From Haloferax marisrubri (GTDB lineage Archaea > Halobacteriota > Halobacteria > Halobacteriales > Haloferacaceae), in NCBI RefSeq assembly GCF_001469875.2, contig NZ_LOPW02000018.1:226634-264693 (forward strand): a DNA stretch of 38,060 bases. The letters are read 5' to 3'. Below, piece by piece: positions 1-38,060 of the stretch. Every line of letters starts with the position of its first letter. Position 1 is the first letter of the stretch. A program made the position numbers and the translations under genes. The notes beneath the pieces are model-generated. The model ran no database searches. It was not told where the DNA came from and saw only the letters and a list, made by a program, of their open reading frames with translations.

Positions 1-543
1 TAGTTCCTCGAGCAACTCATCTTTCTTCGTGAGCGTGTTTCGCGTCCACTTCGCAAGCCCATGGTTCTCGATTATCGAGTCTCGGCGTTCCTCGTCCATG
101 TATGCTAACATAACCTTCCCAGCGCCAGAACAGTGAAGAGGAAATCTGCAACCTACGTACGAATCAGTGCTGAGGGCATTCTTACCCTCAGAACGATAGA
201 GGTAGATCGATTCTCCGTTCGATTCGATTGTAAGTATCGCGAGTTCATCAGTCTCGTCGGCGATGGTATCGACGACCGGCCGAGCCTCCTTGTAGAGTTT
301 GTTGTGTGCGCGAGCGGCCCCTCCAAGAGTGAGACAATTGAGCCCAGGAAGGTACTCTTCGCCGCGTTTCTCCAAGTAGTGGCGGCGTAAAAGCGTCTGC
401 AGGTGATTGTAGGTACTGCTTTTTGAGAGTTCGACACGGCTGTCTACTTCGGCTAGTGTCGCTCCATCTAACTCTACGACAATCTCGAGAATGGTGAGCG
501 TCTTGTCGACTGCTTTTATTCGAGGCTGGTCAGCGTTCGTCAT
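1..543 (-). CDS. IclR-family transcriptional regulator (partial, C-terminus outside window)
   Basis: An open frame of 181 codons runs from the ATG at 543 off the left edge without a stop. The N-terminus (about residues 8-65) is a winged helix-turn-helix typical of IclR proteins: it opens with RIKAVDKTLTILEIV and continues through the recognition helix LSKSTYNHLQTL. The effector-binding domain begins at about residue 75 and includes PLHCSGAGKVMLAY, a hallmark of the family. About 70 residues are missing compared with the usual 250. Family members sense small aromatic or sugar-acid ligands and repress or activate adjacent catabolic genes. The gene is divergent from the CoA-transferase at 677, which is therefore its most likely target (inference). 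A TATA-like box at 567-575 makes the 543 start essentially leaderless. Confidence 0.9.
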   Translation of the reverse strand, partial: MTNADQPRIKAVDKTLTILEIVVELDGATLAEVDSRVELSKSSTYNHLQTLLRRHYLEKRGEEYLPGLNCLTLGGAARAHNKLYKEARPVVDTIADETDELAILTIESNGESIYLYRSEGKNALSTDSYVGCRFPLHCSGAGKVMLAYMDEERRDSIIENHGLAKWTRNTLTKKDELLEEL

Positions 544-566
544 TACAAAAACCTATTCTTGTATCA

Positions 567-575
567 CATAATAAC
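567..575 (-). promoter_or_regulatory. TATA-like box of the IclR gene
   Basis: On the minus strand the sequence reads GTTATTATG, centred about 27 nt before the ATG at 543, so transcription would start at or just before the start codon. ATAAC (571-575) and GTTAT (582-586) form a short inverted repeat over the box that could be an autoregulatory operator. This is weak evidence from spacing and composition only. Confidence 0.45.
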
Positions 576-644
576 TTATGGGTTATACTGTCAAACAAAC
601 GAAAACAGAATTTGAGAGAGGTGTGCTAACGGTCACCCTCATAT

Positions 645-653
645 TTTATATAT
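645..653 (+). promoter_or_regulatory. TATA-like box of the CoA-transferase gene
   Basis: TTTATATAT lies about 27 nt upstream of the ATG at 677, the spacing expected for a leaderless haloarchaeal transcript. This box is the main reason to choose the 677 start over the in-frame ATG at 578, which would place the promoter inside the coding region. Confidence 0.55.
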
Positions 654-676
654 TCGAACATGGAAATCGGAACGAA

Positions 677-1864
677 ATGAAGAGTGCACTCGAAGACGTG
701 AAGATAGCCGATTTCACACAAATGATGCAGGGTCCCTGGGCAACCCAAAAGCTAGCCGAGATGGGGGCTGACGTCATCAAAATCGAACGCATCGGCGGCG
801 AGTGGGAACGGACGCTCGAGGCTGGCGGCGAACTGTACGAGGGAACTTCCCCGTTCTTCCTTGCGATGAACCGGAATAAACGGAGCATCACGCTCGATCT
901 GAAGTCCGAAGAGGGTCAAGAGGTCGCACTCGATATCATCCGTGAGTCAGACGTCCTCGTCGAAAATTTCCGTCCCGGCGTGATGGAGAAATTCGGGCTC
1001 GGGTATGATGACGTCTGTGAAGCCAACCCAGAGATCATCTACGTCTCGGGATCCGGCTTTGGGAGCAGTGGCCCGTACGTTGACCGCCCTGGGCAGGACC
1101 TCTTGCTCCAAGCGATGACCGGACTCGCGAACCAGACGGGGCGGAGAGACGACCCACCGACACCCGCAGGCTCTGCCGTCGTGGACGAGCATTCTGCGAT
1201 GCTCATCGCGTTCAGTATTCTGGTCGCACTGTACCACAAACAGCGGACGGGAGAAGGACAACGAGCCGAGGTCAACCTCATGAACTCGGCTATCGACTTC
1301 CAGTGTCAAGAGATAACCGCTGCTCTGTCTACGGACATGGAAGTCAACCGCAGCGAAGCAGGAATTTCATCCCCGTTTAACAGTGGACCGTACGGCATCT
1401 ATGAGACTGCAGATGGTCACGTTGCGATTGCTATGGCACCAGTGGACGTTCTCGCGGACACACTGGGACTCGAAGAATTGCAGCAGTACGACGGTACGGA
1501 GTTCGAAGACCGCGATGAGATTAAACGCGTTCTCGAAGCGTACACCAGAGAGTGCGAGACAGAATCACTATTGACTCGACTGTTAGACGCCGATGTCTGG
1601 GCGAGCAAAGTGAACGACTTCCACGAGATGGCCGAGGACCCGCAGGTCCAGCACAACGACATGGTCCGGACATTCGAACATCCGGAAGTGGGCGAGTACA
1701 CGACGACCGGTATTCCAGTGACGTTGTCCGAGACGCCGGGCGAAATCACGAGTCAACCTCCCATGCCCGGCGAACATACTGACGAAGTTCTCGGTGAACT
1801 CGATTACTCGGACGAGCAGATTCGAAAACTCCACGAGAACGATGTTGTCTCGCGAACTGACTAA
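677..1864 (+). CDS. CaiB/BaiF family (type III) CoA-transferase
   Basis: This 395-residue protein should move CoA between acyl-CoA and a free carboxylic acid in the cytosol. It has the family's N-terminal motif (VKIADFTQMMQGPWATQKLAEMGADVIKIE), the NRNKRSITLDLKSEEGQ stretch and the VSGSGFG loop. The segment with AVVDEHSAML carries Asp170, at the position of the catalytic aspartate of formyl-CoA transferase, followed by KQRTGEGQRAEVNL. Length is normal. An in-frame ATG at 578 would add 33 residues with no family similarity and would enclose the TATA box, so 677 was chosen. The divergent IclR gene probably controls it. The substrate cannot be read from sequence. The enoyl-CoA hydratase and acyl-CoA synthetase 7-10 kb downstream are possible pathway partners. 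Confidence 0.9.
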   Translation: MKSALEDVKIADFTQMMQGPWATQKLAEMGADVIKIERIGGEWERTLEAGGELYEGTSPFFLAMNRNKRSITLDLKSEEGQEVALDIIRESDVLVENFRPGVMEKFGLGYDDVCEANPEIIYVSGSGFGSSGPYVDRPGQDLLLQAMTGLANQTGRRDDPPTPAGSAVVDEHSAMLIAFSILVALYHKQRTGEGQRAEVNLMNSAIDFQCQEITAALSTDMEVNRSEAGISSPFNSGPYGIYETADGHVAIAMAPVDVLADTLGLEELQQYDGTEFEDRDEIKRVLEAYTRECETESLLTRLLDADVWASKVNDFHEMAEDPQVQHNDMVRTFEHPEVGEYTTTGIPVTLSETPGEITSQPPMPGEHTDEVLGELDYSDEQIRKLHENDVVSRTD

Positions 1865-1978
1865 CCGGACATAGGCATCTGGAAAAGGAGCGGCGAGTTG
1901 ACAACGCCACGAAACGTCTATTTTCATCTCATACTGTTCCGTAGTCCTTAACCGCGGGAGAAGTGACGGAGAACCGAG

Positions 1979-3139
1979 TTACCGGTCCGAGAGCAGCGAC
2001 CAGAGTGTGTACGCTACGTAGTAGTCCGTCCAGACGAGACCGTTGTCGGTAACGTACTCGCCAGGCTTGTTGAAACAGCCGTGACGAACCATCCCACGAC
2101 GCTCGTCGTCCTCGTCTGTCACGAGGTACGACTCAAGAAGGGAATCGAGGATTTCCGCCCCCGTACCGCGGAGGTTCTCACACTCGGGGACGTCCGGCAG
2201 CCGACAGAGACCGTACGCGGCGAGAGCCGCTGCACTGGTGTCTCTGGGTTCCGTCTCGGCATCGAGTTCTATGTCCCACGTCGCGACGAGGTCTTCTGGA
2301 GCGTGTTCGGTGTAGTAGTTGGTCGTAGCCTCAAGCGCATTTAGATAGCGCTCCGCTCCCGTTTCGGTGTATGCACGGGCGAGACCTGCGATGTTCCACC
2401 CCTGGCCGCGAGCCCAGCAGGTTTCGTCACTCGCAGCCAACTCGTTGTACTGTCTCCCGAGTGACCCGTCTGACTCATCGAACATTGCGTGGTGCCAAGT
2501 GCTCCCGTCGTCTTTGATGTACCAGTCCAGGTGCCGGTCTGCGTGCGAGATCGCGACGTCACGAAACACCGGATCACCGGTTTCCTCGAAGGCCCGCCAG
2601 AGAACTGGCAGTGCCGTATAGACATTATCTACGGCCCCGATGTAGAGCCCCGACGGGTCGTCTTCCGTTTTCGCACCTCGGAAGTTGTCTGGACCGCGAA
2701 TCTGAAAGTTACCGAGCGGTATCTGTCGTGCCTGTTCGTTGTAGTTTGCAACCATAGCGTCTGCACCCGCAAGGCCGAGACCAAAGAGGTCACGTTGACT
2801 AGTTGTATCGTAGCCCCTAAACCCGGCGTACAGAAGGTTCATTCCACGGAACATCGTCGTCTCGGGGAGTTCTCCGACCAACGTATCAGTGTACTCGTCC
2901 GCCGCTGAATTTAACCGGTCGGCCTGTGCGTCGTCGTCCGTCAGGTCGGCCGCGAGCCGTAGAAGTCCAATCCAGTGACCGCCACACCAGTCGCCGTCCG
3001 GTGTCGTCTCCCATTCGCCTGTCTTCGGATCGGCGAAGTAAGGGAATTCGGGCTCGACGTCGTCGAGCGTAGATTCGACACGGTGTACGATTGCGTCCAG
3101 TCCGTTCGCTAGTCGCTGTTGTGAGGGAAGCGTGCCCAT
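1979..3139 (-). CDS. GH88-like unsaturated glucuronyl hydrolase
   Basis: This is a 386-residue protein of the GH88/GH105 (alpha/alpha)6-barrel type. Such enzymes hydrate the 4,5-double bond of unsaturated uronic acids left by polysaccharide lyases and so release the neighbouring sugar. Visible hallmarks are GDWCGGHWIGLL near residues 50-61, GAVDNVYTALPVLW with a conserved Asp (probably one of the catalytic acids), DRHLDWYIKDDGSTWHH, ETCWARGQGWNIAGLARAY and EPRDTSAAALAAYGL. The order and spacing match bacterial unsaturated glucuronyl hydrolases. No signal peptide is seen, so it should act in the cytosol on imported disaccharides. The DUF4432 gene and the sugar ABC importer next to it fit that role. 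The leaderless start is set by a TATA-like box at 3161-3172. Confidence 0.85.
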   Translation of the reverse strand: MGTLPSQQRLANGLDAIVHRVESTLDDVEPEFPYFADPKTGEWETTPDGDWCGGHWIGLLRLAADLTDDDAQADRLNSAADEYTDTLVGELPETTMFRGMNLLYAGFRGYDTTSQRDLFGLGLAGADAMVANYNEQARQIPLGNFQIRGPDNFRGAKTEDDPSGLYIGAVDNVYTALPVLWRAFEETGDPVFRDVAISHADRHLDWYIKDDGSTWHHAMFDESDGSLGRQYNELAASDETCWARGQGWNIAGLARAYTETGAERYLNALEATTNYYTEHAPEDLVATWDIELDAETEPRDTSAAALAAYGLCRLPDVPECENLRGTGAEILDSLLESYLVTDEDDERRGMVRHGCFNKPGEYVTDNGLVWTDYYVAYTLWSLLSDR

Positions 3140-3160
3140 AGTCTGACGATTACGGACGAT

Positions 3161-3172
3161 ATGATAAATTTA
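3161..3172 (-). promoter_or_regulatory. TATA-like box of the GH88 gene
   Basis: On the minus strand the box reads TAAATTTATCAT. Its centre lies about 27 nt before the ATG at 3139, giving a leaderless or near-leaderless transcript. The GH88 gene therefore has its own promoter even though the DUF4432 gene lies upstream on the same strand. Confidence 0.5.
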
Positions 3173-3233
3173 GCTGTTACCACGTGTCGGACGGTTCGAC
3201 GACCGAGGGCCGAGGAACGCTGTCCACCGGAGC

Positions 3234-4232
3234 TCAATTTGAGGGTGATGAGACATCGAGCGTTAGCCACGTCGAGAGCGTCTCTTTGGGACCAAGTGTC
3301 AGAAGCGTCCCGGTCCCATCTTCTCCTTGTGACTCCGGGATGTTCGCTGCCGGCCACCCTGTGGCAGGTTCGAGGCCGAGGACGTACTCACGGCCAAAGA
3401 AGGGTGAGTCGGTGTACCCGCCGTATGAGCGCCAGCACCACAGACTGTCAAACACGTCAGTGTCAAAGGCGACGGTGACAGCGAGGTCAGCTGACGGGTT
3501 TTTTACCGTATACGTCCCGTCCGAGAGTGTGTGAATGTAAGAGAGGTCATGAATTCTGGAGTTCGGCCCACTGATGGCGCTGAGGTCAACTCCGTCGGTA
3601 GAGACTGGCCACTTGAACTGTTCGCCTGGGATGAGTTCGGATTCCCCTTGCGGTTCGTTGTCGACGGTTACGAGGCTCTCCGGGAGTTCGATTACTGACT
3701 CAGGGCTCAGGAGTGGTTCGCCGAAGGCGATGTGTTGCAACCAGACGACTGGGAGGCTACACTCGCTTTCGTTCTCGACATCCCATTCGATTCGAATCTC
3801 AGACCCCTGCAGTTCCATCCGTCTCTTCACTCGGACTGGGTAGCGAACGAGTTCTACAAAGCAATCGAGAGCAGCGACTGCTGATGGTTGGTTTGGAAAT
3901 TCGATGTCCCAACCCATGAACGGTGTCTCACCGTGCAGTCCGTACGTCGCGCCCTGCGCTGACCCACCGACCCCAGCTAACGGGAGACAATCTTGCCATC
4001 CCCCCGGGTAGTGGTCCATCCAAGCAGTCCCGTCGTAGGTTGAGGGACGATATGGTCCATCGAGTGACTGCCAGTTGTGAGGCGCTTCGAACAGGATGTT
4101 CTCGCTATCTCGTGGGCGCACGGCGACGATATCTGCTCCTTTGTCCGGAAGCACATCCACAGATAGAGACTCTGTTTCTAGCGTTACGGTCCGCATCCCG
4201 CCGTATGCGGTACGTTCAATTGTTCGTGTCAT
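3234..4232 (-). CDS. DUF4432 / aldose-1-epimerase-like sugar-binding protein
   Basis: This 332-residue protein has the beta-sandwich signature of galactose-mutarotase-like enzymes. LSVDVLPDKGADIVAVR sits near the N-terminus, YPGGWQDCLPLAG and TYGLHGETPFMGWDIEF follow, then a long beta-rich middle and GLEPATGWPAA near the end. DUF4432 members are thought to interconvert anomers or bind sugars, and they often accompany sugar ABC importers and glycosidases. That is the context here, upstream of the GH88 gene on the same strand and divergent from the importer. The exact substrate is unknown, although an unsaturated uronide or a related sugar is a reasonable inference. No membrane segment or signal peptide is seen. 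Confidence 0.75.
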   Translation of the reverse strand: MTRTIERTAYGGMRTVTLETESLSVDVLPDKGADIVAVRPRDSENILFEAPHNWQSLDGPYRPSTYDGTAWMDHYPGGWQDCLPLAGVGGSAQGATYGLHGETPFMGWDIEFPNQPSAVAALDCFVELVRYPVRVKRRMELQGSEIRIEWDVENESECSLPVVWLQHIAFGEPLLSPESVIELPESLVTVDNEPQGESELIPGEQFKWPVSTDGVDLSAISGPNSRIHDLSYIHTLSDGTYTVKNPSADLAVTVAFDTDVFDSLWCWRSYGGYTDSPFFGREYVLGLEPATGWPAANIPESQGEDGTGTLLTLGPKETLSTWLTLDVSSPSN

Positions 4233-4260
4233 GCGGCAGCCTGAGCGTCTTTTTCCACGG

Positions 4261-4268
4261 ATTTAATT
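4261..4268 (-). promoter_or_regulatory. TATA-like box of the DUF4432 gene
   Basis: On the minus strand the box reads AATTAAAT, centred about 32 nt before the ATG at 4232, leaving only a few nucleotides of leader. The 174-nt gap to 4407 must also hold the divergent promoter of the importer operon. The best candidate for that is TATTAAGTA near 4365-4373, which is weaker. Confidence 0.4.
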
Positions 4269-4406
4269 GTTGCTTGGGAAGACTTCGGTTTTTCATAGAG
4301 GTCGTGCCTTCACAAAATGGTGGTTAAAAATACTTCAGATATATGTAATGGACGATTAGAAAGTATTAAGTATGGATGTCAATAATAGACGTTTCGTAAT
4401 CCCCCC

Positions 4407-5759
4407 ATGACAGACAATAGTATACATACTGGGCGTAGAAAATTCATTAAAGCAGGCGGTGCTGCAGCGATTGCTGGCCTCGCTGGATGTAGTGGAAGCC
4501 CTCCGTCAGGAACTGGATCAGGTGGTGAAGAATCTGGCGGTGGAGCTGCCACCGGTTCGTCTGGGAGCGAAACGCAGACCGTCGAGATATGGATCGACGA
4601 AGGGCAGTCGGCGTCGTCGTACGGTGAGGAGTTAGATAGGATCTTCTCCCAGTTCGAGTCAGACACTGACTACGAGGTGAAACTTAGTGCGACCCCGTAC
4701 CCCGAATTCCTTGACAAGATTCAGACGGCACTTTCGGGTGGTCAAGGTCCGGACATAATCAAGGCGGACGTCGTCTGGACGGCGGCTCTGGCTGACAAAG
4801 GCTGGCTCGAAACGCTTGACGACCGATACGAGGACGCGGATTTCAGTACCGACGATTTCTACGACGCGAGTGTCAGGACGTCTATGTGGGACGGTGACCT
4901 GATCGGTGTGCCATACATGGACGGTGAGTGGGGACTCTGGTACTACAACGCGGACATGGTGGAAGAAGCAGGATACGATCCGATGGACCCACCGATGGAG
5001 ACGTGGGACGACGTAATTCAGGTCGCGAAGGACATCAAAGCGAACACTGGAAAAGCTCCGATATCGATGACTGGTGCCGACACCGAGACGCTCTCGGCGC
5101 AGTGGAGTGGATTCTACTTCACTACCGGTGCCTCTAGCTGGCTCAACGACGACCAGACTGAGGCGGTTATCGACCAGGAAAGCGGCGTCAAGACGGCACA
5201 GTTCTATCAGACGCTGAATGAAGAAGGGCTCCTTCCCAACGGGACGGCAAACAACAACCAGTTCGATATGCGGAAATTATTCACGACGGGTCAGACTGCG
5301 ATGTACCAGGTCGGAAGTTGGGAGCGAGACATTCTCACAGAGAAGTCCGACATCAACTTCGGTATCACGAGCAACCCGATGGCACCGGGAGGCGAAAAGA
5401 GCTCGATGTACGGCGGGTTCAACTGGGTCATGAACAAGAACTCGAACGCGAAGGATGGTGCGTGGCAGCTAATTGAACGACTCACCACGAAAGAAGCACA
5501 ACTCAACACGGCGTCACTCCCTCCAGCCATGATTTCGGCATCCGAGGAGCGATTCTCTGACTGGAAAGATCCACTGGGTCGCGATGCAGGTTCGCTACTG
5601 CTTGAGCAAGTTAGCAACGCCAAGCCGCGTCCGGTCCACCCAAAATACCCGAGCATGTCCACCGCACTTCGACAATCGATGCAGAGCGTACTGCTCGGTG
5701 ACATGACGGCGGAAGAAGCGATGAACGACACAGCGTCGAAAATAAACGAACTACTCTAA
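4407..5759 (+). CDS. Sugar ABC transporter substrate-binding lipoprotein (family 1)
   Basis: This 450-residue extracellular solute-binding protein has a twin-arginine signal (RRKFIK at residues 10-15) and a lipobox LAGC with Cys28. It is exported folded and anchored by a lipid in the haloarchaeal membrane. A Ser/Gly/Thr-rich linker (about residues 29-55) is followed by a family 1 binding fold: TVEIWIDEGQS, GQGPDIIKADVVWTAALADKGWL, DGDLIGVPYMDGEWGLWYYNADM, then TGQTAMYQVGSWERDI and EKSSMYGGFNWVM. These match maltose/oligosaccharide-type binding proteins. It is the first gene of an operon with two permeases (6-nt gap to the next gene). The GH88 neighbour suggests an oligouronide or similar ligand, which is inference. 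Confidence 0.92.
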   Translation: MTDNSIHTGRRKFIKAGGAAAIAGLAGCSGSPPSGTGSGGEESGGGAATGSSGSETQTVEIWIDEGQSASSYGEELDRIFSQFESDTDYEVKLSATPYPEFLDKIQTALSGGQGPDIIKADVVWTAALADKGWLETLDDRYEDADFSTDDFYDASVRTSMWDGDLIGVPYMDGEWGLWYYNADMVEEAGYDPMDPPMETWDDVIQVAKDIKANTGKAPISMTGADTETLSAQWSGFYFTTGASSWLNDDQTEAVIDQESGVKTAQFYQTLNEEGLLPNGTANNNQFDMRKLFTTGQTAMYQVGSWERDILTEKSDINFGITSNPMAPGGEKSSMYGGFNWVMNKNSNAKDGAWQLIERLTTKEAQLNTASLPPAMISASEERFSDWKDPLGRDAGSLLLEQVSNAKPRPVHPKYPSMSTALRQSMQSVLLGDMTAEEAMNDTASKINELL

Positions 5760-5765
5760 GGGAAC

Positions 5766-6689
5766 ATGGCGACATCTACAAACCAGGATTCCAAATCCGA
5801 TACACTCGTCGACAGACTCCTTGACGGAGATATTTCTGTCGGCGTCTGGTTCGTCCTGCCGACACTCCTCATCATGGGAGTGATTCTGATATACCCGCTC
5901 GTACGGACGGTCTGGTTGAGTTTCCACGTCGCTCAGGGAAGCCAGTACGTGTGGGTCGGTCTGCAGAACTACATCGATGTCCTCGAGTCAGATTGGCTCG
6001 GTGGTGTCATTTTCAACACCGTCCTCTGGACGGGGCTCACCGTCGGACTGCAATTTGCGGTCGGCATCGCGGCTGCGATGCTCCTGAACACGAAGTTTCG
6101 TGGTCGAGCGTTCGTTCGCGGCCTCTGGCTGGTCCCGTGGGTCACCCCTGGTATCGTTGCCGCACTGGTCTGGAAGTGGATGTACCATCCCCAGTTCGGC
6201 GTTCTGAACCGATTCCTCACCGATATCGGACTCACCGATAGCTACATCGCGTGGCTTTCGAACCCAGACCTCGCGATATTCGCCATCATCCTCGCTGGCG
6301 TCTGGAAAGGGTTCCCATTCTCGATGATTATGTACCTCGCTGGCCTGCAGAGTATCAACCAAGACCTGTACCGTGCGGCCCACATCGATGGAGCACCGTG
6401 GTACGCCCGATTCTGGCACGTAACGCTCCCGCAGTTACGACCGGTTCTGAAGGTGACGATATTGCTCACGACGATTTGGACCTTCAACTACTTCGTACTC
6501 GTGTTCGCGATGACCGGCGGTGGCCCCGCGGGTTCGACTGACATCCTCCCCAACAAGGTCTACACGCTTGCGTTCAATGAGTTCCAGTTCGGACTGAGTT
6601 CCGCACTCGCGATCATCATGTTCCTCATTCTCATGGTTTTCATGGTGTTCTACGTGCGTGCGCTCAAGCAGCAGGGGGAAGAGCTATGA
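5766..6689 (+). CDS. Sugar ABC transporter permease, MalF-type
   Basis: This 307-residue membrane protein has six predicted membrane segments. The first is at about residues 27-50 (VGVWFVLPTLLIMGVILIYP). The ATPase-coupling EAA loop is clear: RAAHIDGAPWYARFWHVTLP, which matches the EAAxxDGAxxxxxFxxxxLP pattern. It forms the translocation channel together with the next gene's product. Its start lies 6 nt after the binding-protein stop, and its last four bases overlap the next gene's start as ATGA, so the two permeases are translationally coupled. It resembles the UgpA/MalF group. No defect was seen. Confidence 0.92.
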   Translation: MATSTNQDSKSDTLVDRLLDGDISVGVWFVLPTLLIMGVILIYPLVRTVWLSFHVAQGSQYVWVGLQNYIDVLESDWLGGVIFNTVLWTGLTVGLQFAVGIAAAMLLNTKFRGRAFVRGLWLVPWVTPGIVAALVWKWMYHPQFGVLNRFLTDIGLTDSYIAWLSNPDLAIFAIILAGVWKGFPFSMIMYLAGLQSINQDLYRAAHIDGAPWYARFWHVTLPQLRPVLKVTILLTTIWTFNYFVLVFAMTGGGPAGSTDILPNKVYTLAFNEFQFGLSSALAIIMFLILMVFMVFYVRALKQQGEEL

Positions 6690-7531
6690 GTGCCATCGAG
6701 GCCTCCGAAAGTGCGCTGATGCGGCGCGCGCGTTACGTACTCATCGCCGTGATGACTGTCGTCATCACCTTCCCCATCCTGTGGATTTTCCTCTCCTCGA
6801 TTAAACAACCAGACGCACTGTTCACCTCTCCGCCACAGGTGTTCCCGAGGGAGGTCACACTGGAACACTACCGGAGTATCATCACAGATAGCCTCCTATT
6901 GCGCTATCTGTTCAACAGCATCGTCGTGGCGTCTCTCACGACGCTGGTTTCGTTGCTACTCGCCGTCTTCGCAGGATATGGGTGGGGTAAGTTCGACTTC
7001 TACGGGGCACGGACCACCTCGGTGTTCGTCCTCGTGAGTCAGATGTTCCCCGTCGTCGTCCTCATCATCCCGCTGTTCGAGCTTCTGAGCCGGTTCTCGA
7101 TGCTCAACTCCTATCAAGGGTTGGTGTTCGCCTACTTGGTGTACACCGTGCCGTTGTCGACGTGGATGCTGAAGGGGTTTTTCGAGGGTATCCCGGAGAA
7201 CGTTCTGCGCGCTGCGCGAATCGATGGTCTCTCAGAACTGCGCGTGTTCACCGAAATCGCACTCCCACTGGTCGTTCCGGGCATCGCCGCAACCGCCATC
7301 TACGCATTCATCATGGCCTGGCAGGAGTTCTTCTTTGCGTTGACCTTCATGCAGGAAGACTCACTGAAGACCCTTCCCGTCGGCCTGTTGGGATTCGTCG
7401 GTCAGTATGACGTCTCGTGGGGTGCGCTGATGGCCGCGTCGTTCGTCACGGTACTGCCCGTGACTGCCTTGTTCCTGTTCCTTCAGCGGTACTTCATCCA
7501 GGGAATAGCAAGCGGTGCGGTGAAAGGATAA
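6686..7531 (+). CDS. Sugar ABC transporter permease, MalG-type
   Basis: This is a 281-residue permease with six membrane segments. The EAA loop RAARIDGLSELRVFTEIALP is followed by a C-terminal QRYFIQGIASGAVKG, which is characteristic of MalG/UgpE proteins. It starts inside an ATGA overlap with the upstream permease and makes up the second half of the channel. A 158-nt gap containing a strong short hairpin separates it from the ATPase gene, so the ATPase may be expressed at a different level from the membrane subunits. Confidence 0.92.
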   Translation: MSAIEASESALMRRARYVLIAVMTVVITFPILWIFLSSIKQPDALFTSPPQVFPREVTLEHYRSIITDSLLLRYLFNSIVVASLTTLVSLLLAVFAGYGWGKFDFYGARTTSVFVLVSQMFPVVVLIIPLFELLSRFSMLNSYQGLVFAYLVYTVPLSTWMLKGFFEGIPENVLRAARIDGLSELRVFTEIALPLVVPGIAATAIYAFIMAWQEFFFALTFMQEDSLKTLPVGLLGFVGQYDVSWGALMAASFVTVLPVTALFLFLQRYFIQGIASGAVKG

Positions 7532-7583
7532 TTCATCATGTGTCTAAACCAATATACTCACAGTGCGGTTGAATCCGGCCGAA

Positions 7584-7601
7584 TGCCGCGGCGTCGCGGC
7601 A
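7584..7601. other. GC-rich stem-loop between permease and ATPase genes
   Basis: TGCCGCG, a 4-nt loop GCGT, and CGCGGCA form a perfect 7-bp stem in the 158-nt spacer. No T-run follows it, so it is unlikely to be a simple terminator. It could protect the 3' end of the upstream mRNA or attenuate read-through into the ATPase gene. A TATA-like AATATACT at about 7551-7558 and a GGAG-type ribosome site just before 7690 suggest the ATPase may also be expressed on its own. Confidence 0.4.
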
Positions 7602-7689
7602 GACGCCACTCGGACAGAGCATCAATGTTGGAGCGTCCGGGGACTGCTGGAACGATAGAACGACAAAACACAACACGGAGTGGTAACAA

Positions 7690-8817
7690 ATGAGTGAACT
7701 GAGATTCGACAGCGTTTCGAAGGTGTACAGTGGCACGACCGTCGCGGTAGACGATCTCGACCTTACTATTGAAGACGGTGAGTTCGTGGTCCTCGTTGGC
7801 CCGTCAGGCTGCGGAAAGACGACGACACTAGAGATGATCGCGGGGTTGCAGAAGCCGACGTCGGGTGATTTCACAATCGACAACGAAGTCGTCAATGAAC
7901 ATCCCCCACAAGAGCGGGGTATCGCGATGGTGTTCCAGAACTACGCGCTCTACCCACACAAGACGGTTCGAGAAAACATCACGTTCGGGCTCAAGTACAC
8001 GACTGACCTCGGAGCTTCCGAACGCGACGAGAAAGCACGAGAGGTTGCCGAATTACTCGGCATCGAACAGTTACTCGACGACAAGCCAAAACAACTTTCG
8101 GGTGGTCAGCAACAGCGGGTTGCACTTGGCCGCGCGATCGTCCGCGACCCAGAAGTGTTCCTTCTAGACGAACCACTGTCTAACCTCGATGCGAAGCTTC
8201 GGACCGAGATGCGCGCGGAGCTCCAGCAACTGCAAAAGGACCTCGGTGTCACGACAGTGTACGTCACGCACGACCAGACGGAAGCAATGACAATGGGTGA
8301 CCGGATTGCAGTGCTGAACAGAGGGGTACTCCAACAGATAGGAGAACCTACCGAGGTATACAACGAACCGTCGAACGAGTTCGTTGCGAACTTCATCGGC
8401 TCGCCGAGTATCAACTTCGTGCCGGGTCATCTCGAAGACGGGATGGTGACGACGGATCACGTCTCTGTAGACGTCACGGGGTCGCTCATCCGACCGTATG
8501 AGGGTGACACCACGCTCGGTATCCGACCACAGGACCTCCGAAAAGCCAGCCCCGACGAAGCCAGCCCGACGTTCACTGCGACGGTGAGGGTGCTCGAGAA
8601 ATTGGGGAGCGAAAACGTCCTCCACCTCGACGCCGGTGATTTAGAACTCGTCGCAACTGTTGATGAATCGGTCTTACCTGGAATCGGTGACAGTATCGAA
8701 CTCGCGGTGGACGAAGAGCGTGTTCACGTCTTCGACGACGAGGGAAAGAGCATCAAGTACAGGTACAATCCCGATTCAACGGATCGACCTCGGTCCCAGT
8801 CGGTACAGGAGCAGTAA
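7690..8817 (+). CDS. Sugar ABC transporter ATPase, MalK/UgpC-type
   Basis: This 375-residue nucleotide-binding subunit energises import through the two permeases. Motifs in order are Walker A GPSGCGKTT (37-45), Q-loop VFQNYALYPH (81-90), ABC signature LSGGQQQR (136-143), Walker B VFLLDEP (156-162), D-loop SNLD and switch His194 in YVTHDQTEAMTM. The C-terminal about 130 residues form the OB-fold regulatory domain typical of MalK-type ATPases, with the LGIRPQDL motif. A GGAGTGG sequence lies about 6 nt before the ATG. It ends 3 nt before the enoyl-CoA hydratase start, so those two genes are probably co-transcribed. Confidence 0.93.
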   Translation: MSELRFDSVSKVYSGTTVAVDDLDLTIEDGEFVVLVGPSGCGKTTTLEMIAGLQKPTSGDFTIDNEVVNEHPPQERGIAMVFQNYALYPHKTVRENITFGLKYTTDLGASERDEKAREVAELLGIEQLLDDKPKQLSGGQQQRVALGRAIVRDPEVFLLDEPLSNLDAKLRTEMRAELQQLQKDLGVTTVYVTHDQTEAMTMGDRIAVLNRGVLQQIGEPTEVYNEPSNEFVANFIGSPSINFVPGHLEDGMVTTDHVSVDVTGSLIRPYEGDTTLGIRPQDLRKASPDEASPTFTATVRVLEKLGSENVLHLDAGDLELVATVDESVLPGIGDSIELAVDEERVHVFDDEGKSIKYRYNPDSTDRPRSQSVQEQ

Positions 8818-8820
8818 TCC

Positions 8821-9591
8821 ATGAGCGACGAACTAACCTACGAAGTCGAAGGAGAAATCGGCGTAATAACGATTACCCGTCCTGACTCGCTCAACGCACT
8901 CAACACCAGCGTCAACGAACAGATCCGCGACGCACTGGAGTCGTTCGAATCGGCCGACGTCAGGGCCGTATTGATCGAATCGAGTGGCGACCGAGCGTTC
9001 GTGGCCGGTGCCGATCTCAAGGAGATTCACGGCATGTCGGTTGACGAGTTCATCTCGTACCAGAAGAACGGACGGCGCACTAACGACGCCATCGCTGCTC
9101 ACCCGAAGCCGGTCATCGCCGTCGTCGATGGACTCGCTTACGGCGGTGGGTTCGAAGTCGCCCTCGCGGCAGACATGGTCGTCTCAACGCCAGATGCGAA
9201 GTTTGCCTTACCCGAGGCGAAACTCGGCCTTCTCCCCGGCGGCGGTGGAACCCAGCGGTTGACGCGCATTGCCGGTACGAACGCGACCAAAGAGTTGTTG
9301 ATGACAGGCGAACCGATAGATGGAGAACGTGCACACCAACTCGGCATCGTCAACCGTCTCGCTGACGACCCATCACGAGAAGCGCGGGAACTGGCTGATG
9401 AGCTAACTGCCACCGGGCCGCTAGCGACCGCTGCTGCCAAAGAATTGGTCGACGAGGGAATCCAGGCACCGCTGGATACTGCGCTCACGCTTGAACAAGA
9501 GGTCACCTTCACACTCTACGGATCGGACGACACATCAGAAGGGATTGAAGCGTTCGTCGAGAGTCGAACACCCGAGTTCACGGGAGAATAG
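8821..9591 (+). CDS. Enoyl-CoA hydratase/isomerase (crotonase family)
   Basis: This is a 256-residue crotonase, the usual length. The oxyanion-hole motifs AFVAGADLKEI and VDGLAYGGGFEVALAADMVV are present. Both glutamates that act in hydratases are kept: one in GGGFE, the other in LPEAKLGLLPGGGGTQRL. The C-terminus ends in EGIEAFVESRTPEF, also typical. It hydrates trans-2-enoyl-CoA thioesters in beta-oxidation or a related acyl-CoA pathway. Starting 3 nt after a sugar ATPase gene is unusual and may mean that a transported compound is processed as a CoA thioester, or it may be coincidental operon shuffling. Convergent with the acyl-CoA synthetase gene, with only 29 nt between their stops. Confidence 0.9.
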   Translation: MSDELTYEVEGEIGVITITRPDSLNALNTSVNEQIRDALESFESADVRAVLIESSGDRAFVAGADLKEIHGMSVDEFISYQKNGRRTNDAIAAHPKPVIAVVDGLAYGGGFEVALAADMVVSTPDAKFALPEAKLGLLPGGGGTQRLTRIAGTNATKELLMTGEPIDGERAHQLGIVNRLADDPSREARELADELTATGPLATAAAKELVDEGIQAPLDTALTLEQEVTFTLYGSDDTSEGIEAFVESRTPEFTGE

Positions 9592-9620
9592 TTTCGGACC
9601 GGCGCTTTCTTCTTGAAGTC

Positions 9621-11294
9621 CTACTCGAACAACGAATCGCGATCTAGTTTTCCAGTGCGGAGTTCAGGCAACCGGTCGACGAACTGGATCTCTCGAGGTT
9701 TCTTGTAGGGTCCGAGCCGTTCGGTGACCACATCTTGAATGCGTTCTTCGATCATTTCGGGTTTCGCGCCGTTCGTAGGAACGACCACTGCCTTCACTCT
9801 CTCGCCGCGGTCTTCATCCTTCACTCCGCCGACTGCTACCGCTTGTACCTCAGGTAGACTCTCGACGACGGCTTCGACCTCAGTGGGACTGATTCGATAA
9901 CCTGAAGAGAGTATTACGTCGTCCTTCCTTCCCTGTACGGTCACTTCTCCGCCCTGTGAGATAGTTGCGATATCTCCAGTTCGTAACCATCCTGAGTCGG
10001 TGAAAGTTGCGTCCGTAGCTTCTGGACGATTCCAGTAGCCGGAAAACACTGAGGGACTTTCAGCATCGACAAGTAACTCACCGGTGGCATTCTCCGTCTC
10101 GTGGATGCCTTCGTCTGTCTCGACGGCGACTCTGTGTCCGGGGTACGCACATCCCGTGCTCCGCTTTTCGTGAGAGAGGTCGTATGCTGGTTTGGCTTGA
10201 CCAACTATCGCGTTTGCTTCTGTCTGCCCGTACGCTTCGTTCACGGTCACCTCAAGTGTTTCCTCCACCCACGACTTCAGGTCTTCAGAGAGTGGTTCAC
10301 CACCGCACATTATCGTTTGCAGTGCTGACGGTGCGGTTATATCGGTATCCAGTATGGACCGCGCTTGACGGAGAGCTGTCGGTGGGAAGAATGCGTGTGT
10401 GACTTCACCATCCTCAAGAAATTCCACGGCCTGTTTAGGGTCGAATCCAGTTCGTCGCGGCTTCGAAACGACCGTGCCACCTACAGCTAACGTGGGATAG
10501 CACACGTCGAACAGTGCACCTGCCCACGCCCACTCTGCTGGTGTCCAGACACGGGCAGAGCGCTGTTGTTTTTTCGTCAATAGCTGGTACCAGAGTTGAT
10601 ACCCCGAGAGTGAGCCAATCAGGTACTGGTGGTCCTGTATGACTCCTTTGGGTTTGCCGGTCGAACCAGAGGTGTATAACAGGAACGCAGGATTAGTTCC
10701 AGCCGATTCACTCGTGTTGCCGTCGCTTGGTTCGTTCTCGGTATCCCAGGTGCCTGGATGCTGTGGTTTCACCACGTCTTCGAGACGTTCGACCGGAGCC
10801 TCGCTCTCCTTAGGCAACGTCCCAAACCGTTCCAGTGCCGGTGCTTCGATGCAGAGCATCGCAGGGTCTGCGTCTGAGAGAACGTATTCGAGCGTTTCAG
10901 CACCGAGAAGAACTGATATTGGTACTACGATAGCGCCACGTTTGAGGATTCCTAGATGGAGCGCCAATAGCCATGGAGACTGTGCCCCACAGGTTGCGAC
11001 GCGGTCTCCAGGCTCGATGTCCGCCTCAGCGAGTCGACGTGACACAGCAGACGAAGCCGAATCTAATGCTTCGTACGTCACCGCTTCCTCTGAACCGTCC
11101 AGCTTTCGGTGCAAGACTGCTACATCGGAAGCGCGTTCATCGTCGGGAAAGTCGAATATCGCTGCCGGGATTGAATAGTCGTCAGGAATCTCCCACGTGA
11201 ACTGCTCGCAGAGGTCCTGATATGAATCGGGCCAGCGTTCTGCGGTTACGGTGTACCCAGTCGGTGTCTCTATTACCTGTCTGGGAGATCTCAT
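9621..11294 (-). CDS. AMP-dependent acyl-CoA synthetase (medium-chain/acetyl-CoA synthetase-like)
   Basis: This 557-residue adenylate-forming enzyme activates a carboxylic acid to acyl-AMP and then acyl-CoA. The P-loop is YTSGSTGKPKG. VWTPAEWAWAGALFDV, CGGEPLSEDL and YGQTEANAI (A5 motif) follow. GWLRTGDIA and GRKDDVILSSGYRISP (hinge) precede the C-terminal lysine motif ELRTGKLDR. The PAEWAWAGAL stretch favours the medium-chain/acetyl-CoA synthetase branch. All catalytic motifs are intact. It lies 84 nt downstream of the SDR gene on the same strand and may share its transcript, since no separate TATA box is obvious. Confidence 0.9.
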   Translation of the reverse strand: MRSPRQVIETPTGYTVTAERWPDSYQDLCEQFTWEIPDDYSIPAAIFDFPDDERASDVAVLHRKLDGSEEAVTYEALDSASSAVSRRLAEADIEPGDRVATCGAQSPWLLALHLGILKRGAIVVPISVLLGAETLEYVLSDADPAMLCIEAPALERFGTLPKESEAPVERLEDVVKPQHPGTWDTENEPSDGNTSESAGTNPAFLLYTSGSTGKPKGVIQDHQYLIGSLSGYQLWYQLLTKKQQRSARVWTPAEWAWAGALFDVCYPTLAVGGTVVSKPRRTGFDPKQAVEFLEDGEVTHAFFPPTALRQARSILDTDITAPSALQTIMCGGEPLSEDLKSWVEETLEVTVNEAYGQTEANAIVGQAKPAYDLSHEKRSTGCAYPGHRVAVETDEGIHETENATGELLVDAESPSVFSGYWNRPEATDATFTDSGWLRTGDIATISQGGEVTVQGRKDDVILSSGYRISPTEVEAVVESLPEVQAVAVGGVKDEDRGERVKAVVVPTNGAKPEMIEERIQDVVTERLGPYKKPREIQFVDRLPELRTGKLDRDSLFE

Positions 11295-11378
11295 CTGTTC
11301 AACACCACAGTAGCGAGGGTGTTTGCTCCGTTCGTTACTGACACTGGAATCATATTCTTCTCATATTTTACTTCGTGT

Positions 11379-12164
11379 TTACACGCGATGTGCTGCCCAA
11401 CCCCCATCGACGTAGATGTCGGCACCGTGGACGTAACTCGCTTCTTCACTGGCGAGGAATACGGCAACGTCGGCAACCTCTTCGGGGGCACCCAGTCGAG
11501 GGAGGAGAGTCTGTTCTCGACTTATCTCGATGCTCTCTTGGTCTTGGTAGTCTTGCATGGGTGTTTTGATGAATCCCGGTGAGATGCAATTTACATTCAC
11601 GTCGTGTTCGCCAAGTTCAGTCGCTAGGTCTCGGGTGAGATTCACCAAACCAGCGTTCGCCGCGGCGTATCCAGGTCCTGACCCTCCCTCGGTTGCGTTG
11701 ACCGACGCAACGTTCACGAGATGGCCATTTGACTCCTTGAGATGTGGGACTGCACTCTTCGCACAGTAGAACGCACCGTCTAAATCCACAGCGAGTTGTT
11801 TGTTCCAGTCGTCGACAGAGGTCTCTTGGCTGTCTCCGGGAATGTATATTCCGGCGTTGTTGACGAGTACATCCAAATTACCGTACGTTGAGACGGTTTC
11901 AGCGATGACGTCTTCACACTGTTGCGGGTCAGTAACGTCAAGCGAGAGAAACCGCCCTTCCCCAGGAGTCTCCTCGTCGATTATCTGTTCGGTCGGTTTG
12001 GCAGCGTCGGTGTCGTAGTGTTCGCCTGCGTGTGGTTCATTGCTACGGGATGCGCAAACGACTGTGGCACCTTCCTCTCCGAACCGAATTGCCATTGCTC
12101 TCCCTATCCCGCTTGATGCACCGGTAACGATGACTACCCGCCCCTGATGCCGGTTGCTCTGCAT
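11379..12164 (-). CDS. SDR-family protein with altered catalytic tetrad
   Basis: This is a 261-residue classical-type short-chain dehydrogenase/reductase fold. It has the NAD(P)-binding TGASSGIG (14-21), the NNAG motif (102-105), Ser154, and Tyr166 followed by AAAN. The lysine of the YxxxK motif is replaced by Asn170. The tetrad asparagine (usually in VNL) is Asp127 in AVDLDGAF. The rest of the core and the C-terminal VHGADIYVDGGWA are normal, so the gene is not decayed. It may have an altered mechanism, be a binding protein, or be inactive. It is probably co-transcribed with the acyl-CoA synthetase. The start is supported by a TATA-like box about 29 nt upstream. Confidence 0.85.
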   Translation of the reverse strand: MQSNRHQGRVVIVTGASSGIGRAMAIRFGEEGATVVCASRSNEPHAGEHYDTDAAKPTEQIIDEETPGEGRFLSLDVTDPQQCEDVIAETVSTYGNLDVLVNNAGIYIPGDSQETSVDDWNKQLAVDLDGAFYCAKSAVPHLKESNGHLVNVASVNATEGGSGPGYAAANAGLVNLTRDLATELGEHDVNVNCISPGFIKTPMQDYQDQESIEISREQTLLPRLGAPEEVADVAVFLASEEASYVHGADIYVDGGWAAHRV

Positions 12165-12188
12165 GCATAGAAAGACACCCGTGTACTG

Positions 12189-12198
12189 AAATAAGTAT
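12189..12198 (-). promoter_or_regulatory. TATA-like box of the SDR gene
   Basis: On the minus strand the box reads ATACTTATTT, centred about 29 nt before the ATG at 12164. A near-leaderless transcript would result. Confidence 0.45.
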
Positions 12199-12215
12199 TC
12201 CCGTTCATCTAACTC

Positions 12216-12310
12216 TTAGAGGGGATATCCCAGGTGGTCGACTCGCATTTTTAGAGTGTGAAACAACTTTTCGACAAGGTCTCGTTCAACGTAGTCGAGC
12301 CGATCGCTCA
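12216..12310 (-). pseudogene. IS6-family transposase C-terminal fragment
   Basis: The minus strand encodes about 31 residues, LSDRLDYVERDLVEKLFHT continuing into LKMRVDHLGYPL. They align with the region around the third catalytic acidic residue (Glu) of the IS6 transposase at 13872 (VDYTDRNLIEKWFQTFKMRV). Nothing upstream belongs to a transposase and the frame stops soon after, so it is a remnant. It sits on the opposite strand to the better-preserved IS6 copy. The two bracket the aldolase gene and the broken genes between them. Confidence 0.65.
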
Positions 12311-12637
12311 ATCTGGGAAAGCACGCTGGGAGAACTGCCCATCGCGGGACCAATCGATTCAGACAGTGGCCAAGAGTTGCTTGAACGTGGCTGGGAGGCG
12401 ACAAAACAAGAGTTCGAACGGAACCTTGGGCGAGTCCGAGAAGGTATTCAGGACCTCAACACCGAGGCAATCATGCGTGACGAGGAGTTGATCTGACACG
12501 CTTGCTACAATCTCGGGGCGTACCGTGGACCGTCGCTCTTCTTGTACGACGAGTACGGCGGTTCGATTCGTCATCGTGGCCAGCTTGATCGTGTGCTTGA
12601 GTCCGACGAGCAGATGTGGATTATCCCGACGGACTGA
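12302..12637 (+). pseudogene. Unidentified gene remnant with an internal TGA
   Basis: A + strand frame reads coherently for about 64 residues (from DRSIWESTLGELPIAGPI through EAIMRDEELI), meets TGA at 12494-12496, and continues in the same frame (HACYNLGAYRGPSLFLYDEY and on to IIPTD) to a stop at 12635-12637. Acidic composition and codon use on both sides of the TGA look coding, which suggests a tryptophan or arginine codon mutated to TGA. There is no start codon in place, because the 5' end runs into the IS6 fragment. I do not recognise the family. Probably a gene truncated by the IS6 insertion and then decayed. Confidence 0.4.
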
Positions 12638-12905
12638 CTGTGAATGCGAACGGAGACATTTGGTCCGCTCGGTGGGACGGCAACGCACTCGTTCGGTACA
12701 CGCCAACCGGAGTCAGGACGGAGCGACTCAGCTTCCCGGTCAAGAAGGTATCCAGCGCCACCTTCGGTGGGCCCGGCCTCGAAACTCTCTACGTCACGAC
12801 AGCAGGAGGCGATGGGCGACCAGACGAGGGAGCACTCGCTGGGTCGTTGTTTCGGTACACGCCAGGCAGTTCCGGACGTCCGGAGTTCCGCTCGCGAATC
12901 GCTCT
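12607..12905 (+). pseudogene. SMP-30/gluconolactonase C-terminal remnant
   Basis: About 97 residues match the last third of SMP-30/gluconolactonase/LRE-like beta-propellers: VDYPDGLTVNANGDIWSARW, VVRY-like strand VRYTPTGVRTERLSFPV, FGGPGLETLYVTTA, and the final GSLFRYTPG. The first two-thirds of the gene are missing and its upstream neighbour is in another frame, so there is a breakpoint near 12,600. No stop follows the domain end, and the frame runs on antisense into the aldolase gene, so the original 3' end is also lost. An intact version would hydrolyse sugar lactones, which fits the uronate/sugar-acid theme of this region. Confidence 0.7.
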
Positions 12906-12918
12906 CCAATACGAAGAG

Positions 12919-13572
12919 TTATTCAGAGCGTGCAGATTCGACCGCCGCAACGAATGCTGCGGCCTGAGACCGAACACCATCCATATTCTCGTCCTTGATT
13001 GCCTCGTAGTTGACGAGCGCCGACCCAGCGCCGACAGCGACAGCACCCGCGTCAAAGTATGAGCCGACGTTGTCGGCCGACACGCCGCCAGTCGGCATAA
13101 TTGGAATATCACCGAGTGGCCCTCGTAGCGCACTTACGTGACTCGGACCGACAGTCGATGCAGGGAACAACTTGAGAATATCCGCGCCGGCGTTCATCGC
13201 TCCGACAGCCTCTGTCGGTGTCATAATCCCCGGGACGGCGACGACATCCTCGTCGTTACAGACCTCAATGACCTCCGTGTTGAGGTCGGGGGCGAGCACG
13301 AACGATGCGCCGGCATCGATAGCTGTATGAGCAGTTTCAGCGTCCATTACCGTTCCAGCACCGACGACGGCATCCGTCTCACGAAGTGCCCCCTCTACTG
13401 CGGAAATCATCTCGGCATAGTTCGGATTGTCTGCCGTGATTTCGAGTGCGGTGACCCCACCTTCGTAGATTGCTGTTGCGACATCGACGATTTTCTCTTC
13501 TGGGATACCACGGAGCACTGCGACGATATCGCTATCTATGAGATGTTGCTGAACGGATTGCTTTCGACTCAC
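12919..13572 (-). CDS. KDPG/KHG aldolase (2-dehydro-3-deoxy-phosphogluconate aldolase family)
   Basis: This 217-residue class I aldolase has all the family landmarks. They are DIVAVLRGI, GGVTALEITADNP with the general-base Glu, VVGAGTVMDAETA, and LAPDLN. AVPGIMTPTEA follows, then ILKLFPAS with the Schiff-base Lys, and IMPTGGVSADN. It cleaves KDPG or a related 2-keto-3-deoxy sugar acid to pyruvate plus an aldehyde, the last step of uronate or semi-phosphorylative Entner-Doudoroff breakdown. The start is taken as GTG at 13572 because a TATA-like box lies 26 nt before it. The longer reading from 13659 would add 29 residues unrelated to the family. Confidence 0.88.
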   Translation of the reverse strand: MSRKQSVQQHLIDSDIVAVLRGIPEEKIVDVATAIYEGGVTALEITADNPNYAEMISAVEGALRETDAVVGAGTVMDAETAHTAIDAGASFVLAPDLNTEVIEVCNDEDVVAVPGIMTPTEAVGAMNAGADILKLFPASTVGPSHVSALRGPLGDIPIMPTGGVSADNVGSYFDAGAVAVGAGSALVNYEAIKDENMDGVRSQAAAFVAAVESARSE

Positions 13573-13593
13573 AAGTGTGTATTTGGGAGTTGT

Positions 13594-13601
13594 TGTAAAA
13601 A
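13594..13601 (-). promoter_or_regulatory. TATA-like box of the aldolase gene
   Basis: On the minus strand the box reads TTTTTACA, centred about 26 nt before the GTG at 13572. This implies a leaderless transcript with a GTG start and decides between the alternative starts. Confidence 0.5.
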
Positions 13602-13825
13602 GGTTCTCTGTCTCACACGTAGCACTGTCACAAATTATTGCGACGAAAAAAAGTGCCACGAACCTCGTGACGCCGCTCCGATGAAGAAAATGTCGCGAAT
13701 AAAGAGGTTTTACCTCAGCCGGTTTTTACGCACCCTGATGTGAGCGATGAAGTTACATTGGTTCATCGGTAGACGATTTAGCATATTGAATTGGACAGCG
13801 ATGTAGGTGCAATTGATCTTTTTTA

Positions 13826-14557
13826 GGCACCGTCTAGATAAGGAACTAACAGGTCGAAGAGCGAGTAATCTATGCTACTCTCAAACCTGCTCAACGAGAG
13901 TTTAGACACTGCTACGCTTGAATGTTGGCAGCGAGAGCGGACGGCAACTCCCATCAGGGCGTTCGCCGTCTGGCTCCATTCTACCGGTCTATCACTCAGG
14001 GAGGCAGAAGCAATTCTTCGGTTACTGGGCGTAGAACGCTCGTTCCAAGCAGTTTTTCAGTGGGTACATCAACTGTCTGACAGCGTTTCAGACCCGCCGA
14101 AGGCGACGCTAAGGTGGGTCGCGGTCGACGAGACCACTGTCAAAACCAATGGGGTGTGGTCTTGGTTGTACGCTGCAATAGGCCTCGACACAAAAATGAT
14201 TCTTGACGTTGCGCTGTTCAAGCGTCTTGGAACTGATCCAGCGGCTGCGTTTCTCCACGGAGTCTGTGAGAAACACGACTGTTCAGAGACGGTTTTTCTG
14301 GCTGATACCTTCGAGTATCGGACTGCATTCTCTCGATTAGGAGTGACCGGTCGGGTCGACTACACAGACCGAAACCTGATTGAAAAGTGGTTCCAGACGT
14401 TCAAAATGAGAGTCGGCCGTTTCCACAATTCATGGATGGGCAGTCAGCTGAATATCCGTCGGTGACTTGCAGTATTCGTTCATTACTATAATTTTCAGTG
14501 ACCGCATCAGTCGCTCGATGGTCGAAAGCCAGCTCAGGAGGTTAACTAGACAGTGAC
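13826..14557 (+). mobile_element. Degenerate IS6-family insertion sequence
   Basis: The element is about 732 bp. The left end reads GGCACCGTCTAGATAA (13826-13841). The right end, reverse-complemented from 14557, reads GTCACTGTCTAGTTAA, giving imperfect terminal inverted repeats that differ at three positions. Both ends flank a single transposase frame (13872-14549). The flanks are T-rich on both sides (CTTTTTTA before, GTTTTTTT after), so an 8-bp target duplication cannot be told from low complexity. The transposase carries two internal stops, so the element is probably no longer autonomous. It sits just before the integrase gene, at the edge of the accessory segment. Confidence 0.75.
13872..14549 (+). 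pseudogene. IS6-family transposase with two in-frame TGA codons
   Basis: The frame spans 225 codons plus the final TAG at 14547-14549. The DDE residues are visible: Asp in WVAVDETTVK, Asp in FLADTFEY and Glu in RNLIEKWFQTFKMRV. TGA at 14463-14465 stands where relatives have Trp (RRW-LAVFVHYYN), and a second TGA at 14499-14501 stands where they have Arg (FQR-PHQSLDG). Either read-through or two transition mutations would explain this, and mutation is more likely. The 197-residue product ending at the first TGA keeps all catalytic residues but lacks the C-terminal tail, so residual activity cannot be excluded. Confidence 0.8.
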
Positions 14558-14717
14558 GTTTTTTTATTTTATATCACCCAGAAAATCTTTCCAAGCTTTC
14601 TCAGCGTGGCTGATTCAAAAACGCGGGATTAGACCCTAATCAATCTCAATCAGTGTGAAAATAAGATACGCAACAGAACCCAAACTCCGAAACTGCGGGT
14701 GTCGCGCTGCGTTTGAA

Positions 14718-14727
14718 TTTTTATATA
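14718..14727 (+). promoter_or_regulatory. TATA-like box upstream of leader ORF and integrase
   Basis: TTTTTATATA stands out in the roughly 290-nt stretch between the IS6 element and the first start codon at 14848. Transcription would start near 14752, giving a leader of about 95 nt. The rest of this stretch shows no gene that I can support. Confidence 0.4.
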
Positions 14728-14847
14728 GCATCATAGAATATATGCTCTACTGGTGCAATTTGGACACTGTTTTACTAATTGGCGTTGTGTATGATCCACT
14801 CCTGCACAAGCCAAAGTATTAACTCAATGGGAGAACGTCGGTGAGTA

Positions 14848-14916
14848 ATGAAAATCCTCGATTCAAAATCATCCCAACACGCAGCGAGAGGGTTACTCCC
14901 CGGTGAGAAAGCGTGA
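14848..14916 (+). CDS. 22-residue leader peptide overlapping the integrase start
   Basis: ATG AAA ATC at 14848 opens a 22-codon frame (MKILDSKSSQHAARGLLPGE, then KA) that ends in the TGA of a GTGA overlap with the integrase start. Both starts are preceded by the same GGTGAG ribosome-site-like sequence (about 14840-14845 and 14902-14907). Such overlap is usual for translational coupling, so the peptide could set the level of integrase synthesis. It is too short for homology arguments and may have no function of its own. Confidence 0.35.
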   Translation: MKILDSKSSQHAARGLLPGEKA

Positions 14917-16223
14917 ATCAGCAGCCTGACTCCCAGGGTTTAGAGGTCGAAGAGGAGGCTTCAGAGAACAAGACGAGAGAGCGTCGCTACAAGTGGTCCC
15001 AGATGAGCCTCGACGAACTCGTCGACGTCTACTGGCAAGACATCGCACCGGAGCGATATCGCGATGGATTCGACGAGGACCGCGACGTTCCAACCTATGG
15101 GTGGCTCACCGAACATGGATACAGTGGTATCGCGTACGCGCTGCGCGAGCATCATGATTTGACGCCCAAGCAGTTCTTCCTCGACGTTGTCGGTCTCGAA
15201 GATGAGGAATCTGTGGGGTGGGAGTGGAACGTCGATGACGAAGATACTGTCAATGCTCTAGAAGTGTACCTCAATTCGATACAAACTCGTGGTGGGCGAG
15301 CAGAGAGTACCGTCGAGACCCACCGGACGAGGTTGGCCAAGTGGGTTCGGACCTATCGAGAACTGCACGGGACTGATGCATTGCTCGAACCACTGTCTGA
15401 ACTTGACCAGCAGCCGATGGAGATAGAGCGTTGCCTCGCTGTTCTCGACGTGTTCGACGAGGAGTTATCGACTGATCGGTCGAAACTCGAGTATCTGCAC
15501 GTCGCCAGAGCGTGGTACGCCTTCGTAAAGCGCCGGAAGTACGCGAAGTACAACCCACTCTCGGAGGCCGGCGAGGAGTTTGGCTGGGAAGCCAGCGAAC
15601 CAGACCCACAGGCGTTGTCCGCGTCGCAGGTTCACCGCATCTACGGAGAGGTAGATTCTCCTGAAGCGGAGTTGCTCTTAGTTGCGCTTGCTGGGTGGGG
15701 GTTGCGACCTTCAGAGGTCGCTGCGTTGCACGTTGACCAAGTGGTTTTGGATGCCGAAGATCCTCATCTGTCGTTCGGTGATGGAGAGCGGAAGAACGGT
15801 CCTGGAGAGGTGACGCTGTTGTACGGCGTGGATGTCGTCGCTGACCGGATTGATGCGCTATCTGACCGTGGGACGTGGAACGGGTATCTGTTCCCGTCTC
15901 GGTCATCGTCGACGGGCCACGTGTCAGTTAGTACGATACGTCGTCGGTTTAAGCAGCTTGCTGACACTGCTGGCGTGGTTGTCGATGGGGATACGCCGAC
16001 GCCCAAGATGGGGCGGCGGTTCTGGTACTCGGCGTATCAGGAGGCTGTTGGTGAGGTTCTAGAGGGGCTTGAGGGAGTTGCTGAAGACCAGGGGAGTTCG
16101 TCGACAGAGGTTGTGCTTCGGAATTACTTGTCAAGAGAGCAAGAACGGAAGGCGCGGCGAAGAAGGATGTATGAGAAGTTGAACGCAGCGTTCAGAACGA
16201 CTTTGAATGGATCTGAACCATAG
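14913..16223 (+). CDS. Tyrosine recombinase (integrase)
   Basis: This is a 436-residue site-specific recombinase. A long N-terminal part (1-105) of unknown role precedes a SAM-like core-binding domain at about residues 110-220 (LEVYLNSIQTRGGRAESTVE and following). The catalytic domain has Arg265 in GWGLRPSEVAAL, a Lys in ERKNGPGEV, KxxR (Lys365-Arg368) in PKMGRRFWYSAY in place of the usual HxxR, and Tyr405 in VLRNYLSRE as nucleophile. The KxxR variant is known among archaeal virus integrases. A GTG start with GGTGAG five bases upstream was chosen. No tRNA gene or attachment-site duplication was found nearby. It probably drives integration or excision, or dimer resolution, of the plasmid-like segment to its right. 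Confidence 0.85.
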   Translation: MNQQPDSQGLEVEEEASENKTRERRYKWSQMSLDELVDVYWQDIAPERYRDGFDEDRDVPTYGWLTEHGYSGIAYALREHHDLTPKQFFLDVVGLEDEESVGWEWNVDDEDTVNALEVYLNSIQTRGGRAESTVETHRTRLAKWVRTYRELHGTDALLEPLSELDQQPMEIERCLAVLDVFDEELSTDRSKLEYLHVARAWYAFVKRRKYAKYNPLSEAGEEFGWEASEPDPQALSASQVHRIYGEVDSPEAELLLVALAGWGLRPSEVAALHVDQVVLDAEDPHLSFGDGERKNGPGEVTLLYGVDVVADRIDALSDRGTWNGYLFPSRSSSTGHVSVSTIRRRFKQLADTAGVVVDGDTPTPKMGRRFWYSAYQEAVGEVLEGLEGVAEDQGSSSTEVVLRNYLSREQERKARRRRMYEKLNAAFRTTLNGSEP

Positions 16224-16415
16224 CGATTTAAAAGTAGCTTTGAGAAATTCAAAGGTGCTATCTTAGTTGTGTTTGAGAAACCAGACATCTAGGTCAAAAC
16301 AGAACACCGCTCTGTATGTGTCAAGCCTCTTTTTGACAGAGTCTGAGGGTCTCAACAGAGCCACTTCAGTAGACAAATTCGGACCAATTTCCAAATATTG
16401 ACATAGTGTCTGTGA

Positions 16416-17240
16416 CTACGAGTTGCCCATGGACTGTCTTTCAACCCAGTTGAGAGACCTTCGATATCCTCCATTTGTAAACCAGTCTCCATTTTTTGAC
16501 AGAACGTATTCGGTATTTTGGGTTCCTATTAATTTAACCCCGGTAACCTTCTTTGAGTAAGAATTCATGCTTGCTTCTGTATCAGTAACCTCGAGAAACC
16601 GTTTCCGTTTATTAAATCGAATTCGATCACCGGTCTCTACCGTACTCAATATATCTGCAATTTCTCTCGAGGACATCTCTTGTCTCTCACCATCGGCTAC
16701 AGAGTCTGGCTGAGAAATAGCATTTGAATACTTTTCACTAAAATCTATTTTACAGTGTTTTTGCCATAGGCCCCGATTGTCGTAGACATATGCGACCTTC
16801 ACAGGTAAAAAGTCAAATTTTGGAATCCATATCTTTTGGTGCTTTGTGAATTTTTCGTTAGGTCCTTTTACTTCTACAAATTGGTAGTCACCCGGTTCAG
16901 ATTTGTCGCAAATGAACAAATCTGGGGTACCCGGCTCACTAACAGCACTAAGCGGATCAGTACAGTCAAGGCTGTCCCGTATTTCGTTTTCTAGAGAATC
17001 TATAGTCTGATTTGGGATGTCCGATTTCAGAATAGCTCTTCTTACTCTGTCGTCCTGTTTGTGATATAGATTTTCTACGTGTTTATCGAGCACATTCTCA
17101 TAGTATCCATGTGCAATATTTTCATTCATCCCAAGATTGTTTGAAGAATATATTGGGCGTTCATCACTTTGTATATCAATCTCAGACTTAGTACCCCTTC
17201 TGACGTCATATTCAATCAAGAAATAGTTTCTAAGTGACAT
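16416..17240 (-). CDS. VRR-NUC-like nuclease protein
   Basis: This 274-residue protein is encoded in notably AT-rich DNA. Its centre carries a restriction-like/VRR-NUC active-site pattern: GTPDLFICD (about 104-112), then QFVEVKGPNEKFTKHQKIWI (about 120-139). This gives the D...ExK...Q arrangement of metal-dependent nucleases. HGYYENVLDKHVENLYHK upstream provides the preceding helix. The C-terminal about 90 residues are a separate unidentified beta-rich part. The start at 17240 was chosen because a TATA-like box at 17272-17278 would place transcription start near 17249, downstream of the alternative ATG at 17264. It lies 200 nt downstream of the HFX_2341-type regulator on the same strand, next to a CBASS-like operon, so a defence role is a fair inference. 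Confidence 0.65.
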   Translation of the reverse strand: MSLRNYFLIEYDVRRGTKSEIDIQSDERPIYSSNNLGMNENIAHGYYENVLDKHVENLYHKQDDRVRRAILKSDIPNQTIDSLENEIRDSLDCTDPLSAVSEPGTPDLFICDKSEPGDYQFVEVKGPNEKFTKHQKIWIPKFDFLPVKVAYVYDNRGLWQKHCKIDFSEKYSNAISQPDSVADGERQEMSSREIADILSTVETGDRIRFNKRKRFLEVTDTEASMNSYSKKVTGVKLIGTQNTEYVLSKNGDWFTNGGYRRSLNWVERQSMGNS

Positions 17241-17271
17241 TCTGTTCTTATCGAATGTTACCACTCACGGG

Positions 17272-17278
17272 TTTAAAA
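17272..17278 (-). promoter_or_regulatory. TATA-like box of the VRR-NUC gene
   Basis: TTTTAAA on the minus strand, centred about 35 nt before the ATG at 17240. It gives this gene its own promoter, separate from the upstream regulator gene. Confidence 0.4.
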
Positions 17279-17442
17279 CTCACCCCAGCCTATTTGCTCG
17301 ACTCACAAATTGACTCAGTTGTTTGACCCAGTACCAACAAGTCAGTAAAAACCCTACCGCGCATTCCGAAGTTCCCAGTACCCTCCAAATTAAGATAACT
17401 GACTATTCACTCCGAAAGACAGATTTCCCAGTCTAAACACAG

Positions 17443-18315
17443 TTAGTGGGTTTGGACCCAGAGTTCGCCCATTGTGGAGAGACCTGGTTTGTACCGGTTC
17501 TTTTCTTGTTCTCGCTTGACGAAGCCTTTCTTCTCTAACTGTTTGACGTTGTATTGGACTTTGCTCTTGAATGAGTCCATCTCAAGGTCTTCGTCTAAAT
17601 CTTCTGCGAGTTCTCTTGCGAGTTCAGACGTGGATTCCATTTCTCCTTCCTTCGCAAGGAATTCGAGTATCTGGATCTCAAAGTCGTGAAGTTCGGCGAA
17701 TGGGACCACGGGAAATTCGACGTGAAGCCCGCCGTTCATTCTGGAGGCGCCTTTTGTGGTCCCACTGCTTTCGATTTCGTCTAACAGTCCGGAGATTGCA
17801 TCGTTACGTTCTCGGAATTCTTGTCCATCTTGTTGTTCGAGGAATTCGCTTTCTTTCTTGAGTTCCTCGATCATTTCGGTGATGAGGTAGCGTTCGGGCG
17901 AGACGTAGTATGTGTGTACTCGGTCTCGGAGTTCAGGGTTTTCGACGACTAAGGCGTTGGCGGCGGTGGCAAAAGCAAATGCAACGGTTCGAGGCATCGA
18001 GGAGATGTTGACCCATACCTCGTTTTTCTGGTCCACTTCTGATTTTATCATCTTGTAGGCCCTCGGGTAGATGTCCTCGAATTTGAAGATATCCTCAACC
18101 TCGTGGATTTTGACTTCTTTACCGAGGATTGTTCCGAAGGCCTGATCGAGTTTATCGACCATTCGCTGTGCTAGTCCTTGGACTTCCTCGCTGTTTTCCT
18201 TCCTTGCAGAGTGGAGGAGGTAGATTTTGTCTGCGTCTAGTTTACCCTGGGTTATTGGTTGAAACAGTCTTTCGTAGTCGAAGCCGACTGGGATTATGTG
18301 TATTTTCTCGATCAT
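17443..18315 (-). CDS. HFX_2341-family regulator: CARF-like sensor with winged helix
   Basis: This is a 290-residue protein. The N-terminal half begins EKIHIIPVGFDYERLFQPI, which is the opening of the HFX_2341 N-terminal domain. It continues as a Rossmann-like fold with a conserved glycine-poor loop, VWVNISSMPRTVAFAFATAA. That loop has the position and look of the ligand loop in CARF-type domains. A helical linker (about 150-205) leads to a winged helix-turn-helix (LHDFEIQILEFLAKEG to VKQLEKKGFVKRE). Such proteins are predicted to sense a cyclic or linear oligonucleotide and to control transcription. It is divergent from the CD-NTase operon with about 170 nt between starts, so it is placed to respond to that cyclase's product (inference). 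The second Met (18315) was preferred because family members start there. Confidence 0.7.
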   Translation of the reverse strand: MIEKIHIIPVGFDYERLFQPITQGKLDADKIYLLHSARKENSEEVQGLAQRMVDKLDQAFGTILGKEVKIHEVEDIFKFEDIYPRAYKMIKSEVDQKNEVWVNISSMPRTVAFAFATAANALVVENPELRDRVHTYYVSPERYLITEMIEELKKESEFLEQQDGQEFRERNDAISGLLDEIESSGTTKGASRMNGGLHVEFPVVPFAELHDFEIQILEFLAKEGEMESTSELARELAEDLDEDLEMDSFKSKVQYNVKQLEKKGFVKREQEKNRYKPGLSTMGELWVQTH

Positions 18316-18424
18316 TATTTGAATCACTTAATACCGATTTCTGACTAGTACTTCACAAATTTTCTTGTCTGAAATACTAATCGAGTAAACTTGTTTGTAC
18401 GTGCTTGACTTTGGGCGACAAAGC

Positions 18425-18435
18425 TTTTATTATAT
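18425..18435 (+). promoter_or_regulatory. TATA-like box of the CBASS-like operon
   Basis: TTTTATTATAT lies about 57 nt before the ATG at 18488, so transcription would begin near 18457 with a leader of about 30 nt containing CAGGTGG. This excludes the upstream in-frame ATG-less extension from 18395. The box is in the 170-nt divergent region shared with the HFX_2341-type regulator, where an operator would be expected. Confidence 0.5.
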
Positions 18436-18487
18436 TCGGTATCCTTCGAACAATTGTACTACCCCAATTTCAGGTGGACCAAATCCA

Positions 18488-19324
18488 ATGACAATCCCCA
18501 AGAGAAAACAACTGGGATTCAACCCCGCAAAAATCGACGACACGCCTAGAGGCACAGTTATTCTGGCAGAGCCACAGTCGGCCCACCAACGGTTTCTTCA
18601 GGGTATCCCACAGGAAACCAAGGTACTTCTCAGAATCAGCGATGCGAACACTCTGCTAAACCGTAGTGAAACAGCCAGTACATACTACGGGGATGAGACC
18701 ACCGTAATAACCACAACCACGGTCCAAGACAAGTACCTCTCAGAACTCACGTGGGAACGAGAGCTCGAACTAATCAAAGAATTCGAGCCAGACTATCATA
18801 TCCCGTGTGACTACCCAGTCTACAAGCACGACAAGGAAGACCAGCGACGTGGCCACGTACGGAACTGTCTCGAAGGAACTCTTTGGGTTGGTCAACACCT
18901 CTCAGACGTTAAAACCCGGATTATCCCCCTAGTGAAGGGCGAGACCCCCTCAGAACGTGGTCTCTGCTACAGAGTATTCGATGAGATTAACGCCGAATAT
19001 GTGGCTGTCTACGGCACCCAATACTTCCTCTCCGGGAAAGGGTTCAGCCCACTTCTGGAAACGCTGCAGGCAATCGCCTCCGAAGCATCCCACCTGAAAA
19101 TCATGCTCATCGGACTCCAATCACCACGACTACTCGAACAGGCACCACCACAGGTCGTTGCCGCTGCCGGACAACGGTGGATCAGACAAGTCCAACTCCG
19201 AGACGTACCATTGTCGAATTCTCACAGATTATTCGGCGAGATGGACTGTGCAATCACAGATTCGTTGTCCGAAGGCCAAGCACCACTTAGTATGTGGACC
19301 GGTTCTGCGGAGGTGACTGCATAA
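18488..19324 (+). CDS. TGT-like TIM-barrel protein, candidate Cap10 of type IV CBASS
   Basis: This 278-residue protein resembles the barrel of tRNA-guanine transglycosylases in its layout: an N-terminal strand-helix part (GTVILAEPQSAHQRFLQGI), a central EFEPDYHIPCDYPVYKHD, a TRIIPLVKGETPSERGLCYR strand, EYVAVYGTQYFLSGKGFSPL, then LKIMLIGLQSPRLLEQAPP and AAAGQRWIRQ. The DSGGFQ and zinc-cysteine motifs of true TGT enzymes are absent, so it is probably not a housekeeping tRNA enzyme. Published CBASS classification includes rare type IV operons with a TGT-like accessory protein (Cap10) and a QueC-like one (Cap9). Its position 3 nt before a CD-NTase gene fits Cap10. No QueC-like gene is visible. 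The family call rests on pattern recognition alone. Confidence 0.55.
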   Translation: MTIPKRKQLGFNPAKIDDTPRGTVILAEPQSAHQRFLQGIPQETKVLLRISDANTLLNRSETASTYYGDETTVITTTTVQDKYLSELTWERELELIKEFEPDYHIPCDYPVYKHDKEDQRRGHVRNCLEGTLWVGQHLSDVKTRIIPLVKGETPSERGLCYRVFDEINAEYVAVYGTQYFLSGKGFSPLLETLQAIASEASHLKIMLIGLQSPRLLEQAPPQVVAAAGQRWIRQVQLRDVPLSNSHRLFGEMDCAITDSLSEGQAPLSMWTGSAEVTA

Positions 19325-19327
19325 ACC

Positions 19328-20377
19328 ATGGGTGGCGGATACTCAACCTCACTGGGAAATTACTCCCAAAGTGGACGCAGACCATCCGATGCCGGTGATG
19401 CCGGTGACGTGGTTCAAGAAACACTTCAGAGCGAAGACGAAGTCGAAGAAAGCTACGAGAACCACGTCGGGGATACAAAAATCACCGATCGGCAAGGCGA
19501 GACAATCTCCGACCGCCGCGACGTCCTAGTAAGTATCCTCGAAGAAGACATGGGAATTGAAGACAGCCGTTTAATCGGCTCATTCACACGCGGAACGATG
19601 ACGGGACCGCTGAAACAAGATTCCGATGCCGACGTTATGGTGGTTCTCGATGCAGACAAACATCGGGACTGGATCGAGCAAGAGAACGGTCCTACCAACG
19701 CACTTCGAGCGATTAAAAGACGGATCGAAAACGATCCACGGTTCTCTCAGACGGAGGTGAGGGTGGACCAGAACGTGGTACAAGTGAAGTATCACGATTC
19801 GACAATCGAGATTGCACCTGCATTCAGGTACAGTGAGGTTCCGCACGCGGACCACCCCAGAGACGGATTCAACCTGTTCAACGATGCAAGTGATGGATAC
19901 GCGATTCCAGACACTCACGGTCAACAATCGTGGCAGGGAACGAACCCCAGAGAGTACAAGCAAATGTTCGAGGCACGTGATCAGGCGCACAACGGCCGTG
20001 TCTCCGGTCTAACTCGGGCAATGAAGACCTGGGCGGACCGGAACAATGTCCCCGTCAGGTCGTACCACATGGAGACTATGGTCTACAACTACTTCGAGGA
20101 GAAGGCACGGCGTGGAGAGCCTGTACCGAGCTCGTACAACGAGTTGACACGGGAGTTTATGCGAACGCTTCCGAATCGTGTTCACGGTAAGGCGAAGGAG
20201 CCGGTGTACAACGAATCTGTAGACAAAGGAATGGGCCAGGAAGACCGGAATGCTGCTGCAAAGAAGGCGAAGAAGGCGAGCGAAAAGCTGGAAGAAGCGA
20301 AACGGCTCAAAGACCAAGGTAAAACCGAGGAGGCGATGGAGAAATTAAAAGAAGTTCACGGAAAAGACTTCAACTGA
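19328..20377 (+). CDS. CD-NTase (CBASS cyclic-oligonucleotide synthase)
   Basis: This 349-residue nucleotidyltransferase of the SMODS/OAS-like fold should make a cyclic nucleotide signal on phage or virus infection. The core motif is LIGSFTRGT (Gly84-Ser85) followed by KQDSDADVMVVLD with metal-binding Asp100 and Asp102. The third acidic residue is Glu161 in STIEIAPAFRY. The helical second lobe follows (GLTRAMKTWADRNNVPVRSY, then MVYNYFEEKA). The tail (about 295-349) is a charged coiled-coil-like stretch rich in AKKAKKASEKLEEAKRLK repeats. The N-terminus is MGGGYSTSLG, so removal of Met would expose glycine, a residue of note because type IV CBASS has been linked to N-terminal modification of a protein. 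Second gene of a three-gene operon. Confidence 0.82.
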   Translation: MGGGYSTSLGNYSQSGRRPSDAGDAGDVVQETLQSEDEVEESYENHVGDTKITDRQGETISDRRDVLVSILEEDMGIEDSRLIGSFTRGTMTGPLKQDSDADVMVVLDADKHRDWIEQENGPTNALRAIKRRIENDPRFSQTEVRVDQNVVQVKYHDSTIEIAPAFRYSEVPHADHPRDGFNLFNDASDGYAIPDTHGQQSWQGTNPREYKQMFEARDQAHNGRVSGLTRAMKTWADRNNVPVRSYHMETMVYNYFEEKARRGEPVPSSYNELTREFMRTLPNRVHGKAKEPVYNESVDKGMGQEDRNAAAKKAKKASEKLEEAKRLKDQGKTEEAMEKLKEVHGKDFN

Positions 20378-20400
20378 AAAGTCAGACGAGATGACTAATT

Positions 20401-21051
20401 ATGACTGAAGACGACTTTGACTATGAAGCCCATGAACGTTTGAGAGGAAGGGTTGCTAATGAAGCGGACAGCGTTCTTTGGACGTTCAAAGCATACTACA
20501 AAGGCGCAGACTGGTATACGAAACGAGATCGGTGGATGGATTTGGGTGTTTTCGGAATCGCGGGCCTGCTAACAATCGCTCTGATATGGGGTTCCGCACC
20601 TCAACATCTCTTGGTCAGTCTGGCAATCATTACTGCAGTAATGTCTGGGTATCGTCGGATGGCAGACCCTGGTGATAGAGCAGACGAGTGCTACCGAGCG
20701 GCTCATGCATACCAACGCCTGTTTGACGACTTCCGGGATTTCATCCAGCTCGAACTAGCCAACAAGGAAACAGGGTTAGACGAGATGTATGAACGCTACA
20801 GAGAGCTCGCAGAGCGACGAAGAAACCTGAACGAAGACATGCCGGAAGTCACCAGCAAATGGTACGAGAACCTAGATGACTCCATCTACGACCAGGTTGG
20901 AACCACAGAGAAAGACAAAGAGCGGCTAACAGGGGAGGCCAAGCTGAAAGACAATGTGTCAAATCACGATCTGAGCGTTGAGGAAGTGAAGGACCGGCTG
21001 ACCGGCGATGCCGCCCTCAATGATGAATCAGAGGACGAAAAGGAAGAATGA
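20401..21051 (+). CDS. SLATT-domain 2TM effector
   Basis: This 216-residue protein has a short cytosolic N-terminus with a helix ending in WYTKRDRW. Two membrane segments follow, at about 46-64 (MDLGVFGIAGLLTIALIWG) and 68-85 (QHLLVSLAIITAVMSGY). After them is a long helical part (DECYRAAHAYQRLFDDFRDF and on). This is the layout of SLATT domains, predicted pore-forming effectors that accompany SMODS cyclases, and they are thought to collapse the membrane potential when the second messenger binds. The C-terminus has an internal repeat, KERLTGEAKLKDN (about 175-187) and KDRLTGDAALNDE (about 199-211). It is 23 nt downstream of the CD-NTase gene, and that link is the strongest support for the call. 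Confidence 0.75.
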   Translation: MTEDDFDYEAHERLRGRVANEADSVLWTFKAYYKGADWYTKRDRWMDLGVFGIAGLLTIALIWGSAPQHLLVSLAIITAVMSGYRRMADPGDRADECYRAAHAYQRLFDDFRDFIQLELANKETGLDEMYERYRELAERRRNLNEDMPEVTSKWYENLDDSIYDQVGTTEKDKERLTGEAKLKDNVSNHDLSVEEVKDRLTGDAALNDESEDEKEE

Positions 21052-21083
21052 GTATACCTACCTCACAGCTGGAGACTTCCTGA

Positions 21084-21328
21084 ACAGCACACGATTATGT
21101 AGTACTACAAACGGCCCTTCGCGATGTGCTTACTGCGACGACGGTGGAGGACGCGATTGTACACCGGTGAACTGCGGGGGAGATACAGACACGATCGGCG
21201 CGATTGCTGGTGCAGTCGCAGGAGTCCGGTTCAGCGCGTCGAATCTTCCCGATCGGTGGGTGTCCGAGATCAGAGATGCGAGCGAACTCGAGACACTAGC
21301 TGGTCAGCTGATGCCCCCGACGAAGTGA
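21084..21328 (+). pseudogene. ADP-ribosylglycohydrolase C-terminal remnant (frameshifted)
   Basis: In one frame, HDYVVLQTALRDVLTATT and VEDAIVH (21090-21164) match the helix before the active site of ADP-ribosyl-[protein] hydrolases. In another frame, from about 21167, VNCGGDTDTIGAIAGAVAG and LPDRWVSEIRDASELETLA follow, which is the DraG/ARH metal-binding GGDTDT motif and tail. A frameshift near 21165 joins them. A stop at 21081 and the loss of about 200 N-terminal residues show that this is a decayed 3' end. It lies 32 nt after the SLATT gene, on the same strand, so the locus may once have carried an intact ADP-ribosylation-reversing enzyme. Confidence 0.7.
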
Positions 21329-21412
21329 CGCTCACCCACCACTAGCACTTTTCCACCTAAGCGAGGCTATCAAGGCAATCAACTCGTTTGTACTGTAAAC
21401 GTGAGGTTTCAA

Positions 21413-21670
21413 TCAGCCTTCCCAGAATGCACGCTGCCTGGCTTCAATCTCGACAAGAGCCATTGAGAGGACATCGCGCCAATCGCTGGGATGCGGTGAA
21501 TCATCTCCAGGTGTCGGTGCATCTGGACCGGGATGGATGTGGTCGCGAGCGTTATGATCCGATGGATGGCGGTCCCATCGATGATCGAATGTTCCTTGCT
21601 CGTGATCTTCGTGGTAGTGCAGCGAGAAGTCGCCGTTCTCGAACCGTACTTGCGCGTGTCTCTCGTTCAC
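21413..21670 (-). CDS. Small TumE-like protein (copy 1)
   Basis: This is an 85-residue protein with a strongly conserved-looking stretch, FDHRWDRHPSDHNARDHIHP, then PHPSDWRDVLSMALVEIEARQ. It matches the C-terminal half of the 161-residue protein at 22788 (SCRWDPHPNTHNTRDHYHVP, then DPNDVLRMVLETIEKR). The RxDxxPHxH-type centre and acidic helical tail resemble TumE/DUF6516 toxins. It is translated from an ATGA overlap with the DUF6788-like gene, so the two form a coupled pair. It may be a naturally short form or an N-terminally cut one. Function is inferred only. Confidence 0.5.
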   Translation of the reverse strand: MNERHAQVRFENGDFSLHYHEDHEQGTFDHRWDRHPSDHNARDHIHPGPDAPTPGDDSPHPSDWRDVLSMALVEIEARQRAFWEG

Positions 21671-21990
21671 CCGTCCGGATTGACTGGGCCTTTATACTTC
21701 GACTTGATTTTGTCTCCCTCTCTCCACTGCCAGTAGTAGTAGCGGTTGTCGTTGATCTCTTTGATGGTGATCGTCGCCTTCGTGGGGACATCGTCTGGAA
21801 GGTCGTCCGACCGTTCTTCAAGCTCGCCTTCCGGTGACTCGTCCTCGAGACGGGCCTCGCACTCCTTGTATTCGGCCAGCTCTTCGGCATAGCGGCCAAC
21901 GTCCCGAAGACGGTTCGGCGATGATCCATTGAGAGCGTTGACGACTTCCGTGGGGAGGTTCGGCGGCGGCGTTGGTGGTTCGTAGGACAT
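21667..21990 (-). CDS. DUF6788-like small protein
   Basis: This is a 107-residue protein with a proline-rich N-terminus (MSYEPPTPPPNLPTEVV), a charged middle helix (about 25-60) and the conserved end KATITIKEINDNRYYYWQWR followed by GDKIKSKYKGPV, a beta-rich motif common in small haloarchaeal plasmid and provirus proteins. The ATG at 21990 is preferred. A GTG at 22017 is possible but lies inside the inverted repeat next to the TATA-like stretch. It is the first gene of a two-gene minus-strand operon with the TumE-like protein and may be its partner or antitoxin (inference). Confidence 0.55.
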   Translation of the reverse strand: MSYEPPTPPPNLPTEVVNALNGSSPNRLRDVGRYAEELAEYKECEARLEDESPEGELEERSDDLPDDVPTKATITIKEINDNRYYYWQWREGDKIKSKYKGPVNPDG

Positions 21991-22006
21991 CGGCTGCTGC
22001 CTCGTG

Positions 22007-22047
22007 TTAACCAACACAAGTCGCTAATCAAAAATTTTGTTGGTTAA
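22007..22047. promoter_or_regulatory. Perfect 10-bp inverted repeat around a TATA-like stretch
   Basis: TTAACCAACA (22007-22016) and TGTTGGTTAA (22038-22047) are exact inverted copies separated by 21 nt. Between and inside them is AAAAATTTT (22030-22038), a TATA-like stretch on the minus strand. Its centre is about 44 nt before the ATG at 21990. The arms would cover both the box and the transcription start, which suits an operator of the DUF6788/TumE-like operon. A dimeric HTH protein, possibly the one at 22237, is the likely binder. Confidence 0.5.
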
Positions 22048-22236
22048 GTCAGTGCCGCGAATCGTATCCAAGACTCAGAACAAACCCACACAGCCTCTTT
22101 TCAGCTCACCATCCACGGGTCAAAGCGCCAAACCAGGATTATCGTACAAAGTATCATACCCTAGAAGGTGTTATCGTAATTGCAAACATATCTTAGCACC
22201 CACAAACTAATATGAGCGTAATCCGTCTCTAGGACA

Positions 22237-22782
22237 ATGACTGAGGATACGCCGTCTCCGCCGGACATGAATCTGGCCGGTGAGTGGGACAAAGCAGTCG
22301 AGAGCCGGACGGTCAAAGATCGTGTGTATGAAGCAGTAACGACGCTCACGTCGCCGACCACTGTTGCAGATGTCGCAGAACGTGCTGACTGTACAAAAGA
22401 AGGCGCACGTCCTCATCTCGAGTGGTTCGTTGACGTCGGAGTGCTCGAAAAAGTCGCCGACAATCCTGCGCTCTTCGTTCGCAATGAGGCCTACTTTGAG
22501 TTCCGTCGTATCACGGAACTGACCCGGGAGCTCAATACACCAGAAGCGGCTGAGGAAGCAATCGACGAGTACCGAGCCCGAGAACAGGGGCTCTCGAGTT
22601 ACTTTGAGGAATCCTCGCCTGAGGCAGTTGTCCTTTCCGAGACGACGTACGACGATCTCGATGAGGCGTACGATAGACTGAGTGAATGGCGAACTGTCAC
22701 TCGCCGCCTTCGTGAACTCCGAGAAGCCAAATTCCGTCTCGAATCAAATGTCAGTGGAAGTCCTGCCTCCTCGTTTCCCTAA
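22237..22782 (+). CDS. Winged-helix regulator (ArsR-like/antitoxin-like)
   Basis: This 181-residue protein has a helix-turn-helix at about residues 28-80 (TVKDRVYEAVTTLTSPTTVA, AERADCTKEGARPHLEWFVD) with a wing VLEKVADNPALFVRN. The rest is helical and acidic (ITELTRELNTPEAAEEAIDE and following) and ends in a Ser/Pro tail. It is of a type widespread in haloarchaea next to small toxin-like proteins. The TumE-like gene begins 5 nt after its stop. That order, with the regulator first, fits an autoregulated toxin-antitoxin pair. A direct repeat TTATCGTA occurs at 22139-22146 and 22171-22178 upstream and might be its operator. Confidence 0.6.
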   Translation: MTEDTPSPPDMNLAGEWDKAVESRTVKDRVYEAVTTLTSPTTVADVAERADCTKEGARPHLEWFVDVGVLEKVADNPALFVRNEAYFEFRRITELTRELNTPEAAEEAIDEYRAREQGLSSYFEESSPEAVVLSETTYDDLDEAYDRLSEWRTVTRRLRELREAKFRLESNVSGSPASSFP

Positions 22783-22787
22783 CCTCG

Positions 22788-23273
22788 ATGGGACGCACAG
22801 ATGACCTCAACGAAGAACGGATGCGAATTCTCGGTGGTCGACTCGCAGATCTCTCGGTAACCGAGACCGTCCAGTACTTCCCGTCTGGAAAGGAAGACCG
22901 TGTTGTTGCCACTCTTCAGTCGAGTTACTATCCCGACGTCGTGGATACTGCTACTCTCGAAATCCGTCTTCGACTGAATGGTGAGTTCAATATCCAGTAT
23001 TTTGAGGAATGGGCTGGTGAGCGCTGGTCGTGTCGATGGGACCCCCACCCGAATACACACAACACACGCGACCACTACCACGTACCACCCCAGCCGCGAG
23101 AAGAGAGTGCGGTCGATGCAGTCTACCCAGAAGATCCGAATGACGTGCTTCGGATGGTTCTTGAGACTATAGAGAAACGAGTCAACGATATCTGGGCGAC
23201 AACAGATCCGATTTTCCCGTCAGAATACGAGTTCAAACAGGAGTACGGTGCAGACTACCTCGTGGACACGTAG
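22788..23273 (+). CDS. TumE-like putative toxin (copy 2)
   Basis: This is a 161-residue protein. Residues about 1-60 form alternating strands and helices (ILGGRLADLSVTETVQYFPS, VVATLQSSYYPDVVDTATLE). The conserved centre is GEFNIQYFEEWAGERWSCRW, then DPHPNTHNTRDHYHVPP, followed by an acidic helical end DPNDVLRMVLETIEKR. The centre matches the 85-residue protein at 21413. TumE/DUF6516 proteins are reported as toxins paired with an HTH antitoxin, and this gene follows an HTH gene by 5 nt. Assignment to that family rests on the RW/DPHP/H motif and on context. Confidence 0.5.
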   Translation: MGRTDDLNEERMRILGGRLADLSVTETVQYFPSGKEDRVVATLQSSYYPDVVDTATLEIRLRLNGEFNIQYFEEWAGERWSCRWDPHPNTHNTRDHYHVPPQPREESAVDAVYPEDPNDVLRMVLETIEKRVNDIWATTDPIFPSEYEFKQEYGADYLVDT

Positions 23274-23281
23274 GCAGTTTG

Positions 23282-23434
23282 TCACTCTGGGCGGACGACT
23301 TCATCGCATGAATAGCATTCTGCGAACACGCCAGTTGTCCCATCGGCCTCCTCAAACTCAATGAGCGACTGATAGGCTTCGATCTCTTCGCCGCAGTCAG
23401 GGCATCGACCAAGCGCCGTCGAATCATTCGTCAT
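23282..23434 (-). CDS. Small zinc-ribbon protein
   Basis: This 50-residue protein has two CxxC pairs, RCPDCGEEIEAY and ECYSCDEVVRP, which should bind one zinc ion in a ribbon or rubredoxin-like fold. It is of a size and look common in haloarchaea (DUF7837-like). The ATG at 23434 is chosen because everything upstream in the same frame (to 23653) lacks any conserved look. An 8-bp inverted repeat lies 20-60 nt upstream. It is convergent with the TumE-like gene, with 8 nt between the stops. Role unknown; such proteins often assist nucleic-acid-binding partners. Confidence 0.6.
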   Translation of the reverse strand: MTNDSTALGRCPDCGEEIEAYQSLIEFEEADGTTGVFAECYSCDEVVRPE

Positions 23435-23453
23435 AGGGGATTGTGGAGACGTG

Positions 23454-23495
23454 TGTGACACAGATTGTCTCCAGTAGTAGTTACATGGTGTCACA
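23454..23495. promoter_or_regulatory. Inverted repeat upstream of the zinc-ribbon gene
   Basis: TGTGACAC (23454-23461) and GTGTCACA (23488-23495) are perfect inverted copies separated by 26 nt, directly upstream of the ATG at 23434 (minus strand). The spacing suits a dimeric regulator. No clear TATA box is seen, so the role is uncertain. Confidence 0.3.
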
Positions 23496-23666
23496 GCAAA
23501 GATGTTTGGCCAGTTCGCGCGCCCCCCAAAGTCCCAATCCCCGGACCTGTGGTCGGCACTGGTTGTTGATATCGGACCAGGATAACCAATTTCAGAGTTG
23601 GCTATTTCGAGATAGGCTATTTTGCCTTCAAGCGCAACGGAGTCTGCTCGCATATTCCGAGCAGAA

Positions 23667-24021
23667 GGTTAGGAGCAAGTTAGGTACCTAAGGCAGCTAA
23701 GTCACCTAAGGTAGAGATGGTAGGACAGAGACATTTCTGGATACCATCCATAATCGAGAACAGACTTAGTTAGCTTAGTTTCCACATTCACATTAGGTAC
23801 CTCAGGTGCCTAAGGTGGCACAGGCCCATTAGGTGAGGTAGTTGAGCTAGGACCAATAGATAACATAGATGAATCAAGCTGTACAATGGTACCTACCTTA
23901 CCTGCCTTAGGTACCTTAGGTGGCTTAGGAGAGGTAGTTAAGTCAGGAAATATTATATGATATGCGTGAGTCTATCCGTACAACCACAGGTACCTCAGCT
24001 ACCTTAGGTGACTCAGGTGAA
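23667..24021. repeat. Cluster of TTAGGTACCTAA-like repeats: candidate partition site
   Basis: At least ten copies or half-copies of a degenerate ACCTWAGG/CCTWAGGT unit fall in four groups: 23667-23714, 23793-23851, 23889-23936 and 23987-24020. The first group contains a perfect 12-bp palindrome TTAGGTACCTAA (23680-23691). Others are CCTTAGGTACCTTAGG near 23905-23920 and ACCTTAGGTGACTCAGG near 24001-24017. The units follow at roughly one helical turn or less, are not spaced like CRISPR repeats, and stop just before parA. The simplest reading is a centromere-like partition site and operator bound by the ParA partner protein. An iteron role is also possible. Confidence 0.6.
23949..23960 (+). promoter_or_regulatory. 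TATA-like box of parA
   Basis: AATATTATATGA lies about 73 nt before the parA ATG at 24027. Transcription would start near 23980, so the last repeat group (23987-24020) would lie in the 5' leader and could repress transcription or translation when bound. Confidence 0.45.
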
Positions 24022-24026
24022 CTCCA

Positions 24027-24908
24027 ATGTCACAGGAACCCCAACCAAACGCTGTCGCACTGAACACGCTCAAGGGTGGCGTCGGGAAAACAACGATTTC
24101 GCTTAACACTGCCCGCGAGTTAGCTGAGCGAGATCACGACGTTCTGCTTGTCGACCTCGATCCGAATGGTCACCTCACAGTTGGCCTTAACTTCCGCGAA
24201 GTCTATCTAGACGATGAGCATGCAGATCTCGGAGAGATCATCATAGATCGGGATGCAGAGCCAGATGACGCAATCGTTTCGACTGAGTTTGGGTTTGACC
24301 TCTTCCCATCAACAGCAGACCTCGAAGACGTCCAAGATCGTCTCGGGTCGGTGAACCACGGAACAGTCAGGATGCGACAGTTCCTTGTTGAGCCGCTCTT
24401 GGGCGACACCTACGATTACATCATCATCGACACGCCCGGGAGTACGGGACACCTCACGGACAACGCACTCGTCGCAACCGAGTCGATTCTTGTGCCACTC
24501 CGCCCAGGCCCTGAATCACTCGGAGGGTTCGAGCGAACGGTCGAGCGTCTAATCAAGCCACTTCGAGAGTTCATTTCGCTGGACTTGCTTGCAATTGTAC
24601 CGACAGACCTCCAACGTCGTATCGATCAACAAACTCTTGACCGAGAGCTGATCGAGTCGTTGGTGACGCGTGAACATCTCGCTGCGAAGGTCCCGAACTT
24701 CGCGTATATCTCTCCAGCTGACCTGGAAAAGATTGATTCCGGAGAGTGGGATGGCTCACTCCCGAAGCCAGGTATTCGCCACTCTGAGTCACTCTCCCGT
24801 GCAATTGGAGATCACAAACCGCTTCGAGACTACGCACCAGAAGATTCGATCCTCTCGTCGTTCGAAGAACTTGCAAGCATCATTGAACACGGAGAGGTGC
24901 GTCGCTAA
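24027..24908 (+). CDS. parA: ParA-family partition ATPase
   Basis: This 293-residue ATPase segregates low-copy replicons by forming dynamic patterns on the nucleoid. The deviant Walker A is KGGVGKTT (16-23) with the signature Lys16. The A' motif LLVDLDPNGHLT and the Walker B region DYIIIDTPGSTGHLT are clear. LVPLRPGPESLGGFERTVER and AIVPTDLQRRIDQQ fit plasmid ParA/Soj proteins. The TAATG overlap with the next gene shows translational coupling. The repeats upstream, the acidic partner downstream and the origin with orc1 beyond make a full replicon core. Confidence 0.92.
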   Translation: MSQEPQPNAVALNTLKGGVGKTTISLNTARELAERDHDVLLVDLDPNGHLTVGLNFREVYLDDEHADLGEIIIDRDAEPDDAIVSTEFGFDLFPSTADLEDVQDRLGSVNHGTVRMRQFLVEPLLGDTYDYIIIDTPGSTGHLTDNALVATESILVPLRPGPESLGGFERTVERLIKPLREFISLDLLAIVPTDLQRRIDQQTLDRELIESLVTREHLAAKVPNFAYISPADLEKIDSGEWDGSLPKPGIRHSESLSRAIGDHKPLRDYAPEDSILSSFEELASIIEHGEVRR

Positions 24909-25429
24909 TGGGAGACTACACCGACCGCTTTGCAGGGTTGGATGAGGAACTTGCGGAAGTCGAAGACGATGGCGAAGAGCAGGAGTCCGATACAGCCAAG
25001 TCTGAAACTACGGACACCTCTGGAGAGGTACGGGACGAGGTGACGCTCAAAGATGAAGGCATAGAGTCTGACGTTGATTCCAAAGAGGAAGATGAAAGCC
25101 TCGAACGTGAATCAGAGGTGAGTAAACAGTCAGGCACCGATGGACCAGAACAGGAATCCAATCAAGAAGGAAGGCCAAGTACTTCTGGAGCGCTCGAAGA
25201 CAGTAATCCCAGTTTCCCCTTCTCTGAGTCGGTACAAGCTCAGATATACCCACGGCGAACCACCCACGACGAGTTTGAGGACTTCATTCAATTCGACGTG
25301 AAACAAGCGCTCAGAGAGTACGGTATCCGGAATGACGAGAAGCGTGAGATACACGAAGCAATCCTTCAGTTCATAATGGAACATCCTGACGCAATTGCCG
25401 ACAAGGTGGTCGAACTTCGCGAGACATAG
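24908..25429 (+). CDS. Acidic ParA partner (probable centromere-binding protein)
   Basis: This is a 173-residue protein. Residues 1-105 are highly acidic and Ser/Thr/Glu-rich (EEQESDTAKSETTDTSGEVR and on), and are probably disordered. The C-terminal about 65 residues are a compact helical part: RTTHDEFEDFIQFDVKQALR, EYGIRNDEKREIHEAILQFI. The part resembles short DNA-binding or dimerisation domains of plasmid partition partners, although no ParB or clear ribbon-helix-helix motif is seen. The first base of its ATG is the last base of the parA stop. Position is the main evidence for the role. Confidence 0.6.
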   Translation: MGDYTDRFAGLDEELAEVEDDGEEQESDTAKSETTDTSGEVRDEVTLKDEGIESDVDSKEEDESLERESEVSKQSGTDGPEQESNQEGRPSTSGALEDSNPSFPFSESVQAQIYPRRTTHDEFEDFIQFDVKQALREYGIRNDEKREIHEAILQFIMEHPDAIADKVVELRET

Positions 25430-25503
25430 GACGAGAATTATTCCACAACCCGTTGACACTCCATGATGAAGCGAAGTTGGTCACTCACGGAGTCCGGACA
25501 CAT

Positions 25504-25520
25504 ACACCGTCGTTCATCTG
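25504..25520 (-). repeat. Origin-recognition-box-like repeat, inverted copy
   Basis: Read on the minus strand this is CAGATGAACGACGGTGT, matching the plus-strand set (consensus CARATGAAMNGYGGTGT, one insertion-free difference in the middle). It lies left of the AT-rich core and faces the others, as expected for Orc1 loading from both sides. Confidence 0.65.
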
Positions 25521-26121
25521 TTCTTTGAGTCGAGAGTCGAGTGGTGATGGAGTGACGACTATAGCTAGTTTATAAAATAAGGATGTTTCACTCGGTTTCA
25601 TAACTCTGGGTGAATTAATTAAACGTCATTAACACACGTTTGACGGCTTGATAAGCCACTTAGTCGAACTTGGAATAGACAGTATAATTATCCTCTACCA
25701 GTAAATATATAATAACACGAAGACAGTGATTTGTGGTAAAAATTATCCAATGGTTCTAGTTCTAGTCTAGTGTTGATTCGGTTTTGGTGGTACAAACACG
25801 ATGAATCATGTTTGGCCACTCGCTGACCTCGGGTTCACGTGGAAGAACAGATGAAATGTGGTGTGTGTGTGTCGGAATCTCTGAAGAACAAACGAACAGA
25901 TGAACAGGTGGTGTCTGACATAGATTCGAGACTTCCTTGCCGAGCTGACGTCACAGTAGTTCGCTAATCTACATCGATGAAAAAGGAAATTCGGGCGGTG
26001 GCTCTGTAATGATCGCTTTGGCGAATATTTGGTGTAAGAGCGTGACCTCGACTATGTTTCAGAAGAAACAGATGAACAGCGGTGTCTGTCACAGCATCAG
26101 TGTGTAGTTGAACAAGCGAAT

Positions 26122-26166
26122 CAAATGAAATGTGGTGTCTACAAAAGAAACAGATGAACAGGTGGT
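26122..26166 (+). repeat. 45-bp origin duplication, copy A
   Basis: Contains two origin boxes 29 nt apart joined by TACAAAAGAAA. It is 41/45 identical to copy B at 26348-26392, 226 bp further on, so the pair of boxes was duplicated as a unit. Confidence 0.75.
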
Positions 26167-26347
26167 TCTAGTACTCTCACCGTGAAATTCTGGAATAGAT
26201 GAATCATTGATACTTAAACCCGGTGAGATATGCCTGATTTCTCTATAAGCTAATCGACTTTTGGACTTCGCTAGTATATCTTGGGAGTTGTCTCCGGGCA
26301 AAAGTTGGGGAACTAGTCTCGTCGACCGTGGACAATAACTCGGGAAA

Positions 26348-26392
26348 CAAATGAAATACGGTGTGTACAAAAGAAACAGATGAACAGGCGGT
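26348..26392 (+). repeat. 45-bp origin duplication, copy B
   Basis: Second copy of the two-box unit (four mismatches with copy A). It ends about 9 nt before the orc1 TATA-like box, so Orc1 binding here could also repress its own gene. Confidence 0.75.
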
Positions 26393-26400
26393 CCGGGGGG

Positions 26401-26407
26401 TTTATAT
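26401..26407 (+). promoter_or_regulatory. TATA-like box of orc1
   Basis: TTTATAT, preceded by a run of Gs, lies about 28 nt before the ATG at 26432. The transcript would be leaderless. This favours ATG at 26432 over a TTG at 26411. Confidence 0.55.
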
Positions 26408-26431
26408 CATTTGGCAACACAACCCTCACCA

Positions 26432-27679
26432 ATGGGCCAATTTGAGTTTAAGCGTGGGAACACCCCCTACGTCAACAGAGGGGCACTCACCGACGAGTAT
26501 ACTCCAAATTCTCTCGTCGGTCGCGATGACGAACTCGAAGAGTACCACTCGGCGCTTGAGCCGGTTATTTGGGGAGAGACTCCAAAGAATATCTTCCTCT
26601 ACGGTAAGACTGGGGTCGGGAAGACTGCCTCAACGAAATACTTCCTCAAGCAACTCGAAGCAGATTCCGAACAGTACGATGACCTTGTCCTGCGGACGGT
26701 ATTTTTGAACTGCGACGGACTAGAGACGAGCTATCGTCTGTGTATTGCACTCGTCAACCAGATGCGCTCGGCCTCCCAACAAATCTCTGAATCCGGTTAC
26801 TCGAAGTCTGAAGCATATGCGATGCTCTGGGAAGAACTGGAATCGAGAGCTGGAACTGTCCTCATCGTTCTGGACGAAGTTGATCACATCAAATCCGGTG
26901 AAGACAGTATTCTGTACCAGTTGTCTCGTGCCCATGCTAATGGGAACGTCTCCGATACGAAGATCGGAATCATCGGTATCTCAAACGACTTGACGTTCAC
27001 AGATGACCTCTCACCAAAGGTCAAAAGCTCACTGTGTGAACGCCAACTTCACTTTCCAACATACGACGCGACTGAACTCCAAGATGTCCTCCAACAGCGT
27101 GCCGATATCGCGTTCAAAGACGACGGACTCGATGAAGGAGTAATTCCACTCTGTGCTGCATACGGCGCCAAAGAAGCAGGTGACGCTCGTAAGGCTCTTG
27201 ACTTACTACTAGAGGCAGGCGACGTTGCTCGCGAAAACAAACGCAGCTTAGTCACCGAAGACGACGTCAACCGAGCACAAAGCCGGCTGAAATCGAAGAA
27301 GGTCAGGCGTGGGATTCAGGGATTACACGAACATGACCACTACATACTCTATGCTCTCTGTGTGTTGGCTGCAAACGGCAAGATGCCTGCGCGTACACGT
27401 GTGATCTACCCACAGTATGAGCGAATCTGTGAAGCTGGCGATATCGACCCCCATACTTCTCGCTGGGTATCTGACCACCTTGACGAGCTCAAAATGCTTG
27501 GCTTGCTTTCGGTGACCGAAAAGAACCTTGGCCGGAAAGGTGGAAAATACCGGAAGTGGGACTTGAAGACTGACATCTCTAACATTCTTGAATCGATAGA
27601 AGAAACCCTGAAAGTAGTAGGAGTCCTTCGCAGTATCGAACCGTACATCCCTGATTCACTCGAGCTTCGGTCCAACTGA
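26432..27679 (+). CDS. Orc1/Cdc6-family replication initiator
   Basis: This 415-residue AAA+ protein binds the origin boxes upstream and loads the replicative helicase. The AAA+ module has Walker A GKTGVGKT (58-65), Walker B VLIVLDEVDHI with Asp near residue 148, sensor 1 IGISND, sensor 2 in AKEAGDARKALDLL, and LSPKVKSSL before it. The C-terminal winged helix (about 300-400) includes HDHYILYALCVLAANGK and SRWVSDHLDELKMLGLLSV. It is of normal length. The leaderless ATG start is set by the TATA-like box. It is a plasmid- or element-type Orc, one that comes with its own origin and parA. Confidence 0.93.
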   Translation: MGQFEFKRGNTPYVNRGALTDEYTPNSLVGRDDELEEYHSALEPVIWGETPKNIFLYGKTGVGKTASTKYFLKQLEADSEQYDDLVLRTVFLNCDGLETSYRLCIALVNQMRSASQQISESGYSKSEAYAMLWEELESRAGTVLIVLDEVDHIKSGEDSILYQLSRAHANGNVSDTKIGIIGISNDLTFTDDLSPKVKSSLCERQLHFPTYDATELQDVLQQRADIAFKDDGLDEGVIPLCAAYGAKEAGDARKALDLLLEAGDVARENKRSLVTEDDVNRAQSRLKSKKVRRGIQGLHEHDHYILYALCVLAANGKMPARTRVIYPQYERICEAGDIDPHTSRWVSDHLDELKMLGLLSVTEKNLGRKGGKYRKWDLKTDISNILESIEETLKVVGVLRSIEPYIPDSLELRSN

Positions 27680-27689
27680 CGGTGCGGCA

Positions 27690-27695
27690 TTTTTT
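27690..27695 (+). terminator. T-run after orc1
   Basis: Six Ts begin 11 nt after the orc1 stop. Archaeal transcription often ends at such U-runs without a hairpin. No other evidence. Confidence 0.3.
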
Positions 27696-28022
27696 GCTGG
27701 GGCCAGATTCGCTCCGATGTTCCTGCTGACACTGCCACTCGGTGGCTTCAGTAGGAAACCCATCAGTTGGCGCGGAGCCACCACACATTGTACCGCCGCA
27801 AAATGCGGATACTGAGTCGTCTTTGTCTATCAACAATCTCCTTGCTGAATTAACTCGCCACTCTTTAAATACACGGTCAGACACACCACTCTTGCCAGTA
27901 AAAACTAGATCCCCCAACGACCTCAGATTCATCGCACTTCTTTGGGAGAACGCGTCGATCGAGACCTTCCAGCGTCCAAAGAGTACTCTGGAACAACTAC
28001 TCCGGCAAGTCTATTACTCTCC
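27696..28022. other. Intergenic stretch without a supported gene
   Basis: Between orc1 and the toxin-antitoxin pair. Short frames occur on both strands (27742-28050 plus, 27579-27932 minus), but neither has a recognisable motif, a ribosome site or a TATA box at the right place, so none is called. TTTAAATA near 27864-27871 might be a promoter, but nothing downstream matches it. Confidence 0.3.
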
Positions 28023-28039
28023 GTTACATGCTGTTACAT
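28023..28039 (+). promoter_or_regulatory. GTTACAT direct repeat at the antitoxin start
   Basis: GTTACAT occurs at 28023-28029 and 28033-28039, ten bases apart (about one helical turn), ending directly before the ATG at 28040. With a weak TATA-like CTATTACT near 28010-28017 the transcript would be leaderless, so a protein bound here would block transcription. Candidate operator for the antitoxin. Confidence 0.35.
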
Positions 28040-28414
28040 ATGCCCGTTGACTTCGAAAATTACCAGCCATCGGACCTTCCAGGACCGAATACGAATGGAC
28101 GTTCCATTCTTCGCTTCCTTGCAGCGACTCCAGAAACAGGCTATCGAGCGGGTGAGATTGCTGAGGCGCTCGACATCCCACGAGGAAGTGTTGGGACGAC
28201 GCTCAGCAGACTCCATAATCAGGGGTTTGTGCGTCACAAGGGCGAGTATTGGGCGATCAATCCCGACGCCTACGATGCACATACTGCGAGCTTGATTGGC
28301 TTGGCTGCCGTGAGCGAGCAGTTTGAGGGCGACTACTACGACGAGAATCCGGACTGGGATGCAAATCTCCCAGACCTCGATGAGTATGAAGATGCAGACT
28401 CGGGTGCGGAGTAG
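28040..28414 (+). CDS. MarR-like HTH antitoxin of a MazF/PemK-type module
   Basis: This is a 124-residue protein. A winged helix at about residues 15-75 (GRSILRFLAATPETGYRAGE, IAEALDIPRGSVGTTLSRLH) is followed by NQGFVRHKGEYWAI and a very acidic tail (DYYDENPDWDANLPDLDEYE), a layout suited to binding DNA with the N-terminus and the toxin with the C-terminus. The next gene, 5 nt on, encodes a MazF/PemK-like protein. The ATG at 28040 was preferred to one at 28028 because the direct repeat lies between them and relatives begin MPVDFE-like. Confidence 0.75.
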   Translation: MPVDFENYQPSDLPGPNTNGRSILRFLAATPETGYRAGEIAEALDIPRGSVGTTLSRLHNQGFVRHKGEYWAINPDAYDAHTASLIGLAAVSEQFEGDYYDENPDWDANLPDLDEYEDADSGAE

Positions 28415-28419
28415 ATCTG

Positions 28420-28737
28420 ATGTATGAGCGTGGGGTAATTGTCGTCGTCGCAGATCCGTTCGGGCATACTCCTCGACGTCCGTATCTCATCCTCAGCGAC
28501 TCGAGTCATCCATTTGCCGGCAACCAGTATATTGCACTCGGGATCTCGACGAAGGAGTACTCGGACAGTCTTCCGCTTGCTGGCGCATACGAGACCGGAA
28601 CGATAGACCGTGAGTCGTTTGTTTCGCCGTGGGCCATCGTCTCGCTGATGGATAGTGATATCGAGCGTGCAGTTGCTCAGGTCACTTCAGAGTTCACAGA
28701 TAGCGCTGCTGCTCGACAGACACGATATGTCGAGTGA
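28420..28737 (+). CDS. MazF/PemK-family toxin
   Basis: This is a 105-residue protein of the SH3-like PemK/MazF fold. It starts with MYERGVIVVVADPFGHTPRR, with the conserved RPYLILSD strand, then QYIALGISTKEYSDSLPL, SFVSPWAIVSLMDSDI and a helical end. MazF-type proteins cleave RNA at short motifs and arrest growth when the antitoxin is lost, which stabilises plasmids. It is paired with the HTH gene before it and sits between the replication genes and the transfer operon, a usual place for such an addiction module. Confidence 0.8.
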   Translation: MYERGVIVVVADPFGHTPRRPYLILSDSSHPFAGNQYIALGISTKEYSDSLPLAGAYETGTIDRESFVSPWAIVSLMDSDIERAVAQVTSEFTDSAAARQTRYVE

Positions 28738-28833
28738 CATCCCTCTGCATCGTTAGGTAGGAGGGTCGTCGGTGTTCTAATTCGACCAGATAATATAGTA
28801 CCTAGTTTGGCATGCTACCACACTTCATATCGG

Positions 28834-28850
28834 CCAGTAAATATATAATA
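28834..28850 (+). promoter_or_regulatory. TATA-rich element before the transfer operon, also found in the origin
   Basis: CCAGTAAATATATAATA is present here and, exactly, at 25698-25714 in the AT-rich part of the origin. Here it lies 64-80 nt before the first start codon of the transfer operon and is the best promoter candidate for it (start near 28870). Confidence 0.45.
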
Positions 28851-28913
28851 TTCCACCAATCTGGTTGACATGTACGCACCGCAAGACAATCGGTGTGGAA
28901 CGATACCGAACAC

Positions 28914-29162
28914 ATGATCTCCCGCTCAGTTACCGTCGAAGACATCGATGAGTTGTTCCTCAGGTGGAACGACCATCTCAACGCATCGGCCCTCTATCGG
29001 CAAGCCCTCCGCGACGAGATGCAACTTCGCGACGTTGAGCCGCACGAACTCCGCGCACAACTCTCCGAAGCGCGTGAGTTGGGCTACTCGCTCGATGAGA
29101 TTGCAACCATGACGAGTCGCTACGCCGACCTCCAAGCGCTCGTGTACGACCACACCGAGTGA
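28914..29162 (+). CDS. Small helical protein, first gene of the transfer operon
   Basis: This is an 82-residue, largely helical acidic protein (SVTVEDIDELFLRWNDHLNA, LRDVEPHELRAQLSEARELG, DEIATMTSRYADLQALVYD). I do not recognise a family. An in-frame GTG at 28893 would add seven residues, and no clear ribosome site separates the two. It ends 4 nt before the pilin-like gene, so it is probably part of the operon, perhaps a regulator or accessory transfer protein. Confidence 0.6.
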   Translation: MISRSVTVEDIDELFLRWNDHLNASALYRQALRDEMQLRDVEPHELRAQLSEARELGYSLDEIATMTSRYADLQALVYDHTE

Positions 29163-29166
29163 CCTC

Positions 29167-29580
29167 ATGTCTGACTCACACTCCCCTACTGACGCTCGCT
29201 CCACCGGCCAGCAACGGCCCTCCCGATCCATCCTCCGACACGTCGCAATCGGGAGCATCCTGTTCACGATCGCTGCCGTCCAGCCAGTTGCCGCACAAGA
29301 CAGCGTGGTCTGCAGCGCTGAGAAATTGCCGGGGATGGTTGAGGGCTTCTTCCAGATCACGACGACGCTCGGCTTCATTGGGTTGGCAGTCATCTGGCAG
29401 GCCGACTCCCTCGCTGAGATCTTCACCGCCAGCCCCGAACAGAAAAAGCGACTCAAAGTCCACAAGCGCGCAGCACTCAAATCCGCCCTCATCTTGGCGG
29501 TGCTCGGCCCGCTGTATTCCGTTGTGGCGTCGATTATGGGCCTCCCACTTGGGGACTGTATGAATCTCACTCCCTGGTAA
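29167..29580 (+). CDS. VirB2/TrbC-like pilin candidate
   Basis: This 137-residue protein has a long basic N-terminus and a signal-like hydrophobic stretch (HVAIGSILFTIAAVQPVAAQ, about 25-44) with a possible AxA cleavage site. Two more membrane segments follow: ITTTLGFIGLAVIWQ (about 67-81) and ALILAVLGPLYSVVASIMG (about 106-124), separated by a basic loop (EQKKRLKVHKRAALK). Cysteines at about 50 and 131 might form a disulphide in the mature 2TM protein. That layout matches conjugative pilins of the VirB2 type, including archaeal ones. It is called on layout and context, since no sequence motif proves it. Confidence 0.5.
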   Translation: MSDSHSPTDARSTGQQRPSRSILRHVAIGSILFTIAAVQPVAAQDSVVCSAEKLPGMVEGFFQITTTLGFIGLAVIWQADSLAEIFTASPEQKKRLKVHKRAALKSALILAVLGPLYSVVASIMGLPLGDCMNLTPW

Positions 29581-29609
29581 GCGCCCCACCAATCCACCTT
29601 TGCCCTCCC

Positions 29610-31346
29610 ATGGAGCATCGAGTGCCCTCCGTACTGGTAGCCGCGTTGCTCGTGTCGAGTTCCATTATCGGCCTCGCCACGGCACAGCCCCCGAGACCAG
29701 GGACTGAGACAAACGGCCTCACGGAAAACGAGTCGGCAACGCTCTGGTCTCGTGATAGCGACCGCTACGTCAGCCAACAAGACTACCAGCAGCAGTACGG
29801 CGACGACCGAACGGCACTCCACCAACTCGCCAACGGGACTGATATCACGTTCACGCGCCCACCGGCAACAGCCGCGACGTGGACGCGCAACGATTTCGCG
29901 GATCTCGACGCCGGCGGACCCGACACGTCGACGTATCCGCCCCACGCATCACTCGAAGATGGGACGTTCATCGACGATGCGCACGCGACGATTTTCGCAG
30001 TCACGCCATCGACGCGCGGGCATCTCGACGCAGGTGAGACACCGCTCTATATCGCTCCCAATGGGACGGTTCGCGGGCTCGTCGACTACCACGTTCGCGT
30101 TCCAACCGGGAACGAAACGGGTAATCAAACCGTCGACTGGGCACTCGTCTCTCACGAGATTGAGAACACCCGTCTAAAAATCGATGGCATCACGGTTGCC
30201 TCGACTGCTGGCACTCACACGCCAGAATTACAGTATCAGACTACTCACTCGTGGGGTGCGAATCTTACGCTCGAAGCGACCATCTCTGTTCGCCTCAAGA
30301 AGACCGTTGAGACAACGGTTGGTGGCGAATCTAAGACGACAGTCAACTACCGGACCGAGACACGAACCGTCTCAGATACACTCGATACCGAGATTTACGA
30401 CCTCGCGGCGTACCCCTACTACGCGCAGTACCCGAACGGGGATACTGGCGTCGCGATTTTCCAGTCCCGCCCGTGGCAGGGCTATACGCTCACCGACGAT
30501 GAGACCTCCAGAGTCCGTGGTGTGTGGCGGTTCTACACCGCTCGCAACACGAACTGGGACACACTCGTCACATCGACCGGGACGTCGACAACTACGGAAC
30601 AGTCGGATGCGATTCCCGTCCGAGTTCACGCGTATCCCTCGCAGATCGGGCCGCGAGCAGAGCCGGTTCGCGATGGCCCGGATATCATCGACACGTGGGG
30701 GACTGACCGGGCGTCACCCCGTGAGACGATCGGCGAGAACGTGACCGTTGAGGTCGTCAACGAGTCGTACACGCCTACCTACGGATTGGCCGTCCGCGCA
30801 GAGACCGTCGACCGGGAGGCGCTTCGGGTAGGCGGGATCGTTCGCGGCGTGAATGCCACGATTGTCGACCCCCAAGTCGGGTCGGCGCGACAGCTTCGTG
30901 AGAGTAACCTCTCTGTTGAGCTCGTTTCGCAGACGACGTCGAACGCGACGCTCCGAGTCGAGTTGCGCGATAACCAGACGGGTGCACCGATCGCATCGAA
31001 TGGGAGTGACCGACAGTACTCGATTGGCGGGTCGTCACACAGCGGCTACATCACGGTGGGTGACCAGCGCGTTGAGACCAACGAGAGTGGCATCGCGATC
31101 GTCACGCTGGACGAACCGGGGATCTACACCGCCCGCTACCACCCCGGCACGTGGCTTGGCCACGACCCGGCGTATGTGGGTGATACGGCCTCTGTTCGCT
31201 GGCATCCACTCGGGACTCTCGAGGGCTGGGTTGCGTTTGTGTTCGAGGTCGGCTGGCAGGCGATCCCGTTCGTCGTGACGTTCTACGCCGGTCGCCGACT
31301 CCTCCGCATGTTTGGACCGACAGATAGCGACTACCGAAACCAATGA
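29610..31346 (+). CDS. Large secreted, membrane-anchored surface protein of the transfer operon
   Basis: This is a 578-residue protein. A Sec signal peptide (VPSVLVAALLVSSSIIGLAT) is followed by a long extracellular beta-rich region with many NxS/T sequons, including an Ig-like part (about 440-530: NLSVELVSQTTSNATLRVEL, ETNESGIAIVTLDEPGIYTA). One membrane segment lies near the C-terminus (about 543-562) with a short basic tail (GRRLLRMFG). No known family is recognised. It may shape the pilus outlet or contact the recipient cell surface. Starts 30 nt after the pilin-like gene and overlaps the next gene by ATGA. Confidence 0.65.
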   Translation: MEHRVPSVLVAALLVSSSIIGLATAQPPRPGTETNGLTENESATLWSRDSDRYVSQQDYQQQYGDDRTALHQLANGTDITFTRPPATAATWTRNDFADLDAGGPDTSTYPPHASLEDGTFIDDAHATIFAVTPSTRGHLDAGETPLYIAPNGTVRGLVDYHVRVPTGNETGNQTVDWALVSHEIENTRLKIDGITVASTAGTHTPELQYQTTHSWGANLTLEATISVRLKKTVETTVGGESKTTVNYRTETRTVSDTLDTEIYDLAAYPYYAQYPNGDTGVAIFQSRPWQGYTLTDDETSRVRGVWRFYTARNTNWDTLVTSTGTSTTTEQSDAIPVRVHAYPSQIGPRAEPVRDGPDIIDTWGTDRASPRETIGENVTVEVVNESYTPTYGLAVRAETVDREALRVGGIVRGVNATIVDPQVGSARQLRESNLSVELVSQTTSNATLRVELRDNQTGAPIASNGSDRQYSIGGSSHSGYITVGDQRVETNESGIAIVTLDEPGIYTARYHPGTWLGHDPAYVGDTASVRWHPLGTLEGWVAFVFEVGWQAIPFVVTFYAGRRLLRMFGPTDSDYRNQ

Positions 31347-32185
31347 TTCCAACCGATTCACCGATTGATAGACGTACCGTCCTCCGAACCGTTGGCGGGG
31401 CCGCCCTCGCCAGCGTTGCCGGCTGCCTCGATGGTAGCCGTAACTCGGGCACAACGACGCCCGACCAGACATCGGCGACGACCGAGCGTGCTGGTCCCCT
31501 CTCACGCATCGCTGTTGAGGGGCAAGCCATCGTTGTGGAAGTTGATGCTGACGCACCCGTCGAACAGGTGAACCTCATTCAACCAAATGGGGAACTCTTC
31601 GGGAAACGTGGGCTTGCCGCCGGCGCACGACAGGTTTCGTTCGAAATCGGGACTGCCTACGAGCCCGGAGAGTTTCGTGTCGTCGCGTTGGATGGTGACG
31701 AAACTGTTGCTGAGGGTTCTCTCGAGATTAGCCCTCAGATTGAGATTCAGGACGTTGGGCTGTTTCGAAATGTCCCGGATAAGCCGTGGGACGAGGTCTA
31801 TGGAGATACTGAGACAGACCGTCTCAAAAACGGTGAAGCAGTAGTCACCGTGGAGAATCATGGAACAGGTCCTGACGCAGTTGTTGAATTGATATTTGCT
31901 GAAGACGTTCCAAATCCTATTTCGGACCCTCGTGGGAGTGGAATGTACGAAACTGAACAAGTCGTTGTTGCGCCGGGAGAGACAGTTGACCTGTTCAGTA
32001 ACTCATTCCCATTCGGTTCAGAATCAGAGAAAGGCATGGGTTGTTCCTCTGAGGGGAACTCTGGACAATTTAGAACCATTATTGAGACCCGAGTTAATGC
32101 AGATCAAGTCTCGAAGTCGTTCGATGTGACGTACTCTGGGTCCAGCAGTATGAGTGAGTGTGAGGTCACTATCACGGAGGCCTGA
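31343..32185 (+). CDS. Tat-exported lipoprotein of the transfer operon
   Basis: This 280-residue protein has a twin-arginine signal RRTVLRTVGGAALASVAGC with a lipobox VAGC (Cys about 28). A Thr-rich linker and beta-strand-rich domains follow (SRIAVEGQAIVVEVDADAPV, then a second domain with HGTGPDAVVELIF and a possible disulphide, MGCSSEGN / SMSECEV). No family is recognised beyond the general haloarchaeal lipoprotein type. Overlap with the gene before and a 3-nt gap to the gene after tie it to the operon. Confidence 0.7.
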   Translation: MIPTDSPIDRRTVLRTVGGAALASVAGCLDGSRNSGTTTPDQTSATTERAGPLSRIAVEGQAIVVEVDADAPVEQVNLIQPNGELFGKRGLAAGARQVSFEIGTAYEPGEFRVVALDGDETVAEGSLEISPQIEIQDVGLFRNVPDKPWDEVYGDTETDRLKNGEAVVTVENHGTGPDAVVELIFAEDVPNPISDPRGSGMYETEQVVVAPGETVDLFSNSFPFGSESEKGMGCSSEGNSGQFRTIIETRVNADQVSKSFDVTYSGSSSMSECEVTITEA

Positions 32186-32188
32186 CCA

Positions 32189-33250
32189 ATGGTTGACTTA
32201 ATCGATGTCGTACTAGAAGGGTTCAAAGACATCGTTGAGTGGATTATCTCTTCGTTCATGGAGGGTCTGCGGTCTGGATACCGAACGTTGTCTGAGGGCA
32301 TGTTTGGAACCCCGACGCCTCAGACCGATGGTGTGTTCATCTTTGGTGATCCAACCAATACGCCCTGGCCAGCGATTCACGATGGACTCATTGGTGGCGA
32401 AATAACGCTCATTGCACTCTTATTGCTCATAATGAGTGTCCAGGGGCGTCATACGATCCGAATATTCAATATCGGTAGTGCATACGAAGCACGAAAAACC
32501 AAGAAAACTGCCTGGATCGGTGCCGTCTTGATTATCTCTTGGTACTGGATTAGTACCCTCTCACTATTCCTTATTGATGGATTCACCATCGCTCTACTGC
32601 CGGATGTCTCTTCAGTATCCACGGCGATGCTGCGCTTTCTAGGGGGTTCCATCACCAACCCGAGCTTAGGCCTGTTGTTCGCTTTTCTGGGTGGTGTTTC
32701 TATGTGGGCCCTGGAAGCGGTGTTCTACATTCGGACAATTCTCCTCTTCGTCTATCTGTATGGGATGCCGATCGCATTCGCTCTCACCTACGGAAACATC
32801 CCAGTTGTCTCGGATGTTGCAATGGGATTCGCTAAACGCTTCGTCCCGTTGGCTGTTCTTCCACTTCCAGCTGCAATAATCTTCAAGGGATACGACCTCT
32901 TGTACGTTGGAGCGTCGCTAACACCTGATTCAGCGTTTCTCAGCTATCTCGTCTCTGTATCTCTTCCACTCATCTCACTCTATGTGACGTGGAAGACGTT
33001 CACGTACGCGACACCCCTCACCGCGAAGGTGATTGGTGGTGCAACGCGAGGCGCAGCCCTCGTCGGCGGCGTCGCAGCCGGTGCGTATGTCGGTGGTGCT
33101 GGCGTCGCGACAACCGCCGCCCGGTGGGGGCCGAAAGCCGCCGCCGGTCAAGCCCTCGCCCAGCGAGCAGCCGCACAGCGTGACTCGACTGATGACAGCG
33201 ACGGACTGCCATCGTACCGGCGGACCGAAAACGAACCTCGAACCCGCTAA
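32189..33250 (+). CDS. VirB6/TrbL-like polytopic membrane protein
   Basis: This 353-residue protein has five to seven predicted membrane segments (for example ITLIALLLLIMSVQG, AWIGAVLIISWYWISTLSLF, LGLLFAFLGGVSMWALEAVF, ILLFVYLYGMPIAFALTYG, FLSYLVSVSLPLISLYVTW). These are followed by a Gly/Ala-rich part (GGATRGAALVGGVAAGAYVG) and a polar tail. VirB6/TrbL proteins form the inner-membrane channel of type IV secretion systems and share this plan. It is called on topology plus position just before the VirB3/VirB4-like genes. Confidence 0.6.
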   Translation: MVDLIDVVLEGFKDIVEWIISSFMEGLRSGYRTLSEGMFGTPTPQTDGVFIFGDPTNTPWPAIHDGLIGGEITLIALLLLIMSVQGRHTIRIFNIGSAYEARKTKKTAWIGAVLIISWYWISTLSLFLIDGFTIALLPDVSSVSTAMLRFLGGSITNPSLGLLFAFLGGVSMWALEAVFYIRTILLFVYLYGMPIAFALTYGNIPVVSDVAMGFAKRFVPLAVLPLPAAIIFKGYDLLYVGASLTPDSAFLSYLVSVSLPLISLYVTWKTFTYATPLTAKVIGGATRGAALVGGVAAGAYVGGAGVATTAARWGPKAAAGQALAQRAAAQRDSTDDSDGLPSYRRTENEPRTR

Positions 33251-33252
33251 CT

Positions 33253-34374
33253 ATGTCGACAGATCAAGACACAGCCGCTCGGCGCATCATGGACCAGTTC
33301 GGCGAAGCGAGTCGCATCCCCTACCTCAACATCGAAGAGGGTGACGTCGGCATCCTCATCGCTCTCCCCATCTGTGGATTGCTCCTCGCCGGCCTCACGG
33401 GCATTGAATCACTCGCCGTCCCGCTTATCGCAAGCGGCCTCGGGATGGGCGCAGCCATCGTCTACGTCACCCCCGACCATCTGAACGCGTGGACCTGGAC
33501 GAAAGACGTCTATCGCTACGCCAAACGGCCCCGCATCACGTTGAGCGCGCCAGCCCAGCCAGACAGCCAGACGAACGAGACCGTGCGCAACGAGGGCGGA
33601 CTCGCGAACTACACGCCATTCACGCCGGACGAGCGAACCCAAGACCTGACGAATATCGAGCGAGCGTGGCCCGGCGCCGGCGCGATTCAGCGGACCGACG
33701 GCGCGATGGAGGCGTTCATCGAAATCGACCCGGGGAACATGGACTTCGCGATGGCCGACGACTGGGCCCAACTCCAGGATGCCGGCGCCGAGTTCGCCAA
33801 CAAAGAACTCGACTCGAAGCTCAAATTCCACGCAACAACCCGGTCATTCCCGGTCGAACAGATCACCGAGACAATCGAGGAGCGACTCACCGACGAAGAC
33901 GTCACACAGAACCCGATCTTCCGTGAACTCCTCGAGGAGTATCGGGAGACGCGGCCCAAAGAGATGCGTGATCGCGGCATTCAGCAGGTTCGGTACTACA
34001 TCGGCGTGGAAGTCTCGCCACTCGAAGTCTACGACCGATACCGTGACGAGGGAACGCCGGCTGAAAAGCTGACGCAGTTCCCCGTGATTGGCATTCTGTT
34101 CAACCCGTTCGTCACACGACGAGAAGATCTCTCTGACGTCGAACGCCGCGCCCAGATGTTCGAAAAGCTCGATGACCGGATCACAGACGTCCGTTCCGAG
34201 TTCATCCAGCAGGCCTCCGGCTGGTCTGCCCGCCGACTCAGCACGGTCGAGTTGTTCGTTTTGAACATGGACTTCTGGAACGGCGAGGAACACGATTTTG
34301 AGACCGAAGCAGACGTGATTCGCGAACAGCCGATTCTCAGTCGCTCACGCCGGGAGGAGGCGTTCGATGTGTAA
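33253..34374 (+). CDS. VirB3/PrgI-like membrane part joined to a VirB4 N-terminal-like domain
   Basis: This is a 373-residue protein. Two adjacent membrane segments near the start (DVGILIALPICGLLLAGLTG and LAVPLIASGLGMGAAIVYV) are followed by WTWTKDVYRYAKRPR, as in VirB3/PrgI proteins. The soluble remainder (about 120-360) resembles the N-terminal domain of VirB4/TraC ATPases (GAMEAFIEIDPGNMDFAMAD, KLKFHATTRSFPVEQITETI, GIQQVRYYIGVEVSP). No Walker motifs are present. The ATPase proper is the next gene, which overlaps by 8 nt, so the canonical VirB3-VirB4 pair appears to be split at a different place here. Confidence 0.6.
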   Translation: MSTDQDTAARRIMDQFGEASRIPYLNIEEGDVGILIALPICGLLLAGLTGIESLAVPLIASGLGMGAAIVYVTPDHLNAWTWTKDVYRYAKRPRITLSAPAQPDSQTNETVRNEGGLANYTPFTPDERTQDLTNIERAWPGAGAIQRTDGAMEAFIEIDPGNMDFAMADDWAQLQDAGAEFANKELDSKLKFHATTRSFPVEQITETIEERLTDEDVTQNPIFRELLEEYRETRPKEMRDRGIQQVRYYIGVEVSPLEVYDRYRDEGTPAEKLTQFPVIGILFNPFVTRREDLSDVERRAQMFEKLDDRITDVRSEFIQQASGWSARRLSTVELFVLNMDFWNGEEHDFETEADVIREQPILSRSRREEAFDV

Positions 34375-36571
34375 CCTCCCGTTGCAGTCGAGTCGTGATA
34401 TTCTCACGCAGCTCACCCAGTGGGCCCAACAGCCGACATCCCCCGAAGGTGCAGCGCTCTATCTGGGGACCATCATGCTCCTCGGCGTCGGCGGGACAGC
34501 CCTCTGGCAGCGGTACCGCACCGACGACGAGCCGGAAGTCGACTTTTCGGATGTCCTCGACGAGGAAACGCTTGAAGCCGGCGAGGCAGAAGGCCAACTT
34601 CTCGACGATATCTCGGAGTCACACAAGACGGCGACAGCACCAGCAGCGATTGAATGGGAGACGCGAGCTGCCCGTGTCGGTGAGCAATGGACGACGACGC
34701 TATACATCGCTGACTACGCCGACTACCCGAATGACGGCTACTTGAGTGACCTCTTCGAGTTGACCGACGTCGAGTTCGACCTGACGGCGCACATCACGCC
34801 GAAGAACCAGCAACGCGCACGAAACGAACTACAGGACATCGCGGACGACCTGCAGGTCGACGCTGATTTAGAACAGAGCGTCCGGAGTGAGTACCTCCAA
34901 GAGCGAGCCAACGAGGCAGCGGCGACGTACAAGGCCGTCGAGAGCGGCGCGAGTGTGTTCGACCAAGGGCTATTCGTCACCGTCCGCGCCGACGACACGG
35001 ACAACCTCCGAGACGCTGTCAGAGCAGTCAAAAGTGCGCTCCGTGACGAACCGGCGAACCTCACGCCGAAGACGGCTATCTGCCGGCAGGACCTCGCACT
35101 CCAGTCCGCCGCCCCAATCGGCGACAACGTGTTCGGTCGGGAGTCGATTGCCCTCGGCGGCGCTGTTGGGTCCCTCTTAGCGTCGCCACACAACGCGACG
35201 ATTCTCGAAGAAGGGGGCGTTGAGTTCGGGATTCACAAGGACAACCAGAGTCCGGTCGTCATCGACCCGTTCGCCCGCGATAACGGCTATGCGATGTTTA
35301 CGGTGGGAGACACGGGCTCTGGCAAATCGTTCGGTGCGAAAGAGAACTTCATCCGGTCGATCGAACAGAGCAAGGACCGCATCGGGATCATTCTCGAACC
35401 GCTCAACAACTGGACGGGCGTCTCCGAAGCGCTCGATGCCAAGCGAATTACCGTCGGTGGGACGCTCGGACTAAACCCGCTCGAAATCCGCCAGACGCCC
35501 GAACACGTCCAACGGGCAATGGGTGAAGACGCGAGTCCGTTCAACGAGAAACTCGACGACGCGATGAGCTTCCTGACGAATTTCTTCGCCCTCCGTGGCA
35601 TCTCACTCGGCGACCGCCGAACGACACTCGAACTCGGCCTCAGACAGGCCTACGAGCGTCATGGCATTACTGATGATATCACGACACACGGCAACCCGAG
35701 CCCGACGATTCGAGACATGTTGGACGTCTTTGAAGAAATGGTCGACGACCCCGAATCGTTCGTCGTCCGGTCGGATGCGGAAGCCGAGAAACTTAGCGAC
35801 GATGCAACATGGTTGATCGACCAACTGCGGCCCTTCGAAGAAGCGGGCCGCTACGCGAACCTCGGGAAGGAATCGGAGTTCGACATCCGTGACGAGAAAG
35901 TCATCTATCTCGACCTCGCCCAGCAAGAAGGCAGCGTCGACAGCAGTACGGCGCTGACGATGCAGTTGCTCATCTCGCTCGTCTACGAGCGAGCGAAAGA
36001 GACGGACAAAGAGGTCGTGTTTGTCATCGACGAAGCGCGGTACATCATGCAGGACGCCGCGAGTCTGGCGTTCCTCGAAACGGTGTTCCGACACCATCGC
36101 CACCACGACCTCTCGATTCGCCTCGTTACCCAGACCGTCGACGAGTTCTTCGAGCACGCTGAAAGTGAGGCTATCCTTGACCAGTGTGCCGTCAAGCAGT
36201 TCCATCGCTTGGATGGGATGGACGCGGAATGGGCCGACGAGTTCGGCCTGAATCACGCCCAGATGCGGTACGTACAGGACGCGGTTCCCGGGAACGAAGA
36301 CGCTGGTTTTTCAGAAGCCTTGGTTGGCGTCGACGGCGAGTGGCGCGGTATTAGAGTCGAAGCAATGCCCAAGGAAACGGAAGTCATCGACTTCGACCCG
36401 ACCGAGCAACGGCGGGCGTCGCTCCCCGGGGCTGGTGAGACAGCGGTCTCTACGGATATTGAGGCCTTTCGGACGGAGTTAGCGCAGCAAGCAAACGGAG
36501 AGTTACAAGACATGCAGACTGATTCAACAGCAACTGACACCGGCCAGCTTGGAGGTACCGACGATGCCTAA
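34367..36571 (+). CDS. VirB4/TraC-like ATPase of the transfer system
   Basis: This 734-residue P-loop ATPase powers assembly of, or transport through, a conjugative channel. A single N-terminal membrane segment (about 25-44, ALYLGTIMLLGVGGTALWQR) is followed by an acidic linker and a mixed domain. The HerA/VirB4 motor contains Walker A GDTGSGKS (314-321) and EPLNNWTGVSEAL. The Walker B strand VVFVIDEARYIM (Asp555-Glu556) and SIRLVTQTVDEFFE follow, and the motor ends near FHRLDGMDAEWADEFGL. A GGAGGAGG-type sequence precedes the ATG inside the upstream gene's end. It overlaps the next gene by 8 nt as well. Confidence 0.85.
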   Translation: MCNLPLQSSRDILTQLTQWAQQPTSPEGAALYLGTIMLLGVGGTALWQRYRTDDEPEVDFSDVLDEETLEAGEAEGQLLDDISESHKTATAPAAIEWETRAARVGEQWTTTLYIADYADYPNDGYLSDLFELTDVEFDLTAHITPKNQQRARNELQDIADDLQVDADLEQSVRSEYLQERANEAAATYKAVESGASVFDQGLFVTVRADDTDNLRDAVRAVKSALRDEPANLTPKTAICRQDLALQSAAPIGDNVFGRESIALGGAVGSLLASPHNATILEEGGVEFGIHKDNQSPVVIDPFARDNGYAMFTVGDTGSGKSFGAKENFIRSIEQSKDRIGIILEPLNNWTGVSEALDAKRITVGGTLGLNPLEIRQTPEHVQRAMGEDASPFNEKLDDAMSFLTNFFALRGISLGDRRTTLELGLRQAYERHGITDDITTHGNPSPTIRDMLDVFEEMVDDPESFVVRSDAEAEKLSDDATWLIDQLRPFEEAGRYANLGKESEFDIRDEKVIYLDLAQQEGSVDSSTALTMQLLISLVYERAKETDKEVVFVIDEARYIMQDAASLAFLETVFRHHRHHDLSIRLVTQTVDEFFEHAESEAILDQCAVKQFHRLDGMDAEWADEFGLNHAQMRYVQDAVPGNEDAGFSEALVGVDGEWRGIRVEAMPKETEVIDFDPTEQRRASLPGAGETAVSTDIEAFRTELAQQANGELQDMQTDSTATDTGQLGGTDDA

Positions 36572-38060
36572 GCGTGAGTATCTTCGCGTGACGCCGACCT
36601 CGGAGGAACTCACAGCCCGCGGCATCCCGCAGACCCTTGAGAGTCTCCACAAACTGACCCCTGACAGTTCGGGCCTGCGGTCGAAACTCAACCCGTTTAC
36701 ATCCGCGACCCCACCGCGCTTTGAGTTCCTTGCGCTTAGCACGGGGCAAGACGCGCCAGTTGAGTTCTACTATGGTGCTGACGACTATCTTGGGACACTC
36801 GAAGAGCGGCTTCGGTCGATCTATCCGAAGACGTTCGACATCGAGCGTGTCGAGGAGGACGTCGCGTCGAAGTTGATTCACCCAGTTGCCTTGTCTCACG
36901 AGGAGTTCGTTGAGCGCTACCAGCAGGGTGACCTCCAGTACGAGTTCACCGACGACGAGCAGTATTCGGCTGCAGACGCCGACGCGGACGTGACGCCTGA
37001 CGGTGGCGGAAGCGTCGTACACGAGTCTGAGGGCTCACCGACGGACGTTGCCGACGAGGTTGGCGGCAGAACGGCGGACGGACTGGTGTCGATTGGAGAG
37101 ACAGTTGTCGAACTTGAAACGACTGACTCCCTCGCTGACGAGGTTCCACCCACGTCGGTCGAGAAGCCGACAGTAGCCGCAGACGGGACGATTCTCGCCC
37201 GCCCCGCGGCCGACACCGTCTCACCACGGGGCGTGCGGTGGTGTGGGTCGGCAGTTCGGAAACAAGACTGGATGTCGTCGTTGACACCGCTGACGGCGAC
37301 GCCCGACGAGAGCACGCTGCCGGCGGTCGACGAACCGGGAGCTGTGCTTGCGTCGCTGATCGACCATCTAAACGATGCACGCGAACCGCTCGCGTTCCAA
37401 GTCGTGTTTCAGCGCCGGGAGAGCTGGCAAGCGGATGCGGAACTCCGCAAAGAGGACTTGAATGATGGACGGGATACGCTGTCGCAGAAAATCCTTGGCG
37501 ACCTGCTTGACCCCGAACTAGAGTACGAACGTCGAACCCGTGATGAATTGAGTGACATCGTCGTCAAGCGACTTGACGCGATTGATGCGGTCAATCCCAA
37601 GCGCTCGTACACGACGAATATCCGGGCAATTGGCGTACCAACGAGTGAGGCCGGTCGCGACGCCCTTGATGACCGCCTGTCGTCACTTGCGCCGGTGTTC
37701 GACCCACTCGACGGCCCGTTCTACGAGATCGAAGCGACGCGACTTCGAGACCGTGGCTTCCGACAATCGAAGAAAGAACAGCATGCACGAGCAGCGCTCA
37801 ATCGACTCCTTTCGCGGGAGGTAACGACTGGACGTGGTAAGACCCGGCCGGAGTTGGTTCTCTGTGGGGCCGAGCTTGCGAACTTCATTTTAGTACCATC
37901 GTCGGACCAACTGACGGTCGAAGGAACGCGAGGGACGCGTGCTGAACAGCAGAGTCGTGATCCGCTTCCGTGGCCCAATCCTGACTTAGTCCAGCAGTTC
38001 CGGGAAGGAATGGCCATCGGGTATGCACTCGATGAAAACGGCTCGCCGCAACAGCGTCCG
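36564..38060 (+). CDS. Large transfer protein, N-terminal 499 residues (partial; possible coupling ATPase)
   Basis: The frame from the ATG at 36564 runs 499 codons to the window edge with no stop. A strong ribosome site GGAGGT lies 7 nt upstream, inside the VirB4-like gene. The visible part starts MPKREYLRVTPTSEELTARG, has an acidic, low-complexity linker at about 130-200 (DADADVTPDGGGSVVHESEG), and then a mixed alpha/beta domain (RRESWQADAELRKEDLNDGR, TNIRAIGVPTSEAGRDALDD). No Walker motif is reached. Its place after VirB4 and its size suggest a TraG/TraD/VirD4-like or HerA-like ATPase whose motor lies beyond the edge, which is inference. Confidence 0.6.
   Translation, partial: MPKREYLRVTPTSEELTARGIPQTLESLHKLTPDSSGLRSKLNPFTSATPPRFEFLALSTGQDAPVEFYYGADDYLGTLEERLRSIYPKTFDIERVEEDVASKLIHPVALSHEEFVERYQQGDLQYEFTDDEQYSAADADADVTPDGGGSVVHESEGSPTDVADEVGGRTADGLVSIGETVVELETTDSLADEVPPTSVEKPTVAADGTILARPAADTVSPRGVRWCGSAVRKQDWMSSLTPLTATPDESTLPAVDEPGAVLASLIDHLNDAREPLAFQVVFQRRESWQADAELRKEDLNDGRDTLSQKILGDLLDPELEYERRTRDELSDIVVKRLDAIDAVNPKRSYTTNIRAIGVPTSEAGRDALDDRLSSLAPVFDPLDGPFYEIEATRLRDRGFRQSKKEQHARAALNRLLSREVTTGRGKTRPELVLCGAELANFILVPSSDQLTVEGTRGTRAEQQSRDPLPWPNPDLVQQFREGMAIGYALDENGSPQQRP

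Follow-up and report, generated by a model that had tools for sequence, protein, structure and literature searches.

Most of what is known about CARF sensors concerns their role as receptors for the messengers of type III CRISPR systems. Among them, the transcription regulator Csa3 binds cA4 (PMC8844856, PMC8699464), and replacing its Gly96 by Ala abolishes this binding (PMC8844856). In haloarchaea, over-expression of the housekeeping protein HFX_2341 lowers cas transcripts, and its deletion alters many genes (PMC11434293). In CBASS, the regulator CapW is encoded upstream of and opposite to the defense genes, which it represses until its ligand domain is triggered; it is thought to release on ligand binding (PMC9122588). 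In type IV CBASS, the QueC-like protein Cap9 attaches a 7-deazaguanine to the N-terminal glycine of the CD-NTase, and the TGT-fold protein Cap10 binds the modified CD-NTase end (PMC11996544, PMC13279940).

We analyzed a 38,060-nucleotide stretch of Haloferax marisrubri DNA (the window), in which a gene of the HFX_2341 family faces an operon resembling that of type IV CBASS. The regulator gene occupies positions 17443-18315 of the minus strand; its open reading frame extends to 18327 if a GTG start is used, but the ATG at 18315 is the likelier start. The two divergent ATG codons are separated by 172 nt (18316-18487), in agreement with the gap of about 170 nt first described. The facing operon had been presented as a CD-NTase operon. 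A CD-NTase is indeed present, but as the second gene. The first one (18488-19324, plus strand) encodes a TGT-fold, Cap10-like protein (PADLOC TGT model PDLC00912, 7e-132). It is followed by the CBASS CD-NTase (19328-20377, plus strand; NF041117 CBASS_cyclase_b, 278 bits for a cut-off of 200; PDLC00805, 533 bits), which has an MGGG N-terminus and a low-complexity tail, and then by a two-transmembrane SLATT_4 effector (20401-21051, plus strand; NF033632, 59.9 bits for a cut-off of 55; PF18186, 33 bits for a cut-off of 27).

The TGT-like protein has no Pfam match. Its structural model (pTM 0.81) resembles archaeosine TGT (1iq8, Z 19.7); a solved Cap10 was absent among the matches listed for this model in the fold comparison, and sequence profiles gave none either. 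Because a TGT/Cap10-like gene is followed by CD-NTase and SLATT genes, the window operon resembles a type IV-like CBASS without a local Cap9. QueC genes (PF06508) are found in the same genome on contig C3 (at 124113) and, as a partial match, on contig C4 (at 296945), with none on the window contig C18. Full-length QueC was not found in three assemblies, about 99% complete, that carry TGT-CD-NTase modules (G011, G198 and G219). Nearly all CD-NTase partners have a possible MG start.

The G+C content at 16-19 kb is 44-46%, which is less than in most of the window. A gene for a tyrosine integrase is located nearby (14913-16223, plus strand; PF00589, 4e-5 and XerA_Arch, 5.7e-7, neither of which reaches its curated cut-off). 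Together, these features suggest a mobile island. No tRNA that could provide its attachment site was found within the window. At 22237-23273, a DUF7342 HTH gene (PF24033, 2.9e-20) precedes a gene with a weak TumE-like toxin match (PF20126, 0.0054, below the cut-off); judging from these matches, the two genes are a possible toxin-antitoxin pair.

The original prediction described the regulator as an HFX_2341-type protein joining a CARF sensor to a winged helix, and both sequence and fold bear this out. The protein matches Pfam HFX_2341_N (PF19810, E 1.8e-26, 93.4 bits for a cut-off of 30) and, over its full length, the PADLOC model CARF3 (PDLC01846, 360 bits). Its score against the NCBI equivalog NF051475 (HFX_2341), 273 bits, is under the cut-off of 500, which identifies it as a member of the family and not as the housekeeping ortholog. 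Since searches with CARF or TGT profiles against the sequences of solved structures gave nothing meaningful, we turned to fold comparison. The AlphaFold2 model (m2c59bdb8ab99; 26 sequences, mean pLDDT 77, pTM 0.64) contains a Rossmann CARF domain and a wHTH. The CARF part superimposes on Can2 (8bao, Z 14.7), Csm6 (Z 13.8) and Card1 (Z 12.9), while the whole chain matches Csa3 (6wxq, Z 12.8) over residues 4-291, with 199 residues and a large rmsd that comes from domain orientation. Overall, the Z values of 12-15 against Can2, Card1, Csm6 and Csa3 confirm the Rossmann CARF fold. The wHTH matches haloarchaeal RosR (Z 13.3).

The distribution of the regulator was studied in 391 Halobacteria genomes, 56 of which carry the TGT-like family according to the PADLOC model. 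In these 56 genomes, the CARF profile detects a copy, or pieces of one, at about 280-330 bits almost everywhere and, separately, a second group at 397-487 bits. This strong group (at least 397 bits) has 23 members across the 391 genomes, and all 23 are adjoined by a divergent TGT-like gene, several of these TGT genes having been missed by the PADLOC model. In Salinigranum rubrum, the CARF-TGT pair spans the origin of a circular plasmid (NZ_CP026312). Two additional CARF copies, at 348-353 bits, are located elsewhere. In a named collection, which overlaps the 391 genomes in species and is not fully independent of them, a divergent TGT gene stands beside all 18 members of this lineage, versus none of 8 housekeeping copies. 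Because TGT-adjacent members were used to build the counting profile, bit scores favor that lineage, and a tree of 48 proteins served as a safeguard. The housekeeping copies form a single clade (SH-aLRT 100, branch length 1.6) that includes none of the TGT-adjacent copies. The lineage of the window regulator is separate from that of the housekeeping HFX_2341, which is present once per genome.

Near-identical copies of the regulator occur in different genera, some of them plasmid-borne, which indicates recent transfer. No CARF or TGT relative was found in the viral contigs searched. On the Halomarina sp. BND7 plasmid NZ_CP100458 (locus L179), the CARF gene is divergent from a TGT-like gene annotated as hypothetical; two annotated nucleotidyltransferases follow the latter, and an integrase gene lies nearby.

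Sixty neighborhoods were classified by iterated profiles, and 24 of them are TGT-CD-NTase-SLATT loci (two are near-identical and in one genome). A divergent CARF gene accompanies 9 of the 24, one of them across the ends of circular plasmid NZ_CP026312. At 9 loci, the divergent regulator is of the TrmB type and is accompanied by a Panacea/PadR-like protein; 4 loci have an upstream ATPase/c17 pair, and 2 have no regulator of these kinds. Hence, the CARF protein is an optional component of TGT-CD-NTase loci. The TrmB-type cassette (L036:8589-9786 and similar loci) is divergent and combines an HTH protein (PF01978, 8.7e-13) with the PadR/Panacea-like protein; the cassette at L033:10229-12044, found also at L034, L035 and L050, is upstream on the same strand and encodes an NTPase-HTH protein and an unknown protein of about 245 residues.

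The partner of the TGT gene is not constant either. In the 23 CARF modules, the genes after TGT are CD-NTase and SLATT (9), c16 (10), DsbA-like c4 (3) or unclassified (1), which leaves 14 modules without a CD-NTase. A SMODS search of the corresponding 14 genomes gave no match in 12 and a match below cut-off in G218; G356 has a CD-NTase at another locus. In total, 13 of the 23 regulator genomes have no SMODS CD-NTase above cut-off. The Cas10 palm domain (PF22335) was found in none of the 23, a search made with one model that a divergent Cas10 could escape. On the CARF tree, the partner type (CD-NTase versus c16/c4) switches once, which indicates that regulator and module stayed together; the CD-NTase-adjacent copies lie outside the c16/c4-associated clade. 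The regulator evolves with its module and is used where no known cyclic-oligonucleotide maker is found. The haloarchaeal co-occurrence first suggested as a check takes another form for the regulator, whose lineage stands beside TGT modules in 23 of 23 cases and beside CD-NTase/SLATT genes in 9; it does not extend to the VRR-NUC gene discussed below.

The partners encoded after TGT belong to unrelated families, but most of them start with MG and end in a long tail rich in Gly, Ser and Asp. These are CD-NTases, a ThsB-type TIR protein (PF08937, 1.4e-17), DsbA-like c4, long c16 and a family-less protein of 1015 residues (examples at L063:9361-9873, L071:10057-11175, L067:8564-9289, L060:6084-9128 and L054:9149-9418). 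Short c16 proteins start with MPRKGG or similar, not with MG.

By sequence and a simple pattern scan, the 172-nt divergent region is a putative shared promoter, with a TATA-like CTTTTATTATAT on the plus strand about 55 nt upstream of the TGT start codon. No palindromic operator with 5-base half-sites was common to more than 3 of 22 intergenic regions. A stem-loop lies at the start of the window TGT gene (18493-18519, plus strand; 6 bp stem and A-rich loop of 15 nt), and many loci have one that overlaps the TGT start codon or lies just ahead of it (for example L091, L167, L081 and L033), with a 5-8 bp stem, a 14-17 nt A-rich loop and a consensus near CnnnGAAACACAnC. Inverted repeats of this size are present at 11 of 22 CARF loci (3.9 in shuffles) and at 19 of 30 loci without a recognized regulator (5.4 in shuffles); at the TGT starts of loci with a TrmB-type regulator, they are not above chance as judged from shuffles. 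Changes on both sides of the stem were seen in 5 of 6 pairs, a covariation that is partly circular as the hairpins were picked as inverted repeats. Rfam gave nothing at the stem-loop.

In the CARF pocket, PVGFD (motif 1) and N-I-S-S-M-P-R (motif 2) are invariant across the 27 tree sequences that are TGT-adjacent, and the housekeeping copies have nearly the same motifs. Motif 2 is the form taken here by the general CARF motif (D/N)-x-(S/T)-x3-(R/K) of the β4-α4 loop. The position of Csa3 Gly96 corresponds to Met107 and is Met throughout the family, according to a motif alignment and not a superposition. The methionine at this position, together with the motifs common with the housekeeping protein, suggests that the ligand is not cA4 bound in the manner of Csa3 and that it may be the one used by the housekeeping protein. 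A ring-nuclease role was put aside because motif 1, PVGFD, does not contain the GxS/T motif described in PMC8844856.

Our preferred reading, which we consider probable, is that the CARF-wHTH protein is a dedicated ligand-gated regulator, likely a repressor, of the adjoining TGT operon, and that it responds to a host nucleotide. Its domain architecture, its distinct lineage and its constant divergent place beside TGT-like genes, whatever the partner, are established here. By analogy with HFX_2341 and CapW, we infer that the protein regulates the operon by repression and is switched by a ligand. Most likely, a dimer would bind the shared divergent promoter. This would keep the TGT operon, and perhaps also the regulator's own gene, at a low level. 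A nucleotide-type ligand filling the CARF pocket would alter DNA binding. Such a ligand could be made by the host under stress or infection, and would probably be that of the housekeeping HFX_2341 rather than the product of the neighboring CD-NTase.

The original prediction proposed a circuit of the latter kind, in which the cyclic oligonucleotide made by the neighboring CD-NTase is the ligand of the CARF protein, whose binding would raise or lower CBASS expression. The CARF fold is akin to that of cA4/cA6 receptors and a CD-NTase adjoins 9 of the 23 copies; moreover, the position of these copies outside the c16/c4 clade may reflect a special ligand in that subset. However, 14 of the 23 modules have no CD-NTase, with 13 such genomes having no SMODS match over cut-off, the motif residues are close to those of the housekeeping paralog, and Met107 replaces the glycine of Csa3. 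These three points make feedback on the CD-NTase product unlikely as a general rule, although, in weakened form, it may still hold within the CD-NTase subset. Thus, the conservation of the regulator with the modules and of its ligand motifs stands, but the CD-NTase product does not as the general ligand.

The regulator could also have arisen by duplication of a global regulator, have its main targets in trans (cas or transport genes, for instance) and merely hitch-hike beside the module. The many genes affected by deletion of the housekeeping HFX_2341 (PMC11434293) fit with this idea, which we nevertheless hold to be quite unlikely: the same divergent orientation in 23 of 23 cases is not expected from hitch-hiking, and the partner changed only once on the tree. 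A response to type III CRISPR cyclic oligoadenylate, as for Csa3, appears very improbable. The match with Csa3, a cA4-binding protein (PMC8844856, PMC8699464), covers 199 residues at Z 12.8 with a large rmsd, but Met replaces Gly96 in the motif alignment and the 23 regulator genomes gave no match to the one Cas10 palm model used.

On the other side of the regulator, the VRR-NUC nuclease-like gene (16416-17264, minus strand; PF08774, E 5.7e-7, 30 bits for a cut-off of 23.8) begins 178 nt (GTG) or 202 nt (ATG) after the CARF stop codon, close to the 200 nt first described and on the same strand. Its PD...ExK...QK residues are intact in GTPDLF, FVEVKGPNE and HQK. A single other homolog was found in the 391 genomes, with 34% identity (L128; G322:C1:1041296-1042099); it is on a different contig from the CBASS, the CARF-TGT module of that genome being on another replicon. 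Plasmid records gave no homolog, and the only one of the 24 TGT-CD-NTase loci with the gene is the window itself. On the strength of these searches, we rejected it as a component of the system, and we judge the gene to be genuine but a chance neighbor. That it encodes a second, induced effector, an idea consistent with its place downstream of the CARF gene on the same strand and with its intact nuclease motif, is hardly credible given its presence at 1 of 24 loci, the location of its lone homolog elsewhere in its genome, its absence from plasmid records and the gap of 178-202 nt.

Beyond the window, we tentatively envisage a broader scheme, possible but less than even in our estimate. Haloarchaeal immune modules would combine a TGT-fold reader with a glycine-started, disordered-tail partner (CD-NTase, TIR/ThsB-like, DsbA-like or c16), and the CARF-wHTH lineage would be the dedicated switch of many of them, sensing a common cellular nucleotide and not a module product. 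In that case, deazaguanylation of proteins would not be confined to CBASS and would take place with no Cap9 encoded locally. Glycine-started partners other than CD-NTases are possible targets of such a modification. The TGT/Cap10-linked CARF lineage, with no Cas10 and often no CD-NTase found, offers a testable case for CARF switches that respond to other alarms, and leads one to ask what keeps the type IV-like CBASS of archaea silent.

Compared with known systems, the window operon shares with type IV CBASS a TGT-fold Cap10-like gene and a CD-NTase above the NF041117 cut-off. The MGG-type start of this CD-NTase (MGGGYSTS) would make it a candidate for the modification, as predicted from this likeness. 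Unlike in type IV CBASS, the locus has no Cap9/QueC-like gene. The regulator recalls CapW in its layout: both have a winged helix and a ligand domain, and the gene of each lies upstream of the CBASS genes on the opposite strand (PMC9122588). The ligand domain is CARF in one and WYL in the other, and these are unrelated. Moreover, CapW is reported with CBASS types I-III (PMC9122588), whereas the window operon is type IV-like and the repression by the CARF protein is a probable feature drawn from the analogy. Csa3 from Saccharolobus has the same combination of CARF and MarR-like wHTH domains, with a structural match over the whole chain, but it is CRISPR-associated, while the window family has Met in place of Gly96 and Cas10 was not detected in the 23 genomes. 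HFX_2341, or Crr (Haloferax mediterranei, DUF6293), acts as a housekeeping global regulator, has one copy per genome and, unlike the window copy, has no such module alongside; both are nevertheless haloarchaeal proteins made of CARF and winged-helix domains (PMC11434293) with near-identical motifs, PVGFD and N-x-S-S-M-P-R.
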